Assembly (NCBI RefSeq): GCF_024171765.1
Contig: NZ_JAMTCI010000004.1
Location: 1-64,000 of the forward strand
Direction of reading: 5' to 3'
Length of the DNA: 64,000 nt
Origin: Williamsia deligens
GTDB lineage: Bacteria > Actinomycetota > Actinomycetes > Mycobacteriales > Mycobacteriaceae
The notes under the pieces: model-generated
The model's database searches: none
What the model was told of the DNA's origin: nothing
Seen by the model: the letters and a program-made list of their open reading frames with translations, nothing else
Shown here: piece after piece, positions 1 through 64,000 of the stretch
How the letters are laid out: every line of letters begins with the position of its first letter
How positions within the stretch are numbered: position 1 is the stretch's first letter
Translations under genes and position numbers: made by a program

Positions 1-1472
1 ACCACGCCTGGGCTACCGACGTCACCGACGGCACCGGTGGGCGCCAATGCGTCGCCCTCGACAGCGGCCGTCAGCTCACCGACCTCGACGCCGTCGTCCT
101 CACCCAGGGCCACCTCGCACTCGAACGCTCCACCGACGCCCAGATCAGCGCCCTCACCGCCCACGCGGCGGCGACCGGGTCGACGTACCTGCCGCCGCAG
201 AACGCCGCCGACGCCGACCTGTCGCGCATCGCAGCGGGCGAACCACTGCTGATCCGGGGACTGGGACTGACGTTCTTCGACTACATGACGCTGCTGACCA
301 TCGGACGCGGGGGAGCGATGACCAGCACTCCCGCCGGTCCGCGCTACGTCCCCTCCGGTAACGAGCCCCACATCTACGCCGGATCCCGACGCGGCGTTCC
401 CTACCACTCCCGCGGCCACAACCAGAAAGGCGTCGAGGGCAGACACACACCCCGGCTGCTCACCCCCGACGTCATCGACGCCCTGCGCGAGCGGGCCCGG
501 CAGCGCCACGACGTGGATTTCCGCCGCGACGTGTGGCCGCTGATCGCGGCCGAAGTCGAGTCGGTGTACTACGGGCTGCTCGTCCAGAACCGGTTGAGTC
601 CGAACACCATCAGCGAACTACAAGCCCGCTACCTCGCCACCGACCCCGACGAACGCCACCGCATTCTGGCGGACTACAACATCGAACCCCACCTGCACTG
701 GAGCTGGACCGGCCTGCTCGACCCTGCCGGCGGCCGCCACTTCTCGACCCCCGCCGACTACCGGGAGTGGGTCGTTTCCTACCTGTGCCGCGACGTGACC
801 TTGGCCCGCCAAGGCAACGTGCGTGGCGCAGTGAAAGCGGCGCTCGACGTGCTGCGCGACCTGCGCAACGAGGTCCGCCTCATCGTCGACCACGCCGGCA
901 TCACCGGCGACTCCTACCGCGAACACCTCGACCGCTGGTACACCCCCTCCAACGCGTTCCTATCCATCGGCCCACCCGCCCACAAGATCGACGAACTCAT
1001 CGCACTGATCCGCGTCGGCGTCGTCACCCTCATCGGGCCACGAGCAACGTTCACCCCAGACCCCGACGGCGGCTTCACCGCATCCTCCAGCGAAGTGCCC
1101 GGCAGCACCGTGCACGCCACCAGCCTGCTCGACGCCCGACTACCCGAACCCGACATCCGGCGCACGAGCGACGTTCTGCTGCAACGCCTCCTCGCCCGCG
1201 GCGACGCGCGGCCCTACATTCTGACCAATCCCGACGGCAGCACCTACGAGACCGGCGGCCTCGACGTCGCCGAAGCCAACCACGCCATCATCTCCGCGAC
1301 CGGCACACCACATCCCCGTCGCTTCGCGCTCGGCGTGCCCACCGAATCCGTGCGCTGGGTGACCGCCGCAGGCCCGCGGCCCGGCGTCAACTCCGTCACC
1401 CTCGCCGACGCCGACGCCATCGCCCGGTCCATCCTCACCTTCGGCACCCGTCGTAGCACGGTCGCCGCCTGA
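1..1472 (+). CDS. FAD/NAD(P)-binding protein, CreE/FzmM-like (5' end missing)
   Basis: Open reading frame (frame beginning at base 3) already running at the left edge, so the N-terminus with the dinucleotide-binding folds lies outside the window; 489 residues are visible. The segment LLIRGLGLTFFDYMTLLT followed by IGRGG is typical of large actinobacterial FAD-NAD(P)-binding proteins (NAD_binding_9 type). The stop at 1470-1472 is followed 14 bases later by the start of a fumarase/aspartase-superfamily lyase, which suggests an operon. In known clusters, a large flavin monooxygenase (CreE, FzmM) that oxidises aspartate to nitrosuccinate is paired with such a lyase (CreD, FzmL). That function is inferred from family and neighbour; it could be another N-hydroxylating or orphan flavoprotein. 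Confidence 0.7.
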   Translation, partial: HAWATDVTDGTGGRQCVALDSGRQLTDLDAVVLTQGHLALERSTDAQISALTAHAAATGSTYLPPQNAADADLSRIAAGEPLLIRGLGLTFFDYMTLLTIGRGGAMTSTPAGPRYVPSGNEPHIYAGSRRGVPYHSRGHNQKGVEGRHTPRLLTPDVIDALRERARQRHDVDFRRDVWPLIAAEVESVYYGLLVQNRLSPNTISELQARYLATDPDERHRILADYNIEPHLHWSWTGLLDPAGGRHFSTPADYREWVVSYLCRDVTLARQGNVRGAVKAALDVLRDLRNEVRLIVDHAGITGDSYREHLDRWYTPSNAFLSIGPPAHKIDELIALIRVGVVTLIGPRATFTPDPDGGFTASSSEVPGSTVHATSLLDARLPEPDIRRTSDVLLQRLLARGDARPYILTNPDGSTYETGGLDVAEANHAIISATGTPHPRRFALGVPTESVRWVTAAGPRPGVNSVTLADADAIARSILTFGTRRSTVAA

Positions 1473-1486
1473 CAAGGACTCCACCC

Positions 1487-2944
1487 ATGACTGAGAACAC
1501 CATCCTCAACCCCATCTACGCCGGGCGCCCCATCGCGCTGCTCACCAGCGACTCCGCCTGGCTCGACGCGATGCTCGAGGCCGAGATCGGCCTCGCCGCA
1601 GCGCAAGCGCAACTCGGCATCATCCCGACCGCGGCCCGCATCGACATCGAAACCGGCGCCCGCGCACACCACTTCGACCTCGGCCGCATCGCCGTGGCCG
1701 CCCAAGGTGCCGCCAACCCTGTCGTGGCGTTCGTCGACGAACTCACCACCGCCGTGGCTGCCATCGACGCCGACAGCGCCAACTACGTCCACCGCGGCGC
1801 CACGAGCCAGGACATCCTCGATACCGCAGCGATGCTGATCGCCTCGCGCGCACTGCAGCTCATCGTCGAGGACCTCACCGACACCGCCCGCTCCCTGGCC
1901 CAGCTCGCCCGAGCACACCGCACCACCCCCGCCGCCGCCCGCACCCTGGCCATGCACGCCGTGCCCACCACCTTCGGCGCTAAATGCGCCACCTGGCTCG
2001 CCGGAGTGCTCCACGCCCGCACCCGCTGCATACGGGTCCGCGAATCGTTGCCGGTCCAACTGGGCGGCGCCGCCGGCACCCTGGCCTCCTACCTCCAGGC
2101 GGCCGATCAGTCACCCGCCACCGACTACAACCACGACACCCTGTGGGTCCACCTGACCAACCACTACGCCGACGCCGTCGAACTGCGCCCAGCACCGATG
2201 CCCTGGCACACCACCCGCACACCGCTGGCCGATATCGCTGCCGCACTCAACGTCACCGCCGGCGCGCTGGGCAAGATCGCCGTCGACGTCATCTCCCTGG
2301 CCAGAACCGAGGTCGCCGAAGTCCGCGAACCCGCTGCCCCTGGCCGCGGCGCGTCCTCGACCATGCCGCAGAAACGCAACCCCGCCATGAGCGCCTTGAT
2401 CCGCGCCGCCGCCACACAGATCCCCTCGCACACCGCAGTGCTGTTCACCTCGATGGTCGCCGAAGACGAACGCCCCGCAGGCGCCTGGCACGCCGAATGG
2501 GACTCACTACGCTGCGCCCTGCGGCTGGCCGGGGGCGCGACCGCGACCGCTGCAGAACTGACCGCGGGCCTCGAAACCGATCCTGACCAGATGGCCCGCA
2601 ACCTCGAAATGACTGGTGGACAGATCGTCACCGAACGCCTCTCCGCGGCGCTGGCCACCCACCTGGGCAAGAAGACCACCAAGGAACTCCTCACCCGCGC
2701 CGCCTTCGCCGCCCAACGCAACCGCACCTCCCTCGACCACGAAATCCTCGCTACCCCAGACCTGCGTGACGCATGGTCGGACACCCAGCTCCGCGAACTC
2801 CTCGACCCCACCCACTATCTCGGCGCAGCACCATTCATAGTCGACCGTGCACTCGAGCTGTTCGCGAACTCGTCCGCAGCACATCAGATTGCCACCCAGG
2901 CCTCCGTTACCGAGCACGACGGCGCGGTCGCAGCGCGTGCATGA
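1487..2944 (+). CDS. Aspartase/fumarase-superfamily lyase, possible nitrosuccinate lyase (CreD/PcaB-like)
   Basis: 485 residues. The superfamily signature loop is clear near residue 288 (GRGASSTMPQKRNP, holding the catalytic serine region) and the first conserved block near residue 101 reads HRGATSQDI, as in the 3-carboxy-cis,cis-muconate cycloisomerase (PcaB)/CreD branch. No other protocatechuate (pca) genes are nearby, which argues against a muconate role. A long flavoprotein gene lies just upstream, the arrangement seen for CreE-CreD, where CreD splits nitrosuccinate into fumarate and nitrous acid. Assignment to the lyase superfamily is firm; the substrate is inferred. The last bases overlap the next gene by 8 bases, suggesting translational coupling. 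Confidence 0.75.
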   Translation: MTENTILNPIYAGRPIALLTSDSAWLDAMLEAEIGLAAAQAQLGIIPTAARIDIETGARAHHFDLGRIAVAAQGAANPVVAFVDELTTAVAAIDADSANYVHRGATSQDILDTAAMLIASRALQLIVEDLTDTARSLAQLARAHRTTPAAARTLAMHAVPTTFGAKCATWLAGVLHARTRCIRVRESLPVQLGGAAGTLASYLQAADQSPATDYNHDTLWVHLTNHYADAVELRPAPMPWHTTRTPLADIAAALNVTAGALGKIAVDVISLARTEVAEVREPAAPGRGASSTMPQKRNPAMSALIRAAATQIPSHTAVLFTSMVAEDERPAGAWHAEWDSLRCALRLAGGATATAAELTAGLETDPDQMARNLEMTGGQIVTERLSAALATHLGKKTTKELLTRAAFAAQRNRTSLDHEILATPDLRDAWSDTQLRELLDPTHYLGAAPFIVDRALELFANSSAAHQIATQASVTEHDGAVAARA

Positions 2945-3974
2945 ACGCACCACCAACTTCACCGTCGACGCCGACCTCACCACCTGCCTCGACGGGCACA
3001 CCCAGCACGGCGACGACCTACTCGACCGGTGGGACGGCACCACCCTGGTGCGCACCACACCCGACCCACTGCACGAGGGCCTGGTAGCGCTCGCCCTCGA
3101 TCTCCGCGCCGACCGCCACCGCACCCACGTGCGCGCGACTGCCGCAGCGGGTCGCCCACTGAGCGCGCACGACGTGCGGGGTCTGGCTACTGCTCAGTTT
3201 CGTCTGCCGAACGGCGAGCTCGAGCAGCTGTGTGCCGCCGACAGCCAGGTGAACGCCGCCCTGGGTCACTACCGATCGATGGCACTGTTGCGTACACCCG
3301 ACCTGCTGCACGCCGCCGCCAGAATCGTTACCGCCCAGCAGGTCCACGGCCGCCTAGCCCTGCGGCTACGCCGCGAACTCGTTGAACGGTTCGGCACCAT
3401 CGTGGCCGTCGGAACCCATCAGGCTGGCGTAGTCTCCGCCCGTCACCTCGCGACCACGACGGCCGACGACATGCGCGTATTCGGCTGCAGCGCAGCCAAA
3501 GCAACCACCCTCATCACGCTCGCGCGATTGATCCTCGATGGTGAACTCGGCCGAGAGTCCCTGGGCGCGCTGGGCACCGATGAAGTCATCGCATGTCTGC
3601 GCGTCGTTCCAGGCATCGGCCAGTGGAGCGCGGAATGGCTGGCCATCCGAACGTTCGACCGCGATCGTGTCGTGGCCGGGGATCTTCTTGTCCGCCGCGC
3701 CATTGGGTGGCTCTACGGCCTAGACGACCCCCTCGAACCCCGAGCACGCGCACATACGAGGTACTGGGGCCCGGCCAGCGTTTTCGCGCAGAGTGCAGCC
3801 GTAGACGCGCACCGCCGAGAGCTCTACGAACCAGTAGGCGTCATCATCGGCGTGAGCGACGGCGTACCCGCGTGGCTCGTCAAGGGCGTAAACCGACCGT
3901 TCCAGGTCGCTGACTCGGTTGCGCAGGATGTCCATGAGAGTGACCCTGCGTTGGGCGTACTCGACTATCGATAG
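2937..3974 (+). CDS. AlkA-like DNA-3-methyladenine glycosylase II
   Basis: 345 residues from a GTG start that lies inside the end of the lyase gene; earlier in-frame codons are antisense-like. The HhH-GPD glycosylase core is recognisable: AARIVTAQQV near residue 130, a helix-hairpin-helix VPGIGQWSAEW near 223, and the candidate catalytic aspartate about 14 residues after it in RVVAGDLLVRRA. Members excise alkylated (or deaminated) purines and hand on to base-excision repair. Overlap with the lyase gene suggests co-expression, consistent with protection from nitrosating or alkylating chemistry. Beyond about residue 280 the sequence stops looking like AlkA and is antisense to a protein-like reading on the other strand, so the C-terminus may be replaced by a rearrangement. 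Confidence 0.75.
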   Translation: MHERTTNFTVDADLTTCLDGHTQHGDDLLDRWDGTTLVRTTPDPLHEGLVALALDLRADRHRTHVRATAAAGRPLSAHDVRGLATAQFRLPNGELEQLCAADSQVNAALGHYRSMALLRTPDLLHAAARIVTAQQVHGRLALRLRRELVERFGTIVAVGTHQAGVVSARHLATTTADDMRVFGCSAAKATTLITLARLILDGELGRESLGALGTDEVIACLRVVPGIGQWSAEWLAIRTFDRDRVVAGDLLVRRAIGWLYGLDDPLEPRARAHTRYWGPASVFAQSAAVDAHRRELYEPVGVIIGVSDGVPAWLVKGVNRPFQVADSVAQDVHESDPALGVLDYR

Positions 3975-4736
3975 AGGTGGACCCGGGTCTCGCATCCATC
4001 TTTTTCCGTCGTGTGTAGCTTCGACGGATCGGCCAGTGGCGAAATACACCGCCCGCAGCAACGCCAGGAGGGGACGGTTGTCGACTGGTCCTGAAGACCG
4101 ACGTTGTGGTCACGCGCCGCCCGTAGGCGTGTGAATCGACCTCAAGCGCTTCGTTTTTGGCAAGCTCTCGATCAGCTGCACTGTTGAAGATGGCCGACAT
4201 GCTGATGGGGTGACCGCCGTAGTCAATTCGCAGCCCCAACATCGGACACACCGACCGAGTCCGAATATCGATCCGGTTGTAGGGGAACTGATCTGCCATC
4301 TCGACGAGTCGGACGATATCGGAGCGCCGGGTTCTGTGATGACTATTGTCGATTCCAGGCGGAGCTTCTCGTACTGCTCTCGGACCACACGACCGGTGAT
4401 TTGCGGGACCACTGTCTTGCCGAGTGCTTCCTGGATGCGGCCGTACAGCACGATGCGGCACTCATCGTCCGGATCGTTGCGTAGTGTGACGGGCACGTTC
4501 GGGTCTGCGTTCTGCCGCGGCCCAGACTGGACTGTCTCAATCAGATTGTCGTCGAGGAGAGTGGGCAGCGCGTCGAGAGCTGCGCCGCGGTCGACACCAA
4601 AGACGTTATGCGCATATATGAGTGCGGTATCGGGGGGTGCCCACGCGGCGGCGTTTGCTTCGGAAATCTCAAGCTCGATGATGGCTGCCATCACCGCTAG
4701 CTGTGACTGCTCGAGTTCGAGGATCGCGTCGAGCAT
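3720..4736 (-). pseudogene. Frame-disrupted unknown gene remnant
   Basis: Three stretches on the minus strand have protein-like composition and codon use but lie in different frames. The first starts at ATG 4736 (MLDAILELEQSQLAVMAAII...) and is good to about 4325. The second continues in another frame from about 4325 to 4100 (DIVRLVEMADQFPYN...). The third returns to the first frame from about 4085 downward (LLALLRAVYFATGR..., then DLERSVYALDEPRGYA). Joined, they would make roughly 320 residues of unknown function. Two compensating frameshifts and the antisense overlap with the end of the glycosylase gene suggest a decayed gene, or base errors. I do not recognise the family. Confidence 0.45.
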
Positions 4737-4759
4737 TGGTGCGCGGCCGCGGCTGCCTA

Positions 4760-5137
4760 GACCCAGAGAAGAATCACTATCGGAAGTACGGCAAGGGGTA
4801 CACGCTTAGCGCTCAATGGGCCTTGTGCCAGCTGTGTGAGGACGCGTATCAGTCGGACGACGAGGATCGCGCGGTAGCCCGGATGATGTTGTACGACAGC
4901 CCGTGGAATATTGACTGGCACATGGCGCAGCGGGCTGGGATCCCGTTCGACCTCGACGAGAGCGTTCGTAAGCCCCTGAGAGTCTTTCGAGCTGCCGATC
5001 TGGGTGCGCAACGGCTACCGCACGGGCCGAGAACCCAGGAGCGCAGACGTTTTCGCCCACTACCTGACATAATGTATCTTATCGGCGCTGGGGTGACCTG
5101 CGTCTGTCACGTTGCAGACATGCTGCCGGGCGTCTAG
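4760..5137 (+). pseudogene. Remnant of an unknown gene
   Basis: From about 4760 to 5030 this frame encodes a coherent protein-like stretch (EKNHYRKYGKGYTLSAQWAL, a CQLC pair, then acidic and aromatic residues), with codon use that fits real coding. There is no plausible start: the upstream codons are arginine-rich and antisense-like, and the tail after about residue 95 loses character. I read it as an internal or C-terminal fragment of a hypothetical protein, in the same lower-GC tract as the remnant at 3720-4736. No function can be assigned. Confidence 0.35.
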
Positions 5138-5576
5138 ACCGCTCGGTGAGCCGCTCGCCATGAACTTCGCACGGGTGGACAGCCACGGTTGGCCAGTGAG
5201 GGCTGTGTCGAACTTGGACGGGACCCACTTCAGCGCCACGTTTGATGGCCGACTGGGTCGGCATCTACAAACCAGCGCGAGGACCTCGAACGGGATTCGG
5301 CGACAATAGAACTCGCCCCCACCTAGCCACGCTCCATCCGACAATACGTCACTGTGACAAATTAACGGGCGAGACCGGTTAACTCGACAGCGTCGCACAG
5401 CACGCTCTGCGAACTTTCCCGAATTCCACGAACCCCCCAGTTGGAAACAGCTTGGGTTCGATCGCCGAGAGGCCGACAGTTGCCGGCGTTGTCCGCGCAT
5501 CCGGTTCGAGGCCCACGATGGTCAACCGATCAGAGGACATCAGTTATGGCCCCAGCCGCACACACGATGTCATCTG
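5138..5576. other. Gene-free interval
   Basis: About 440 bases with no convincing reading frame on either strand; the short open frames here are arginine-rich or stop early. GC is visibly lower than in the rest of the window. It separates the gene remnants from the lipoprotein genes and may hold the promoter of the lipoprotein at about 5700. I see no clear repeat, tRNA or insertion-sequence end in it. Confidence 0.4.
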
Positions 5577-5699
5577 ATGACTATGAAACCTCGGCCAGCG
5601 GTGTCCAGAAACAGGAGTCACCGCCGTTGGGGTAAGTCCAGCTCGACCTCACGGCGACGTGCCGTAGTGCCGGTCCCGGTGCGCGACGCGTGGACGCTG

Positions 5700-6266
5700 G
5701 TGAAGCGCGCCAATCGCCGGTCGCGGCATCTGTTCGCCGCGGCGACGTTCGTCGGGGTCCTCGGGGCCACCGGGTGCAGCGGGCAAGCCACCGATCTGTC
5801 GGCCGAGTCCTCGGGGAGCGTGGCACTCACTCAGACGTCCGCCGCAACCTGGACCTGCCCCGAGACCGTGGACAGTCCCGACTGGCCCACGCCGACCCAC
5901 ACCGCCCCGGGAAAGCTGGTCCCCGACGGACCCCGCTATGCGGTCGACTGCGGGTACGAGATCGCGCCGTCTGGGCATCACTCCGAGCGCTTCGGCCCAT
6001 CCACCACCTACACCGGGACGGCCCTGGCAACGCTGGTCACGACGTTCGCCACCGCCACGAAACTGAACCCCGGCATGAGCTGCCCAGATCTGGACAACCT
6101 CCCGAGGCATGTAATGCGATACAACTTTGTCTACCCCGACGGCGGGTCCGCAGTGGTCACCCTCAGCGGGTACTGCCCACCCGTGCTCAGCAACACCACA
6201 CTCACCCTGCAGCCAACGCAATCACCCTCCACACAACCACCGTCAGCCGACGCCGGGGTGCGCTGA
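5700..6266 (+). CDS. Putative lipoprotein, unknown function
   Basis: The frame is open from ATG 5577, but the best start is GTG 5700: it gives a basic n-region (KRANRRSRH), a hydrophobic stretch and a lipobox LGATGC with the lipidated cysteine at residue 26. The mature part (about 160 residues) has further cysteines (WTCPE, VDCGY, SCPD, GYCPP) that could form disulfides outside the membrane, and ends in a Pro/Ser/Gln-rich tail. It is followed 2 bases later by another lipoprotein gene, so the two are probably co-transcribed. Family not recognised. Confidence 0.6.
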   Translation: MKRANRRSRHLFAAATFVGVLGATGCSGQATDLSAESSGSVALTQTSAATWTCPETVDSPDWPTPTHTAPGKLVPDGPRYAVDCGYEIAPSGHHSERFGPSTTYTGTALATLVTTFATATKLNPGMSCPDLDNLPRHVMRYNFVYPDGGSAVVTLSGYCPPVLSNTTLTLQPTQSPSTQPPSADAGVR

Positions 6267-6268
6267 GA

Positions 6269-6991
6269 ATGGCGATCACGCTACGAAAGATTGGTTTTGG
6301 GTATCACTCCGAGCCAGCGGGCCGGCTACGCCGTGTGAAGCGAGTGAGAGCCTTCGTCGAGGCAGGTGCTGCCGGGTGCCTGGTTGCGCTAACTGCTGCG
6401 TGCGGGCAAACCATGGTCGACAACGGGATCTCACCGACAGGCTCGGCGTCGACGACCCGCGTGGTGGATGTGAGCTCCGTGGCCGATACCTCGATCCTCA
6501 CGAACTTGGTCGCGATTTCCACAAACATCTTTTCGGGCCGGGTGGAGTCGGCGTTGGGGGCCAAGGCGCTCGGCGCTCTACCTGAGACGCAGTTCAGAGT
6601 GACCGCCGCGGTGTCGCTGAAGGGAACGGTCCCGTCGTCGCTGACACTCAATCAACAAGGTGGCATCACCGACGGGGCGTACACCTCCATCAACGGCGAC
6701 CGACCACTGCGAATCGGTCAGTGGTACCTCTTCTACACGCGCTACCTCGATTCCCTGAACTGGTACACCGTGGTTTCCGAGGACGGTCATCCCGCGATCA
6801 CCGAGACCGAGGCCGATGACTCGGAATCGACACCGCTGTCCACGACCGCGGCCGCCGTGCGCTCGAACCCCCAGAACCAGTTCGTCGTTCCCTCTCCGAA
6901 CTCGACACCAACGCTGACCTTTCCGCCGCCACCCCCGCCCGGCCGCGAATACCCGCCACCTTCATCGCCCCCACAGCCGCGGGCAAGCTGA
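6269..6991 (+). CDS. Putative lipoprotein with proline-rich C-terminus
   Basis: 240 residues from ATG 6269; an internal GTG at 6335 would give a more usual signal-peptide length. Lipobox LTAAC places the lipidated cysteine at residue 45 (23 from the GTG). The mature domain contains a beta-rich stretch with FRVTAAVSLKGTVPSSLTLNQ and GQWYLFYTRY, which resembles small extracytoplasmic domains, and it ends in a run of prolines (PPPPPPPG and PPPSSPPQP). It starts 2 bases after the preceding lipoprotein stop. Function unknown. Confidence 0.6.
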   Translation: MAITLRKIGFGYHSEPAGRLRRVKRVRAFVEAGAAGCLVALTAACGQTMVDNGISPTGSASTTRVVDVSSVADTSILTNLVAISTNIFSGRVESALGAKALGALPETQFRVTAAVSLKGTVPSSLTLNQQGGITDGAYTSINGDRPLRIGQWYLFYTRYLDSLNWYTVVSEDGHPAITETEADDSESTPLSTTAAAVRSNPQNQFVVPSPNSTPTLTFPPPPPPGREYPPPSSPPQPRAS

Positions 6992-7034
6992 GGCTCAAGT
7001 GCAATTCGCGCGTGGAGTACCCGTACGTGAACGG

Positions 7035-8042
7035 ATGGCCGCGATGCGGCCCTGGTTTCTGGCGTTCGCCGCCGCCTGCGTGCTGCTCGCAACCGTCACT
7101 CAGTGCGACAACTTCCGCCTCTCTGTGCGTGACCCGAACAGCAACAGAATTGCCACCGAGTCGTTCCGCCCCGATCCCTCCGAGATCGCTGCCGCGCCGT
7201 CATGCGTTCTTCCCGACATCGTCGCCCGCCTCACTGATTCCTCCCCCGCGGGCCAGCCCCGGCAGGGGAAGGGTCGATACCAGGCGGGTTCACCCCGACC
7301 GGCCTGATGCGCTGCGAAGTCGGTCAACCCGCGACCGGCTCGGCAACAATCGACGAGGTCGCATTGACCGGTGATATCGCCGCTGTTGTCCAGGCCCTGA
7401 ATCGGCCGTCTGAACGCGCCCGAGAAGGCACTTTCGTAGAGTGCGCCGAGAGCCCCAACGCCCCAGCAGCGCTGTGGTTCCTCTCCCCCGCCGGCGCGGC
7501 GCGGGTGCGCTGGCCGACAGAGTCCTGTGGCGTCCAGGACGAGCCTCCGCCCACTCGAAGCACTACACGAAACGGGGCGCCGCACAGTGATGACCCTGCC
7601 CACACCTACACCTCAGGCGTGCACCGGCAGCTTCACCCGCGAGCTCGGCAGGCCCACAAAGCGTCTCGACAGCGCCGCCAAGCCGGTCACCCGACGCCCG
7701 ACGATCGCGCTGCCTGACCAGTCCGTAACCGCCACCACCATCTGTCGATACCGACTGACCGGCGCGACGAACGGTCCAGACGCCGAACCCATTGGCAGCA
7801 CTCGCCTCTCCCCCGAAGCAAGTACACAACTTCTGCACGACTCCACCGCGACCCCGACTGCCCCACCGTGCGGCCGTTATGCCACCGAAATCGCAGGTGC
7901 TCAGCTCTTTCGGCCAGACGGATCCGGCGGCGCCAACCTCACCATCGAACTCGACGGCTGCCGACGCCTGAACATTGCGCTCTTCACCACCATCCGAACC
8001 GCCCCCACCCCGCTACTGCAACTGCTCGCCGGAGGTCCATGA
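7035..8042 (+). pseudogene. Exported protein gene broken over two frames
   Basis: Three consecutive coding-like stretches: 7035-7307 (hydrophobic N-terminus MRPWFLAFAAACVLLATVTQ, then a cysteine-containing region), 7307-about 7580 in another frame (starting RCEV, with a VECAESPNAPAALWFLSP core and ending ESCG), and about 7585-8042 back in the first frame (ACTGSF, TTICRYRL, PPCGRY, LTIELDGCRR). The second and third stretches look like two copies of one small cysteine-paired domain. The first stop overlaps the next ATG as TGATG, so separate coupled genes are possible, but a single frameshifted exported protein fits better. Function unknown. Confidence 0.4.
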
Positions 8043-8151
8043 CCGGTACCTGGCTGAGAGCAGAAACTACTGGCTCTCCGGCAGAGTCGTCAGAGGCCGA
8101 ATCGCATGCCTCGTTCGAAACCTCTGCAGCCGGTGACCACGTCAGTCGTAC

Positions 8152-9143
8152 TCACTGCGGTATCGCGAAACCCGGAACTGCCGTGCTCCGAAAGCGCTCG
8201 CGGTAGGCCTTCGGTGTGACGCCGACATTCGCAACGAACGCGCGTCGGAAGGTCTCGGCGCTACCGAATCCTGCGCGTCGGGCGCTGTCGGCGACGCTGT
8301 AACCGGCGACGAGTGCCGACCGCGCCACGTCCACGCGAACGTTCTCCACGAAACGTGCTGGGGTGGTGTCCATCTCGGCGCGGAACAGCCGGGTCAACTG
8401 ACGCGGGCTCAGCGACGCGTGGGACGCCATGGCCGTCACGCTGTGGTCGCCGGCGGGATCCGCGGTGATGGCATCCGCCACGAGCCTGAGCGGCGATTGT
8501 GGTGGCGGTTGGGCGTCGACGAGGACCGAGAACTGGGACTGTCCTCCGGCGCGTTTCACATACACCACCAGCGACCGCGCCACGTCCCGCACCACACCAC
8601 TCCCGTGGTCGGACTCCACCAGCGCCAACGCGAGGTCGATCCCCGCGGATACCCCGGCGGAGGTGAAGACATTGCCGTCGCAGACAAAGATCGAGTCCGG
8701 TTCCACCTGCACGTCCGGGAACGCGTTGCCCAACAGGCGGGTGTGCCGCCAATGCGTGGTGGCGCGGCGCCCGGACAACAGACCGGCGTGGGCAAGGATG
8801 AACGCTCCCGTGCAGATGGATGCGAGCCGTCTCGTGTGACGGGCCATGGTGTCGACCGCAGCGACCAGGCGAGGGTCGATCGGACGTCCCACCAGGTCGT
8901 CACCGCCGGCGACGATGACCGTGTCGACGTCGGAGAGCGATTCGAGTGCGTCGGTGACGGCGAACGGCGTGCCCAGCGATGTCATCACCGCGCGCCCGCC
9001 GAGTGACGCGAAGCGTAGGCGGTACCGCGCTCCGAACCGGTTCGCCTCGGCGAAGACCTCACTCGGGCCGACTGCATCCAACAGTTTGACCCCCCGTCGA
9101 AGACCACGACCACGACATCGCGATCGATGGCTGCTCCGCTCAT
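8152..9143 (-). pseudogene. GlxA-family regulator (DJ-1/PfpI + AraC HTH) with a frameshift
   Basis: Starting at ATG 9143 the minus strand reads a proper GlxA N-terminus (MSGAAIDRDVVVVVFDGG) but in a different frame from the rest of the protein, which resumes with VKLLDAVGPSEVFAEAN. The switch lies at a run of six G on the coding strand (plus-strand C run 9090-9095); four G would give the family-typical FDGVKLLD. The remainder is intact: a DJ-1/PfpI-like domain with cysteine in ASICTGAFILAHAG and two C-terminal AraC helix-turn-helix units ending near FRRAFVANVGVTPKAYRERF. Either an inactive gene, a slippage-controlled gene or a base-call error. Targets unknown. Confidence 0.75.
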
Positions 9144-9254
9144 CGATCGAGTATGTCTCAATCTGAGGGAAAGGCGGCGGATCAGCCATGGCACGGTCGG
9201 ACCGACAGATCCCAGACTTGAGTCACAACCGGCCGACTACAGAGAGATTCACCC

Positions 9255-9908
9255 ATGGCGACGTCACGCACGGCCACCGTCGCGGGCATCGATGTGCCCG
9301 ACTCACCGATCGTCCGCGCCACAACCGAGTTCATCCGCGAGCGCGAAGACGACCTTCTCTTCGACCACTCGGTACGAGTGTTCCTGTTCGGCGCTCTCCA
9401 GGGGCGGCGTCGCAACATCGATGTGGACCTCGAACTGCTCTACGTCGGCGCCATGTTCCATGACCTCGGGCTCACAGAGCCCTTTCGGAGCCAGTCGGCA
9501 CTGCGATTCGAGGTCGACGGAGCGAACGCCGCACGGGATTTCCTGCTCGAGCACGGTGCAGACGAGTTCGCCGCCCGCAAGGTGTGGCTGGGCATCGCAC
9601 TACACACCACTCCCGGCGTGCCCGAATTCCTGGACCCGGAGACCGCCCTGGTGACAGCTGGCGTCGAGACCGACGTCCTGGGCATCGGGCGCAGCGACCT
9701 CTCGCAGGAGGAGCTCGACGCGGTGACCGCCGCACACCCGCGTCCCGACTTCAAGCGACGGATTCTGCACGCCTTCACCGAGGGCGTGGAGAAGCGCCCC
9801 GGCAGCACCTTCGGGACCGTCAACGCCGATGTCCTGGCCCACTACGACCCGTCCTTCGTTCGCGAAGATTTCGTCGACATCATCCTGGCCAACAGCTGGC
9901 CCGAGTAA
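9255..9908 (+). CDS. HD-domain protein, cyanamide hydratase-like
   Basis: 217 residues. The HD metal-binding signature is visible: His38 in FDHSVRVFLFG, His69-Asp70 in GAMFHDLGL, and a later His in IALHTTPG. The layout matches the HD proteins related to fungal/plant cyanamide hydratase and uncharacterised bacterial relatives of about 200-220 residues. It is transcribed away from the GlxA-like regulator, so it may be that regulator's target. The physiological substrate cannot be read from the sequence. Confidence 0.75.
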   Translation: MATSRTATVAGIDVPDSPIVRATTEFIREREDDLLFDHSVRVFLFGALQGRRRNIDVDLELLYVGAMFHDLGLTEPFRSQSALRFEVDGANAARDFLLEHGADEFAARKVWLGIALHTTPGVPEFLDPETALVTAGVETDVLGIGRSDLSQEELDAVTAAHPRPDFKRRILHAFTEGVEKRPGSTFGTVNADVLAHYDPSFVREDFVDIILANSWPE

Positions 9909-10063
9909 GAAGCGCAACCAGCACCGGCTTTCGCAATCCCAGGGCTCATCCGAGACGTCGCCGACAGCCCGATGTCGACCCTCCGGGAACACTCAGCACC
10001 CTGACCAGGTATGTGGCTGACAACCAGGCTGCGGGCCGCCGACACCGGTGCTAGAAACTGGCC

Positions 10064-10729
10064 ATGGACCTGGTCGAACTGCTGCCCGCCTTTGTGCTCG
10101 CGGTCGTGGTGGTCACAGCGACCCCGGGTCCGGCGTTCGCTCTGATCGTGCAGCGCACGGCGGTGCGCGGTCTGCGCCATGGGCTCGCCACTCTGACTGG
10201 CACCGGCCTCGGGCTCTACACCTGGGTCCTGTTGGTGGCATCGGGCCTGGCAGTCGTCGCCGCGTCGGAGGTCGGCTTTGTCGTCCTCAAGATCGTCGGC
10301 ACGATCGTCCTGACCTGGTTGGCCCTACGCGCGTTCATGTCGTGGTGGCGTCTGCGTTCTGAGCCCACGACGCTGCACTCCGTTGCGTCGCCCGTATCCC
10401 CCATGTCTCCTCCGAGCTTCGGCGCGTCGCAGGTGATCCGCGCAGTCGCCGAAGGGTTCACGGTCCAGATGGCCAACCCCAAAGCGGCGATCTTCCTGCT
10501 CGCGTTGTACCCGCAATTCGTGCCTCACACGATGCCGCTGTTCCGAACGGCCGCGACCCTCGGCGTCGTTCAGGTCGCAGTCGAGAGCTCGCTCTACATC
10601 GCACTCGCGCTCGGGGTGAATCGCGCCGGCGAATGGTTCCGACGCTCAGTCGTGCGCCGCCGACTCGAGGCCGCCACCGGCACTGTTCTCCTGGCCCTGG
10701 GCCTGCGGCTCGCAGTCAGCCACCGTTGA
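10064..10729 (+). CDS. LysE/RhtB-family amino-acid exporter
   Basis: 221 residues, the usual family length. The N-terminus has the family hallmark TATPGPAFALIVQRTAVRG in the first transmembrane region, followed by further hydrophobic helices (GLYTWVLLVASGLAVVAA, VLKIVGTIVLTWLALRAF) and the conserved NPKAAIFLLALYPQF segment in the second half. Such proteins export amino acids or derivatives across the plasma membrane. It stands alone between an HD protein and a convergent gene. Substrate unknown. Confidence 0.85.
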   Translation: MDLVELLPAFVLAVVVVTATPGPAFALIVQRTAVRGLRHGLATLTGTGLGLYTWVLLVASGLAVVAASEVGFVVLKIVGTIVLTWLALRAFMSWWRLRSEPTTLHSVASPVSPMSPPSFGASQVIRAVAEGFTVQMANPKAAIFLLALYPQFVPHTMPLFRTAATLGVVQVAVESSLYIALALGVNRAGEWFRRSVVRRRLEAATGTVLLALGLRLAVSHR

Positions 10730-10893
10730 ACGAACCACCCACGCGTCGGGGGGTCGACGAAAGAGGGACGCCGAGGACGCCTGATGCGCCAGATCGACAA
10801 GCAGCCGTGCCCAGGCTGTCGGGTGTGATCCAGTCATCGATCGAGTGGGGTGTCCCCGGCGCCCCTCTTCGCCGTCAGCGCCCTGTCGACGTA

Positions 10894-12177
10894 CTAGGGC
10901 GTGATCCGGTGCGGCTGGACCATTCTCGGTAGGTGGACGCCGCTGTGAAGGTAGTTGTCCACTTCAGCGCGGGTCACGGGTGACCAATCGGATCGGAAGG
11001 ATGGGCCGATACCCGCGAGCGTGCCACCTCTGATGGTGCGCTTCTCGTACTCATACCGATAGTTGACCGCGGTGCCGGGGCCGAACTGGGTCTGCACCGG
11101 ATAGGACCCCGCAGGCACGGCTCGAGCGACGCGCAGCTCGACCTCGTCGGTGAGCTTGGCCTCGACCACGCCACCACCCTTACCGGGCTTGCTGACATTC
11201 CCGCCGGCGCCGACACCGGTGTTCGGTCCGGAAAGGTCGGGAACCGGGATTCCGGTGCCACCGCCCATCGGGTTGCCGGTGCTCACGTTCCAGAAGCCGC
11301 TGCGTGAGTCGCTGTTGGCCTCGCTGATGTCGACGGTCGAGGTGAGCGGATTGTGGTCGGGGGTGACCTGATCCGGGGTGAACACTCTTGTCGTGCCGTA
11401 CGACCGATCGGACGAAGTCATGCATCCGTTGTCGCAGCTGATGATGGAGGACCCGGGCACGTTCGCGCCGTCGGCCGTGCTTCCGATTCGGACAGGCATC
11501 CCTGCGGGGCCGGGGTCCTGGGTCCTCGCGTCCGGTTGGGGAGTCACTCGCTGGGACGGGGTCGACGACGGTGTTGCGGCGGTGGGGTTGTGGGCGCGTG
11601 TGTCAGGGATCGATGACGACGCGCTCCCCGGCTCGGACCTGGCGTGGGGTGAGGCATTCGTGCTTCCGTCAGCTCCCGAGCTCGACGGGCTGCCACTGCC
11701 GGACTGCCGTGCATTCGACGTTGTGCCGCTGGGCTTCTCGCGGAAGTCCGCGTGGCCACCGTTCGACTGAGCCCGCGGGGACGGCGAGACATCGCCGGGG
11801 CGAACCTTGTGGGCGCCCCGGTCGGGTTCGGCTCCGCTGCGAGGGTGGTCGTCGTTGAACGCGGTGTCGCCGGGCGTGGTCTTGTTCGGTCCGCGGTTCT
11901 GCTGGTACTGCGATGACGAACGACCAGTCGTGTTCTGCGAGGTTGACTGGTTCGACCCGCGGTTGCCGCTGCTCCGCGACGAGCTGCCGGTCGTCTTCTG
12001 GGGTGTGGCCTTGTTCGGTCCGCGGTTGCTGTGGCTGCTGGACCCGGACGCGGAACTGCCCGGCTTCGCCTCCGCGACACCAGCAACACCCACGCTGCCC
12101 TGCAGGACACCTACGAAGACCGCGGCAGCAGTGATGGCGCCGACGCCACCCACCCTCAGGCGGTGTGAACCATTCAT
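10894..12177 (-). CDS. Exported Ser/Gly/Pro-rich repeat protein
   Basis: 427 residues. The chosen start ATG 12177 sits 7 bases after an AAGGA ribosome-binding site; an ATG two codons earlier is too close to it. A signal peptide (residues 1 to about 37, ending GVAEA) is followed by about 200 low-complexity residues rich in Ser, Gly, Asn and Pro, in which NRGPNK/NRGSNQ occurs three times about 20-30 residues apart. A more ordered C-terminal domain has one CDNGC cysteine pair and an acidic/basic beta-like region (VEAKLTDEVELRVARAVPAG). It looks cell-wall or surface located. Family not recognised. Confidence 0.65.
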   Translation of the reverse strand: MNGSHRLRVGGVGAITAAAVFVGVLQGSVGVAGVAEAKPGSSASGSSSHSNRGPNKATPQKTTGSSSRSSGNRGSNQSTSQNTTGRSSSQYQQNRGPNKTTPGDTAFNDDHPRSGAEPDRGAHKVRPGDVSPSPRAQSNGGHADFREKPSGTTSNARQSGSGSPSSSGADGSTNASPHARSEPGSASSSIPDTRAHNPTAATPSSTPSQRVTPQPDARTQDPGPAGMPVRIGSTADGANVPGSSIISCDNGCMTSSDRSYGTTRVFTPDQVTPDHNPLTSTVDISEANSDSRSGFWNVSTGNPMGGGTGIPVPDLSGPNTGVGAGGNVSKPGKGGGVVEAKLTDEVELRVARAVPAGSYPVQTQFGPGTAVNYRYEYEKRTIRGGTLAGIGPSFRSDWSPVTRAEVDNYLHSGVHLPRMVQPHRITP

Positions 12178-12283
12178 GGTCATTTCCTTTCTCGCATCGA
12201 GGCCCACGACGTCACGACGCGGGCTGGTTCATCGGATGCAGCCGCCCGGGCAAAAAGTTCCCGCTGCCGATAGCTTTCTCGGG

Positions 12284-12738
12284 GTGAAGATCACCGTCCG
12301 CGCCCTCATGGGCATCGTTGCCCTGGTCGGATCGACGGTCGGCTTTGCCGGGGCGCTGGGATGGCGATACGCCACCCGCCGCCTCGTGGTGATCGACAAC
12401 CCGCCCACCACCACACCCGGCAGCAAGGGCTTCATGTTCACCTTCGACACGGTGGATGTCGTTGCAGGACCGCGGTGGTGGCCCGGCTTGCTCCTGTTGC
12501 CGGCGACCGGGGTCGTCGTCGCCGCCCTCATGCTGACGCACGAAGTCGCCCGTCCGTCCTCGTGCGCATCAACGACAGGTCATCCGCTGCGGGATCGGTC
12601 ACGACTCCCCTGACCGACAGCCACTGGGACCGCGAATGGGCGCCGATCGGACTGTGGTTTCCCGTCATCGGGATCCTCAGCGCACTACTCATCACCACGA
12701 CGCTGTATGCCGCGTACCGACTGACACACCGCCACTAG
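12284..12738 (+). pseudogene. Small membrane protein gene with probable frameshift
   Basis: GTG 12284 opens a frame with two membrane segments (VRALMGIVALVGSTVGFAGA and WWPGLLLLPATGVVVAALML) ending at 12613. The frame ending at 12738 supplies what looks like the third segment (IGLWFPVIGILSALLITTTL) of the same protein, joining at about 12545-12560. With a one-step frame correction it would be a membrane protein of about 150 residues with three helices. It could instead be a truncated protein as read. It is divergent from the exported repeat protein and shares its promoter region (12178-12283). Function unknown. Confidence 0.45.
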
Positions 12739-12799
12739 AGTCACCCGCGGCGGCCACCCCCGCTGATACCCGTCTCGCCAGACAGCGCACCGAACCGGC

Positions 12800-13312
12800 T
12801 CACGTCGACTGTGGCTGTTGCCCTTCGTCGACGGCAGCGCTTGCGAGTATCTGCTCGACAAGAATGTCCGCGTGGCCGGCGTGCCGGGCCAGCTCTTCGA
12901 TCATGTGCAGGCCTATCCAGTGAAAGGTCACCTCACCACGACGGTAGTGAACGAATCGGTCTGTCGGATCGGGCGTCTGCGCGATGAGTCGAGATCGGTC
13001 GGCCGCCGCTTCGAATTCCGCGATGACATCGCCGAGCGATTGATCAGGGTCTATTAGCCAGCCCTGTTCGTCGCCGACCGCATACCCATCGCAGTCGGCC
13101 TCGGGGAGACCAGCGACGGTCCGCTGAAACCAGACCCTCTCGGCCGCAGCACAATGCTTCACAAGAGCGATCGGGGTGGTCAGTGACGGCACCAGGCGAG
13201 ACCGGCTCTGCGTGTCGGTCAAGCGGGCCACCGAGGAGATCAGGGCGGCGCGATTTGCGTCGAGGACACCCGAGACCTGTGCATCCATCATTGCCAGGAG
13301 GCTACTGGCCAT
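12800..13312 (-). CDS. DinB-family protein (DUF664-like)
   Basis: 170 residues from ATG 13312; codons upstream in frame are arginine/serine-rich and antisense-like. The four-helix DinB/YfiT fold is indicated by three spaced metal-type histidines: His in IALVKHCAAAERVWF, His in TFHWIGLHMIEELARH and the following HAGHADILVEQI. Members include mycothiol- and bacillithiol-dependent transferases and many uncharacterised proteins, so a thiol-dependent role is plausible in a mycothiol producer. It converges on the small membrane gene to its left. Confidence 0.75.
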   Translation of the reverse strand: MASSLLAMMDAQVSGVLDANRAALISSVARLTDTQSRSRLVPSLTTPIALVKHCAAAERVWFQRTVAGLPEADCDGYAVGDEQGWLIDPDQSLGDVIAEFEAAADRSRLIAQTPDPTDRFVHYRRGEVTFHWIGLHMIEELARHAGHADILVEQILASAAVDEGQQPQST

Positions 13313-13489
13313 CGATTCGCGAACAGCGTCACGAACTCCGAATCGTTTGCCATGGCGGGACGAAGAGTTGGCCGCCGAACGCGCGATCACCGCCTCGTCC
13401 GACCCCCAGCGGCGGGGTTGCGACAACCATCGCGTCGCCTTATCGTACGAATGCACGGTATACGGTCGGGGTCGACTCCAGGAGCAGAG

Positions 13490-13867
13490 ATGCACAGCAC
13501 AGCACGAGCATTGGCCTTCGCTACCGCGGCCGCAGCGGCGGTCGCGACATCGGCGGGGGTGGCGGCAGCCGCTCCGACAGGGTCAGCGGGCGGCGTCGGC
13601 GCCGACCTCGTCGCGGTCTCGAACAAGGTCTCCTTCTCCTGCGGGCTGAACGTGACCAACAACGGTCCGGAGACCGCCCGATCGGTCGCCGTGTACGCGC
13701 CGCCGTTCGGACTGCGCTCACTGGGCGACATCGCGCCCGGGCAGACGAAGTCCTCGCTACAGATCTGTTTCCGCAACGACGGTGCGCCGAAATTCGAGTA
13801 CGCCGTCTCGACGACGTTCGACCCCGACTACGGCAACAACGGCGCCCAGGTGAACCCTCCGCTGTGA
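13490..13867 (+). CDS. Small secreted protein, paralogue of the next gene
   Basis: 125 residues from ATG 13490, preceded by AGGAG at a 6-7 base spacing. A clear signal peptide (alanine-rich, ending AGVAAAAP) leads to a beta-rich mature domain with VTNNGPETARSVAV, IAPGQTKSSLQICF and a DYGNNG tail. This pattern (NNGP near the start, LxPGQ in the middle, N-N near the end) resembles immunoglobulin-like CARDB/DUF11 modules. One cysteine pair (FSCGL, QICFR) probably forms a disulfide. Function unknown. Confidence 0.7.
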   Translation: MHSTARALAFATAAAAAVATSAGVAAAAPTGSAGGVGADLVAVSNKVSFSCGLNVTNNGPETARSVAVYAPPFGLRSLGDIAPGQTKSSLQICFRNDGAPKFEYAVSTTFDPDYGNNGAQVNPPL

Positions 13868-13913
13868 CGCACCGCCGACCGACAAGAACCAGCACGCCAT
13901 CAGAGGAGCATCG

Positions 13914-14288
13914 ATGAGCAGGATCGTGGCTACGGCATGCGCAGCCCTTGCGGTCGCCACTGGGCTCACCGCAGGGATCTCCACGGCGTCCGCCGCCCCA
14001 CTTGTCGCGGATCTCGCGGTGTATCGACTCCCGACAGTGGCCGGCCAGGATTGCACCCTCGGGGTGACGAACAATGGCCCCGACACGGTCGAGGTGCTCC
14101 TCTCCCCCGCGTACCCGATCGAGAAGGGCTATTACCGGCAGCTGGGGACGCTCGCAGCCGGGCAATCGACCTCCACCAGCTTCACCTCGTGCGGTGGCCA
14201 GGCCAGCTATCACCCGGACTTCCTCTACGTGTCGGGGGCGAGCCGAGATCCCAACCCCCTCAACAACGTCTTCCTGCTCCATCTGTGA
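13914..14288 (+). CDS. Small secreted protein, paralogue of the previous gene
   Basis: 124 residues, with AGAGGAG upstream of ATG 13914. Signal peptide ends TASAAP. The mature part repeats the neighbour's plan: one cysteine just before VTNNGPDTVEVLL, then LGTLAAGQSTSTSFTSC, then DPNPLNN near the end. The gene begins 46 bases after the paralogue's stop, and the pair is probably a tandem duplication expressed together. A hairpin right after the stop may end the transcript. Function unknown. Confidence 0.7.
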   Translation: MSRIVATACAALAVATGLTAGISTASAAPLVADLAVYRLPTVAGQDCTLGVTNNGPDTVEVLLSPAYPIEKGYYRQLGTLAAGQSTSTSFTSCGGQASYHPDFLYVSGASRDPNPLNNVFLLHL

Positions 14289-14291
14289 AGT

Positions 14292-14306
14292 GATCCCCGG
14301 GGGATC
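14292..14306. terminator. Candidate terminator hairpin
   Basis: GATCCCC and GGGGATC arms around one base, 4 bases after the stop of the secreted-protein gene; flanking AAGT and ACTT could extend the stem with a small bulge. There is no run of T, as is common in high-GC actinobacteria. Confidence 0.45.
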
Positions 14307-14589
14307 CCGACTTCTCAGAGTCGTCGACCACGGGTTTCGTCGGCCTATGTCGGTCGATCCGGTGCGGAACAGCCCTCGTTGACAGTTCCTTTCGATCTGC
14401 CCGTCGCCGACCTGTAGCAACTTGCCGGTGCAACTCGCCCCACAATCCCCATGACTCCCGGTCCACACGGTTACCACCGCGGGCAGAAAGCAATCCCCAC
14501 TGGCGACGAACTCCGGGATATATCTTTGACCACGCATTAGAAACAGGGCGACAAGTCACTCGAGACACGCGACATCACAGGCGGGCGCC
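14307..14589. other. Intergenic region without recognised features
   Basis: About 280 bases between the secreted-protein pair and the DUF4436 gene. No coding frame looks real on either strand. It probably holds the promoter of the downstream gene, but I cannot point to a convincing -10/-35 pair or operator. Confidence 0.35.
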
Positions 14590-15414
14590 ATGACCAGAGC
14601 TCGAGTCACGACGATGGCCCTCGTTGCGCTGGTCGTCGTCATCTACGGCGCCGTGGTGACCGCCTACGCCACCAGCGGCGGCGACCCGTCCACCACCGAC
14701 ACCCGGCAACCTTCCGCCAACGGCGTACTGGTCTACCTCGACCTGGATGGCCTCGACGGCGACACCTACTCCCTCGACACCCGCGTCTCGGTATACCCCG
14801 GGAAGGACCATCTCGACAGCGATGGCCGACTGGACCGGGCCATGACGGTCAGCGTCACCCCCGCCGCCTCCACCGACACCATGACCTTCCCCGCCGGTAC
14901 ACGCGCAGGATCGCGCCCGCTGACGCTCTACATCGACGGTGACATCCACCGGTGGCCGTTCGACACCTACAACGCCACCGGCCTGCAAGTGCGCGTCACC
15001 TCCGACGGCAGTGTCGTGCCGGCCGAAGTCGTCGTCACCAACTTGATGACCTCCTGGGCCGTCCACCAACACGACGTCGACAGCAGCGCCACCGGCAACG
15101 CCATCACCATCAGCGCGGCCCGCACCCCGGCAGTCATCGGGTTCGCCCTCGCCCTGTGCGTCGTGTTGCTCGTACTGCCCACCCTGACCTTGTTCGTCGC
15201 GATCAGTACCCTGCGCCGGCGCAAGCAATTCCTGCCACCCATCGTCACCTGGTTCGCCGTGATGCTCTTCGCCGTCATCCCCCTGCGCAACCTGTTCCCC
15301 GGAAACCCACCCATCGGCTCCTGGGTCGACTACACCGTCGTCCTCTGGGTTGTCGTCGGCCTCACCGTCGCGCTCACCCTCTACATCACCGCGTGGTGGA
15401 AACACGGACAGTGA
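14590..15414 (+). CDS. DUF4436-type membrane protein
   Basis: 274 residues. One N-terminal membrane anchor (VTTMALVALVVVIYGAVVTA), a beta-rich extracytoplasmic domain with the conserved RPLTLYIDGDIHRWPFDTY block and paired FPAGTRAGS, then three C-terminal helices (IGFALALCVVLLVLPTLTLF, FAVMLFAVIPLRNLFPG, YTVVLWVVVGLTVALTLYIT). This order matches the actinobacterial DUF4436 family. Biochemical role unknown. It lies in a run of secreted or membrane proteins, with no clear operon partner. Confidence 0.75.
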   Translation: MTRARVTTMALVALVVVIYGAVVTAYATSGGDPSTTDTRQPSANGVLVYLDLDGLDGDTYSLDTRVSVYPGKDHLDSDGRLDRAMTVSVTPAASTDTMTFPAGTRAGSRPLTLYIDGDIHRWPFDTYNATGLQVRVTSDGSVVPAEVVVTNLMTSWAVHQHDVDSSATGNAITISAARTPAVIGFALALCVVLLVLPTLTLFVAISTLRRRKQFLPPIVTWFAVMLFAVIPLRNLFPGNPPIGSWVDYTVVLWVVVGLTVALTLYITAWWKHGQ

Positions 15415-15501
15415 CGAACTCCCAGAGCTTCTTTGAGATGGGTAGACCTCCGGGGTAGGACCGCGCGATTCCGCTCGCAGCGAATCAGGTGCTTCACGTT
15501 C

Positions 15502-15525
15502 TGTAAGCATGTAATCATGTAATCA
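15502..15525. promoter_or_regulatory. Three tandem 8-bp repeats (TGTAAKCA)
   Basis: TGTAAGCA, TGTAATCA and TGTAATCA follow each other without a gap, ending 18 bases before the start codon of the gene at 15544 and just upstream of its GAAGGAG ribosome-binding site. Perfect 8-bp phasing in an otherwise GC-rich tract suggests a cooperative operator, perhaps for the downstream protein itself. Confidence 0.5.
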
Positions 15526-15543
15526 CGCAACGAAGGAGCAGAC

Positions 15544-16098
15544 ATGACGAAGCAAGGAAGTCGCGGCGGAGGACGCCGCGGCGGGTGGCAACAGGCCGAA
15601 CTCCCCGACGCGAGCGACGCCTCGGCATGGTTCGTCGGCCGCCTGCCCGACGACTGGTTCGACGGCTCCCCCGAGGTCGTCGTCGATCGCGACGAGATCA
15701 CCGTCGTCGGAACGTTGACCGCTCCCGACGCCGACGGTGACGGCACCGCAGCCGCCCAGGGTCGAGCGTCACGGTTCCGGGAGGACACACGAACGCAGCG
15801 GATGACCATCGCCGACGAGGCGCAGGCGCGCTACGGGCGCACGGTGTCCTGGGGTGTGCGCATCGGTGGTCACCGAATCATGTTCACCCACCTTGCCGTT
15901 CCGGTGATGACGCGTCTTCGTCAGTCCGAACGGCAGGTCCTCGACACCCTCGTCGACGCGGGGGTCGCGCGCTCGCGCGCCGACGCGGTGGCGTGGTCGG
16001 TCAAGTTGGTCGGCGAACACACCGAGGCCTGGCTCACCGAACTGCGGGAGGCCATGGACTCCGTGGACACCCTGCGAGCCCAGGGCCCGCAGATCTGA
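15544..16098 (+). CDS. Conserved hypothetical protein behind tandem operator-like repeats
   Basis: 184 residues with strong GAAGGAG upstream. The N-terminus is Gly/Arg-rich (GSRGGGRRGGW), the middle has an acidic beta-like stretch (SPEVVVDRDEITVVGTL), and the C-terminal half is predicted helical with LRQSERQVLDTLVDAGVARS followed by RADAVAWSVKLVGEH. The last part resembles a short ribbon-helix-helix or helical DNA-binding segment (arginine, DTLVDAGVARSRADAVAW pattern), which fits the repeats just upstream. No enzyme motif is visible. I do not recognise a named family. Confidence 0.65.
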   Translation: MTKQGSRGGGRRGGWQQAELPDASDASAWFVGRLPDDWFDGSPEVVVDRDEITVVGTLTAPDADGDGTAAAQGRASRFREDTRTQRMTIADEAQARYGRTVSWGVRIGGHRIMFTHLAVPVMTRLRQSERQVLDTLVDAGVARSRADAVAWSVKLVGEHTEAWLTELREAMDSVDTLRAQGPQI

Positions 16099-16099
16099 G

Positions 16100-16510
16100 T
16101 CAGTCGTTCGGTCGAGCGAGTAGTGCGCCGAGGCCGCCCACGACAGCTGAGACCGCGACACCTGTCGACAGGACACTGGTCCTGATGCCGAGGTCTTGGC
16201 GGACACCGGACGCAATGAAAGCCACCGCATCGACCGAGTCCATGACGACATTCAGCTTCAAGAAGGCACGCGGGTCGGTGACGCTGTCCAGGCGGAGAAG
16301 TCCCAGCCCCAGAGCGGCGTTGCGGATCGCGAACATCCGGCCGTAAGCCACCGCCGGCGTTCCGCGCAGCTGCATCCCGAACACCTTGGCCACCGCCCCC
16401 GGGGTCACGAGGTGGCTCATCGCCACGAGGAATCGGCCGGTGGTGAGCAGTGTCAGCCACACGGAGGGCGCAACAACTGTTCGTGATGGGGTTCCTGAGC
16501 TCACGGACAT
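16100..16510 (-). CDS. Small membrane protein, divergent from HxlR regulator
   Basis: 136 residues from ATG 16510; the longer open frame upstream is proline-rich and antisense-like. Hydrophobic stretches at about residues 15-35 (WLTLLTTGRFLVAMSHLV), 60-75 (IRNAALGLGLL), 88-100 and 110-132 (VLSTGVAVSAVVGGLGALLA) suggest about four membrane segments. It is divergent from, and shares a 130-base regulatory region with, an HxlR-family gene, so it is probably that regulator's target. Function unknown. Confidence 0.6.
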   Translation of the reverse strand: MSVSSGTPSRTVVAPSVWLTLLTTGRFLVAMSHLVTPGAVAKVFGMQLRGTPAVAYGRMFAIRNAALGLGLLRLDSVTDPRAFLKLNVVMDSVDAVAFIASGVRQDLGIRTSVLSTGVAVSAVVGGLGALLARPND

Positions 16511-16578
16511 GCGAGGACTCGCTTTCGTCGGACGAGGTGGTGGTGGCAGGAAATGTTTGGACCCCGGCGGGGTGTGCA

Positions 16579-16622
16579 TAGCTAGCAAAACACTAGTTGC
16601 TATTGTTTTACAAGTAGCTAGC
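16579..16622. promoter_or_regulatory. Duplicated TAGCTAGC motif in HxlR intergenic region
   Basis: Two perfect TAGCTAGC copies (16579-16586 and 16615-16622) flank an AT-rich core containing AAAACA and TTGTTTTAC, in the divergent region between the membrane-protein gene and the HxlR gene. A likely HxlR operator overlapping both promoters. Confidence 0.4.
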
Positions 16623-16641
16623 CCGAGCGTAGCCTTCTCCC

Positions 16642-17040
16642 ATGTCTGACTCTGACGGGGCCTCAGTGGCCACGGCCGGACACCTCGATCCGTATTGCCC
16701 ATACTTCGCAGCTGCGATGGGCGTTGTGGGGAAGAGATGGGCCGGCGAGGTTCTCCGGGCGCTCATCCCCGATCCCCTGCGTTTCGGCGCCTTGGCGTCT
16801 GCGATTCCCGGTCTCACGGAGAGCACGTTGTCGCTGCGCCTCAAGGAACTCGAAGCCGCCGAGCTGGTCGGTCGGGTCGTGCACTCGGAGCGCCCGGTTC
16901 GAGTGGAGTACAGGCTCACGGCCAAGGGGCGGGCACTCGGCGCCGTGTTGCTCGACCTGAATTCGTGGGCCCTCGAATGGATGACGCCGGTCACGGCGCC
17001 CCCCGCAGTGACCGCAACGTCGCCCGTCCCTCCCACCTGA
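16642..17040 (+). CDS. HxlR-family winged-helix transcriptional regulator
   Basis: 132 residues. HxlR hallmarks: N-terminal cysteine in DPYCPYFAAAMGVVGKRWAGEVL, the recognition region LRFGALASAIPGLTESTLSLRLKELEAAELV, and the wing RPVRVEYRLTAKGRAL. The N-terminal cysteine sits where redox- or electrophile-sensing HxlR proteins carry theirs. It is divergent from a small membrane-protein gene and probably controls both genes through the repeated motif between them. Confidence 0.85.
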   Translation: MSDSDGASVATAGHLDPYCPYFAAAMGVVGKRWAGEVLRALIPDPLRFGALASAIPGLTESTLSLRLKELEAAELVGRVVHSERPVRVEYRLTAKGRALGAVLLDLNSWALEWMTPVTAPPAVTATSPVPPT

Positions 17041-17062
17041 CTCGAACCCCTAGTCTTCGGGC

Positions 17063-18028
17063 ATGGCTGCTGTCCTGCGCTGGTGGGAAGCGCACCAGAT
17101 AGGTCTCTATCTCATCGCTCTGGCCGTCGGAGCTGTGGTCGGCCTTGCCGCCCCAGCGTCGGCACCGACGTTCGAGCACGCCATCAACCCGGTCCTGATC
17201 GTGCTGCTGTACGCGACGTTCCTCGCGGTCCCCTTCGCCGACATCGGCAAATCACTGCGGGACGTTCGATTCACCACCGCGATGGTCGTCCTGAACTTCG
17301 TCGCCGTCCCGATCGTCGTGTACGCGCTGACCCGCTTCATCGCCGGGAACGAGGCAGTCCTGATCGGCGCGGTGCTGGTGCTGCTCGCCCCGTGCATCGA
17401 CTACGTCATCGTCTTCAGCGGCCTCGCCGGCGCAGCATCGGAACGTCTGCTCGCCGGGGCACCGCTGGTGATGGCGCTGCAGATCGCTCTGTTGCCGTTG
17501 TGGCTGTGGTTGTTCGTCGGCGCGAGGACGGTGTCGATCATCGACATCGCCCCGTTCGTCGAGGCGTTCGTTCTGCTCATCGTCGTCCCGCTGGCGCTGG
17601 CCGCCGCAACACAGTGGGTGGCGCGCCGTCGTCGCGTGGGCGAGCACATCATGGACGCGATGACTGCGGCGATGGTGCCGGTGATGATGGTGACCCTCGC
17701 GGTCGTCGTGGCATCCCAGATCGACGCGGTCCGAAACCGTGTGGACGAATTGGCCGGTGCCGCAGCCGTCTTCGCCGTGTACCTGATCGTGATGGCGATA
17801 CTGGGTGTCGGCGCCGGGAAGGTGTTCCGTCAGGACGTGCCGGCGACCCGCGCGTTGGTGTTCTCCGGAGCGACCCGCAACTCGTTGGTCGTCCTCCCCC
17901 TTGCCCTGGCGCTGCCCCCGGCACTGAGCCTGGCCGCCGTGGTGGTGGTGACCCAGACGCTGGTCGAACTGATCGGCATGGTGCTCTACGTCCGATACGT
18001 TCCGCGGTTGGTGCCGGGACCACCCTGA
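17063..18028 (+). CDS. ACR3 / bile acid:sodium symporter-family transporter
   Basis: 321 residues with about ten hydrophobic segments. INPVLIVLLYATFLAVPFADI near residue 41 and LVLLAPCIDYVIVFSGLAGA near residue 110 match the ACR3 pattern, including the membrane cysteine used by arsenite exporters; the C-terminal ATRNSLVVLPLALALP segment is also typical. No arsR or arsC gene is adjacent, so an arsenite role is a family inference and another anion substrate is possible. It starts 22 bases after the HxlR stop, in the same direction, and may be co-transcribed with it. Confidence 0.75.
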   Translation: MAAVLRWWEAHQIGLYLIALAVGAVVGLAAPASAPTFEHAINPVLIVLLYATFLAVPFADIGKSLRDVRFTTAMVVLNFVAVPIVVYALTRFIAGNEAVLIGAVLVLLAPCIDYVIVFSGLAGAASERLLAGAPLVMALQIALLPLWLWLFVGARTVSIIDIAPFVEAFVLLIVVPLALAAATQWVARRRRVGEHIMDAMTAAMVPVMMVTLAVVVASQIDAVRNRVDELAGAAAVFAVYLIVMAILGVGAGKVFRQDVPATRALVFSGATRNSLVVLPLALALPPALSLAAVVVVTQTLVELIGMVLYVRYVPRLVPGPP

Positions 18029-18086
18029 CAGGACGATCCGCCCGGGACATCCCGGTCATCTGGCGCACCCGCGCACGGTCGGCCTC

Positions 18087-18101
18087 TTGACTCGAAGTCA
18101 A
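18087..18101. promoter_or_regulatory. TetR-type operator upstream of acyltransferase-tetR operon
   Basis: Perfect inverted repeat TTGACT-CGA-AGTCAA, followed by another TTGAC half-site (18106). Thirteen of 15 bases match the palindrome at 21910-21924 in front of the flavin reductase gene, so both are likely bound by the TetR protein encoded at 18971. Confidence 0.6.
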
Positions 18102-18153
18102 TTTATTGACGGTTGCTGCAATACCTGTTCCAGTCCGAGTTTACAGTCGCGGA

Positions 18154-18912
18154 ATGGATGAACTGCCGAGACGCATCGTCGGCCTGACCGTCGCCATCGC
18201 CCGCCTGTATCACCGGATGGAGTCCCACCTGCCGGACGAGATGCCCGACGGCCCAGTGCTGTTCGTCGCGAATCACGGATTCGGTGGAGTCTTCGATCTG
18301 AACGTTCTCGCATTCGCCTCCGTCTACGATCACCTCGGTGATCGACGCAGGGTGACGATCCTGACCCACCAGATCGCCTGGACTCTCAAGCTGGGCCGTG
18401 TGGCCGAGAAGTTCGATGCCACGCCCGCCAACCACCACGCAGCGGTGGACGCGCTGGCCGCGGAAAGTCATGTGCTCGTCTTCCCCGGCGGCGACATCGA
18501 CGGTTTCAAGAAGTGGAGCGACCGCAACAAGGTGCTGTTCGCCGGTCGGACAGGGTTCGCCCGGGTCGCCATGGACGCGGGTGTCCCGATCGTCCCGGTC
18601 GTCACCGCGGGTGCAGGAGAGTCACTGCTCGTCCTGAACCAGGGAACACGTCTCGCACGACTCACCCGTCTCGACAAGCTGCTCCGGATGAAGTCGGTAC
18701 CGACGTCGTTGTCGGTCCCCTGGGGTCTCAACGTCGGCCTCGTGGGGCTGCTGCCCTATGTGCCACTCCCCTCGAAGATCGTCACCACCGTCCTGCCCGC
18801 CATGAGGCCGCACGACGACGAATCCGTCGACACCTTCGCAGCTCGCGTCCACCGGGCCATGGATGATGAACTCGAGACCATGACGAGGTCACGGACTCCC
18901 CTGCTCGGGTGA
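18154..18912 (+). CDS. PlsC-like glycerolipid acyltransferase
   Basis: 252 residues from ATG 18154, chosen because the TetR-type operator lies just upstream. The acyltransferase core is seen as GPVLFVANHGFGGVFDLNVL (the catalytic histidine block), VLVFPGGDIDGFKKWSDRNK (glycerophosphate-binding region) and GVPIVPVVTAGAGESL. The His-to-Asp spacing is longer than the standard HX4D, as in the diacylglycerol-acyltransferase-like branch. It probably acylates a lysophospholipid or glycerolipid at the membrane. A TetR gene follows 58 bases later, presumably in the same operon. Confidence 0.8.
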   Translation: MDELPRRIVGLTVAIARLYHRMESHLPDEMPDGPVLFVANHGFGGVFDLNVLAFASVYDHLGDRRRVTILTHQIAWTLKLGRVAEKFDATPANHHAAVDALAAESHVLVFPGGDIDGFKKWSDRNKVLFAGRTGFARVAMDAGVPIVPVVTAGAGESLLVLNQGTRLARLTRLDKLLRMKSVPTSLSVPWGLNVGLVGLLPYVPLPSKIVTTVLPAMRPHDDESVDTFAARVHRAMDDELETMTRSRTPLLG

Positions 18913-18970
18913 CGTCACCGGCGACCTCGCCGCGATCAGCCCGGTCCCGACCCGACTAAGGAGAAAACGG

Positions 18971-19618
18971 TTGGCCCCCGACACCCCCGCCAAGCCCACG
19001 AAACGCGCGGCGCAGGCGGCAGAGACCAAGCGCCGCCTGATCGAGGTGGCCATCGAGGTCTTCTCCGAGAGCGACTACGACCAGGTCAACGTCGCCGACA
19101 TCGCAGCGCGGGCGGAGGTCGCCCACGGACTGTTGTTCCACTACTTCGGCAACAAGCGGGGGATCTACCTCGCCGCCGTGCGGACGACGGCGACCCAGCT
19201 GGGAGCCGCGTTCGTCTTCGAGAGCGGTTCCACCCCGGCCGAATTGGTGAGGGCGGCGCTGCGCCGGCACCTGGACTACCTGCGCGACCACCGGGGCCTG
19301 GCTCTGCGGCTCGTGCTCGGCGGTCGAGGCGCGGACCCCGAAGCATGGGAGGTGTACGAGACCGCGCGGTGGAATGCACTCGAGGCCTTCGCGGCCGTCG
19401 CCGAGATCGACCCGACCGCACCAGCTCTCCGTCTGGTGGGCCGGGCCACCATCAGCGCGATCGACGAGGCGATCGTGCAGTGGCTCGATGACACCGATGC
19501 ATTCGACGCCGACCATCTCGTCCATTGGATGGAGTCACTGATCATCGCGTGCATCAGGACCGCGAATGTCCTCGACCCCGACCTCGACCTGGAGGACGCG
19601 ATCTCCGTGTTCGGGTGA
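18971..19618 (+). CDS. TetR-family regulator (TetR-1), TTG start
   Basis: 215 residues. The start is TTG 18971, set by AAGGAG 8 bases upstream; no ATG or GTG is available in this region. The DNA-binding helix-turn-helix is clear (IEVAIEVFSESDYDQVNVAD followed by IAARAEVAHGLLFHYFGNK). The C-terminal ligand domain closely resembles that of the TetR encoded at 34402-35082 (both have VAHGLLFH and end near LDPDLDLEDA/LDPRLDVDAA). It likely represses its own operon (site 18087) and the flavin-monooxygenase operon (site 21909). Confidence 0.9.
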   Translation: MAPDTPAKPTKRAAQAAETKRRLIEVAIEVFSESDYDQVNVADIAARAEVAHGLLFHYFGNKRGIYLAAVRTTATQLGAAFVFESGSTPAELVRAALRRHLDYLRDHRGLALRLVLGGRGADPEAWEVYETARWNALEAFAAVAEIDPTAPALRLVGRATISAIDEAIVQWLDDTDAFDADHLVHWMESLIIACIRTANVLDPDLDLEDAISVFG

Positions 19619-19636
19619 CGTGGGCCGGCAATTCGC

Positions 19637-20071
19637 CTATCCGACCAGACCGTCGAGCTTCTCGAGGGACTTGTCGAGTTGCTTGCGGAACGCCTTCTCG
19701 ATGATCTTCCCGAGCGGGCCGAACAGGATCGAGCTCGAGAAGATCACGTGCAGTGTGGCCGTACAGGCCGAATCACCCTCGGGATCGACGGTGAAGTCGA
19801 GTTGCACGGTCGACCCCATGCTCCCCGAGCCCTCGAGCTGGACGAATCGTGGTGCGTCGTATGCGGTGGTGGTGAAGTCGATGGTGTCCACCACCCCTTT
19901 GATGGTGACCGTCTCGATCACGCCGACACCGACCGCCAACTCCGTGGGCGGCTCGGCACCCCACGACGTGTGCAGGGTGTTCCACTCGGCGAACCTGCTC
20001 GTATCGGATATGACCGACCACGCCTTCTCCTGTGACGCCTGAAGCGTTCTGCTGGTGGTTATCTCGGGCAC
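19637..20071 (-). CDS. SRPBCC-family (START-like) protein
   Basis: 144 residues from GTG 20071, which has AGGAG 6 bases upstream; the longer open frame upstream is not coding-like. Pattern of the polyketide-cyclase/START-like fold: N-terminal strand then QEKAWSVISDTSRFAEWNTL, a beta-sheet with VGVIETVTIKGVVDTIDF, and a C-terminal amphipathic helix (FGPLGKIIEKAFRKQLDKSL). Such proteins bind hydrophobic ligands in a cavity. It is last in the minus-strand operon with the flavin-dependent oxygenase and its reductase, suggesting it binds their substrate or product. Confidence 0.8.
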   Translation of the reverse strand: MPEITTSRTLQASQEKAWSVISDTSRFAEWNTLHTSWGAEPPTELAVGVGVIETVTIKGVVDTIDFTTTAYDAPRFVQLEGSGSMGSTVQLDFTVDPEGDSACTATLHVIFSSSILFGPLGKIIEKAFRKQLDKSLEKLDGLVG

Positions 20072-20120
20072 GAGGACTCCTGTGGGTGGGTCGGGTGGGA
20101 TGTATCCGGGTGCGACACCG

Positions 20121-21314
20121 TCAGACGATCGCGGTGATCTGATCTCGCCGGCCGAGGAGCGCCTTGCCGTAGGTCTCCATGGACACCTGCGGCAGCATGA
20201 CCGCGTGCCGGGCAGCGACATTGGAATCACGCCAGATGCGCTGGAGCGCATTCACCTCGGCGAAGCTGCCGGCCCCCGAGGCGTCGAGCAGGGTGTTGAG
20301 CGCACTGTTCACACTCTTGAGCGCGACCGCCGAGTCGGCCCGCATACGAGCCCTCGCCGCGATGTCGGGGTAGACGTTCTCCTCGGCGTACCGCTGCACG
20401 TCCTGTGCCGCGCGGTACGCGTGCAGGTGCGCGGTGTCGATCTTCGTGGCCGCTTCGGCGACGAGCATCTGAAACGCCACAGAATCTTCCTGGCGCTCGA
20501 TGTTCGTGTACGCCAGGGCTTTCGTCGACGCCTTCCTGACCGCCAGGTCGAGCGCCGCCCGACCGAGACCGAGCTGCGGGCCCACGAGGACGAGGACCAG
20601 CATGGGGCCGAACGCCGAACGGTAGAAGGCGGAGTCGGGATGGTCCTGCATGTAGGTGCCGGAGATCACGGGCAGCATGGAGATGAGGCGCGAGTCGGGA
20701 ACGAACACGTCCTCGGCCACGATGGTGTTGCTCCCCGAGGCGCGCATCCCGGCCACATACCAGGTGTCGTCCACGCGGACGTCCGCCCTGGGGAGCAGGA
20801 CCATCGCCTGGTCCTCCTCGTCACCGTCCTCGTCGACGACCCACACGCCACCGCCCATCCACTCGGCGTGCAGGCTCGCGGATGCGTAGGGCCACTTGCC
20901 GGTCACGCGGTATCCGCCCTCGACCTTGCGCGCCGTACCGCCGGGTGAGACGACGCCGCACAGCACCCGGTCCGGGCCGGCGGAGTAGATCTCGTCCACG
21001 GTCTCTGCGGGGTACATGCAGGTCGACCACGCCTGGATGTTGGACAGGGTGACGACCCACGATGTCCCACCGTCTGCCTCCGCGATGAGCGCCGAGAGTG
21101 TCAGCATCGCCTCGAGTCCTGCCTCCAGGCCGCCGTGACGACGGGGTGCGGCCAGGCGGAATGCCCCGGCCTCCCGGAGTGCTTCGATGACCTCGGGATC
21201 CACACGCCGGTTCTTCTCGTTCTCGACCGAGTGTTCGCGGATGAGGGGCAACAGATCCGACACGCGCGCGAGGACTTCCTCGGTCGTGGTGGCGGGCGAC
21301 ATCGTCGAGGTCAT
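20121..21314 (-). CDS. Flavin-dependent monooxygenase, acyl-CoA dehydrogenase fold (HsaA-like)
   Basis: 397 residues from ATG 21314, preceded by AGGAGA. Acyl-CoA dehydrogenase-fold protein: N-terminal helical part with EHSVENEKNRRVDPEVIEAL and FRLAAPRRHGGLEAG, a central barrel with VSPGGTARKVEGGYRVTGKW and WYVAGMRASGSNTIVAEDVF, then a C-terminal helical bundle. EHSVENEKNRRVDPEVI and the MRASGSNTI block match group D two-component monooxygenases (HsaA, HpaB-like phenol hydroxylases) rather than dehydrogenases. The preceding gene is a flavin reductase, as expected. The substrate is likely phenolic but unknown. Confidence 0.85.
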   Translation of the reverse strand: MTSTMSPATTTEEVLARVSDLLPLIREHSVENEKNRRVDPEVIEALREAGAFRLAAPRRHGGLEAGLEAMLTLSALIAEADGGTSWVVTLSNIQAWSTCMYPAETVDEIYSAGPDRVLCGVVSPGGTARKVEGGYRVTGKWPYASASLHAEWMGGGVWVVDEDGDEEDQAMVLLPRADVRVDDTWYVAGMRASGSNTIVAEDVFVPDSRLISMLPVISGTYMQDHPDSAFYRSAFGPMLVLVLVGPQLGLGRAALDLAVRKASTKALAYTNIERQEDSVAFQMLVAEAATKIDTAHLHAYRAAQDVQRYAEENVYPDIAARARMRADSAVALKSVNSALNTLLDASGAGSFAEVNALQRIWRDSNVAARHAVMLPQVSMETYGKALLGRRDQITAIV

Positions 21315-21373
21315 GGGTTTCTCCTGTCGAGGGAAATGATGATGATCGGCGCGCCGTGGGTCCGGCGCAGGGG

Positions 21374-21892
21374 TCAACCGGCCAGTCGCCGGTACCGCGA
21401 TCCGTGGAACACCAGCGGCGCGACGTCCGGTACGACATCGAAAGCCTCGATCCGCAGGACGACGATCGAGTGGTCACCGGCGCTGAACTCGTCGTGCAGC
21501 GAACACGTGAAGGTGGCTGCCGCACCTTCGAGCAGAACAGCTCCGCCGTCCGAGGTCACCGTGCCGACGCCGCGCAAGCGCTCTGGCGCCGCGGCCGCGA
21601 ACTGTGCGCACACCTCCCCGTGGGAGTCGCCGAGGAAGCTCACGCCGATGCGCGGCGCGTCCTTCAGCCCGGCCCAGGTCCGCGAGCCGTTCTGCACACA
21701 GAAAGACAGCAGAGGCGGATCGAGAGACACCGAGGTCAGCGAGCTGACCAGCATGCCCGTCGGGTGGGGATCGATGTCGGCGCAGATCGCGGCGACCCCA
21801 CTGGGCAGGCACGCGAAGGCTTTACGGAGGACGAGCCCGGGCGGAACGGGCGCGGCGTCCCGACCGTCCGTGGTCGCGGTTGCGTTCATCAC
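21374..21892 (-). CDS. NAD(P)H:flavin reductase (HsaB-like), two-component partner
   Basis: 172 residues, usual length for the FMN-binding flavin reductase domain. Core motifs include FACLPSGVAAICADIDPHPT, GMLVSSLTSVSLDPPLLSFC, WAGLKDAPRIGVSFLGD and the C-terminal DHSIVVLRIEAF with HGSRYRRL. It supplies reduced flavin to the oxygenase encoded 60 bases downstream. A second ATG one codon in (21889) is an equally good start. The operator-like palindrome at 21909-21925 lies immediately upstream, so this is the first gene of the regulated operon. Confidence 0.85.
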   Translation of the reverse strand: MMNATATTDGRDAAPVPPGLVLRKAFACLPSGVAAICADIDPHPTGMLVSSLTSVSLDPPLLSFCVQNGSRTWAGLKDAPRIGVSFLGDSHGEVCAQFAAAAPERLRGVGTVTSDGGAVLLEGAAATFTCSLHDEFSAGDHSIVVLRIEAFDVVPDVAPLVFHGSRYRRLAG

Positions 21893-21908
21893 ACCACCAT
21901 AATTTTTG

Positions 21909-21925
21909 GTTGACTCAATGTCAAC
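21909..21925. promoter_or_regulatory. TetR-type operator of the flavin-monooxygenase operon
   Basis: Inverted repeat GTTGAC-TCAAT-GTCAAC, 17 bases before the reductase start. Its core TTGACTCAATGTCAA differs at only two positions from the palindrome at 18087-18101 upstream of the acyltransferase-tetR operon. Confidence 0.6.
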
Positions 21926-21943
21926 GAATTTCTGGTGGCAGCG

Positions 21944-22933
21944 TCAGCGTTCTGCGGCGAGAGCGGCCTTCACCTCGGATTGTGTTGTGGCGAGGAACCT
22001 CTGCAGTTCGCCGCCGGTCATGAACGTGGTCGTGAACCGGCTCCGCTGGGCCGTCGCCGTCCACGTCGGTGTGCGCACCATCGTGGCGAGCGCGCCGCGC
22101 CAGAAATCCACGGCGGCCGAGGGCATGTCGGGTGGACCATAGATCCCCCGCCAGTTGGCCAGCTTCACGTCGAGTCCCTGTTCGCGCGCCGTGGCCACGT
22201 CGACGCCCGGGATCCGGTTGTCCGCCAACACACCGAGCCCACGCAGTACCTTGTCGCGAAGTCCGTCGGCGAACTCACTGACGCCACCGATCGCGACATC
22301 GACGGTGCCGTCCCGCAGCGCAGCGGTCTGAGCGGCGCCGCCTTCGACGTCGACATAGCGCACCGCGGAGGGTCGTCCACCCGCCGCGGAGACCAGCAGA
22401 TCGAACGGCGCGCGGTCGTCGGCCGCGGCACCCACACGCACCTGGTCGGGAGCCGTGGCGATCCGGAACATGACGTCCCGCAACCCGCGCATCGGAGAGT
22501 CCGGGCCGGTGACGACGACGAAGTACTCGGTCATCAGGCGCGCGATCATGGTCACGTCGGTGTAGCCGTACTGCGACCGCCCCTGCAGCTGGTTGAGCAT
22601 CATCGACAGCGACGTCACGGCGATCCGGTCGTCGGCCCCCCGGTGGTCGCGCACCATGCCGGCGAGCAGATCAGCCCCGGCTCCACCGGGCCGATTCTGT
22701 ACGGGCAGGGGCACGGTCACGATCTTGTCGGTCCGGAGTGCATCGGCCACGGCTCGGATCGTCAGGTCGAAGCCACTGCCCGGTCCCGCCCCGGCGTACA
22801 TCGTCACGGGACCGGTCGGATAGGTGGCCGGCGAGGAACCGCTCGAGTCGGGGCCGGCGGGATCAGAAGTGCCGCATCCCGCCACGAGAGTGCCCACGAC
22901 CGCAATCGCAGCGAAGGCCGCTGACATCCTCAT
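21944..22933 (-). CDS. TctC/Bug-family periplasmic-type solute-binding lipoprotein
   Basis: 329 residues from ATG 22933, which follows GGGAGGA. Lipoprotein signal peptide with lipobox TLVAGC. The mature part has the TctC pattern: GPVTMYAGAGPGSGFDLTIRA, VPLPVQNRPGGAGADLLAG, then FDLLVSAAGGRPSAVRYVDV and NWRGIYGPPDMP. TctC proteins deliver carboxylates to tripartite tricarboxylate transporters, but no tctA or tctB lies nearby, so it may be an orphan sensor or receptor. It lies upstream of, and in the same direction as, the flavin-monooxygenase operon, separated from it by the TetR-type operator. Confidence 0.75.
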   Translation of the reverse strand: MRMSAAFAAIAVVGTLVAGCGTSDPAGPDSSGSSPATYPTGPVTMYAGAGPGSGFDLTIRAVADALRTDKIVTVPLPVQNRPGGAGADLLAGMVRDHRGADDRIAVTSLSMMLNQLQGRSQYGYTDVTMIARLMTEYFVVVTGPDSPMRGLRDVMFRIATAPDQVRVGAAADDRAPFDLLVSAAGGRPSAVRYVDVEGGAAQTAALRDGTVDVAIGGVSEFADGLRDKVLRGLGVLADNRIPGVDVATAREQGLDVKLANWRGIYGPPDMPSAAVDFWRGALATMVRTPTWTATAQRSRFTTTFMTGGELQRFLATTQSEVKAALAAER

Positions 22934-23129
22934 CGATTCCTCCCAGATGGTTCCCCCATCCAACAGGCACGCGTCATCCGTCACGGGCGAATCGGGGAAA
23001 GCACCGCGCTGATATCCGCCCATGCCGTCGTCGATTCCGCGACAAGCACAAAGCGCCGGTAACGAGCGGCCACGAGGGGACGATTTCCACAATGTCGTAC
23101 AAATGCACAGCACAATGGAGGTCGTGACC

Positions 23130-23591
23130 ATGAGAACTCACTACGCGCTGACCACAGCCATGACGACGATCGCAGCAACAGTCGCGATGACCGCGTCGAC
23201 TCTCGGGGTCGGCCATGCCGCTGCGACTCCAGTCAGCGCCGCACCCTCTGTCTCCGTCGACATCCCATCGCAGTGGTTGTTCTTCTCCGACCCGTTTCCG
23301 TTCGGGCAGGAGACCATTCATGTCGCTCGCGTCGCCCCCGGCGTCCTGGACCTGTCTCTCGGGCCCTACTGCACTCCTGCATACGTTGCCCGGCGTTCGT
23401 GCACGGGCGGACCCATCGAGGCGCCGGCGAGCGTCGCGTGGATCAACCTGTCCACCGGAGCGACCGGAACCGTCAGCGTGTCGGCGCTGACGTCGACACC
23501 CGCACGGATCACGACCGGGCGCGGACTGATCGCGATGGGCGGCGCCTTGGCCGGCTTCGGACTGCCCGGCGCCGCGACCATCACGGCCTGA
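23130..23591 (+). CDS. Small secreted protein of unknown function
   Basis: 153 residues from ATG 23130, the start with GGAGG at 8 bases. A signal peptide (about residues 1-30, ending GVGHA/AAT) precedes a domain with PSVSVDIPSQWLFFSDPFPF, VARVAPGVLDLSLGPYC and a second cysteine in RRSCTGG, then a low-complexity SVAWINLSTGATGTVSVSAL tail. It is divergent from the TctC gene and reads toward a convergent membrane-protein gene. Family not recognised. Confidence 0.6.
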   Translation: MRTHYALTTAMTTIAATVAMTASTLGVGHAAATPVSAAPSVSVDIPSQWLFFSDPFPFGQETIHVARVAPGVLDLSLGPYCTPAYVARRSCTGGPIEAPASVAWINLSTGATGTVSVSALTSTPARITTGRGLIAMGGALAGFGLPGAATITA

Positions 23592-23690
23592 TCCGGACCG
23601 GGAACCGTCACGGCGGATCGCTCGGTCTGCGCCGGGGTCGAGCAGCGAGCACGGTTCCCGGTACGGCTCACGACCCGCAGACGGCGAGGG

Positions 23691-24104
23691 TCAGTCGCCG
23701 CTGGGCGTCAGCAACGACACCGGCGGACGGTAGTCACCGCGATGGTCCGACGAGGCGGATGCCGTCGCTGCCGGGTAGGTACGGCGGTAGCGCTGCCGCT
23801 TGACCCGCGCGATGTGCTCCTGCAGCGTGCGGTCGCCCTTGGCCATCGCCCGGGCACGGATCGAGTAGATCACCACGCCGTACGCGAGGACCCACACGGC
23901 CAGGCTGATGATTCCCGCGACGGTGAGGCCCGTGGCGAGCCCGGCCAGACCCAACGCGAGCGCCGCGGATCCGATCATGAACGCCGTCCAACCGACCTGT
24001 CCCCACAGCATCGCCCGTCGCAACCTGGCGCGTCGCATCCGCGCCGGGCTCAACGGAGCCCGGTGATGTAGGTGCGGTGCCTGAAAACTCATGCTGACTG
24101 CCAT
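23691..24104 (-). CDS. Small two-helix membrane protein
   Basis: 137 residues from ATG 24104, set by AGGAGG 8 bases upstream. A basic N-terminus (ARMRRARLRRAMLWG) leads to two membrane segments (about residues 38-58 GWTAFMIGSAALALGLAGLA, and 62-80 GIISLAVWVLAYGVVIYSI), then a basic cytoplasmic tail (ARVKRQRYRRTYP). This looks like a 2TM-domain protein of unknown role. It stands alone between a convergent secreted-protein gene and a short-chain dehydrogenase gene. Confidence 0.6.
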   Translation of the reverse strand: MAVSMSFQAPHLHHRAPLSPARMRRARLRRAMLWGQVGWTAFMIGSAALALGLAGLATGLTVAGIISLAVWVLAYGVVIYSIRARAMAKGDRTLQEHIARVKRQRYRRTYPAATASASSDHRGDYRPPVSLLTPSGD

Positions 24105-24223
24105 GACGCCAACCTCCTGGACATGTGATCTGGACCACATGTTCAACACTGCGCCTCACCAGGTATTTCCGCAAGGACAGGTCTGATCGCGACAATTCGT
24201 CGACGCGCGTCGACCGTGACCGC

Positions 24224-25174
24224 TCAGCCGACGGCCGCGGTCGGGAACGCCACACCGGCGAGATCCTGCGAGAGGTCCCAGACCCGGCGGGCGTCCTCCG
24301 GCGAGCGCAGACGTGAGTACAGCGATTGCGTCGCGGGCGCTCCGCCGAGACGACCGAGTCCCCCGGGCCCGTAGAGGGTTCCGCTGACTGCATCGGGTGT
24401 CGTCGCGGCGAGGAGCGCCGGCAGGGCCGCGGTCTCGGCCGTCCCCACGATCAGACCGCGCGCGGACAGCCATCGGATCACGCGGACCGACCGCGTGTCG
24501 TCGACGCGGCCCACCTCGGGTCGCGCGGCGAGCAGGCTCGTCGGTGCGACACCCGGGTGGGCGAGGACGCTCGTCAGTCCCCATCCGTACTGCTCGCTGC
24601 GGCGTCCGAGCTCGACCCCGAACAGGCCGAGCGCGATCTTCGACTGGCTGTAGGCCCCCATCCCGTCGTAGCCCCGCTCCCAGGCGAGGTCGTCCCAGTT
24701 GATCGCCCCGCGGTTCGCCGCGACGCTGATCTGTGACACCACGCGCGCACGACCCGCCCGCAGCTGTTCCATCAGGCCGGCGACGAGCGCGACGTGGCCG
24801 AGGTGGTTCGTGCCGAGCTGGACCTCGTGACCGTCGGCGGTGACCTGCCGCTCCGGCGGCGTCATCAGCCCCGCGTTGTTCACCAGGATGTGGATCGGCC
24901 GTCCCTCCCCACGCAGCTCGGCTGTCAGGTCGGCGACCGACGCGAGGGACGAGAGGTCCAGATGCCGCAGGGACACTGCGGCAACCGGGTGATCGGCACG
25001 GATGGCGTCGAGCGCCGCCTGACCTTTGGCGGTGTTGCGGACGGGCAGGACGACCTCCGCCCCGGCCCTGACCAACCGTGTGGCGATGTGCAGTCCGATC
25101 CCGTCGCTGGCGCCGGTCACGACGGCTCGGCGGCCGTGGAGGTCTGCGATGGTGATGTCGATCGTTCGTGCCAT
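24224..25174 (-). CDS. Short-chain dehydrogenase/reductase
   Basis: 316 residues from ATG 25174, behind GAAGGAG. NAD(P)-binding motif VVTGASDGIGLHIATRLVRA near residue 20, structural NNAGL, and catalytic Tyr-x-x-x-Lys as YSQSK near residue 188. Length and sequence fit the retinol-dehydrogenase-like SDR group widely annotated in actinobacteria. It is divergent from an MmyB-type HTH regulator gene, a pairing frequently seen with SDR genes, so it is the probable target of that regulator. Substrate unknown. Confidence 0.85.
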   Translation of the reverse strand: MARTIDITIADLHGRRAVVTGASDGIGLHIATRLVRAGAEVVLPVRNTAKGQAALDAIRADHPVAAVSLRHLDLSSLASVADLTAELRGEGRPIHILVNNAGLMTPPERQVTADGHEVQLGTNHLGHVALVAGLMEQLRAGRARVVSQISVAANRGAINWDDLAWERGYDGMGAYSQSKIALGLFGVELGRRSEQYGWGLTSVLAHPGVAPTSLLAARPEVGRVDDTRSVRVIRWLSARGLIVGTAETAALPALLAATTPDAVSGTLYGPGGLGRLGGAPATQSLYSRLRSPEDARRVWDLSQDLAGVAFPTAAVG

Positions 25175-25347
25175 GTCTGCTCCTTCGATGCTGTCGCTGC
25201 CACCACCGTGGCCCCGCTCCCGCGACGCATCCAGGACCTGACGGTCCACCTCACCGAGGGGCTGCGCCGAGGGGTGGATCGTCAAGGCGTGGCTCATCCA
25301 ACGTCGGAGCACTAGAACTGGACCATGCGCATCGAGGGCATCCGACC

Positions 25348-26181
25348 GTGATCGACCGCAACGGACTGGCCGACTTCCTGCGCCGGCGGCGCGAGGCTCT
25401 GCAACCGGAGGACGTGGGACTGCCGCGCGGGCCGCGCCGACGGACGGGTGGACTGCGTCGCGAGGAGGTCGCCGGTCTCTGTCACATGTCGACGGACTAC
25501 TACGCGCGCCTGGAGCGCGCCACCGGCCCGTCGCCCTCGGAACAGATGATCGCGGCGATCGCGCAGGGGATGCACCTGTCGCTGGTCGAGCGTGACCACC
25601 TGTTCCGGTTGGCAGGCCACCGGCCGCCCGCGCCGGTGGCGTCCGGGGACCACATCAGCCCGGGTCTGCTGAGGATCCTCGACCGTCTCGACGACACCCC
25701 GGCGGAGATCGTGACCGAACTCGGCGAGACGCTGCGGCAGAGTCCGCTGGGTGTCGCGCTCACCGGCGACACCACCCGGTTCACCGGTCCCGCACGCAGT
25801 CTCGGGTACCGGTGGTTCACCGACCCGGCGACGCGAGCGCTCTACGCCGAGTCCGAACACGACTTCCTGTGCCGGATGTTCGCCTCGGGCCTCCGCGAGA
25901 ACATCACGCTGCGGGGCCGCCCCTCCCGCGGCGCGGAACTCGCCGACCTGTTGCTCGCCGAGAGCGCCGAGTTCCGCCGGGCGTGGGACAGCCACGAGGT
26001 GGGCGTCCGGCCCCGCGAGGTGAAGCACCTCGTCCACCCCGACCTCGGTCCGCTCGAACTCGCGTGTCAGACACTGCTGGACCCGGTGCAATCCCACATG
26101 CTGCTCGTCTACACCGCGGTCCCCGGGTCACGGTCCCACGACATGCTGCAGATGTTGTCCGCGCTCGCTCCGGCGCGCTGA
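25348..26181 (+). CDS. MmyB-type helix-turn-helix transcriptional regulator
   Basis: 277 residues from GTG 25348. An N-terminal XRE-like helix-turn-helix (LADFLRRRREALQPEDVGLP, RRTGGLRREEVAGLCHMSTD, YYARLERATGPSPS) is followed by an MmyB-like ligand-binding domain (LGYRWFTDPATRALY, LAESAEFRRAWDSHEVG, VHPDLGPLELACQTLLDP). The MmyB domain has a PAS-like fold that binds fatty-acid-like ligands in a characterised homologue. It is divergent from the SDR gene at 24224, its likely target. Confidence 0.9.
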   Translation: MIDRNGLADFLRRRREALQPEDVGLPRGPRRRTGGLRREEVAGLCHMSTDYYARLERATGPSPSEQMIAAIAQGMHLSLVERDHLFRLAGHRPPAPVASGDHISPGLLRILDRLDDTPAEIVTELGETLRQSPLGVALTGDTTRFTGPARSLGYRWFTDPATRALYAESEHDFLCRMFASGLRENITLRGRPSRGAELADLLLAESAEFRRAWDSHEVGVRPREVKHLVHPDLGPLELACQTLLDPVQSHMLLVYTAVPGSRSHDMLQMLSALAPAR

Positions 26182-26240
26182 GCGCGGCCGACGGTCCCGT
26201 CGCGGATTGATCCGGCCACGGACTGGGTATCTCCCCCGGC

Positions 26241-27614
26241 ATGACCGTGGAGAAGACGCGTGACGACGACGGCGCCCGTGCACAGGACGCGAGCACACCC
26301 CTCCGTCGCGCGATCACGGCGCCGCTGCTGTTCGTGTTCATCCTCGGCGACGTCCTCGGGGCCGGGATCTACGCCCTGGTCGGCGAGATCGCCGGCGACG
26401 TCGGCGGCGCGGTGTGGGTGCCGATGCTCCTGGCCCTGGTCATGGCGCTGCTCACCGCCGCGTCCTACGCCGAGCTGGTCACCAAGTACCCGCGCGCCGG
26501 CGGGGCCGCGGTGTTCGCCCGCCGGGCGTACCGGGCGCCAATCGTGTCGTTCCTGGTCGGCTTCTGCATGCTCGCCGCCGGCGTGACGAGTGCCGCCGGG
26601 CTGGCTCTCGCGTTCGCCGGGGACTACCTGACCGCGATCCTCGACGTCCCCGCGACGCCGGCCGCGCTGGTGTTCCTGCTCGTGGTCGGTCTCCTCAACG
26701 CCCGCGGGATCCAGGAGTCGTTGCGCGCCAACGTCGTGATGACCATCGTCGAGGTGTCCGGGTTGGTTCTCGTCGTGGTCCTCGCGGGCGTGGTCCTCGG
26801 CCGCGGTGACGGCGACGCCGGACGCGTCCTCCAGTTCGACTCGAGCACCACACCGGCACTGGCGGTGCTCGGCGCCGCGCTGCTCGCCTTCTACTCGTTC
26901 GTCGGGTTCGAGACGTCGGCCAACATCGCCGAGGAGGTCCGGGACGTCCGACGGGTCTACCCCAGGGCCCTCTTCGGCGCGCTCCTCACCGCCGGCCTGG
27001 TCTACGTCCTGGTCGGGCTCGCGGTGTCCGTGGTGGCGCCGACGGACCGTCTGGCTGCATCGTCGGGCCCGCTGCTCGAGGTCGTGTCCATCGCCGATGT
27101 CGGTGTCCCGCCGCGCCTGTTCTCGATCATCGCGCTCGTCGCGGTCGCCAACGGGGCGCTGTTGACGATGATCATGGCCTCACGGCTCACCTTCGGGATG
27201 TCCCGCGACGGGCTCCTCCCGTCAGCACTCGCCCGGGTCCTGCCCCGGCGGAGGACGCCGTGGGTGGCCATCGTCGCCACCACCGCGGTCGCGATGATCC
27301 TGGCGGCCACCGGCACGGTCGCCGCGCTCGCCGAGACCGTGGTCCTCCTGCTGCTCGTGGTGTTCATCAGCACCAACCTCGCGGTCCTCGTCCTGCGGCG
27401 CGACCGCGGTCACGACGGCGACCACTTCCGGACGCCGACCGTCGTCCCGATACTCGCGCTGGGCACCTGTGTGGTGCTGCTGACGCAGCAGAGCGCGTCG
27501 ACGTGGCTGCGGGCCGGGGTGATGCTGCTGGTCGGGATCGCGCTGTACGCCCTGACCCGGCTGTTCGGTGGGACACGAGATGTCGTCGACGAAACGGTCT
27601 CACCGGCGGCGTGA
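26241..27614 (+). CDS. APC-family amino acid/amine permease
   Basis: 457 residues, about twelve membrane segments. N-terminal GDVLGAGIYALVGEIAGDVG is the APC substrate-backbone motif, followed by AELVTKYPRAGGAAVFARRA and the TM6 region FYSFVGFETSANIAEEVRDV. SRLTFGMSRDGLLP matches the cytoplasmic loop near TM8. These are proton-coupled or exchange permeases for amino acids or polyamines. No operon partner is visible; substrate unknown. Confidence 0.85.
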   Translation: MTVEKTRDDDGARAQDASTPLRRAITAPLLFVFILGDVLGAGIYALVGEIAGDVGGAVWVPMLLALVMALLTAASYAELVTKYPRAGGAAVFARRAYRAPIVSFLVGFCMLAAGVTSAAGLALAFAGDYLTAILDVPATPAALVFLLVVGLLNARGIQESLRANVVMTIVEVSGLVLVVVLAGVVLGRGDGDAGRVLQFDSSTTPALAVLGAALLAFYSFVGFETSANIAEEVRDVRRVYPRALFGALLTAGLVYVLVGLAVSVVAPTDRLAASSGPLLEVVSIADVGVPPRLFSIIALVAVANGALLTMIMASRLTFGMSRDGLLPSALARVLPRRRTPWVAIVATTAVAMILAATGTVAALAETVVLLLLVVFISTNLAVLVLRRDRGHDGDHFRTPTVVPILALGTCVVLLTQQSASTWLRAGVMLLVGIALYALTRLFGGTRDVVDETVSPAA

Positions 27615-27667
27615 CGACCGTGCGATGTGTCAGGCTCGCAGGGAACGCACCGAGCCTCGGAGGTCAG

Positions 27668-28027
27668 ATGAGCGACACCGGTATCGATCCGTCCCGGCCA
27701 CCCAGCGGCACGGGGTGTGTCGACTGCGACGCCGAGGGCAGCTGGTGGTTCCACCTCCGACGGTGCGCGCAGTGCGGGCACGTCGGTTGCTGCGACGACT
27801 CCCTGGGAACACACGCCACGAAGCACGCACGACAGACCGGACATCCCGTCGTGCAGAGCTTCGAACCCGGTGAGGACTGGTTCTACAGCTACGCGACGGA
27901 CGAGATGCTGGCCGGGCCGACACTGGCTCCGCCCCACGAACACCCGTCGGACCAGTCGACCCCGGGCCCGGGCGACCGCGTCCCGGACGACTGGCAGGAG
28001 ATCCTGCTCCGTCATCGCCGAGGGTGA
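27668..28027 (+). CDS. UBP-type zinc-finger protein
   Basis: 119 residues. Zinc-finger ligands are arranged as in the UBP (ZnF-UBP) domain: CVDCDAEGSWWFHLRRCAQC, then HVGCC, H in GTHATKHARQTGH and the closing GEDWFYSYATDEM segment. Bacterial versions are small stand-alone proteins; their role is unknown because there is no ubiquitin system of the eukaryotic kind. It starts 53 bases after the permease stop, with GGAGGTCAG as ribosome-binding site. Confidence 0.85.
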   Translation: MSDTGIDPSRPPSGTGCVDCDAEGSWWFHLRRCAQCGHVGCCDDSLGTHATKHARQTGHPVVQSFEPGEDWFYSYATDEMLAGPTLAPPHEHPSDQSTPGPGDRVPDDWQEILLRHRRG

Positions 28028-28060
28028 CCGTCGCCTGACCCCGGGTCGTAGAGTGCTCGG

Positions 28061-29509
28061 ATGACATCGACGTCCGATGCGCGCACGACCATCACGATCT
28101 CGTCGCCCGACGACGTCATCGGGTTGGTGAACTCGAGTCGGCTCCGGCCGCGTCGGCCGCGCCTGATGCTGGCCGTCGCGCTGGGGAGCATCTTCGTCGA
28201 CGGGTGGGATCTCGGCAGCTTCGGGCTCGGGGCGCAGCAGATCCGGCAGGACTTCGACCTCGGAACCGGCAACTGGGGGCTCGACAGCCTCCCGTTCGTC
28301 AGCGCCGCGGTCCTCGTCGGCGCACTCATCGGCGGTCTCGTCGGCGGTTGGCTCACCGACCGCGTCGGCCGCTACCGCATGATGATCCTCGACCTCGTCC
28401 TGCTCGTGTTCGCCGCCGCCGCAGCCGGTCTGGCGCCGAACGTCGAGAGCTTCGTGGCCTTCCGCTTCCTCATGGGCATCGGCGTCGGCCTGGACGTCCC
28501 CGTCGCGCTGGCGTTCATCGCCGAGGTGAGCGCCCTGGCCACCAAGGGCCGCAACGTCAACTTCGCGCAGGTCATGTCCACGGGCGCCTCGGCGATCGTG
28601 TTCACCGTGGCGCTGGGGATCCACGCACTCGGTGTCGACCAGGGTCTGTGGCGGTGGGCGATCGGCCTGGGTGCGGTGCCTGCCCTGATCGTCCTCGGAC
28701 TCCGGTACTTCGCGTCGATCGAGAGCCCGATGTGGGTCGCCCGGCACGGCTCGGTCGGCGAATCGGTCGACATCCTGCGCACCACGTACGACGTCGACGC
28801 CATAGATCTCGTCGTCACCGACGACGCCGACAGCGCACCCAAGCCGCGACCGACACGACCGGGCGACGTGATCGCACTGTTCCGGTCCCCGTTCGGGCGG
28901 CGGACACTGCTGGTGAGCGTCCTCGTCGTCACCCAGGCCGTCGAGTTCTACGCCATCTCGCTGTACACGCCCACGATCCTCACGCAGCTGTTCGGGACCA
29001 ACCACCTCGCCGCGGTGTTGGCGGTGTCGGCGGCGGTCAACGCCGTCGGCGCGATCGGCGCCTACGCCTGCACGCGGGTGGTCCAGACGACCGGGATCAG
29101 GGTCATCGCGATGATCGGTTTCGTGGGCACCGCAACCGCTCTCGGACTCATCGCCGGTCTCTACGGGGTCCTCGCGTCGGGGTTCGCGGCGGTGTTGATC
29201 GCGGCGTTCTACTTCCTGCACAATCTCGGCCCCGGGTACGCCGGGACAGCGATGGGCACGTTGTCCTACCCGACCGACGTCCGCGGGACCGCGGGCGGCT
29301 ACACGCAGGCGGTCACCCGCGTCGGCGGCATCATCGGTGCGTACGCCTTCCCCGTCCTGACCGCGGCGCACGGACAACGGTTCACGATCGGCGCGATCGT
29401 GGTCGCACCCCTGGTGGCATTGGTCGCTCTGGCCCTGATCCGGTGGGAACCGATCGGGCAGGACGTCGACGCGGCGGGCATGCCGGACCCCTCCCCCGTC
29501 GGCACGTAG
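28061..29509 (+). CDS. Major facilitator superfamily transporter (sugar/aromatic-acid type)
   Basis: 482 residues, twelve predicted helices. Motifs of the MFS: VDGWDLGSFGLGAQQI in TM1 (the GxD of aromatic-acid and sugar porters), GGWLTDRVGRYRMM in the loop 2-3, RFLMGIGVGLDVPVALAFIA in TM4-5, and a long central loop near residue 235-270. The C-terminal half has YPTDVRGTAGGYTQAVTRVG. Probably takes up a carboxylate or aromatic acid; it is near several aromatic-degradation modules, but has no direct operon link. It ends 10 bases before the next gene. Confidence 0.85.
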   Translation: MTSTSDARTTITISSPDDVIGLVNSSRLRPRRPRLMLAVALGSIFVDGWDLGSFGLGAQQIRQDFDLGTGNWGLDSLPFVSAAVLVGALIGGLVGGWLTDRVGRYRMMILDLVLLVFAAAAAGLAPNVESFVAFRFLMGIGVGLDVPVALAFIAEVSALATKGRNVNFAQVMSTGASAIVFTVALGIHALGVDQGLWRWAIGLGAVPALIVLGLRYFASIESPMWVARHGSVGESVDILRTTYDVDAIDLVVTDDADSAPKPRPTRPGDVIALFRSPFGRRTLLVSVLVVTQAVEFYAISLYTPTILTQLFGTNHLAAVLAVSAAVNAVGAIGAYACTRVVQTTGIRVIAMIGFVGTATALGLIAGLYGVLASGFAAVLIAAFYFLHNLGPGYAGTAMGTLSYPTDVRGTAGGYTQAVTRVGGIIGAYAFPVLTAAHGQRFTIGAIVVAPLVALVALALIRWEPIGQDVDAAGMPDPSPVGT

Positions 29510-29519
29510 CGTCGGGCGG

Positions 29520-30299
29520 GTGTCCGCCGTCGAAGTCGTCGTCATCCTCGTCGCCGGATTCGCCGCCGGTGCCATCAACGCGGTGGTCGGATCGGGCACG
29601 CTGGTGACGTTCCCGACCCTGGTCGCGTTCGGTTATCCGCCACAGATCGCGACGATGTCGAACTCGATCGGCCTGGTGGCGGGGGGCGTGTCCGGGACGT
29701 GGGGGTACCGCGGGGAACTGCGGGGACAGGGCCACCGACTCGCGTGGCAGGCGCCCGCGTCGTTCGTCGGCGCGCTGATCGGCGCCTGGCTGTTGCTGCA
29801 CCTACCGCCCTCGGTGTTCGCGGCGGTCGTGCCGGTCCTGCTCGTCGCCGCGCTGATCCTTCTCGTGGTGCAACCACGGATCCAGAGGTGGGTCCGTGCA
29901 CGCTCCGAGGCCGGCGGTCACGCCGTCGACCGGATCACCCGTGCGCGCCTCACGGTGCTCACGATCGCGACGTTCGCCGTCGGGATCTACGGCGGCTACT
30001 TCACCGCCGCGCAGGGGATCCTGCTCATGGCCGCCATGGGTGTGATCCTGCCCGAGTCGATGCAGCGGATGAACGCCGCGAAGAACGTCCTGTCCCTCGT
30101 CGTCAACGTGGTGGCCGCGGTCGCGTTCACCGTCGTCGCGTTCGACCGGATCAGCTGGGCCGCCGCGGGTCTCATCGCCGTCGGTTCGCTCCTGGGTGGA
30201 TCGATCGGCGCGCGATACGGCCGGCGGCTCTCACCCACGGCGTTGCGTGCGCTGATCGTCGTGATCGGCCTGATCGGGTTGTGGCGCCTGCTGGCGTGA
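29520..30299 (+). CDS. TauE/SafE-family membrane protein (sulfite/anion exporter type)
   Basis: 259 residues from GTG 29520, 10 bases after the MFS stop, so likely co-transcribed. Both halves of the duplicated TauE/SafE fold are seen: FAAGAINAVVGSGTLVTFPT and the matching GIYGGYFTAAQGILLMAAMG, with NSIGLVAGGVSGTWGYR and KNVLSLVVNVVAAVAF between. Members move sulfite, sulfoacetate or other small anions. Substrate cannot be inferred here. Confidence 0.85.
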   Translation: MSAVEVVVILVAGFAAGAINAVVGSGTLVTFPTLVAFGYPPQIATMSNSIGLVAGGVSGTWGYRGELRGQGHRLAWQAPASFVGALIGAWLLLHLPPSVFAAVVPVLLVAALILLVVQPRIQRWVRARSEAGGHAVDRITRARLTVLTIATFAVGIYGGYFTAAQGILLMAAMGVILPESMQRMNAAKNVLSLVVNVVAAVAFTVVAFDRISWAAAGLIAVGSLLGGSIGARYGRRLSPTALRALIVVIGLIGLWRLLA

Positions 30300-30301
30300 C
30301 G

Positions 30302-31096
30302 TCACGGGAGTATCGAGTCGACATATCCCCCGTCGACACGCACTGCGCCGCCGGTGGTGGCCGACGCGAACTCGGAACTCAGGTAGACGACCATGTTCGC
30401 GATCTCGTCCGGTTCGATCAGCCTCTGCAGCAACGACTGTGGCCGGTGCAGTCGCATGAACTCGCGCTGCGCCTCGTCCCACGGCAGGTCCTTGTCGACG
30501 AGTTGGTACACGAAGTCCTCGACACCACCGGTGTGCGTCGGTCCGGCGATCACCGAGTTCACCGTGACCCCGGTGCCCGCCGCGTCCTTGGCGAAGCCCC
30601 GGGAGACCGCCAGCAGGGCCGTCTTCGACATGCCGTAGTGGATCATCTCCCGGGGGATGACGATCGCCGAGTCGCTCGCGATCGACAGGATGCGACCGTG
30701 TCCTCGCTGCTTCATGCCGGGCAGATACGCGCGGATGAGTCGCGCTGCGGCGAGGACGTTGACCTCGAAGTATCGACGCCACTCGTCGTCGGAGATGTCG
30801 AGGGCGTCGGTGGCCCCGAAGATGCCGAGGTTGTTGACCAGGATGTCGACGTCGGGCAGTACGGCGCGGACCTCGTCCGCCCCCTGCTGCGTCGACAGGT
30901 CGCCCGGGGCGGCGACGAGATCGGCGCCGACCACCTCTGCCGCGATCGCGCTGATCGCCCGGGAGACCGAGTCCTCGCTGCGACCGTTGACGGCGACCCG
31001 CGCTCCCGCACGGGCCAGACCCGTCGCGATCGCGGAACCGATCCCCTGCGTCGATCCCGTGACGAGAGCGGTCTTCCCGGCCAGGTCGATCTGCAT
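30302..31096 (-). CDS. Short-chain dehydrogenase/reductase (FabG-like)
   Basis: 264 residues from ATG 31096, behind GAGGAGGAACG. NAD(P) motif ALVTGSTQGIGSAIATGLAR near residue 13, NNLGIFG, the serine in SIASDSAIVIP and the catalytic HYGMSK. C-terminal GGAVRVDGGYVDS is typical of classical SDRs of the 3-oxoacyl-ACP-reductase type. It lies 73 bases downstream of the secreted carboxylesterase gene in the same direction, and converges on the TauE gene with a gap of 2 bases. It may act on an esterase-released compound; substrate unknown. Confidence 0.85.
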   Translation of the reverse strand: MQIDLAGKTALVTGSTQGIGSAIATGLARAGARVAVNGRSEDSVSRAISAIAAEVVGADLVAAPGDLSTQQGADEVRAVLPDVDILVNNLGIFGATDALDISDDEWRRYFEVNVLAAARLIRAYLPGMKQRGHGRILSIASDSAIVIPREMIHYGMSKTALLAVSRGFAKDAAGTGVTVNSVIAGPTHTGGVEDFVYQLVDKDLPWDEAQREFMRLHRPQSLLQRLIEPDEIANMVVYLSSEFASATTGGAVRVDGGYVDSILP

Positions 31097-31169
31097 CGTT
31101 CCTCCTCGTGGTGCGTGGATCCGTGACCCACGGTCAACACCGTTGCGACCGGCAGCCTTCCCGCGCCGA

Positions 31170-32768
31170 TCAGTCCGACCACAGCCGACAGGCGTGCAGC
31201 GACGAGAACCCCTCTCGCATGGTGGATCCCGGGATGGCCATCGACAGGTACCGCTGATCCGACGACGACCACGGTGCCCACCGGGGAAGGGCTGGGCCGT
31301 TCGGTGACCCCGTGCGGGCGAAGGTCGACCACTGTCGCTTGATCTGCGCCGCGAACGCGGCCGATGCGCCCGTCCACGGGATCGGCACCCCACCGAGGCG
31401 GTTGAACAGGTAGGGGATCTCGGCGGCGTGGAACGCACCCGGGAGCACCGGGTTGTCGCCGACCGGTGCGACCGTGAACCGGTACTGGAACACACGGGCT
31501 CCGCCCTGTGTCGCAGCGGCGACGGTGGTCTGCGCGGGGCACGCGAACAACGAGTCGGTGTAGACGGCGGTCAACGCCCGGGCGGGTGAGCCGTATCGAG
31601 AAGACGGGTACGCGGCCAGGATCCGGCCGGCGCGACCGGGGTACAGCTCCTCGACGGTCCGCCGATACGAGGCCTCGGTGACGAGTCGCTGTCGGCTGAC
31701 GTAGTCGAAGAGCAGCACGAACAGCGCACCCTCGTTCGCGTTGCTCCCCACGATGAGCGGCATCCCGCGCGCAGCACCACCTCGGAGTGCATCCTCGGGA
31801 GTCTGCGTCAGGACCGTCCCGTCGAGGAACGGCGTCCACGTCACGGCCGCGCCGTCGAACCTCGTCGTGGGCGAGTCGAGCAGTCGATCGATCGGCAGTC
31901 GCCGCAGACACGACAGACGTGTACGCGGATCACGACAACCGACCTGTGCCGCATAGGCCTCCGAGCGACGCACCCCTTCCGCCTGCGACGGCGGTACGAG
32001 CGGACTGCGCGCGCACCCACCGCTCTCGACGATCGCGCGACGGAACAGTCCGCGGGAGCCGGGTGCCGCGAGCTGCAGGCACACACTCATCCCGCCGGCC
32101 GACTCACCGAAGATCGTCACGTCGCGCGGGTTGCCGCCGAACGCGCCGATGTCGTCGCGGACCCACCGGAGTGCGGCCTGCTGGTCGGCGATCCCCAGCG
32201 TGCCGGACACGCCGCCGTTCTGGGCCGCCAGCTCCGGGAGGGCGAGGAAGCCGAACGGCCCGACCCGATAGTTCGGCACGGCCACGATGACGTCGCCGCT
32301 GCGGGCGATCTCGGCCGGCGCGTCGTACTGCGCGTTCGACCCGAGGACGAAGGCTCCGCCGTACAGGTAGACCATCACCGGCAGATCCCGGCCGGCCGCG
32401 TTGTGCGGTACGTACAGGTCCACCGAGAGGCAGTCCTCGCTCGTGGGACTCGGGATCGGCACCGACGACGGGATGCTGAACCCCGGCGTCGGCAGGGCCT
32501 GGGGACATTGCGGACCGTGCTGGGTGGCCGACCGAACCCCCGACCACGGCCGCGCCGGCCCCGGTGGGGCGAAGCGGGCAGTCGATGCGAACGGCACACC
32601 GAGGTAGGTGGTGACGCCGTCCCGCTCGAACCCGCTCACCGATCCCCCGGCGACGCGGATCGCACCGGGTGCGGCGTCCGCGGCAGGTGGGCAGACACCG
32701 AGACCGAGAACCATGAGGGCGGCGGCGCTCATCACGATCCACGCGCGCCGCATCGAGATAATCGTCAT
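31170..32768 (-). CDS. Secreted type-B carboxylesterase
   Basis: 532 residues from ATG 32768 (AAGGGG upstream; a GTG precedes it directly). Signal peptide with hydrophobic core VMSAAALMVLGLGVC and likely cleavage after ADA. The type-B carboxylesterase architecture is complete: oxyanion loop YLYGGAFVLGSNA, nucleophile serine in IFGESAGGMSVCL, acidic residue near GSNANEGALF, and catalytic histidine in GAFHAAEIPYLF. It is exported and cleaves esters. The MarR-site palindrome at 32827 lies in its promoter, linking it to the phenolic acid decarboxylase, so hydroxycinnamate esters are a reasonable substrate guess. Confidence 0.85.
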   Translation of the reverse strand: MTIISMRRAWIVMSAAALMVLGLGVCPPAADAAPGAIRVAGGSVSGFERDGVTTYLGVPFASTARFAPPGPARPWSGVRSATQHGPQCPQALPTPGFSIPSSVPIPSPTSEDCLSVDLYVPHNAAGRDLPVMVYLYGGAFVLGSNAQYDAPAEIARSGDVIVAVPNYRVGPFGFLALPELAAQNGGVSGTLGIADQQAALRWVRDDIGAFGGNPRDVTIFGESAGGMSVCLQLAAPGSRGLFRRAIVESGGCARSPLVPPSQAEGVRRSEAYAAQVGCRDPRTRLSCLRRLPIDRLLDSPTTRFDGAAVTWTPFLDGTVLTQTPEDALRGGAARGMPLIVGSNANEGALFVLLFDYVSRQRLVTEASYRRTVEELYPGRAGRILAAYPSSRYGSPARALTAVYTDSLFACPAQTTVAAATQGGARVFQYRFTVAPVGDNPVLPGAFHAAEIPYLFNRLGGVPIPWTGASAAFAAQIKRQWSTFARTGSPNGPALPRWAPWSSSDQRYLSMAIPGSTMREGFSSLHACRLWSD

Positions 32769-32826
32769 CACAACCCCTTTCGTCGACGCACCAGTCCTAG
32801 CGCAGTCGACGCCGGTGAGTGATGAT

Positions 32827-32839
32827 TTTGTGACAAAAC
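32827..32839. promoter_or_regulatory. MarR-type operator upstream of carboxylesterase
   Basis: Palindrome TTTTGTGACAAAA, 59-71 bases before the esterase start. It matches TTTTGTGGCAAAA at 33359-33371 in 12 of 13 positions; both are unusual AT-rich islands in this GC-rich DNA. Confidence 0.6.
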
Positions 32840-32859
32840 CAGATGACGCGGGACGTCGA

Positions 32860-33336
32860 TCAGGACGCGGAGTGATCCCGCACAGTCGGCGACGCCATCT
32901 CCGTCAGCACGGAGGTCAACTGCTCGAATGCCGGCAGGGCGACGACGATCGCCTCCCGTGCTGCCGGATCCATCCGGGTGAGGGCGTCGGCGAGCAGCGT
33001 GCGACTGGTCCTGTCGTATCGGCGCAGCAGATCTCGCGCATGCGGTGTGGCCCGGATCGCCACACGACGCAGGTCCCCGTCGACGGGCTCACGCGCCAGC
33101 AGTCCGTGACGCACCATCGTGGTGACGAGGTTGCTGGCGGTGGGTCGCGCCAACCCCAGACGATCGGCCAGAGCGCTCGAGGTGACGGTCGACTCGGTGA
33201 CGAGCACCCGCAGGACCTCGATCTGCGCCTCGGGCAGGTCCGGCAGATCGGCGGCGAGACGCACCGCGCGCAGGACCGCACGGCGCAGCGGACCCGTCAT
33301 CTGCCCCAGCCGCGTCGCGTCGTCCGACATCGCCAT
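32860..33336 (-). CDS. MarR-family transcriptional regulator of the phenolic-acid module
   Basis: 158 residues. Winged-helix MarR layout: LPEAQIEVLRVLVTESTVTS, recognition helix region ALADRLGLARPTASNLVTTM, and wing HGLLAREPVDGDLRRVAIRA. It lies between the esterase gene (same strand, downstream) and the divergent padC gene; palindromes of the same sequence lie in front of both. In this family, phenolic ligands commonly release the repressor, so hydroxycinnamates are the expected inducers. It takes the place PadR usually has next to padC in Firmicutes. Confidence 0.85.
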   Translation of the reverse strand: MAMSDDATRLGQMTGPLRRAVLRAVRLAADLPDLPEAQIEVLRVLVTESTVTSSALADRLGLARPTASNLVTTMVRHGLLAREPVDGDLRRVAIRATPHARDLLRRYDRTSRTLLADALTRMDPAAREAIVVALPAFEQLTSVLTEMASPTVRDHSAS

Positions 33337-33358
33337 CGCTACCTACCCCTGCTAATAG

Positions 33359-33371
33359 TTTTGTGGCAAAA
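33359..33371. promoter_or_regulatory. MarR-type operator between marR and padC
   Basis: Palindrome TTTTGTGGCAAAA in the 43-base divergent region, 9 bases before padC start and 23 bases from the marR start, so a bound repressor would block both promoters. Confidence 0.6.
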
Positions 33372-33379
33372 TTAATTGC

Positions 33380-33907
33380 ATGTCGATCACCACCTCGGTC
33401 TCCGAACCCGTACCTCCCCAGGACCTCGACGGCATCGTCGGCCACCGTTTCATCTACACCTACGCCAACGGATGGCAGTACGAGATGTACGTGAAGAACG
33501 CGACGACGATCGACTATCGCATCCACAGCGGCATGGTGGGTGGCAGGTGGGTCAAGGACCAGGAGGTCGACCTGGTCGCCCTCGACGACGACGTCTACAA
33601 GGTCTCCTGGAACGAGCCGACCGGCACCTCCGTCGTCGTCACCGTGCTCCCGGGCAGGCGTCGGCTGCACGGCACCATCTTCTTCCCCAAGTGGGTGGAG
33701 GACGACGGGTCGAAGACCGTCCTGTTCCAGAACGAGCACCTCGACGAGATGCGGACGTTCCGCGACGCGGGCCCGACCTACCCGATCTTCGTGGTACCCG
33801 AGTTCGCCCACATCACGTTGTTCGAGCATGTCGGCGTCGACGACGAGACGGTCATCTCCGTGGCGCCGGGCGACCTGCCGGACGGGTTCGCCGACCGCAC
33901 GAACTGA
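33380..33907 (+). CDS. padC: Phenolic acid decarboxylase
   Basis: 175 residues, with an N-terminal extension of about 15 residues relative to Bacillus PadC. Near-identical blocks to known enzymes: [47 protein letters not shown] and GTIFFPKWV. The active-site residues of B. subtilis PAD (Tyr11, Tyr13, Arg41, Glu64) correspond to Tyr26, Tyr28, Arg56 and Glu79 here. It decarboxylates p-coumaric, ferulic or caffeic acid to 4-vinylphenols in the cytoplasm, without a cofactor. Its promoter carries a MarR palindrome, and the next gene overlaps its stop (TGATG). Confidence 0.95.
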
Positions 33908-34371
33908 TGCCACCGACCCCGCCCCGACTGCGGTTCACCACGCGGCTCACGGTCGAGGTCGCCCCTCCCGTCGACCTGGGTGATCTGCCGTCGGGGCACC
34001 GTCGGGTCGTGCCCATCGTGGGCGGACGTGCGGCCGGCCCGTCGGTGAACGGCGTCATCCGGCCCGCCGGCGCCGACATGCAGACCCTGCGGGCCCCCGA
34101 CCTGATGGACCTCGACGCCGAGTACCTGATCGACACCGACGACGGGGCAGTCGTCGCGGTGCGCAACCGCGGCGTGCGCGTCGCCTCACCCGAGGACACG
34201 GCGGCACTGCTGCGCGGCGACCCCGTTCCTGCCGAGCGGGTCCACTTCCGCACCGTCCCGGTGCTGCTGTCGGATCACCCCGACTGGACCTGGCTCGCCC
34301 GGACCGTGTTCGTCGCGACCGCCCTGCGACATCCTGATGTCGTCGAGGTCGACGTCTTCGCCGTCATCTGA
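33907..34371 (+). CDS. DUF3237-family protein
   Basis: 154 residues starting within the padC stop (TGATG), a sign of translational coupling. DUF3237 blocks are visible: GHRRVVPIVGGRAAGPSVNG, VIRPAGADMQTLR and DLDAEYLIDTDDGAVVAVRN, ending WLARTVFVATALR. The fold is a small beta-barrel of unknown activity, often beside aromatic or ester-degrading genes. Coupling to padC suggests a role in handling vinylphenol or a related phenolic. Confidence 0.85.
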   Translation: MPPTPPRLRFTTRLTVEVAPPVDLGDLPSGHRRVVPIVGGRAAGPSVNGVIRPAGADMQTLRAPDLMDLDAEYLIDTDDGAVVAVRNRGVRVASPEDTAALLRGDPVPAERVHFRTVPVLLSDHPDWTWLARTVFVATALRHPDVVEVDVFAVI

Positions 34372-34401
34372 CCCGCCGCGCCCCACGAACGGGCGAGCCC
34401 G

Positions 34402-35082
34402 TCACCTGTGCTGCGGCGCCCCGCCCAGCCGCGCCACCGCGGCGTCGACGTCGAGCCGCGGGTCGAGCACCGCCGCAGCGCGGACCGCGGCCGAACCCAC
34501 CTCGACCAGCCACGTCACCATGTCGTCGACCGCGAGTGCGCACCCTGACCGGACCCACCGGATCGAGGCCTCGTCCACCGCCGCGACGATCGTCCGACCG
34601 ATCAGGTCGACGGTGACATCGTCCGGCGCGACACCGAGGTTCTCGACCAGTGCGGTCAGCACGCGGTCGCGACCCGCCTGCGATGCGCCGCGGACGTCGG
34701 CGTCCTGCGACCGGCCGCCCTCGATCAGTCTCGTCGCCAGCGCGGGGTGCTCGGCGATGTATCGCAGGTGGGCACGCAGCCCCGCCCGGATGGCGTCACC
34801 CGGCTCGTCGACCACTCCCGCGACGAACGCCGAGTCCATCTCCGCGACGACCCCGTCGAGGACAGCCCGGTACAGGCCCTGCTTGGAGCCGAAATGGTGG
34901 AACAACAGGCCGTGCGCCACTCCCGCTCGCGCGGAGATGTCCGCGACGGTGACCTCCCCGAACTCCCGCTCGGCGAACAACTCCGCAGCGGCTGTGAGGA
35001 GACGCTCGCGCGTCGCGGCCTTCTGCTCGGCGCGCGTCATCGACGTCGCGGCGTCGCTCGAGCCGTCCTCGGACCGTGGCAC
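34402..35082 (-). CDS. TetR-family regulator (TetR-2), paralogue of TetR-1
   Basis: 226 residues from GTG 35082 (AGGA about 8 bases before it); ATG 35040 is a possible shorter start. HTH region: ERLLTAAAELFAEREFGEVT, VADISARAGVAHGLLFHHFG. It shares VAHGLLFH-FG-K and the C-terminal LDPxLD pattern with TetR-1 at 18971. It is divergent from the ring-cleavage operon beginning at 35200 and its likely operator lies between them, so it probably controls that operon and itself. The inducer is presumably an aromatic pathway intermediate. Confidence 0.9.
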   Translation of the reverse strand: MPRSEDGSSDAATSMTRAEQKAATRERLLTAAAELFAEREFGEVTVADISARAGVAHGLLFHHFGSKQGLYRAVLDGVVAEMDSAFVAGVVDEPGDAIRAGLRAHLRYIAEHPALATRLIEGGRSQDADVRGASQAGRDRVLTALVENLGVAPDDVTVDLIGRTIVAAVDEASIRWVRSGCALAVDDMVTWLVEVGSAAVRAAAVLDPRLDVDAAVARLGGAPQHR

Positions 35083-35131
35083 GCAGCCGATCCTACGAGA
35101 CCGCGCACCGGGCATCACGCCGTCGACCGTC

Positions 35132-35156
35132 GTTCGTTGACTGACGTTCAGCGAAC
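35132..35156. promoter_or_regulatory. TetR-2 operator between tetR and the ring-cleavage operon
   Basis: Imperfect 25-base palindrome with arms GTTCGTTGA and TTCAGCGAAC around CTGACG; 9 of 12 base pairs match. It lies midway in the 117-base divergent region and includes a TTGACTGAC core similar to the TetR-1 sites. Confidence 0.5.
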
Positions 35157-35199
35157 CCGTACCGTGCGGTGACGGGGATCTCACAACAGAGGAGGGTCG

Positions 35200-36177
35200 A
35201 TGGCGACCAGATTGATCCGCTACGTCGTCGAGGGTTCGACGTATTGGGGCACCGTGGTCGGGGACGACGTCGTCGCCCTCACCGACGACTACCCGACGAC
35301 CGGCGCGCTGCTCGAGAGCGGCCGCGCCGACTGGCAGTCCGCCGCCGAGCGCCCGGCGACGCACACACTGTCCGAGGTCGACGTGATCTCCCCCATCACC
35401 GTCCCGTGCCGGGTCATGTGCCAGGGCGCGAACTACCGACAGCACGCGATCGAGTCCGGGATGGACCCCGACAACCGGGCGTTCAACCTGTTCTTCGACA
35501 AGACCGACGCGTCCGTGACGGGGCCCTACGATCCCGTCACCCGGCCACGGCACGTCCAATTGCTCGATCATGAGATCGAGCTCGGTCTCGTGATCGGGAC
35601 GACGATCGACGGGCCGGTGACCATCACCGACGCAGACCTGCCGCGGTACGTGGCCGCGGTGACCATCGGCAACGACCTCTCCGCCCGTGACGTCCAACTG
35701 CCGCAGGGTCAGTACCTGAAAGGCAAGAGCTACCGCGGGTTCTGTCCGCTCGGACCCGAACTGCTCGTCCTCGACGAGGCGGACTACGCCCTGCTCGACG
35801 ACCTGACGCTGGAACTGCGCGTGAACGGCGAACTGCGCCAGACCGACTCCACCGCCAACCTGCTCTACCGCCCCGCGGAGTCGCTGTCGGAGTTGAGCAC
35901 GTTCTGCAACCTCTCCCCCGGCGACGTCGTGCTGACCGGGACCCCACACGGCACCGCCGCGAAGTCGCCACCGGCCCTGGTCCGCCGGCTCGCCACCGCG
36001 ATCCTGCCGGAACACGTGATGTGGCAGCTGTTCATCAAGCGCAACACCTCCGGGCCGTTCCTACGGCCCGGCGACACCGTCAGCGCATCCATCAGGACTC
36101 CCGACGGTTCCCTCGACCTGGGTGAACAGCGCACGCCCATCGTCGCCGACACCGCAACGGACGGAGCATCCCGATGA
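35200..36177 (+). CDS. Fumarylacetoacetate hydrolase-family protein
   Basis: 325 residues, GAGGAGGGTCG upstream. The FAH metal site is visible: acidic residues in LLDHEIELGLVIG and Asp in GNDLSARDVQLPQG, with QYLKGKSYRGFCPLGP and the C-terminal GDVVLTGTPHGTA and LRPGDTVSASI. The family hydrolyses or decarboxylates 2-oxo/1,3-dicarbonyl products of ring cleavage. It is first in a tightly packed operon (the next ATG lies 4 bases before its stop) with a dioxygenase, a hydroxylase and a thiamine enzyme. Confidence 0.85.
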   Translation: MATRLIRYVVEGSTYWGTVVGDDVVALTDDYPTTGALLESGRADWQSAAERPATHTLSEVDVISPITVPCRVMCQGANYRQHAIESGMDPDNRAFNLFFDKTDASVTGPYDPVTRPRHVQLLDHEIELGLVIGTTIDGPVTITDADLPRYVAAVTIGNDLSARDVQLPQGQYLKGKSYRGFCPLGPELLVLDEADYALLDDLTLELRVNGELRQTDSTANLLYRPAESLSELSTFCNLSPGDVVLTGTPHGTAAKSPPALVRRLATAILPEHVMWQLFIKRNTSGPFLRPGDTVSASIRTPDGSLDLGEQRTPIVADTATDGASR

Positions 36178-36800
36178 CCACACCCGCACCCAGCGACACC
36201 GCCCTCGCACCGGACATCCTGGCCCACTACGTCATCAAGACGCCCCGGGCGACGGAGATGATCGACTGGTACCGGACGGTCTTCGGCGCCCGCGTCGTCC
36301 ACGAGGACGGTCAGATCGCCTTCCTCACGTGGGACGAGGAGAGTCATCGTCTCGCCCTGGTGAAGATCCCGTCCATCGTCCGCCGCCTCTTCCCGTTGGC
36401 GAAGCTGAAGCGGAAGGTGCTCGGGGTCGACCACCTCGCCTTCACGTACTCGTCGCTGGAGAGGCTGCTGCTCAACCACGAGCGACTCGCCGCACGCGGC
36501 ATCCATCCGGTCTGGTCCATCAACCACGGCCCGACCACCTCGCTCTACTACGAGGACCCCGACGGCACCCGGCTCGAGTTCCAGGTGGAGAACTTCCCCA
36601 CCCCGGAGGAGACCGCGGCGTTCTTCGACAGCACGGAGTTCGCCGACAACCCGATCGGCGTGACGATCGACCCGGCGTACCTGTTGGAGCGCATCCGCGC
36701 CGGTGAGCGCCCCGAGGCGCTGACGCATCGCCACGCGGGCGTGCGCCCCGGCACGAAGCCCCGTGTCAACAAGCGGGCCATCACCTTCCGGACACTGTGA
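36174..36800 (+). CDS. VOC-superfamily protein, extradiol dioxygenase-like
   Basis: 208 residues, overlapping the previous stop (ATGA). Two beta-alpha-beta-beta-beta units of one glyoxalase/extradiol module. A candidate iron-binding facial triad can be seen: His18 (LAHYVIKT), His87 (GVDHLAFTY) and Glu135 (TRLEFQVENF). This is shorter than classical two-domain extradiol enzymes (about 290 residues) and matches the single-module type. In this operon it would open the ring of the catechol-like product made by the following hydroxylase. Specificity unknown. Confidence 0.8.
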   Translation: MTTPAPSDTALAPDILAHYVIKTPRATEMIDWYRTVFGARVVHEDGQIAFLTWDEESHRLALVKIPSIVRRLFPLAKLKRKVLGVDHLAFTYSSLERLLLNHERLAARGIHPVWSINHGPTTSLYYEDPDGTRLEFQVENFPTPEETAAFFDSTEFADNPIGVTIDPAYLLERIRAGERPEALTHRHAGVRPGTKPRVNKRAITFRTL

Positions 36801-38644
36801 GCACGAGGAGTCAGGTCCCGGTCGTCATCTGCGGGGCAGGCGCCTCGGGTGCCACGCTCGCCCTGCTGCTGGCGTCACGAGGGATTGCCTCCACGGTCCT
36901 CGACCGACGCCGCGATCCGCTCGCACATCCCGCGGCTCACGTCATCAACGCCCGGTCGCTGGAGATCTGGCGCGAGATCGGTTCCGGGCTCGCGGAGGAG
37001 ATCGCGGCCATGTCGCCGCCGATCGAGGACGTCAACCTCATCCGGTGGTGCTCCACCGTCGGCGCACCGGCGTTCGGCGAGATCGACCTGTTGTCCGAAC
37101 CCGAGCAACTCGAGCGGGTCCGGTCCCACAGCGACCACCTGATCTCACACGTCGGACAGCATCTGCTGATGCCCGCGCTCTGGCGTCGAATCGACGACGA
37201 GCCCCTCGTCGACTTCCGTCGCGGGACAAGGGTGACCGGACTGACGCAGGACGGCACCGGCGCCACCGTGCACACCGACACCGGCGATGTGTCCGCGCCG
37301 TACGTGGTCGCGGCCGACGGGGCGAACAGCGCCCTACGCGACGCGGTCGGGGTCACCCTCACCGGACCGGTCCTGGCCCGGATGGGCAGCGCGTTCTTCC
37401 GATCCCCCGACCTGCACCCCGCCGAGCGTCCCCTGCTCACGTGGATCTACCAGCCGCGCTTCGCCGGCGTGCTCATCGCACACGCCGACGACCACTACAT
37501 CCTGATGGGCACCTACCTGCACCCGCAGCAGCCGATGGCGGCCGACCCCGAGCGCTACTGGTCGCAGACGCTGCCCGCTGTCCTGGGCGCGGACAACACC
37601 TATGAGATGGTCTCGACCGGGACCTGGATGATGACGTCGCAGACGGCATCGGAGTTCCGCAAGGACCGGGTGCTGTTCATCGGCGATGCGGCCCACCGAT
37701 TCCCGCACACCGGGGGCTACGGGTTGAACAGCGGCGTGCAGGACGCACACAACGTGGCCTGGAAGATCGACGCCGTGCTGAACCACGGCGCCGACGACGC
37801 GCTGCTGGACACCTACGAGATCGAACGCCGACCCGTCGTCGAACGATTCGCCGAGCACAGTGTCCGCAACCACTTCCACCTCGACGAGGTGACACGACAC
37901 TTCGGTGCGACGAACTCGATGCTCCACCGCGCCACCACCGCGATGGGACGGGCGCCGTTGACGTGGTTGCCGGACCCGCTCGCGGCCCGGCTGTCCGAGG
38001 GCGTGGTCCGCGGCGGGCTGTCGCGGACGGCGATCCTGGGGCGGGACTCCGCACGTGCACGGCGTGTCCGGGCGCGCGCCGCCGAGGCCATCCCGTCGCA
38101 GCTGCCCCACTTCGTCTCGACCGGACTGGAGTTCGGCTACCGCTACGGCGGTCCGCTGATCGACGGGGGTGATCGACGGACGGAGGAGACCTCCCCGGAC
38201 GACGTCGTCGAATACGTACCGGCCGTACGCGTCGGTGGTCGGCTCCCCCATCTACCCGTGGCCGTCGGCGACAACCGGACGTCACTGCTGCAGATGGTCG
38301 ACCCGGACCCGACGACGATCACCCTCGTCACGTCCACTCCCCTCGACTGGCAGACGCGACTCGGCGAGCGCGTCCCGGCGGGCATGCGGCTGTCCGTCGT
38401 CGACCTGACCGCGATCTGCGCGGACCCCGACGCTGCTGCCCGCATACTGGGAACAGCGCGTGGAGGTGCCGTCGCCGTCCGTTGCGACGGCCACATCATC
38501 TGGTGCTCCGAGGACGCCGCGGAGGATTCCTCGGCGTCGCTCGTCGCACTGCTCGAGACGCGCTGGGCGCCGCTGGTGACCACCGCGACGGCCCACGGGC
38601 ACGACCGACCGGAGGGCATCCGCCATGACCACCAGCGCTCCTGA
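36797..38644 (+). CDS. FAD-dependent aromatic monooxygenase (group A, MhpA-like)
   Basis: 615 residues from GTG 36797, overlapping the previous stop (GTGA). FAD motifs in order: VVICGAGASGATLALLLASR (dinucleotide fold, residues about 9-28), YVVAADGANSALRDAVGV (DG motif near 170), and RVLFIGDAAHRFPHTGGYGL (GD motif near 297) with NSGVQDAHNVAWKI. The C-terminal about 110 residues form the thioredoxin-like domain typical of phenol/3-hydroxyphenylpropionate hydroxylases. It would hydroxylate a phenolic substrate with NAD(P)H and oxygen. The last 20 bases overlap the next gene. Confidence 0.9.
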   Translation: MSTRSQVPVVICGAGASGATLALLLASRGIASTVLDRRRDPLAHPAAHVINARSLEIWREIGSGLAEEIAAMSPPIEDVNLIRWCSTVGAPAFGEIDLLSEPEQLERVRSHSDHLISHVGQHLLMPALWRRIDDEPLVDFRRGTRVTGLTQDGTGATVHTDTGDVSAPYVVAADGANSALRDAVGVTLTGPVLARMGSAFFRSPDLHPAERPLLTWIYQPRFAGVLIAHADDHYILMGTYLHPQQPMAADPERYWSQTLPAVLGADNTYEMVSTGTWMMTSQTASEFRKDRVLFIGDAAHRFPHTGGYGLNSGVQDAHNVAWKIDAVLNHGADDALLDTYEIERRPVVERFAEHSVRNHFHLDEVTRHFGATNSMLHRATTAMGRAPLTWLPDPLAARLSEGVVRGGLSRTAILGRDSARARRVRARAAEAIPSQLPHFVSTGLEFGYRYGGPLIDGGDRRTEETSPDDVVEYVPAVRVGGRLPHLPVAVGDNRTSLLQMVDPDPTTITLVTSTPLDWQTRLGERVPAGMRLSVVDLTAICADPDAAARILGTARGGAVAVRCDGHIIWCSEDAAEDSSASLVALLETRWAPLVTTATAHGHDRPEGIRHDHQRS

Positions 38645-40949
38645 CACCGCCGTGACCACTCCCGACCGCGTCGCGCTGGACGCGATCGCCGACCGCGTCC
38701 TCTGGACGTCGACGGCGATGATCCACCACGCCAACCGGGTTCGACCGAACCCCAGCGGGTTGAAGGTCGGCGGGCATCAGGCCTCGTGCGCCTCGATGGT
38801 GCACATCATGACCTCGCTGTGGTTCGGGCAGCTGCAGGCGGGTGACCGGGTGTCGGTGAAGCCCCACGCCTCGCCGGTCCTGCACGCGATCAACTTCCTG
38901 CTCGGTGACCTCGACGAGCGGTGGCTGCCGACGCTGCGCGAGTACGGCGGTCTGCAGTCCTATCCGAGCCGGACCAAGGATCCCGACCGCGTCGACTACT
39001 CGACCGGCTCGGTCGGCATCGGCGCCACGGCGCCCCTGTGGGGGGCGATCGCCCGGCGCTACGTCGACACCACCTTCGGGACCACCGGCACGGGACGGCA
39101 GTACTCGCTCGTCGGGGACGCCGAACTCGACGAGGGCGCGGTGTGGGAGGCGATCCTCGACCCGTCCGTCGCCGACCTCGGCGAGATCGTGTGGATCGTC
39201 GACATGAACCGTCAGTCGCTGGACCGGGTGGTCCCGAACATCGCCGCCCGGCGACTGGAGGACATGTTCTCCGCCGCGGGGTGGCAGGTCCTCACCGTCG
39301 CATTCGGACGCACGTTGGAGACCCTGTTCGCCCGCGAGGGTGGCGACGCGCTGCGCCGGCGGATCCTCGACATGCCCAACCCCGAATACCAACGGCTGCT
39401 GCGATGCTCGGCCGACGAGGTCCGCACCCGCCTACCGGGCGAGGGCCCCGACGCCGATCGGATCGCGGCGGTCGTCGCCGATCTCGACGACGCGTCTCTC
39501 GTGTCCGCGGTCTCCAATCTCGGTGGCCACGACATCGACGCCCTGCGGGACGCCTACGCGCGCATCGACGACCACCGCCCGACGGTGATCCTGGCCTACA
39601 CGGTGAAGGGCTTCGGCCTGCCGATCCAGGGACATCCGCAGAACCACTCGTCGCTGTTGAGCATCGAGCAGTTCGCGGACCTGGCGACGACGCTCGATGA
39701 GGACACCGAGAACCCCTGGCGACGATTCGATCCCGACTCCTCCGAGGGTCGGATCTGCACGGACACGGCACGGCGTCTCGAACGACCGCCCGTGCCGCCG
39801 CTCCCGCGCCTCGAGGTGCCCCGCGACGTCGACCGGACGCCGTCGGCCACCTCCACCACCCAGGCCGCCCTGGGCCGCGTCCTGCTCGACCTGTCCCGGG
39901 AGGCACCGGAGATCGCCGAACGGGTGGTGACCGTCAGTCCGGACGTCAGTTCGACGACGAACCTCGCCGGGTGGCTGAACAAGGTCGGGGTGTGGTCGGC
40001 CGCGGAACGACAGGACTGGTTCGCCGACGACGCCGAGACGATCATGCACTGGCGCGAACGGCCGACCGGACAGCACATGGAGCTCGGCATCGCCGAGACC
40101 AACCTGGTCGGACTGCTCGCCGAACTCGGGGCCACCTGGAGTCGCTGGGGCCAGCCGTTGCTGCCGATCGGGGTCCTGTACGACCCGTTCGTCGAGCGCG
40201 CTCTCGAGCCGTGGTCGTTCGGCGTCTACGCCGGTGGCCAGTCCATCCTCGTCGGCACCCCGTCGGGGGTCAGCCTGGCATCCGAAGGCGGTGCACACCA
40301 GTCGGTCACGACACCGTCGGTCGGTCTCGAGCAGCCGGGCTGCATCACCTACGAACCGGCCTTCGCGATCGAGGTGCAGTGGATCCTGTTGGACTGCCTG
40401 GCCCACCTCGGACGTCCCGACGGCCGTTCGGCGTACCTGCGCCTGTCCACGCGACCCGTCGAACAGCATCTGGCCGACATCCCCGCGGACCCGGCCGCCC
40501 GTGAGCGACGACGCCGTCAGGTCGTCGCCGGCGCGTACGTCCTGCGATCGGCCGACATCCCCGCCGCGACCCTGGTGACGATGGGGGCGATGGCGACCGA
40601 GGCGATCCGCGCCGCGGATCGACTGGCGGACATGGGGATCGACGTGGACGTCGTCTGCGTGACCAGCCCCGGGTTGCTGTTCGCGGCACTGCAGGCCCGC
40701 GACGGTCGGCACGACTCCCCCACCTGGATCCTCGACAGCGTGTTCCCCGCCGACCGCGCGGCACCCATGGTGACCGTCCTGGACGGGCACCCGCACACCC
40801 TCGCGTTCCTCGCGACGATCAACCGGGTCCCCCTGAAGGCCCTGGGGGTCGCGAGTTTCGGACAGGCCGGCGCCCTCGACGACACGTACCGACACCACGG
40901 GATCGACACCGACAGCATCATCCGCGCGACCCTCGACGCCGTCAGCTGA
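38625..40949 (+). CDS. Thiamine-diphosphate enzyme, homodimeric pyruvate dehydrogenase E1-like
   Basis: 774 residues, about 100-150 shorter than AceE. The TPP-binding motif reads GDAELDEGAVWEAILDPSVA followed by EIVWIVDMNRQSLDR, which parallels the AceE pattern; the N-terminal GGHQASCASMVHIMTSLWFG and the pyrimidine-domain GQHMELGIAETNLVGLLAEL also fit. It lacks any linked E2 or E3 gene, so it may act as a stand-alone decarboxylase/ligase or borrow the housekeeping complex. As the last gene of a ring-cleavage operon, it would process a 2-oxoacid from ring fission. Overlap with the upstream gene suggests stoichiometric expression. Confidence 0.8.
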   Translation: MTTSAPDTAVTTPDRVALDAIADRVLWTSTAMIHHANRVRPNPSGLKVGGHQASCASMVHIMTSLWFGQLQAGDRVSVKPHASPVLHAINFLLGDLDERWLPTLREYGGLQSYPSRTKDPDRVDYSTGSVGIGATAPLWGAIARRYVDTTFGTTGTGRQYSLVGDAELDEGAVWEAILDPSVADLGEIVWIVDMNRQSLDRVVPNIAARRLEDMFSAAGWQVLTVAFGRTLETLFAREGGDALRRRILDMPNPEYQRLLRCSADEVRTRLPGEGPDADRIAAVVADLDDASLVSAVSNLGGHDIDALRDAYARIDDHRPTVILAYTVKGFGLPIQGHPQNHSSLLSIEQFADLATTLDEDTENPWRRFDPDSSEGRICTDTARRLERPPVPPLPRLEVPRDVDRTPSATSTTQAALGRVLLDLSREAPEIAERVVTVSPDVSSTTNLAGWLNKVGVWSAAERQDWFADDAETIMHWRERPTGQHMELGIAETNLVGLLAELGATWSRWGQPLLPIGVLYDPFVERALEPWSFGVYAGGQSILVGTPSGVSLASEGGAHQSVTTPSVGLEQPGCITYEPAFAIEVQWILLDCLAHLGRPDGRSAYLRLSTRPVEQHLADIPADPAARERRRRQVVAGAYVLRSADIPAATLVTMGAMATEAIRAADRLADMGIDVDVVCVTSPGLLFAALQARDGRHDSPTWILDSVFPADRAAPMVTVLDGHPHTLAFLATINRVPLKALGVASFGQAGALDDTYRHHGIDTDSIIRATLDAVS

Positions 40950-41892
40950 CGGCGGCCCGAGCCTGCACGGCACGGCGGGCGTCCTCGGCGACGAGGTCGG
41001 CGTTGATGTGCGCCCCGGCCAGCGCTCCCTGCGCCGCGGACGCGCCGACCTGGGCCATCAGATCGGTCACGTTGCCCGCCACCCACACCCCCGCGGTGTC
41101 CGTCTGGCCGGTGGGCCCCGCGGGGATGTGATGACCGACGCCCATCGAGTGCTCGACAGGTACCAGACCGATGTCGCGGGCGAAGTCGACGCGGGCCTGG
41201 AGTGTCGTGGCGACCGCGAGGGCGGTGCGGGCCACCAGCGACCCGTCGTCGAGGCGGACGCCGGTGAGCCGCCCGTCCCGGGTGTCGAGCGCGGTCACGA
41301 CGCCGTCGACGACGGTCACGTCGAGCGCGGCGAACTGCTCCGCGAGGTCCGCCGGCAGCGACATCCCGTTCGTGAAGTAGACGATGTCGTCCGACAGCTG
41401 TCGGAACAACAGCCCGTGATGCGGCGAGGCGGGGCCGGTCGCAAGCACACCGATCGCCGTGTCGCGCACCTCCCACCCGTGACAGTAGGGACAGTGCAGG
41501 ACGTCGACACCCCAGAGGTCGGCCATCCCGGGGATCGGCGGGAGGACGTCGACGAGACCCGTCGCGATGAGCACGCGGCGCGCACGCAGCACCCGCCCAC
41601 CGCGCAACGTGACGACGAGTGCGGACGCATCGTCCCGCCGCAGGGAGGTGACCCGGTCCTGCACCACCGCACCGCCGTAGCCCTGCACCTCGGAGCGACC
41701 CGCGGCCAGCAACTCCGCCGGGGGCATGCCCTCCCGGCCGAGCAGTCCGTGCACGCCGTGCGCCGGGGCATTGCGCGGTTCCCCGGCGTCGACGACGATC
41801 ACCTGCCGCCGCGACCGCACCAGCATGAGAGCGCCGTTGAGCCCGGCGGCCCCACCGCCGATCACCACGACATCTGCGTCGTACCCGTTCAT
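40942..41892 (-). CDS. Thioredoxin-reductase-like FAD/NAD(P) oxidoreductase
   Basis: 316 residues. N-terminal FAD motif VVVIGGGAAGLNGALMLVRS, redox-type cysteine pair CPYC in VLHCPYCHGWEVRD and C-terminal AGVWVAGNVTDLMAQVGASA. The layout is that of the low-molecular-weight thioredoxin-reductase-like flavoproteins, but the second GxGxxG is degenerate (GVLATGPASPHHG), so NADPH binding may differ. Its end overlaps the convergent E1-like gene by 8 bases. It is divergent from an XRE-cupin regulator gene. Confidence 0.85.
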   Translation of the reverse strand: MNGYDADVVVIGGGAAGLNGALMLVRSRRQVIVVDAGEPRNAPAHGVHGLLGREGMPPAELLAAGRSEVQGYGGAVVQDRVTSLRRDDASALVVTLRGGRVLRARRVLIATGLVDVLPPIPGMADLWGVDVLHCPYCHGWEVRDTAIGVLATGPASPHHGLLFRQLSDDIVYFTNGMSLPADLAEQFAALDVTVVDGVVTALDTRDGRLTGVRLDDGSLVARTALAVATTLQARVDFARDIGLVPVEHSMGVGHHIPAGPTGQTDTAGVWVAGNVTDLMAQVGASAAQGALAGAHINADLVAEDARRAVQARAAVS

Positions 41893-41939
41893 GTCACTCC
41901 TGTCCGTCGCCCGACCACCGCGGTCTGTTCACGATCATC

Positions 41940-41955
41940 AGCGACAAACGTCGCT
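41940..41955. promoter_or_regulatory. Operator-like inverted repeat between flavoprotein and XRE-cupin genes
   Basis: Perfect AGCGAC-AAAC-GTCGCT in the 102-base divergent region, about 40 bases before the regulator start and 48 from the oxidoreductase start. Probably bound by the XRE-cupin regulator. Confidence 0.45.
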
Positions 41956-41994
41956 TTCAGCAAACATCTTCCCGGTTATGGCACACTCGCGACC

Positions 41995-42575
41995 ATGGAC
42001 CACGAGACCGACCAGGCCATCGCCGCGGCGGGTCCCCGCCTGCGCGAACTCCGTCAGCACCGTGACCTCACGCTCGAGGAGGTGTCGACGCAGACCGGGA
42101 TCTCGCGCAGCACGCTGTCCCGACTGGAGTCCGGCGGTCGGCGCGCGAGCCTCGAACTGCTGCTCCCGCTGGCGCGCGTGTACGGCGTGACCCTCGACGA
42201 GCTCGTCGACGCACCGTTCACCGGGGATCCGCGGGTCGCGTTGCGCGCGACCCGCGCCGGTGATCGGACCGTCCTGCCGTTGACCCGCCGGCCGGGTGGC
42301 ATCCAGGCGTTCAAGATCGTCCTCGACCCGTCCGACCCCGGCGTCGAACCGTCGCCCCGCACCCACACCGGGTACGAGTGGCTTTACGTCCTCGACGGCC
42401 GGTTGCGCCTCGTCCTCGGCGAGCACGACGTCGTCCTGACCGCCGGCGAGGCCGCCGAGTTCGACACCCGACTCCCCCACTGGTTCGGCACCGCCGACGG
42501 CCGGGCGGTCGAGTTCCTCAGCCTGTTCGGCAAACAGGGCGAGCGCGCCCACCTGCGTGCCGCGCCGCCGGGGCG

Positions 42576-42591
<16 letters not shown>
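41995..42591 (+). CDS. XRE-cupin transcriptional regulator
   Basis: 198 residues. An N-terminal XRE helix-turn-helix (LRELRQHRDLTLEEVSTQTG, ISRSTLSRLESGGRRASLEL) and C-terminal cupin domain (HTGYEWLYVLDGRLRLVLGE and AAEFDTRLPHWFG). The cupin has the usual histidine pair (HTGYEWLYV, LPHWFGT) and likely senses a small ligand. It is divergent from the thioredoxin-reductase-like gene, its likely target, and converges with an overlap on the uvrA-like gene. Confidence 0.9.
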
Positions 42592-44942
<2,351 letters not shown>

Positions 44943-44952
44943 GCGAGGAACC

Positions 44953-45699
44953 CTAACGGGCGTCGGGGTGGACCACCTCGGCGTCGCCGAACGTCATCGA
45001 CAGGTGGCCGATGGAGGACGACATGAGGGTCGTCCCGATGTCGAGTCCACGGAGTTCGTCGGCGATGGGATGGTCCCCCAGCGAGATGCGTGCGCCACCC
45101 GGTCGCGTCCGGACCGAGGCGGCACGCATCGTCCACGGCGTCGCGCGCAGGGTGGAGTCGAGGTGGGAGTAGGCGGTCAGGGTCGTCGACGAGGACGAGT
45201 CCGGCACCGACAGACCCCGCCCCAGTCGGAGGTCGACGATCTCGCGGCCGTCGGCGCGCACGCTGCCGTGGGGTCGCACGGATCGGTGGCGGCAGTCGAA
45301 GTCGGCGAGGGTCTTCGGGAACCCCCAGATCTCGCGCCCCGCCGCGAGGGTGAAGTCACCGTCGACCGGGAGCCGGTGGATGTAGGCGCACACCTCGCCA
45401 CGCAGCAGTGCGCGCATCCCGCTCGCCCCCGCGCCGGGTCGGTGGTGGTGCACCAGGAAACAGACACCGAACTCGTTGTACGGGCCCAGGTCACCGTCGA
45501 CGTAGTCGACGAACACGATCGCGCACAGTGCACGGCCCGGACGCCAGGTCATGGCGCTCAACCCCGTCGGCTCGAGCAGCGTCGCGACGGCCTCGGCCGA
45601 GACCGAGACCATCGCCGTGAACGCCGTCGCGTGCCGGATCTCGACCGGCGACGCCACCTCCCGCCCCAGGACCGTGTACGTCTCGGCTCGCGCTGTCAT
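44953..45699 (-). CDS. Acetoacetate decarboxylase-family protein
   Basis: 248 residues from ATG 45699. The ADC family core is visible: YNEFGVCFLVHHH, then the Schiff-base region GREIWGFPKTLADFDC with the candidate catalytic lysine in GFPK near residue 122. ADC-fold proteins include decarboxylases and aldolase-dehydratases from secondary metabolism, so acetoacetate is only one possibility. It ends 10 bases upstream of the UvrA-like gene in the same direction and is probably followed by it on one transcript. Confidence 0.8.
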   Translation of the reverse strand: MTARAETYTVLGREVASPVEIRHATAFTAMVSVSAEAVATLLEPTGLSAMTWRPGRALCAIVFVDYVDGDLGPYNEFGVCFLVHHHRPGAGASGMRALLRGEVCAYIHRLPVDGDFTLAAGREIWGFPKTLADFDCRHRSVRPHGSVRADGREIVDLRLGRGLSVPDSSSSTTLTAYSHLDSTLRATPWTMRAASVRTRPGGARISLGDHPIADELRGLDIGTTLMSSSIGHLSMTFGDAEVVHPDAR

Positions 45700-45799
45700 G
45701 GTCGTGTCCACCTCTCGTCGCGGACCAGACAAACACGACGGGTGGTCCCGGTGCGGCGAATTGCGATACCGGCGGTCTCGAATGGGGCACCATCGCCTC

Positions 45800-46684
45800 A
45801 TGAGCAGGCGCGCATCGTTCGTCCGGGTCGTCGCCGCATACGTGCTGGCGCTCGCGGTCGCGGTGCTGTGGCTGGGGCTCGGTCCGCGGACGTCGTCGGC
45901 TCTGTGGGACGCGGGAATCGCCGACGTCCTCGCGACGCTGGTCGTGTTCCTCGCGAGCCGTGTGCACCACAACTCGAGCTTCTACGACGCGTACTGGAGT
46001 GTGGTCCCGCCGCTGCTCGCCGTGTACTGGTGGTGGCGCTCCGACGCCGGGATCGCCGACGCCGCGGCCTGGGCGACGGTGGTCGTCGTGATGATCTGGG
46101 CGGTGCGGTTGACCGCCAACTGGGCGATCGGGTTCCCGGGTCTGCACCATGAGGACTGGCGGTACCCGATGCTGCGGGAGCGGGCCGGACGGTGGGGGTT
46201 CGCGGCCGACCTCGTGGCGATCCACCTGATCCCCACGGTGCAGGTGTTCCTGGGCTCGATCCCCCTGTACCTCGCCGTCACCCGACGCCCTGTCGACCTG
46301 CCGTGGTTGGTGGTGCTCGCGGCGATCGTGACGCTCGCGGCGATCGCCCTCGAGTGGGCGGCCGATCATCAGATGCGACGGTTCGTGGCCGTCAAGGAGC
46401 CGGGCCAGGCGATGGATCGCGGACTGTGGGCGTGGTCGCGTCACCCCAACTACTTCGGCGAGTTCGGGTTCTGGCTGGGCCTCTATCTGCTCGGGGCCGC
46501 CGCTGCACCGGCCGACGCGTGGTGGTCCTGGATCGGCGCCGGCGCGATGCTCGCCATGTTCCTCGGTGCCAGCATCCCGATGATGGAGGAGCGCAGCCTC
46601 GCCTCGCGGCCGACGTACGCCGAGGTGATCGAGCGGGTTCCGCGGTTCGTCCCCCGCCCACCACGGTCCGCCGCGTCGCGGTGA
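45800..46684 (+). CDS. DUF1295 membrane protein (steroid 5-alpha-reductase-like)
   Basis: 294 residues from ATG 45800. About seven membrane segments; the DUF1295/SRD5A block RGLWAWSRHPNYFGEFGFWL near residue 212 is diagnostic, with GFPGLHHEDWRYPMLRERAG before it and EERSLASRPTYAEVIER at the C-terminus. Related proteins reduce double bonds or methylate prenyl compounds using an isoprenylcysteine-methyltransferase-like fold. Its stop overlaps the GTG of the next gene, a flavoprotein, which may supply electrons. Confidence 0.85.
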   Translation: MSRRASFVRVVAAYVLALAVAVLWLGLGPRTSSALWDAGIADVLATLVVFLASRVHHNSSFYDAYWSVVPPLLAVYWWWRSDAGIADAAAWATVVVVMIWAVRLTANWAIGFPGLHHEDWRYPMLRERAGRWGFAADLVAIHLIPTVQVFLGSIPLYLAVTRRPVDLPWLVVLAAIVTLAAIALEWAADHQMRRFVAVKEPGQAMDRGLWAWSRHPNYFGEFGFWLGLYLLGAAAAPADAWWSWIGAGAMLAMFLGASIPMMEERSLASRPTYAEVIERVPRFVPRPPRSAASR

Positions 46685-47790
46685 GCCGCCCGACCGTCGT
46701 CGTCGCGGGCATGGGCGACGTCGGGGTGCTCACCGCGATGCATCTCGCCCCCCACGTCGACGTCGTCGGGGTCGGACCGTCGCCCGGACTGGTCAGCGGC
46801 CAGGAACTCGGCCTGCGTCTGAGCGACCCCCTGCGGTGGTCGCGCGACTACTGGGTTCCCTACGACCGCTTCCGGAGGCTCGACGGCGTCGAGATCGTGC
46901 ACGGCACCGTCGATTCCGTCGACGCCCGCGACAGGACGGTGGCCGTCACCGCCGCCGACGGTGGACGGACCACCCGATCGTGGGACGCGCTGGTGATCGC
47001 CACCGGTGTCACGAACGGCTTCTGGCGGTCACCGGACGTGGCCGACGCCGACGAGGTGGACCGGCGGTTGCGTGCGCACCACGAGACGATCGGTGCCGCG
47101 CGGACCATCGCGGTCGTCGGTGGCGGTGCGGCCGCCGTCGCCGCCGCGGCCGGGATCGCCGCACGGACACCCACCGCGACGGTGGGACTGTGGTTCCCGG
47201 GCGAGCGAGCCCTCGTCGGCCATCACGTGCGGACATGGTCGACGGTGCGGACCCGCCTCGTCGATCTCGGCGTGAGCCTGCACCCCGGACATCGGGCGGT
47301 CGTGCCGATGGGCGCGGACCGCGCCGACATCGGGCCCGGCGTCGTCGAGTGGTCGACGGGTCAGGATCCCGTCGCCGCCGATGCCGTCGTGTGGGCGATC
47401 GGTCGCGCGACACCGCACACCGGATGGCTCCCCGACGAGATTCTCGACCCGGCGGGTTTCGTCCGCGTCGACGAGCACCTCCGCGTGCCGGGCATGCCCC
47501 ATGTGTTCGCGGTCGGCGACGTGGCCGCCACCGACGTGCTGCGGGGGTCGGCGCGCAATCGTGCCGACCGGCTGGTCGCCCGCAACGTCCGCGCCGACCT
47601 GGCCGGTCGTCGTCTGCGCCGCTACCGCCCGCGCTCGACGCGGTGGGGATCCGTGCTGGGTCCCCAGGACGACGGACTGGAGATCTTCACCCCCACCGGC
47701 CACGGCATCCGCATCCCCCGATGGGCGCACGACCGCGTCCTGCGCCCCTGGGTGGTGTCCCGCGGGATCTACGGCGGCATACGCGACTGA
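46681..47790 (+). CDS. FAD-dependent oxidoreductase (NDH-2/AIF-like)
   Basis: 369 residues from GTG 46681, overlapping the DUF1295 stop (GTGA). N-terminal VVVAGMGDVGVLTAMHLAPH, the mid-domain WDALVIATGVTNGFWRS, second nucleotide-binding motif IAVVGGGAAAVAAAAGIAAR near residue 142 and PHVFAVGDVAATDVLRGSAR toward the end. Overall layout matches pyridine-nucleotide disulfide reductase-like quinone oxidoreductases. Coupled to the DUF1295 membrane protein, it may be its reductase. It is followed directly by a perfect hairpin that includes its stop codon. Confidence 0.8.
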   Translation: MSRPTVVVAGMGDVGVLTAMHLAPHVDVVGVGPSPGLVSGQELGLRLSDPLRWSRDYWVPYDRFRRLDGVEIVHGTVDSVDARDRTVAVTAADGGRTTRSWDALVIATGVTNGFWRSPDVADADEVDRRLRAHHETIGAARTIAVVGGGAAAVAAAAGIAARTPTATVGLWFPGERALVGHHVRTWSTVRTRLVDLGVSLHPGHRAVVPMGADRADIGPGVVEWSTGQDPVAADAVVWAIGRATPHTGWLPDEILDPAGFVRVDEHLRVPGMPHVFAVGDVAATDVLRGSARNRADRLVARNVRADLAGRRLRRYRPRSTRWGSVLGPQDDGLEIFTPTGHGIRIPRWAHDRVLRPWVVSRGIYGGIRD

Positions 47791-47820
47791 CCCCGACCGT
47801 CCGGCGGACGGTCGGGGTCA
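47788..47820. terminator. Bidirectional terminator between convergent genes
   Basis: A perfect 15-bp stem (TGACCCCGACCGTCC and its complement) with a GGC loop. The first arm begins with the TGA of the upstream gene; the second ends 21 bases before the stop of the convergent VOC gene. Confidence 0.85.
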
Positions 47821-47841
47821 GGATGTCGGTGTGCCCTGGGG

Positions 47842-48261
47842 TCAGCTCTTGGCCGGACCTGTGAGCTCCAGTGCGATGTTGTCGGGATCGCGGAACTCGA
47901 GGATCGAGATGCCGCCGGCGTCCTTGATCTCGCCGTGCTCGACACCCAGTCGGTCGAGGGTGGCGACCGCGTCCTCGAGTGCCGAGTAGCTGTCGACCGA
48001 GAAGCTCACGTGATCCAGTCCGGTCCGGTCCTCGTCGAACGCGTCGTCCCCGACGGGCCGCAGGCCGAACAGACCACCCGGGAACTGGTAGATCACCCCG
48101 CCGAAGAGGAACCAGAGCTGGTCCTGGGTGTCCTGATCCGCGTCGTCGGGCAGTTCGTAGGCGACATCGAACCCGAACACGTCGTCGTAGAACTTCCGCG
48201 ACGCGGCGATGTCGCGCACCGTGATCCGCACGTGGTGGAAAGCCGTTGCTGCGATGGTCAC
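47842..48261 (-). CDS. VOC-family (glyoxalase/dioxygenase-fold) protein
   Basis: 139 residues, the length of one VOC module. FHHVRITVRDIAASRKFYDD opens the fold, LDHVSFSVDSYSALEDAVAT is the middle strand-helix, and ILEFRDPDNIALELTG supplies the C-terminal acidic ligand. Potential metal ligands are His in FHHVRI, His in LDHVSF and Glu in IALELTG. Members range from glyoxalases to antibiotic-binding proteins. No neighbour points to a substrate; it is divergent from a beta-propeller lipoprotein gene. Confidence 0.8.
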   Translation of the reverse strand: MTIAATAFHHVRITVRDIAASRKFYDDVFGFDVAYELPDDADQDTQDQLWFLFGGVIYQFPGGLFGLRPVGDDAFDEDRTGLDHVSFSVDSYSALEDAVATLDRLGVEHGEIKDAGGISILEFRDPDNIALELTGPAKS

Positions 48262-48320
48262 AATCGCTCCTTGCAGTTGGATGGCGCTCGGCTCGTCGGT
48301 GAGCCGGGCACACTGGGGTC

Positions 48321-49382
48321 ATGGGTTCCAAGACACGATCGACGGCAGTTCATTCCCTCGCCCTGCTGCTGTGCCTCGGCCTGGTGTCGGCATGCGGCGA
48401 CGGGGACGGATCGGGATCGGGCTCGGCGGGCACCTCGTCGACACCGGTCGCGGCCGAGCCCGCGGTGGCCCCGGCACCGACCACCCGGCCCGTCGGGACC
48501 ATCGTGGCCGTGGGCAACGAGCCCGAGGGCGTGCAGGTCGGCACCGCCGGGATCGCCGCCGTCGGCGTCCGTCGACCCGACGGGATCGCGTTGGTGGACG
48601 TGGCCCGGCAGGCGGTCATCCGCACCGTCCCCACCCAGGGCGCGCCCCGCCATCTCGAACTGGCGACACCGGACGGGCCCGTGATCCTGCCGCTGGAGAC
48701 GGCCGACATCGTCACCACGATGACGTTCGACGGACAGTTCGGACCGATCGCGCGCAACGTCGGCAACCTCCCGCACGACGTCGTCCTCACGTCCGACGGC
48801 ACCTACGTGGGTACCAACGAACACGGTGGCGGTGCCCTGTTCATCAAGGACGGTCGGGTGGTCGCGTCACTGCCGGCCGGCCCCCCACAACCCGGCGGCG
48901 TCGCCGCGGTCGGCCGATACGCGGCGATGGCCGACGTCCAGGGCAACGGGGTCTTCGTCTACGACGGCACCACGCGCACGGAGGTGGCGACCAAACGCAT
49001 CGGCGTCCGACTCACCCATGCGCAGGCGCTCTCCGACGGACTCGTCGCGTTCGCCGACACCGACGGCGGCGCCGTCCTCGTCGAGCGGATCACCCCCCAG
49101 GTCGTCGACGTCGCCCGGATACCCACTGCCGGCAAGCCCTACGGGTTGGCCTACCAGGCCGCCACGAAGACCCTGTTCGTCACGTCCACGGCCACCAACA
49201 CGCTGCAGGTGATCGACATGAGCGATCCGGCCCGCCCCCGCGTCCGTGGGACGGTTCCAACCGTGCAACAACCCAATTCGGTCGCCGCGGACCCGACGAC
49301 GGGGACCGTGCTGGTGACCGGCAGCGCCCCCGGCGGCGCCAGCTCCCTGCAGTTCATCTCCGCGAACCTGCTGCCCCGCTGA
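48321..49382 (+). CDS. Beta-propeller lipoprotein (YncE-like)
   Basis: 353 residues. Lipoprotein signal peptide with lipobox LVSAC, then a low-complexity Gly/Ser/Thr/Pro linker (to about residue 56). The rest consists of YVTN/YncE-type repeats: NEPEGVQVGTAGIAAVGVRR, NLPHDVVLTSDGTYVGTNEH, KPYGLAYQAATKTLFVTSTA and QPNSVAADPTTGTVLVTGSA, each beginning with a P-x-G/S-like turn. Probably an extracytoplasmic binding or scaffold protein. It ends at a strong hairpin terminator. Confidence 0.8.
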   Translation: MGSKTRSTAVHSLALLLCLGLVSACGDGDGSGSGSAGTSSTPVAAEPAVAPAPTTRPVGTIVAVGNEPEGVQVGTAGIAAVGVRRPDGIALVDVARQAVIRTVPTQGAPRHLELATPDGPVILPLETADIVTTMTFDGQFGPIARNVGNLPHDVVLTSDGTYVGTNEHGGGALFIKDGRVVASLPAGPPQPGGVAAVGRYAAMADVQGNGVFVYDGTTRTEVATKRIGVRLTHAQALSDGLVAFADTDGGAVLVERITPQVVDVARIPTAGKPYGLAYQAATKTLFVTSTATNTLQVIDMSDPARPRVRGTVPTVQQPNSVAADPTTGTVLVTGSAPGGASSLQFISANLLPR

Positions 49383-49388
49383 CACGAC

Positions 49389-49418
49389 GATGCCCCCGGC
49401 GAGAACGCCGGGGGCATC
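49389..49418. terminator. Terminator hairpin after propeller lipoprotein gene
   Basis: Perfect 13-bp stem GATGCCCCCGGCG with an AGAA loop, starting 6 bases after the stop codon; it also lies 19 bases from the stop of the convergent porin gene, so it probably works in both directions. Confidence 0.85.
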
Positions 49419-49436
49419 GCGGTGATCGGGGTCGCC

Positions 49437-50111
49437 TCAGCCGATGCTGAAGGGGCGTCCGTAGAACGTGACCTGCTTGTCGACGTTGGAGGTGCGCACG
49501 CGCACGACCGCGATCGAGCGGGCCTGGGCGTACCCGGCGCAGCCGGTCAGCTGCAGCTGAGAGCCGGTGTAGCTGAGCTTGAGCTTGGTGCCCTCGTAGT
49601 CGACGTTGTTGGTGTACTGCTGTGCGCCGAAGTCGTCGGCCTTCTCCACCTGGTTGATGTAGTACTGCGTCGCCTGCCCCGGTCCGAGGACGAGCGACGT
49701 GTTCGCGCCGCTGCCGGTGGCGCTGCTGGTGCCGGCGAGGTTCTCGGTGGTGGCGCCGGTGCCGCCGCCCGACACGCTCGAGATGTTGACCTGGCAACCG
49801 ACGATGTACCCGGCCTGGATGCGGATCTTCGCCTTCTTGCTGGAGGTCACCTGGTACCGCGCGGAGACCTGCGCGGCGCGGTGCAGTGGGGTGCCGCCCA
49901 GCGACGGTGCCACGACCGCCGTCTCACCCGTGCGGGTGATCGACACCTTGGTGCCGTCCTGGAGGGTGGTGCTCTGGGCCTGGTCGGGCAGCTTGACGAA
50001 GACGTCGGCGTTGGCCGAGCCCTGTGCCAGCAGCGCGGCGGTCGCCGCGAGGGCTGCGCTGGTGCCGGCGACCCCGAGTGCGCGGCGAGAAACCTTGTGG
50101 GACATGTTCAT
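49437..50111 (-). CDS. MspA-family porin 1
   Basis: 224 residues from ATG 50111 (a second ATG two codons on, 50105, gives a better ribosome-binding spacing). Signal peptide ends GSANA, and the mature protein begins DVFVKLPDQ, close to the MspA-type N-terminus. The conserved GYIVGCQVNIS, the gap rich in Gly/Ser/Thr (SVSGGGTGATTENLAGTSSA) and C-terminal TGCAGYAQARSIAVV and GRPFSIG follow. These proteins form octameric channels across the mycolic-acid outer membrane for small hydrophilic solutes. A paralogue lies immediately upstream in the same direction, 37 bases away. Confidence 0.95.
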   Translation of the reverse strand: MNMSHKVSRRALGVAGTSAALAATAALLAQGSANADVFVKLPDQAQSTTLQDGTKVSITRTGETAVVAPSLGGTPLHRAAQVSARYQVTSSKKAKIRIQAGYIVGCQVNISSVSGGGTGATTENLAGTSSATGSGANTSLVLGPGQATQYYINQVEKADDFGAQQYTNNVDYEGTKLKLSYTGSQLQLTGCAGYAQARSIAVVRVRTSNVDKQVTFYGRPFSIG

Positions 50112-50148
50112 CGTTTCCTTGTGTCTCTGCGGTTCGTGGATGGTGGGG

Positions 50149-50856
50149 TCAGCCGATGGAGAACGGCTTGCCGTACAGGGTGACCTTCTGCTGGTCCTCA
50201 CCCGTGGTCTCGACCACGGAGAACGACCGGGCCTGCGCGTACCCGCCGCAGCCCTGGACCTGCAGCTGTGCGCGGTCGTAGGAGATGTAGTAGGTGCCCT
50301 TCTTCTCGATGTTCTTCGAGTTGACGACCACGAAGGACACCGCGCCGGGCGTCAGCGGGAGCGAGAACGACCCGTTGAGGGTGGCGGTGGGCAGGGCCGC
50401 GCCGATGTTGTTGACCGACAGGCCGCCGCCGAGCGTCAGGTTCCCGACCGCGACCTGGCAGCCGACGATGTAGCCGGTCGACAGGGTGGCCGCGGCACCG
50501 TTGGTCTCGGTCGAGTTCGTCCCGAGAGTGCCGGAGGTGGAGCTGCTCTCGCTCTGGGCGCCACGGTTCGGGCCGGCCTTCTTGGCCTGCAGGTTCGGGG
50601 CGGACAGGGTGATGTCAGCGGAGACCCACGCGGTCCGACCGATGCCGTTCGCGGCGAGCGACGGCGAGATCTGGGCGGTCTCGTTGCTGCGGGCGAGGAC
50701 GATGCCGTCGTCACCGCGGATGGCGCCGTTGGGCAGCTTGACGAAGGTGTCGGCGTTGGCCGCGCCCTGCGACACGAGACCGACGGCCGTCGCGCCGATC
50801 ACGGCCATCGTCCCCAGCGAGGCTGCTCGCCGGAGCGCGGTGGAGTTCTTGCTCAT
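50149..50856 (-). CDS. MspA-family porin 2
   Basis: 235 residues from ATG 50856 (GAGGA upstream). Signal peptide ends GAANA, followed by DTFVKLPNGAIRGDDGIV. Shares GYIVGCQVAV, GCGGYAQARSF and GKPFSIG with porin 1, but has a longer Asn/Ser/Thr-rich loop (residues about 92-125: QSESSSTSGTLGTNSTETNG). Divergence between two adjacent porins suggests channels with different solute preferences. It is first in the transcript, with a GC-rich hairpin in its leader (50882-50898). Confidence 0.95.
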   Translation of the reverse strand: MSKNSTALRRAASLGTMAVIGATAVGLVSQGAANADTFVKLPNGAIRGDDGIVLARSNETAQISPSLAANGIGRTAWVSADITLSAPNLQAKKAGPNRGAQSESSSTSGTLGTNSTETNGAAATLSTGYIVGCQVAVGNLTLGGGLSVNNIGAALPTATLNGSFSLPLTPGAVSFVVVNSKNIEKKGTYYISYDRAQLQVQGCGGYAQARSFSVVETTGEDQQKVTLYGKPFSIG

Positions 50857-51174
50857 CTGATCCTCTTTCGGATACTCGGTGCGCCCCGAGACGGGGCGTG
50901 AGTTCGTGACATGAACGGAACCGACAGCGCGGCCTCGGGGCTCGCCGTGCTGGTGTCGATCGGCAGAATCGTCATCGAGTCAGGCGAACACCCGGTGAAC
51001 GACGTCCGGTGTTTCGGTGACATGACCGCCGGTTTCCCGTGAACGGGCCGAGATTCCGGTCACGAAACCGGTCAAACCGTAACCGTAAGCGTCGCTGAGG
51101 ATTTGAGACCACTGATCGGCCATCCGCTGTTCATCGCGACGTTCCCACACGGTCCGAGAAATCGGACACACGTA
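50857..51174. promoter_or_regulatory. Porin promoter and leader region
   Basis: 318 bases without a convincing gene. A 7-bp hairpin (CGCCCCG, AGA, CGGGGCG at 50882-50898) lies 26-42 bases before the porin-2 start on the minus strand. Farther upstream, CCGGTTTC and GAAACCGG arms near 51032 and 51065 form an imperfect inverted repeat, a candidate operator. It also contains the end of the amt transcript. The promoter itself is not recognisable to me. Confidence 0.4.
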
Positions 51175-52503
51175 CTAGAGTTCGCGTCGCCCGCCGCGGG
51201 ACGTGAGCATGTCGTAGGCCGTCTCGGCGTGCTCGGCGTCGTCGATGCCGTCGAGTTCGTCCTGGGGGTCGGCGCGGACGCCGATGGTCCGCTTGAGGAC
51301 GGTCGCGATGATCGCCGTGGCGAGGGTCGCGTACAGCCCGACGGCGAGCACCGCGACGATCTGCCGCCACAGCTGGTCGACGCCGCCGCCGTAGAAGAGG
51401 CCGTCGACGCCGGCCGGCGCCGAGGCGCTCGCGACGAGACCGATCATCACGGTTCCGACGACACCGGCTACGAGGTGCACACCGACGACGTCGAGCGAGT
51501 CGTCGTATCCGAGCCGATATTTCAGCTCGATCGCGAGGGAGCTGACCGCGCCGGCCACGATGCCGATGGCGATGGCACCGATGGGCGTCACGGACGAGCA
51601 GGACGGTGTGATGGCGACCAGTCCGGCGACCACGCCGGACGCCGCGCCGAACGAGGTGGGCTTGCCGTGGCGGGCCTTCTCGACCACCAGCCAGCTCAGC
51701 AGGGAGACCGCGCCGGCGCCCATGGTGTTGATCAGGGCGACAGCCGCGGTGCCGTCGGCGGCGAGCGCGGAGCCGGCGTTGAAACCGAACCACCCGAGCC
51801 ACAGCAGGCCGGCGCCGAGCATCACGGCGGGCAGGTTGTGCGGGCGCATGGGATCACGCGGCCACCCACGCCGCCTGCCGACGATGATGGCCAGGGCGAG
51901 CGCCGAGGCGCCCGAGTTGACCTCGACGGCGGTACCACCGGCGAAGTCGATCGCCTTGAGATGGTTCGCGATCCACCCGCCGTGCTGCGAGGCCAACCCG
52001 TCGAGAGCGAAGACCCAGTGCGCCACGGGGAAGTAGACGAACGTCGCCCACAACGCCGCGAACACCAGCCACGCCGTGTACTTCATCCGGTCGGCGACGG
52101 CACCGGCGATGAGCGCGACGGTGACCATCGCGAAGCCGGCCTGGAACATCACGAACACCACCGCGGGGATGGTGCCGACGAGCGGGATCGACACCGTCGC
52201 ACCATTCGTCGCGAGGTAGGTCCCGGTGACGAGGCCTCGCAGGCCCGCGAAGTCGGTCGGGTCGCCGATGACCCCGCCGATGTCGTCACCGAACGCCAGG
52301 GAGTAGCCGAACACCACCCACAGCACCCACACGACGCCGACGGCCGACAGGCACATCATCATCATGTTCAGGACCGACTTGGCGCGCACCATCCCGCCGT
52401 AGAAGAACGCCAGCGCGGGCGTCATCACGAGAACCAGTGCGGCGCTCGTCATCACCCATGCGGTGTTGGCAGCGTCCGGCGCTCCGAGCAGCGGGTACCC
52501 CAC
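51175..52503 (-). CDS. amt: Ammonium transporter (Amt)
   Basis: 442 residues, eleven predicted membrane segments. Family hallmarks: ALAFFYGGMVRAKSVLNMMM, the region FDFxxGT-like DFAGGTAVEVNSGASALALA and VGVHLVAGVVGTVMIG. Asp-His pattern: the second twin-histidine is His344, while the position of the first holds Glu194 (usually His). It takes up ammonium across the plasma membrane. No glnK or glnD follows within the window. Its C-terminus ends in a short hydrophilic tail with no extra domain. Confidence 0.9.
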   Translation of the reverse strand: MGYPLLGAPDAANTAWVMTSAALVLVMTPALAFFYGGMVRAKSVLNMMMMCLSAVGVVWVLWVVFGYSLAFGDDIGGVIGDPTDFAGLRGLVTGTYLATNGATVSIPLVGTIPAVVFVMFQAGFAMVTVALIAGAVADRMKYTAWLVFAALWATFVYFPVAHWVFALDGLASQHGGWIANHLKAIDFAGGTAVEVNSGASALALAIIVGRRRGWPRDPMRPHNLPAVMLGAGLLWLGWFGFNAGSALAADGTAAVALINTMGAGAVSLLSWLVVEKARHGKPTSFGAASGVVAGLVAITPSCSSVTPIGAIAIGIVAGAVSSLAIELKYRLGYDDSLDVVGVHLVAGVVGTVMIGLVASASAPAGVDGLFYGGGVDQLWRQIVAVLAVGLYATLATAIIATVLKRTIGVRADPQDELDGIDDAEHAETAYDMLTSRGGRREL

Positions 52504-52525
52504 GTCCGTCGTTCCCCCGCCGCGA

Positions 52526-54505
52526 TCAGACCGTGGCCGTCAGGCGCGCGGCGAGGAGCTTCGCGAACTGCGCGGGATCGTCGAGTTCGCCGCCCTCGGC
52601 GATGACCGCGGTGCCGTACAGCAGGCGGGCGGTGTCGGCCAGGGACGCGTCGTCCTTCTTCTCCCCCACCGCATCACGCAGCGTCGTGACGAGGGGATGG
52701 TCCGGGTTGAGCTCGAGGATCCGCTTCGACGGCGGGATGAACTGCCCCGAGGCCCGGTAGAGCTTCTCGAGTTGCGGGGAGAAACTGAAGGTGTCGCCCA
52801 CGAGGCATGCGGGCGAGTCCGTCAGTCGCGTGGACAGACGCGTCTGCGACACGTGGTCGGACAGGGTCTCGGTGAGCCACGCGGTGAGGTCGGCGAACTG
52901 CTCCTCCCGTTCCGCGCGCTCCTTGTCCGCCGAGTCCTTCTCCTCCTGGGTCTTGCCCTCGTCGTCGTCGAGGTCGACCTCGCCCTTCGCGATCGACCGC
53001 AGGGGCTTGCCCTGGAAGTCGGTGACGTTGCCGGTCCACACCTCGTCGACGGGATCACCGAGGAGCAGCACCTCGATGCCGCGCGCACGGAACGCCTCCA
53101 TGTGCGGCGAGTTCTCCATCGCTGACCGCGACTCGCCGGTGATGTAGTAGATCTCGGACTGGTTGGGCTTCATCCGCGCGACGTAGTCCTCGAGCGAGGT
53201 GGTCGCCTCCGGGTCGTGGGTGGAGTCGAACGCCGAGATCGCGAGGATGGCCTCGCGGTTGTCGGCGTCGGCGATGAGCCCCTCCTTCACCGCCCGACCG
53301 AACTGCGTCCAGAACGTCGTGTAGTCGTCGGGGCGCTGTGTGCGGATGTCCTTGATCGTCGACAGCACCTTCTTGGTGAGTCGACGACGGATGGCACGGA
53401 TCTGACGGTCCTGCTGCAGGATCTCGCGGGACACGTTGAGCGACAGGTCCGCCGCGTCGACGACACCCTTGACGAACCGCAGGTACTCGGGGATGAGCTC
53501 CTCGCAGTCGTCCATGATGAAGACGCGCTTGACGTACAGGTGGATGCCGTGGGACCGCTCCCGCATGAACAGGTCGAACGGCGCCTGCGACGGGATGAAC
53601 AGCAGCGCCTGGTACTCGAAGGTCCCCTCGGCGCGCAGCGAGATCGTCTCCAGCGGCTCGTCCCACGCGTGGCTGACGTGACGGTAGAACTGGGTGTACT
53701 CCTCGGCGTCGACCTCGTCCTTCGGGCGGGCCCACAACGCCTTCATGGAGTTCAACGTCTGCGTCTCCACGACGGTCCGCTCGGTCGGCTCGGCGTCCTC
53801 GTCGCCCTCGCCGGACTCCGTGTCGACAGCCTCCACCTTCTCGGTCCGCTCGACGTCCATCCGGATCGGCCACGCGATGAAGTCGGAGTACCGCGTCACC
53901 AGTTCGCGGATCTTGGCGTCCGAGACGTAGTCGTACAGGTGGTCGTCGGTGTCGACGGGCTTGAGGTCGAGCGTGACCGAGGTGCCCTGGGGCGCGTCGT
54001 CGACGGTCTCGATCGTGTAGGTGCCCTCACCCGAGGACCGCCAGCGTGTGCCCTCGGACTCCCCCGCCTTGCGGGTCACCAGCGTGACGGTGTCGGCGAC
54101 CATGAACGTCGAGTAGAAGCCGATGCCGAACTGCCCGATCAGATCCGACGACGCGGCGGCGTCCTTCGCCTCGGTCAGGCGGGCGCGCAGTTCGGCGGTG
54201 CCGGAGCGCGCCAGGGTGCCGATCAGCCCGACGACGTCGTCGCGCGACATGCCGATCCCGTTGTCGGAGATGGTCAACCGGCGGTTCTCGGTGTCACGGC
54301 TGATCGTGATGTGCAGGTCGGAGGTGTCCGCCTCGAGGTCCTTGTCCTGGTAGGCGGCCAGGCGGAGCTTGTCGAGCGCGTCGGATGCGTTCGACACCAG
54401 CTCACGCAGGAAGCTGTCCTTGTTCGAGTAGACCGAGTGGACCATCAGGTCCAGGAGCTGACGGGTCTCGGCCTGGAATTCGCGTTCTTCGGCGGGCGCG
54501 TTCAC
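52526..54505 (-). CDS. htpG: Hsp90-family chaperone HtpG
   Basis: 659 residues from GTG 54505, chosen because AGGAG lies 9 bases upstream and the start gives the usual [17 protein letters not shown]; longer upstream codons are not family-like. The GHKL ATPase domain has [39 protein letters not shown] and [17 protein letters not shown]. Middle-domain [20 protein letters not shown] and [20 protein letters not shown] and C-terminal dimerisation regions follow. It is slightly longer than many HtpG proteins (624-650). Cytoplasmic protein-folding chaperone; it is divergent from gadB. Confidence 0.95.
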
Positions 54506-54716
54506 GACTGCGGTCTCCTGTGTCACCTCGGCCGGTGGGGACCGGCCGTACTGGTCGATCGTCTCGGACACCGTGTGGCGCAGGTGTCCGGCCGGTGACT
54601 TCTCCGGCACGGGGATGTTACCGATTCGCCCGACCCCACCTGGACCGGCCCCGCGCACCCACCACCGTCGTGTAAGCCGGTGACGAGAAGATCGCGGACG
54701 TCCGCTGCGCGGGCCC

Positions 54717-56138
54717 GTGACCGGCACCGACACCGAAGGAACCGCTGTGACCGATACGTCCGGATCTCTTACCGACGACGACGCGAACACCCACCTGGCC
54801 CCGGCGTACACCGGCCGCCTCTCCCGTGAGCGGATCCCGGCGCTGCGCCTGCCCGAGAACTCGATGGACCCCGACGCGGCCTACCGCTTCATCCACGACG
54901 AGATGATGTTCGACGGGGCGTCGAGGATGAACCTGGCCACCTTCGTCACGACGTGGATGGATCCCCAGGCCGAACGGTTGATGGCCCAGACCTTCGACAA
55001 GAACATGATCGACAAGGACGAGTACCCGGCGACGTCCGCGATCGAGTCGCGGTGCGTGTCGATGGTCGCCGCCCTGTTCAACGCCCCCGATCTCGACCCG
55101 TCGGATCCGTCGAGCGCCACCGGCGTATCGACCATCGGGTCCAGTGAGGCCGTGATGCTCGCCGGGCTGGCGCTGAAGTGGCGGTGGCGGGCCGGTGGTG
55201 AGCGCACGGGCACACCGAATCTCGTCCTCGGGTCGAACGTGCAGGTGGTGTGGGAGAAGTTCTGTCGCTACTTCGACGTCGAGGCCCGGTACCTGCCCGT
55301 CGAGAAGGGCCGCTACGTCATCACCCCCGAGCAGGTCACCGACGCCGTGGACGACAACACGATCGGCGTCGTCGCGATCCTGGGCACCACCTTCACCGGC
55401 GAGCTGGAACCCGTCGCGGAGATCGTCGCCGCCCTCGACGAGGTCGCCGCGTCGGGTGGCCCGGACGTCCCCGTCCACGTCGACGCGGCCAGTGGAGGGT
55501 TCGTCGTGCCGTTCCTCGACCCCGAGCTGCAGTGGGACTTCCGGCTCCCGCGGGTGAAGTCCATCAACGCCAGCGGTCACAAGTACGGGCTCACGTACCC
55601 CGGGATCGGCTTCGCCGTCTGGCGCACGCCCGAGGACCTCCCCTCGGACCTGGTGTTCCACGTGAACTACCTCGGCGGCGACATGCCGACCTTCACGCTG
55701 AACTTCTCCCGGCCGGGCAACCAGGTGATCGGGCAGTACTACAACTTCCTGCGTCTGGGCCGCGCCGGGTACACCGAGATCATGCAGGCCCTGTCCGACA
55801 CCGCCCAGTGGCTGTCCCGGGAGATCGCGACGATGGACGAGTTCGAGGTGGTGACCGACGGCAGCGGCATCCCGGTGCTCACCTTCACCACGGCGGACGA
55901 CGTCGGGTTCACCGTCTTCGACGTGTCCCGGGGGTTGTCGACCTACGGCTGGCAGGTACCCGCGTACACGATGCCCGACGACGCGACCGACGTCGCGGTG
56001 TTGCGGGTCGTCGTCCGTGAGGGCTTCTCGGGGGACATGGCGCGGCATCTCGCCGACAACCTGCGCACGGTGGTCGACGGGTTGCGCACCATCCACCGCG
56101 ACGGACATCCACCCCGGCGCGAGCACTTCCACCACTGA
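54717..56138 (+). CDS. gadB: Glutamate decarboxylase
   Basis: 473 residues. PLP-dependent enzyme: NLATFVTTWMDPQAERLMAQ near the N-terminus, GSSEAVMLAGLALKWRWR, PVHVDAASGGFVVPFL and the Schiff-base lysine in SINASGHKYGLTYPGIGF (about Lys289). It makes GABA from glutamate while consuming a proton, supporting acid tolerance; no gadC antiporter is next to it. The GTG start is the first plausible one, and a later GTG in the same frame (54747) is possible. Divergent from htpG. Confidence 0.95.
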   Translation: MTGTDTEGTAVTDTSGSLTDDDANTHLAPAYTGRLSRERIPALRLPENSMDPDAAYRFIHDEMMFDGASRMNLATFVTTWMDPQAERLMAQTFDKNMIDKDEYPATSAIESRCVSMVAALFNAPDLDPSDPSSATGVSTIGSSEAVMLAGLALKWRWRAGGERTGTPNLVLGSNVQVVWEKFCRYFDVEARYLPVEKGRYVITPEQVTDAVDDNTIGVVAILGTTFTGELEPVAEIVAALDEVAASGGPDVPVHVDAASGGFVVPFLDPELQWDFRLPRVKSINASGHKYGLTYPGIGFAVWRTPEDLPSDLVFHVNYLGGDMPTFTLNFSRPGNQVIGQYYNFLRLGRAGYTEIMQALSDTAQWLSREIATMDEFEVVTDGSGIPVLTFTTADDVGFTVFDVSRGLSTYGWQVPAYTMPDDATDVAVLRVVVREGFSGDMARHLADNLRTVVDGLRTIHRDGHPPRREHFHH

Positions 56139-56215
56139 GTGGGCCCCCGCCGGTCGTCAAGGGCCGGTCCGCGGGCACCTAGTGTGGGTGCAGCCCATCC
56201 GCACAGAGGAGGACC

Positions 56216-56977
56216 GTGTCCCCGACGTCCGTGCTGTTCGTCCACGCTCATCCCGACGACGAGTCCCTGTGGACCGGGGGCACCATCGCACGCCTCGTCG
56301 ACGCGGGTGTCGCGGTGTCGGTGATCACCTGCACCTGGGCCGAGGGCACCAAGCGCCACACGGAACTTCAGCGGGCGCTCGCGACCCTGGGGGCAGGGCC
56401 GGCGGACGCACTCGGCTACGCCGACGGCGGATTCCCCGACAGCGCACCGGGCGCCGACCCCCTGTGTGCCGCAGATGTCGACGTGGCGATCGCGCGGATC
56501 GTCGCGCACATCCGCCGCGTGCGTCCCGAGGTCCTGGTGACCTACGACGCCTACGGCGTCTACGGACATCCCGACCACGTCCACACCAACCGACTCGCGC
56601 TGGCCGCGATCGATGCCGCGGCGTGCACACCGATGTACCCCCAGCACGGGCCCGCATGGCAGGTCGACTCGGCCTACCTGACGACCGTCCCGGTCTCGAC
56701 GATGTCCGCCATCCGGTTCCGGATCGGTTCCGCCGACCCCGACGCGGCGCCGGCGGGGACACCTGACGACGCGATCGACCTGGAGGTCGACGTGACCGCG
56801 TGGGTGGACCGGAAGTGGTCGGCGATCATGGAGCACCGCAGCGAGATGGATCGCAGCACGGCACTCAAGGCGCTGCTCGCCCTCGACGAACCGACGCGCC
56901 GTCGCCTGCTGCGCGCCGAGTTCTATCTGCGCCGCGACCTCACACCCGGGGGCAGTCCGCTGCTGCCGACGGACTGA
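56216..56977 (+). CDS. PIG-L deacetylase, MshB/Mca-like
   Basis: 253 residues from GTG 56216, preceded by GAGGAGG. Zinc-site motifs of the family: HAHPDDESLWTGGTIARLVD at residues 10-29 and GVYGHPDHVHTNRLALAA near residue 118. These match the mycothiol enzymes MshB (deacetylates GlcNAc-inositol) and Mca (cleaves mycothiol S-conjugates), both in actinobacteria. It is shorter than most MshB or Mca proteins (about 290-300), so the assignment to one of them is open. Four bases separate its stop from the convergent recD. Confidence 0.85.
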   Translation: MSPTSVLFVHAHPDDESLWTGGTIARLVDAGVAVSVITCTWAEGTKRHTELQRALATLGAGPADALGYADGGFPDSAPGADPLCAADVDVAIARIVAHIRRVRPEVLVTYDAYGVYGHPDHVHTNRLALAAIDAAACTPMYPQHGPAWQVDSAYLTTVPVSTMSAIRFRIGSADPDAAPAGTPDDAIDLEVDVTAWVDRKWSAIMEHRSEMDRSTALKALLALDEPTRRRLLRAEFYLRRDLTPGGSPLLPTD

Positions 56978-56980
56978 CCC

Positions 56981-58807
56981 TCACGCCCTCGTGGACGTCG
57001 CCGCGGACCGCAATCCACTGGCGCGCAACACCGCGCGTTCCACCCCGGCGCGCAGGTCACCTGGCTCCCCGACGAGGGTGACGTCGTCGGTGGCCCGGGT
57101 GATCGCGGTGTAGAGCAGTTCCCGGGTGAGCAGAGCGGACCGGGCCGGCGGGATGACGACGGTGACACCGCGGTACTGGCTCCCCTGGCTGCGGTGGATC
57201 GTCGTGGCGTAGGCCGACACCACCCCCCGCAGGCCCTGCGGCCGGATCAGGCGCGGGGGATCGTGCGCGTCGACACCGGGGAACGCCACGGCCACCTCCC
57301 CCTCGATCCGGACCACGACCCCGGCATCCCCGTTGAACAGGCCTGTGCGGCGGTCGGTCTCGGTGACGAGCACGGGGCGGCCGGGGAACCACGGGCGGGA
57401 CGGGTTGTCGTCGACGCCGGCCGCGGCCGTCACCAGGGCGGCCCACCGCGCGACGCCCGCCGGTCCGCGACGGTGGGCGCAGAGCACCCGGTGGGCGGTC
57501 AACGCGGCCAGGGCGTCGGCTGCGTCCCCCGCCTGCGCGGCCTCGGTGAGGGAGTGCACCCAGGCGGTGGTCGCCGTGAGGACGTCGTCCGACTGTGGGC
57601 CCTTCTCCGAGACGAGTCGGATGGGCGGGGTGTCGGGTGCTGCCGCTGCGGCGTCGACACGGGCGATCACCTCGTCGGCGTCGCCGGCCCGCACGGCGTC
57701 GGCGAGGGCACCGATGGTGCTGCCGAACCGGCGACGGCGACGGAGCGCGACCATCGCGCCCGACTGCCCGATGGGTGCCCTCGTGTCGTCGGACGACGCG
57801 GGGTCGCCGGTGACGCCGTGCACGAGGTCGGCCAGGACGGCCCCGGCGTCGACGGAGGCCAGCTGGTCGGGGTCGCCGACGAGGATCAACCTGGTCGCGG
57901 GTCGGAGCGCGTCGAGCAGGTGGAACATCATCGTGAGCGACACCATCGACGCCTCGTCGACGATCACCACGTCGTAGGGCAGTCGGTGTGCCGCCGTGTG
58001 GCGGAAGCGTCGGCCCCCGGGCAGCGGGCCGAGCAGGCGGTTGATGGTCACCGCGCGCACCGGCGGCAGTGCCAGGTCCGGCTGCGCGCTCACCGCGGCC
58101 TGCAGGGCCGCCGCCGCACGGCCGGTCGGGGCGCAGAGACCCACGCGCAGTCCGGGGCCCTCGATCTGTTCGAGGAGGGCGACGATCCGGGCGATGGTGT
58201 GTGTCTTGCCGGTTCCCGGGCCGCCGGCGAGGACGGTCGTCCGGTGCGTGGCCGCGGCGCGGGCAGCCAGGGCCTGCAGATCGGGGCCTTCGCCGTCGCT
58301 CTCGGGGAACAGTCGACGCAGATGCTCCTCGACCGCGGTTTCGTCGACCGTCGGTGGGTCGGCGGCGCGGGCGGCGAGCACCTCGCGGACCCGGGACTCC
58401 TGGCGGTGGTACTTGTCGAGGTAGAGCAGGACGTCGCCGTCGCCGGTCCGCACCATCCGGAGCGGCGCGAGGGTCCCGGGTTCCGGCGTCACCAGCGGCG
58501 AGGTGCGCAATGCGTCGACGGTGCTGTCGGGGTCGGGCCATGGGAGGGCCGCGATGTCGACATCGTCGGGGGCGTCCCGATCCGGTGGGATGTCGGGCAG
58601 GCGGGCGAGGTCCACGCAGACCGATCCGGCGCGCAGTGCACGGACCGTCAGCGCGACCACCAGCTCGAGCGTCGCGTCGACACCACCGACGAGGCGGACC
58701 AGACGGTGCGCGACCTGCGCGTCGGCGACGCCGAGGACGCCGGCGTCGCGGAATGTCGCGACGAGGCTCACGCCGGAGTCGACGGCGGGGGTCCCGGCGG
58801 TCGTCAC
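56981..58807 (-). CDS. recD: Exodeoxyribonuclease V alpha subunit RecD
   Basis: 608 residues from GTG 58807, overlapping the recB stop (GTGA); a longer open frame upstream is antisense-like and ignored. SF1B helicase motifs: Walker A VLAGGPGTGKTHTIARIVAL near residue 190, VIVDEASMVSLTMMFHLLDA (motif II), ILVGDPDQLASVDAGAVLAD (III), and C-terminal VSAYATTIHRSQGSQYRGVT (motif V/VI region). The 5'-to-3' helicase partner in the RecBCD complex for double-strand break repair and foreign DNA degradation. Last gene of the operon. Confidence 0.95.
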   Translation of the reverse strand: MTTAGTPAVDSGVSLVATFRDAGVLGVADAQVAHRLVRLVGGVDATLELVVALTVRALRAGSVCVDLARLPDIPPDRDAPDDVDIAALPWPDPDSTVDALRTSPLVTPEPGTLAPLRMVRTGDGDVLLYLDKYHRQESRVREVLAARAADPPTVDETAVEEHLRRLFPESDGEGPDLQALAARAAATHRTTVLAGGPGTGKTHTIARIVALLEQIEGPGLRVGLCAPTGRAAAALQAAVSAQPDLALPPVRAVTINRLLGPLPGGRRFRHTAAHRLPYDVVIVDEASMVSLTMMFHLLDALRPATRLILVGDPDQLASVDAGAVLADLVHGVTGDPASSDDTRAPIGQSGAMVALRRRRRFGSTIGALADAVRAGDADEVIARVDAAAAAPDTPPIRLVSEKGPQSDDVLTATTAWVHSLTEAAQAGDAADALAALTAHRVLCAHRRGPAGVARWAALVTAAAGVDDNPSRPWFPGRPVLVTETDRRTGLFNGDAGVVVRIEGEVAVAFPGVDAHDPPRLIRPQGLRGVVSAYATTIHRSQGSQYRGVTVVIPPARSALLTRELLYTAITRATDDVTLVGEPGDLRAGVERAVLRASGLRSAATSTRA

Positions 58808-61800
58808 GACCGCCCCCCGAGCAGATCGGACAGCGCCACCACGAGGGTGCCCGGCAGATCCCACCGCACCACCCCGACACCCGGCGGCGTCTGCGCACCC
58901 GCCATCCCGCGCACGAACAGGTACAGGATCGGGCCGAGGTGATCCTGCGCGTCCGCATCGGACAGACGCCACCGCAGATAGCGGTACAGCGCGACGGCGT
59001 AGAGCATCGCCTGGAGGGGATAGTGCGAACGGATCATCTCGGCGGTCATCGCCTCCGCGTGGTAGTCGAGCGCGGACAGATCGCCCGGGCCCACGCGGTT
59101 CGTCTTGTAGTCGACGACGAGGTATCTGACCGCGGATCCGACGGGGACGCCGAGCACCCCGTCGATGCTGCCGGTGAGGTACCCGCGCAGTTCGGGGTCG
59201 CCGAGCTCGCGCAGCACCGGTGCGTAGGCCCGCATCGGATCGTCCTGTGGCAGGTGGCGGTCCATCAGGTCCGCGATCGCCGCGACGGCTCCGCTGCCGG
59301 CGGCGAGGGGGAACTCGAAGTCGACCTCGGCGAGGCGACGTCGCATGGGGATGTCGGCGAGTCGCACGCCCGGGGTGCCGGTCTCGGGGAGGTGCAGCGG
59401 GGTGTCGAGGACGGCGAGGAGGGCATCGACGAGGCGGTCGAGGTCGGCGTCGAGCCCGGACGCCGCGACTGCGGGCGCCGTGATGCGGAGGACCTCGGCG
59501 CGCAGGTCGTCGGCGTCGGTGTCGACGTCTTCGAGGACCGTGTGGACCAGGGTCCCGAACGCCGCACCGAACGGCAGCCCGTTCATCGGCGACCGGAGGA
59601 CGAGATCCCCTGTGTCGTCGTCCGTCTCGGGCGTCGTGGATGCGGCGTCGGCGGCGTCCGTCGTCTCCTCGGACGGTTCGTCGTCGACGGTCAGCGGATC
59701 GGGCTCGGTGGCCACACCCGGTGCCGAGGGACGGTCGTGCGCTGCCGCGACGAGTGCGGTGTACGACGTGCGGCGCCAGCCGGCGTCGATGGTGCGGTCG
59801 AGGTGCGCGGCACACAACGTCGGCGGACCGTCGGCGGTGGTGTCGTCGGCGACGACGGTGTCGGCGGCATCGGATCCGGCGTGCGACACGGTGATCGGCA
59901 CAGGCGCCCCGGCCGCCCAGGTGCTCAGGTGGTCCATCACCTCGGCGTCGGCGGGGATCGCCGACGACGGTGCCGGGTCGGGTCCGGTGGCGCGGGCGCC
60001 GGGACGCGCGAACAGCAGACGGTGCAGGGGTGAGCGTCTCGCCGACGATCCCGGTGCCCACCACAGGGTCACCGCGGAGCGGGCCCGGGTGACGGCCACG
60101 TAGAACAGGCGCAGCTCCTCGCCGAAGTCCTCGGCGTCGGCCTCGGCCTGCCGACGGGCGTACCCGGGTGCGTCCGGTCCGCCGACGTCCAGGACCCGAC
60201 GGTTCTGCTCGTCGTGGAACTCCAGCGTCTGCGGCTTGGGCATCCTCGCCGCGTCCCAGCCGAACGGGACGTGGACGATCGGGAACTCCAGACCCTTGCT
60301 GCCGTGCACGGTCATGATCGTCACCGCGTGCGCGTCGCGGTCCAGCCGACGACTCTGCTCCGCCTGGTCCCCGACCGCGGGGTCCTCCAGCCGTTCGGAG
60401 AACCACCGGGACAGCCCGGCCAGACCGGCGCGCTCGGTCACCATGTGACGGTGGCAGAGCGACGCGAGGTGCAGGTGGTCGGTCATCGCGCGCTCACCGT
60501 CGTGGGTCGAGAGCACCCGGGCGTAGAGGCCTCGGCGCAGGGTGAGCCGCTCGACCATCGCCGCGAACCCGGACCGCTCCACCGTCTCGGCGAGGTCGAC
60601 GACGAGGTCGGCCGCGTCCACGGGCGGGCCGTCGGACGCCGCGACCTCGGCGGGCGACCACCCGAGCAACGGTGTGAGGGCGGCGAGTGCGACTCGATCG
60701 GCCCGGGTGGGCTGTTCCAGCGCACGGATGAGGTGGAACCAGTCGCGGGCGGCGTCGGTGGTGAAGACGCTGACACCGGCACCCACGACAGATGCGACAC
60801 CGTGGGCGCGCAGTGCCGCCTGCAGCGGCTCGATCACCTTGCGTGTGCGGACGAGGACGGCGATGTCCGACGGTCGGACCGGCCGCTCCCCCTGCGGGGT
60901 GGACAGGACGGGCGGATCGGCGAGCAGCGCCGCGATGTCGTCGGCGACGTCGCGCACCACCGACGACCGCAGTGCGTCGAGCGCGGGCAGGTCCGACTTC
61001 ATGGGCCCGTGTCCGGTGCGGCGCAGCACCTTCAGGCGCAGAGGCTGCACGCCGTCGATCCGTGAGGCCTGATGTCGTGCCTCGACACCCCGCACGACGA
61101 TGTCCGGGTGTCCGAGTTCGGCACCGCCGTACAGGTGGTCGAGGGCGGTCACGAGGTCGGCGTCGGTGCGCCAGTTGGTGGTCAGCCGACGGTTCTGGTC
61201 GGCGACCCGTGAGGCCTCGAGATAGGCCAGCACCTCGGCGCCGCGGAACTTGTAGATCGACTGCTTCGGGTCGCCGACGAGGGTCAACGCGACGTGTCCG
61301 TGGAAGCAGCGCCGCAGGATCTCCCACTGGACGGGGTCGGTGTCCTGGAACTCGTCGACGAGAACGGCACGGAAGTGGTCGCGGATACGCGCGCAGGCGG
61401 CCTCGCCGTGCACCGGGTCGCACACCACGTCGCGCAGGAGCGACTGCAGCTCGTCGTGGTCACGGATCCGCGCCATCCGTTTGCGTCGCTGCACCTCTCG
61501 ACGCACGACGGACACGAACCGGGCCCGCACCGCCTCCTCGGTGCCCTCGTCGGCGTCGTCGGGGAGGACGCGTGCCGCGGACTGGCGGACCCCGGCGCGC
61601 GCGATGGTGCGTGCGACGTCGGACGAGAACGGCGGCGGTGTGGTCGCGAACCACTTCAGGTGGACGTCGCCCGCGACCTCGTCGACGAGGTCGTCGACCT
61701 CCTCGACCAGGGTGAGTCCCTCCTCCCGGTCGCCTGCGATGCCGAGCGCGTCGAGCATCCGCGAGCAGAAGGTGTGGGTGGTGCTCACGGTGGCCGCATC

Positions 61801-62157
61801 GAAGTCGGAGAGGGCGGCCGCGATCCGCTCCCGACGGCGGTCGAGCTCGTCGTCGGGAGCGGCGGCGACGACGGCCACCAGGTCGTCGTCGGAGGCAGAG
61901 GGATCGGCGAGACCTGCTGCGAGGGACCGCAGACGCTCGCGGGTGCGCTCCCGGAGTTCGGCGGTGGCCATGCGGCTGAAGGTCACGAGGAGCAACGACT
62001 CGACCGGTACGCCCTCGGCGATGTAGCGGGCCGCCAGGGCGACGATGGCGTGCGTCTTGCCCGTCCCCGCGGAGGCCTCGAGCACCGTCGTGCCCGTGGG
62101 GAGCGAGTCGGCGAGGGTGAAGGGACGGGTGTCGTCGGGGGCGGTGCGCCGGGTCAT
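58804..62157 (-). CDS. recB: Exodeoxyribonuclease V beta subunit RecB
   Basis: 1117 residues from ATG 62157, overlapping the recC stop (ATGA). UvrD-like helicase motifs: TVLEASAGTGKTHAIVALAA near residue 25, AVLVDEFQDTDPVQWEILRR, LTLVGDPKQSIYKFRGAEVL and TIMTVHGSKGLEFPIVHVPF. The C-terminal nuclease domain has GSIDGVLGVPVGSAVRYLVV followed by DYKTNRVG, the RecB nuclease signature. 3'-to-5' motor and nuclease of RecBCD. Coupling with both neighbours by 4-base overlaps argues for fixed stoichiometry. Confidence 0.95.
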   Translation of the reverse strand: MTRRTAPDDTRPFTLADSLPTGTTVLEASAGTGKTHAIVALAARYIAEGVPVESLLLVTFSRMATAELRERTRERLRSLAAGLADPSASDDDLVAVVAAAPDDELDRRRERIAAALSDFDAATVSTTHTFCSRMLDALGIAGDREEGLTLVEEVDDLVDEVAGDVHLKWFATTPPPFSSDVARTIARAGVRQSAARVLPDDADEGTEEAVRARFVSVVRREVQRRKRMARIRDHDELQSLLRDVVCDPVHGEAACARIRDHFRAVLVDEFQDTDPVQWEILRRCFHGHVALTLVGDPKQSIYKFRGAEVLAYLEASRVADQNRRLTTNWRTDADLVTALDHLYGGAELGHPDIVVRGVEARHQASRIDGVQPLRLKVLRRTGHGPMKSDLPALDALRSSVVRDVADDIAALLADPPVLSTPQGERPVRPSDIAVLVRTRKVIEPLQAALRAHGVASVVGAGVSVFTTDAARDWFHLIRALEQPTRADRVALAALTPLLGWSPAEVAASDGPPVDAADLVVDLAETVERSGFAAMVERLTLRRGLYARVLSTHDGERAMTDHLHLASLCHRHMVTERAGLAGLSRWFSERLEDPAVGDQAEQSRRLDRDAHAVTIMTVHGSKGLEFPIVHVPFGWDAARMPKPQTLEFHDEQNRRVLDVGGPDAPGYARRQAEADAEDFGEELRLFYVAVTRARSAVTLWWAPGSSARRSPLHRLLFARPGARATGPDPAPSSAIPADAEVMDHLSTWAAGAPVPITVSHAGSDAADTVVADDTTADGPPTLCAAHLDRTIDAGWRRTSYTALVAAAHDRPSAPGVATEPDPLTVDDEPSEETTDAADAASTTPETDDDTGDLVLRSPMNGLPFGAAFGTLVHTVLEDVDTDADDLRAEVLRITAPAVAASGLDADLDRLVDALLAVLDTPLHLPETGTPGVRLADIPMRRRLAEVDFEFPLAAGSGAVAAIADLMDRHLPQDDPMRAYAPVLRELGDPELRGYLTGSIDGVLGVPVGSAVRYLVVDYKTNRVGPGDLSALDYHAEAMTAEMIRSHYPLQAMLYAVALYRYLRWRLSDADAQDHLGPILYLFVRGMAGAQTPPGVGVVRWDLPGTLVVALSDLLGGRS

Positions 62158-64000
62158 CGGACCGTCGTCGTCTCGTGGGCGGTCAGCGGTTGCCAGATGC
62201 GGGCGGCGATGTCACGCAGATCGGCGTCCGCGGTGGCGATCTCGTCGAAACCGCCGGGGAACACGTACTGCTCGAACCGGTCGGTGTGCTCCCCGTACCG
62301 GCTCTGGTACTCGGCGCGGGCGGCCTCGATCGCGGTGTCGTGGTCGGCACCGGACCCACGACGTTCGGCGTAGACCGCGGTCGCGGCGACGGGCGCGGGC
62401 AACGGCTCGGTCAGTCCGCGGTCCCGCAGGGCGACGAGATCGGCCAGCAACGCCGCGGGATCGTCGGGGACCGCGAGGTCGGCGACGCTGATCCGACTGC
62501 CGCGTCCGCGGCCGACGGTGCGCGCACCGATGACCTCGGGGACGGACGCGGCCGCCGCGAGCACGGTGGCCCACGCGGCGATGCGTCGCTTCGCCGACAG
62601 GCGCGAGAAGGACGCGGTCACCGCCCGCAGTCCGCCGTCGCCGGGGCGCAGCGAGTCGACGGTGCCCGTGAGCCGACGGCCGTCGGGGAGAGCGACATCG
62701 ACGTCGACCGTGACGCGCGGGGCCTGCGCCTCCGGCCCGGCCGCGGCCACGATCCGGTCCACGAGGTCGACGATGTCGTCGAGGGCACGGCGGCCGAACG
62801 CGAAGGGCGGCAGCATCCCCCGACGGATCTCGATGTTGCGCAGGGTCGCGAGGTCGACGCCGTCGAGGCGGCGGGACAGGATGCGTTCGCCGATCCCCCA
62901 CCGGTCCAGCGAGTCGAGGTCCGCCGACATGGTGTCGGGCAGGACGTCGTCGGCCTCGGGGACACCGGTGTGCAGACGCTGCCGCAGGAAGCCGCGGGTC
63001 GGGTGTTCGAGGAACGCGATGAGGTCGGTGAGGTCGACGTCTGCGCCGCGGACGTCGGCGGGCAGCGGGATCGGGGTGCGGTCGAAGGTGAGTGTCCCCT
63101 CCGACGGGCCCGTCAGCGCGCGGGCGCCGGCGAGCGCGACGGTGTCGTAGGAGAAGGGCCGGGGCGCAGCGGGATCGAGGTCTCCGCCGTCGACGGTGAA
63201 CGACGCGGGGTCGAAGGCGTGCAGTGGGTGGCGTCGGACGATCGCGTCGGGGCCGTCCGCACCCACGAGCGTGACCAGGGTGTCGACGACCTCGCTCACC
63301 GGCACCGACGGTGGCCGACGCAGTCCCGACACGGGGTCGGTCCCGGTGAAGCACACCGCCAGCCGGTCGGTCGCGGACATGATCGTGTCCAGGAGCAGCT
63401 GTCGGTCCTCGGCGCGCGGATCACGTTCCCCCACCACGGGATCGCGCCCCAGCACGTCGTCGCCGTCGGCCCGGGTGGCGCGCGGATAGGTGTCGTCGTC
63501 GAGGCCGAGGAGGACGACGGCCCGGTGCGGCACCGACCGCATGGGGACCATCGAACACACGGTGAGTTCGCCGGTGCGGAAGTTGGCGCGGGTCGGACGT
63601 GCGGCGACCATGTCGTCGAGCAGGGCGGTGACGTCCGCCCGGCGCAGGGTGAGGGTGCCCGCGTGGTCGAACGCGGTGTCGATCTCGGCGATCGCCCGGG
63701 CGGTCTGCCACGCCTGCGCGCGATCGCTCTCGGTGAGATCGGTGACGACGCGCGCCACCGCGTCCCGCCACTCGACCGCGGTGTGCACGCCGGACAGGTC
63801 GTCGACGCACCTCTCGAGGCGATCGACGAAGTCGATGAAGCGGCCCACGAGGTCCACGTCGGTGCTCTCGATGTCCGACAGTGGCAGGGCCCGGTCGATC
63901 CATCCGTCCATCTCGTCGGCGGCCACGCCCAGGGCGAGGCGGTCGACACCGGTCTCCATCGTGTTCTGGGGGAAGCCTTCCAGTCCGAACGCCGCGCGTT
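62154..64000 (-). CDS. recC: Exodeoxyribonuclease V gamma subunit RecC (5' part outside window)
   Basis: The C-terminal about 615 residues; the gene begins to the right of the window. An ATG at 63959 is internal: the frame continues through it with FGLEGFPQNTMETGVDRLAL, a RecC block. Later features: SMVPMRSVPHRAVVLLGLDD, FLEHPTRGFLRQRLHTGVPE and the C-terminal YQSRYGEHTDRFEQYVFPGG. RecC scans DNA for the recombination hotspot and holds the complex together. First gene visible of recC-recB-recD. Confidence 0.95.
   Translation of the reverse strand, partial: RAAFGLEGFPQNTMETGVDRLALGVAADEMDGWIDRALPLSDIESTDVDLVGRFIDFVDRLERCVDDLSGVHTAVEWRDAVARVVTDLTESDRAQAWQTARAIAEIDTAFDHAGTLTLRRADVTALLDDMVAARPTRANFRTGELTVCSMVPMRSVPHRAVVLLGLDDDTYPRATRADGDDVLGRDPVVGERDPRAEDRQLLLDTIMSATDRLAVCFTGTDPVSGLRRPPSVPVSEVVDTLVTLVGADGPDAIVRRHPLHAFDPASFTVDGGDLDPAAPRPFSYDTVALAGARALTGPSEGTLTFDRTPIPLPADVRGADVDLTDLIAFLEHPTRGFLRQRLHTGVPEADDVLPDTMSADLDSLDRWGIGERILSRRLDGVDLATLRNIEIRRGMLPPFAFGRRALDDIVDLVDRIVAAAGPEAQAPRVTVDVDVALPDGRRLTGTVDSLRPGDGGLRAVTASFSRLSAKRRIAAWATVLAAAASVPEVIGARTVGRGRGSRISVADLAVPDDPAALLADLVALRDRGLTEPLPAPVAATAVYAERRGSGADHDTAIEAARAEYQSRYGEHTDRFEQYVFPGGFDEIATADADLRDIAARIWQPLTAHETTTVR

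Follow-up and report, generated by a model that had tools for sequence, protein, structure and literature searches.

Known nitrous-acid units and the layout of the locus

The closest described systems to the locus analyzed here belong to the aspartate-nitrosuccinate (ANS) pathway, in which genes for an aspartate N-hydroxylase and a nitrosuccinate lyase likewise lie adjacent to each other (e.g., the CreE/CreD genes for cremeomycin and the FzmM/FzmL genes for fosfazinomycin). The nitrous acid that such pairs supply is reported to be used to build the N-N bonds of several natural products (PMC10777205), and a fusion of the flavoprotein and the lyase, SpiED, has already been published (PMC11705231). 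In other clusters, encoded DNA glycosylases such as YtkR2 and AlkZ are described as self-resistance genes. The review PMC11705231 mentions neither "glycosylase" nor "self-resistance", and a literature search, with most subscription papers outside its range, found nothing joining nitrosuccinate with a glycosylase; the papers that it returned on nitrous acid, natural products and DNA glycosylases include, judging by their titles, no biosynthetic cluster. No account of how nitrous-acid producers survive their product surfaced in this literature.

We found that the left edge of a 64-kb stretch of DNA (hereafter the window) displays three same-strand genes (Table 1) that would represent the end portion of an ANS-pathway operon that remains visible on the contig. 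The flavoprotein would oxidize the amino group of L-aspartate stepwise to yield nitrosuccinate, which the lyase would then split into fumarate and nitrous acid; a glycosylase, probably made from the same message as the pair, most likely shields the DNA of the producer from the chemistry of the unit. We give about even odds to this picture as a whole, namely an ANS operon end with an AlkA-type glycosylase that probably protects its producer. Base 1 of the contig (C4) is also the start of the window, and the flavoprotein frame (489 aa) is open there. Re-examination of the open reading frames and the sequence recovered the frames, spacing and motifs of the three genes as they had been described earlier, including the lyase motifs HRGATSQDI and SSTMPQKRNP, which begin at residues 102 and 290, respectively. 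A second in-frame GTG for the glycosylase lies upstream at 2847, but the start given in Table 1 is favored because its relatives align only from about residue 13. A tRNA search of the window returned none. By a crude gene call, 8 of the 35 neighboring pairs in the window are same-strand genes separated by −30 to +20 bases; the flavoprotein-lyase pair is itself one of these.

Table 1. Features at the left edge of the window, with the evidence for each assignment
Feature	Position	Strand	Evidence and remarks
Flavoprotein, predicted L-aspartate N-hydroxylase (CreE/FzmM-type)	3..1472	+	8cp2 match, 8/9 substrate-site residues, tree; ~130 N-terminal residues cut by contig edge
Spacer, 14 bases, with AAGGA ahead of the lyase start	1473..1486	+	Sequence; between flavoprotein stop and lyase start
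Predicted nitrosuccinate lyase (CreD-type), 485 aa	1487..2944	+	NCBIfam, CreD 5xny, 17/17 CreD positions, trees
Lyase-glycosylase overlap, 8 bases	2937..2944	+	Sequence
Predicted AlkA-type (HhH-GPD) DNA glycosylase, GTG start	2937..3974	+	PRK10308, PF00730, profile against AlkA structures, invariant residues

The flavoprotein and lyase as a predicted nitrous-acid pair

Searches of the flavoprotein against Pfam and NCBIfam models gave no match at E ≤ 0.1, and its identity is instead drawn from a match to a solved structure and from its tree. It is homologous over residues 4-479 to 8cp2 (phmmer, 490 bits, E = 6.2e-146), a code that appears in a paper on the L-aspartate N-hydroxylase of Streptomyces sp. 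V2 (PMC10404684), and in the alignment its residue 4 pairs with residue 135 of that structure, which accounts for the N-terminal portion listed as missing. Eight of the nine substrate-site residues checked are retained (Arg266, 276, 409, 412, 416, 577 and 593, and Asn413); the ninth, Arg597, is replaced by Thr and is also variable in 33 flavoprotein-lyase pairs, and Arg13, Trp51 and Asn62 of 8cp2 fall in the part beyond the contig edge, which would also be needed for complete FAD and NADPH sites. The original prediction placed this protein in the CreE/FzmM clade; it does fall within the aspartate N-hydroxylase family, adjoining the flavoproteins of other such pairs, in trees that comprised CreD, 8cp2 and uncharacterized relatives, with the CreE, FzmM and FzmL sequences themselves absent. 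The flavoprotein is absent from all seven other genomes of the genus.

The open start of the frame raises the prospect of a broken remnant and hence a dead unit, and no N-terminal piece was recovered in a whole-genome search or in those end sequences of contigs C1-C7 that could be read. We consider this improbable in light of the 489 uninterrupted residues, the conserved residues and the intact lyase; moreover, two small contigs read as N, so the missing piece may simply fall outside the sequence that could be searched.

The lyase scores 565 bits against the NCBIfam model NtrsucLyaStm, versus 385 and 333 bits against PcaB models and 264 and 188 bits against adenylosuccinate lyase models. Its score is below the curated cut-off of the nitrosuccinate lyase equivalog NF052556 (650 bits), as is that of a fused sister protein, L176 (614 bits). 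Among structures, it matches CreD (5xny) with 415 bits and PcaB (1re5) with 252 bits, and it agrees with CreD at 17 of 17 mapped positions. The fingerprint E49/H118/D125/H253/R341 and the loop SSxMPxKRNP, described in PMC13411527, are retained in full. The same five residues occur in 1re5, so the fingerprint by itself does not discriminate between the two enzymes. In the trees, the lyase lies in the CreD clade (support 100; 100/99 in a second tree) as sister to eight pairs. An approximately unbiased (AU) test rejected its grouping with 17 rows of the PcaB/PurB side (p-AU = 0.0038), this group having been named after a quick tree was seen and the branch of the window lyase being long.

An identity as 3-carboxymuconate cycloisomerase (PcaB) or adenylosuccinate lyase (PurB) could draw on the shared superfamily, the common fingerprint and the pcaB annotation on 22 of 30 among the plasmid relatives listed. 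This is rejected by the gap in NCBIfam and structure scores, the CreD clade and the AU test, and the gene moreover adjoins one for an aspartate N-hydroxylase, leaving such an identity exceedingly improbable. The original prediction had been staked on the lyase standing apart from PcaB and PurB, and it does so in both the trees and the AU test.

Of the 93 related loci examined, 33 carry the flavoprotein-lyase pair; in a separate count, the lyase is present at 14 of 55 related loci. The flavoprotein and lyase trees recover the same sister pairs, indicating that the two genes moved together, and in two of the eight sister pairs they are fused into a single protein, a sign of joint function. In both trees three genomes from the family of the window cluster tightly with Mycobacterium aquaticum, which would fit the mycolata host that had been proposed. 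Accordingly, the pair is by its sequence a further case of the known ANS type, and the nitrite release proposed earlier gains strong support at this level from the 8cp2 match, the CreD clade and the conserved residues; it very probably makes nitrous acid.

No AvaA6-type diazotase reaches the cut-off in the genome (31 weak matches, the best with 64 versus 975 bits), and an AvaA6-like enzyme is found at none of the eight sister loci. The AvaA6-family search also returns weak matches in 12 of 14 control genomes.

An AlkA-type glycosylase behind the pair

The third gene is predicted from its sequence to be an AlkA-type DNA glycosylase of the HhH-GPD superfamily. Single models detect it at low scores (NCBIfam PRK10308, 43.9 bits against a cut-off of 229; PF00730, 25.8 bits, E = 1.4e-5, just below the gathering cut-off of 26.2). 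A profile built from 14 sequences picks up AlkA structures along both their N-terminal and catalytic parts, the best being 2jhn (E = 2.4e-46), which we take to be A. fulgidus AlkA; 1diz is presumably E. coli AlkA. With the single sequence, the best structure is 2yg8 (1.8e-8), and A. fulgidus AlkA takes sixth and seventh place among eight. Residues G225, G227, W229 and D248 (numbering of A1), covering the HhH motif and the catalytic aspartate, are invariant in 14 of 14 sequences. The genome codes for three other HhH-GPD proteins besides this one.

It is the presence of this gene beside an ANS pair that is the unusual part of the locus, and this arrangement was observed in just one genome. No AlkA-like frame occurs at any of the 93 related loci, the 33 with the pair included (E ≤ 0.5), and the closest full-length relatives of the glycosylase have other neighbors, the stretches read around them containing no pair. 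Searches for relatives gave no match in plasmids at 1e-5 and, in viral contigs, one pattern match with none confirmed. The 13 genomes with the closest glycosylase relatives that were searched all carry lyase relatives elsewhere; the best of these, in G449 (43%), falls outside the CreD clade (L172). Partial lyase relatives (46%) are also present in G434.

This distribution lends itself to an alternative in which the pair is an ordinary nitrous-acid unit and the glycosylase an unrelated, general alkylation-repair gene that came to lie downstream of it and is carried on its transcript. We regard this as a real possibility, though short of an even one. Close same-strand neighbors are not rare in the window (8/35), and AlkA relatives of weaker score are widespread (in 33 of the 61 related genomes at E ≤ 0.001, the genome itself counted). 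Against it stand the 8-base overlap with the lyase and the rarity of close versions of the gene, as a sample of 396 other genomes of the order gave no match at E ≤ 1e-11. The chemistry also fits the pair: hypoxanthine is a nitrous-acid lesion, and A. fulgidus AlkA is reported to excise it (PMC8438529). Further, endonuclease V was found in none of the eight genomes of the genus, in a search whose control was positive in 6 of 14.

Returning to the reading of the glycosylase as a partner, we consider it likely that all three genes are co-transcribed as one operon, and a protective role for the enzyme to be an evenly balanced proposition. Candidate lesions would be deaminated purines, hypoxanthine among them, or else adducts formed by a diazo- or N-N-type product built with the nitrous acid. 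The built-in base-excision repair envisaged by the original prediction is plausible because of the overlap, the AlkA match and the lack of a detected endonuclease V, and it is tempered by its occurrence in a single genome. Only tentatively, we posit the specific form of a nitrous-acid generator and its antidote in one operon, with a hypoxanthine glycosylase of the AlkA type co-translated in a genus where endonuclease V was not found. In E. coli, an endonuclease V mutant is reported to be strongly mutable by nitrous acid and the mutability of an alkA mutant not significantly raised (PMC4563847). That the glycosylase removes adducts of a final diazo or N-N product, rather than deaminated bases, is unlikely. 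It would accord with the self-resistance glycosylases of other clusters and with the N-N bonds made from pair-derived nitrous acid; on the other side are the empty sister loci in the AvaA6 search and the nine frames scanned at 3.7-12.2 kb, six without a Pfam family match and three coding for an AraC-type regulator, an HD protein and a LysE exporter. With the genes upstream cut off by the contig edge, this counts as weak evidence.

If the glycosylase is a true partner, it would be, as far as searched, the first gene for self-resistance to be linked to the ANS pathway, and it would allow self-protection against nitrosative damage to bases to be tested directly and could serve as a marker for finding further units. 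If it is not, the locus would be another ANS pair, from a clade in which none of the eight loci searched showed an AvaA6-like enzyme nearby.

Comparison with known systems

The window lyase shares all of its mapped positions with CreD, the member of the two described pairs that was compared by sequence. Unlike at the CreE/CreD and FzmM/FzmL loci, no diazotase or other cluster genes were seen at the window locus, which is cut by the contig edge, and an AlkA-type glycosylase overlaps the lyase. The same two predicted activities recur in SpiED and in the fusions of G245 and G345, which belong to the sister clade of the window; in the latter two the pair forms one 1109-aa frame, whereas in the window it comprises two closely spaced genes. 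The Streptomyces sp. V2 enzyme is a homolog of the window flavoprotein with nearly all of the substrate-site residues in common, but it clusters with 35 Streptomyces loci whose covered stretches showed no such lyase, whereas the window flavoprotein has one. Like 2jhn and 1diz, the window glycosylase is an AlkA-type HhH-GPD protein with the conserved Asp, yet it is distant from both in sequence and bears an extra C-terminal tail of about 45 residues that is without relatives in the alignment. YtkR2 (AlkD-related) and AlkZ (HTH_42) resemble the window locus in placing a glycosylase beside a genotoxic pathway, but they belong to other protein families, and the damage at the window locus would be nitrosative or unspecified.

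The flavoprotein-lyase pair

We predict with high confidence that the flavoprotein and lyase constitute a nitrous-acid unit of the aspartate-nitrosuccinate route. The sequence bears out the three frames of the original prediction, with their 14-base gap and 8-base overlap, and both lyase motifs; by a crude gene call, short gaps or overlaps separate 8 of the window's 35 same-strand neighbor pairs, so the overlap by itself is weak proof. The top NCBIfam model for the lyase is nitrosuccinate lyase (565 bits, below its cut-off of 650), with PcaB (385 and 333 bits) and adenylosuccinate lyase (264 and 188 bits) models lower, and among solved structures it matches CreD (5xny) at 415 bits and P. putida PcaB (1re5) at 252 bits. 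With numbering anchored on the SS loop, 17/17 mapped CreD positions are kept, including the fingerprint E49/H118/D125/H253/R341 (PMC13411527). This fingerprint is non-discriminating, because it is common to 1re5, which differs from CreD at 2/17 positions (96 and 170), and a relative hydronitration activity of 2% is given for P. putida PcaB (PMC13411527). Unlike the fingerprint, the lyase tree separates the CreD side from the PcaB/PurB side: a branch with support of 100 unites CreD, the window lyase, all 33 loci from other genomes that carry both genes (pairs) and 8 lyase-only loci, and leaves outside 11 of the 19 lyase-only loci, 1re5 and five PurB-like rows. Together with this branch, the topology test sets aside a PcaB or PurB identity: a tree constrained to place the lyase among the 17 rows on the PcaB/PurB side is worse by 33 log units and is rejected (p-AU 0.0038), to be read with the long branch and deviating letter composition of the window's lyase and a group defined after the quick tree was inspected. 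A protocatechuate dioxygenase-like neighbor, named by eye, occurs at nine lyase-only loci.

Flavoprotein residues 4-479 match residues 135-597 of 8cp2 in a search of solved structures (490 bits, E 6.2e-146); no Pfam or NCBIfam model matches up to E 0.1. The code 8CP2 occurs in the paper on the L-aspartate N-hydroxylase of Streptomyces sp. V2, which makes nitrosuccinate (PMC10404684). Of nine 8cp2 substrate-site residues checked, eight are kept, the exception being Arg597 at the tunnel entrance (Thr in the window), a position also variable in other pairs; Arg13, Trp51 and Asn62 lie within the cut-off part and outside these nine. A quick flavoprotein tree with 73 rows, which exclude CreE and FzmM, places the window's protein as sister to eight pairs and one lyase-less Nocardia locus (support 99); these eight pairs also form the sister group of the lyase (support 99, and 100/99 in a second tree). 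This flavoprotein is missing from all seven other genomes of the genus.

The flavoprotein frame is cut at the base 1 edge of contig C4 (162,622 bases, the first 64 kb being the window; genome 4.41 Mb, 9 contigs), where the assembly ends on the left. A Nocardia homolog searched against the whole genome at E<=10 recovered the known part only, and N-terminal parts of homologs matched nothing in C6 and C7, which were covered in full, or near the ends of C1-C5; C8 and C9 read as N. At their right ends, C3 and C4 have 4601 identical bases in inverted orientation, perhaps a repeat that interrupted assembly (an rRNA operon, at a guess). Elsewhere in the genome, the whole of the small contig C7 (12,334 bases; L097) looks by eye like phage tail and lysin-like genes, and C1 2619083-2674684 holds frames of 11378, 10776 and 2733 codons, whose weak matches to an adenylate-forming family suggest giant peptide synthetases.

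The adjoining glycosylase

A fair inference, drawn for one genome from the overlap, the chemistry and the missing endonuclease V, is that the glycosylase is functionally part of the unit. It scores 25.8 against the Pfam HhH-GPD cut-off of 26.2 (E 1.4e-5). A single-sequence search of solved structures places 2yg8 on top (E 1.8e-8) and 2jhj/2jhn sixth and seventh of 8; a profile of the glycosylase and 13 relatives places first 2jhn (Archaeoglobus fulgidus AlkA), covering the N-terminal and catalytic parts (E 2.4e-46). All 14 aligned sequences keep the HhH glycines, the Trp that follows and the Asp. Beyond residue ~300 the tail of ~45 residues is matched by none of the aligned relatives; it overlaps a 113-aa antisense frame (window 3720-4061, minus strand), so the true end is uncertain. 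The G+C content is 63.8% in window 3975-8150 versus 68.8% before and 69.2% after, and the frames scanned there lack any Pfam family match; this stretch directly behind the glycosylase is a possible foreign-DNA junction.

Hypoxanthine, which A. fulgidus AlkA excises from DNA (PMC8438529), arises from adenine by deamination, a reaction that nitrous acid promotes (PMC4563847, PMC4693234). Against such a role, in the data given in PMC4563847, loss of alkA in E. coli brings no significant rise in mutability by nitrous acid, whereas an endonuclease V mutant is >200-fold more mutable. This objection may weigh less here, because endonuclease V was found in 0/8 genomes of the genus, the window's own included (control positive in 6/14).

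With five candidates scored per genome, the order survey found the glycosylase at E<=1e-11 in 1/397 genomes, the window's own; across the phylum 58/396 match at E<=1e-9 (own included), the top match in another genome reaching 44% over 120 residues. Distantly related AlkA proteins are widespread, since 33/61 relatives match at E<=0.001 (own included; best other 3e-10). No pair lies near two close full-length relatives, in stretches of 20 kb and 5.4 kb, and plasmid records give no glycosylase match at 1e-5. At 93 related loci the full profile finds no AlkA-like frame at E<=0.5; as a control, a leave-one-out profile recovers the window glycosylase (E 1.3e-35). Besides this gene, the window's genome has three HhH-GPD genes, and each of the seven relatives has two to four, counts that may be low, as the search missed the window's own glycosylase.

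Pairs and single genes in other genomes

Of the 55 loci found with the flavoprotein, 14 have a lyase in the stretch covered, which spans at most 8 kb to either side, and 41 have none, among them L016, whose contig stops 95 bases past the gene. Adding 38 stretches taken from other genomes gives 93 loci, comprising 33 pairs, 19 lyase-only and 41 flavoprotein-only. The lyase matches at E<=1e-80 in 74/397 genomes sampled in the order, PcaB-like ones counted in. The flavoprotein tree groups 8cp2 with 35 Streptomyces loci within L010-L057 (support 100), whose stretches yielded no CreD-like lyase; their flavoproteins are predicted nitrosuccinate makers. Most lyase-less Streptomyces loci have neighbors in common, with clusters that cover 33-35 loci; a DedA-like protein is one example. 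Among the 30 plasmid lyase matches listed (H31-H60), 22 carry the annotation pcaB and 5 that of the adenylosuccinate lyase family, and 28 of these records also appear in the flavoprotein's list of 30; lyases so annotated are probably misnamed nitrosuccinate lyases.

An adenylate-forming enzyme lies near 12/33 pairs by direct search and 17/33 by a looser cluster. A fatty-acid CoA ligase model ranks first for it (113 bits) and the AvaA6 diazotase second (109 bits, cut-off 975) in NCBIfam, so it may have either role or another. By either approach it was found beside none of the eight sister pairs of the window, so that clade is without a recognized nearby consumer of nitrous acid.

Hydroxylase and lyase are fused in a single frame in 2/33 pairs (see table), both with ribosomal-protein and LysR-like neighbors, named by eye. 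No AvaA6-like relative was found in either stretch, and these frames are perhaps stand-alone nitrous-acid generators. Such a fusion, SpiED, is already published (PMC11705231).

Fused frames in loci from other genomes
Feature	Locus and position	Strand	Remarks
Fused aspartate N-hydroxylase/nitrosuccinate lyase	L176:8375-11701	-	1109-aa frame, genome of the window's family
Fused aspartate N-hydroxylase/nitrosuccinate lyase	L183:6858-10184	+	1109-aa frame, genome of the window's family
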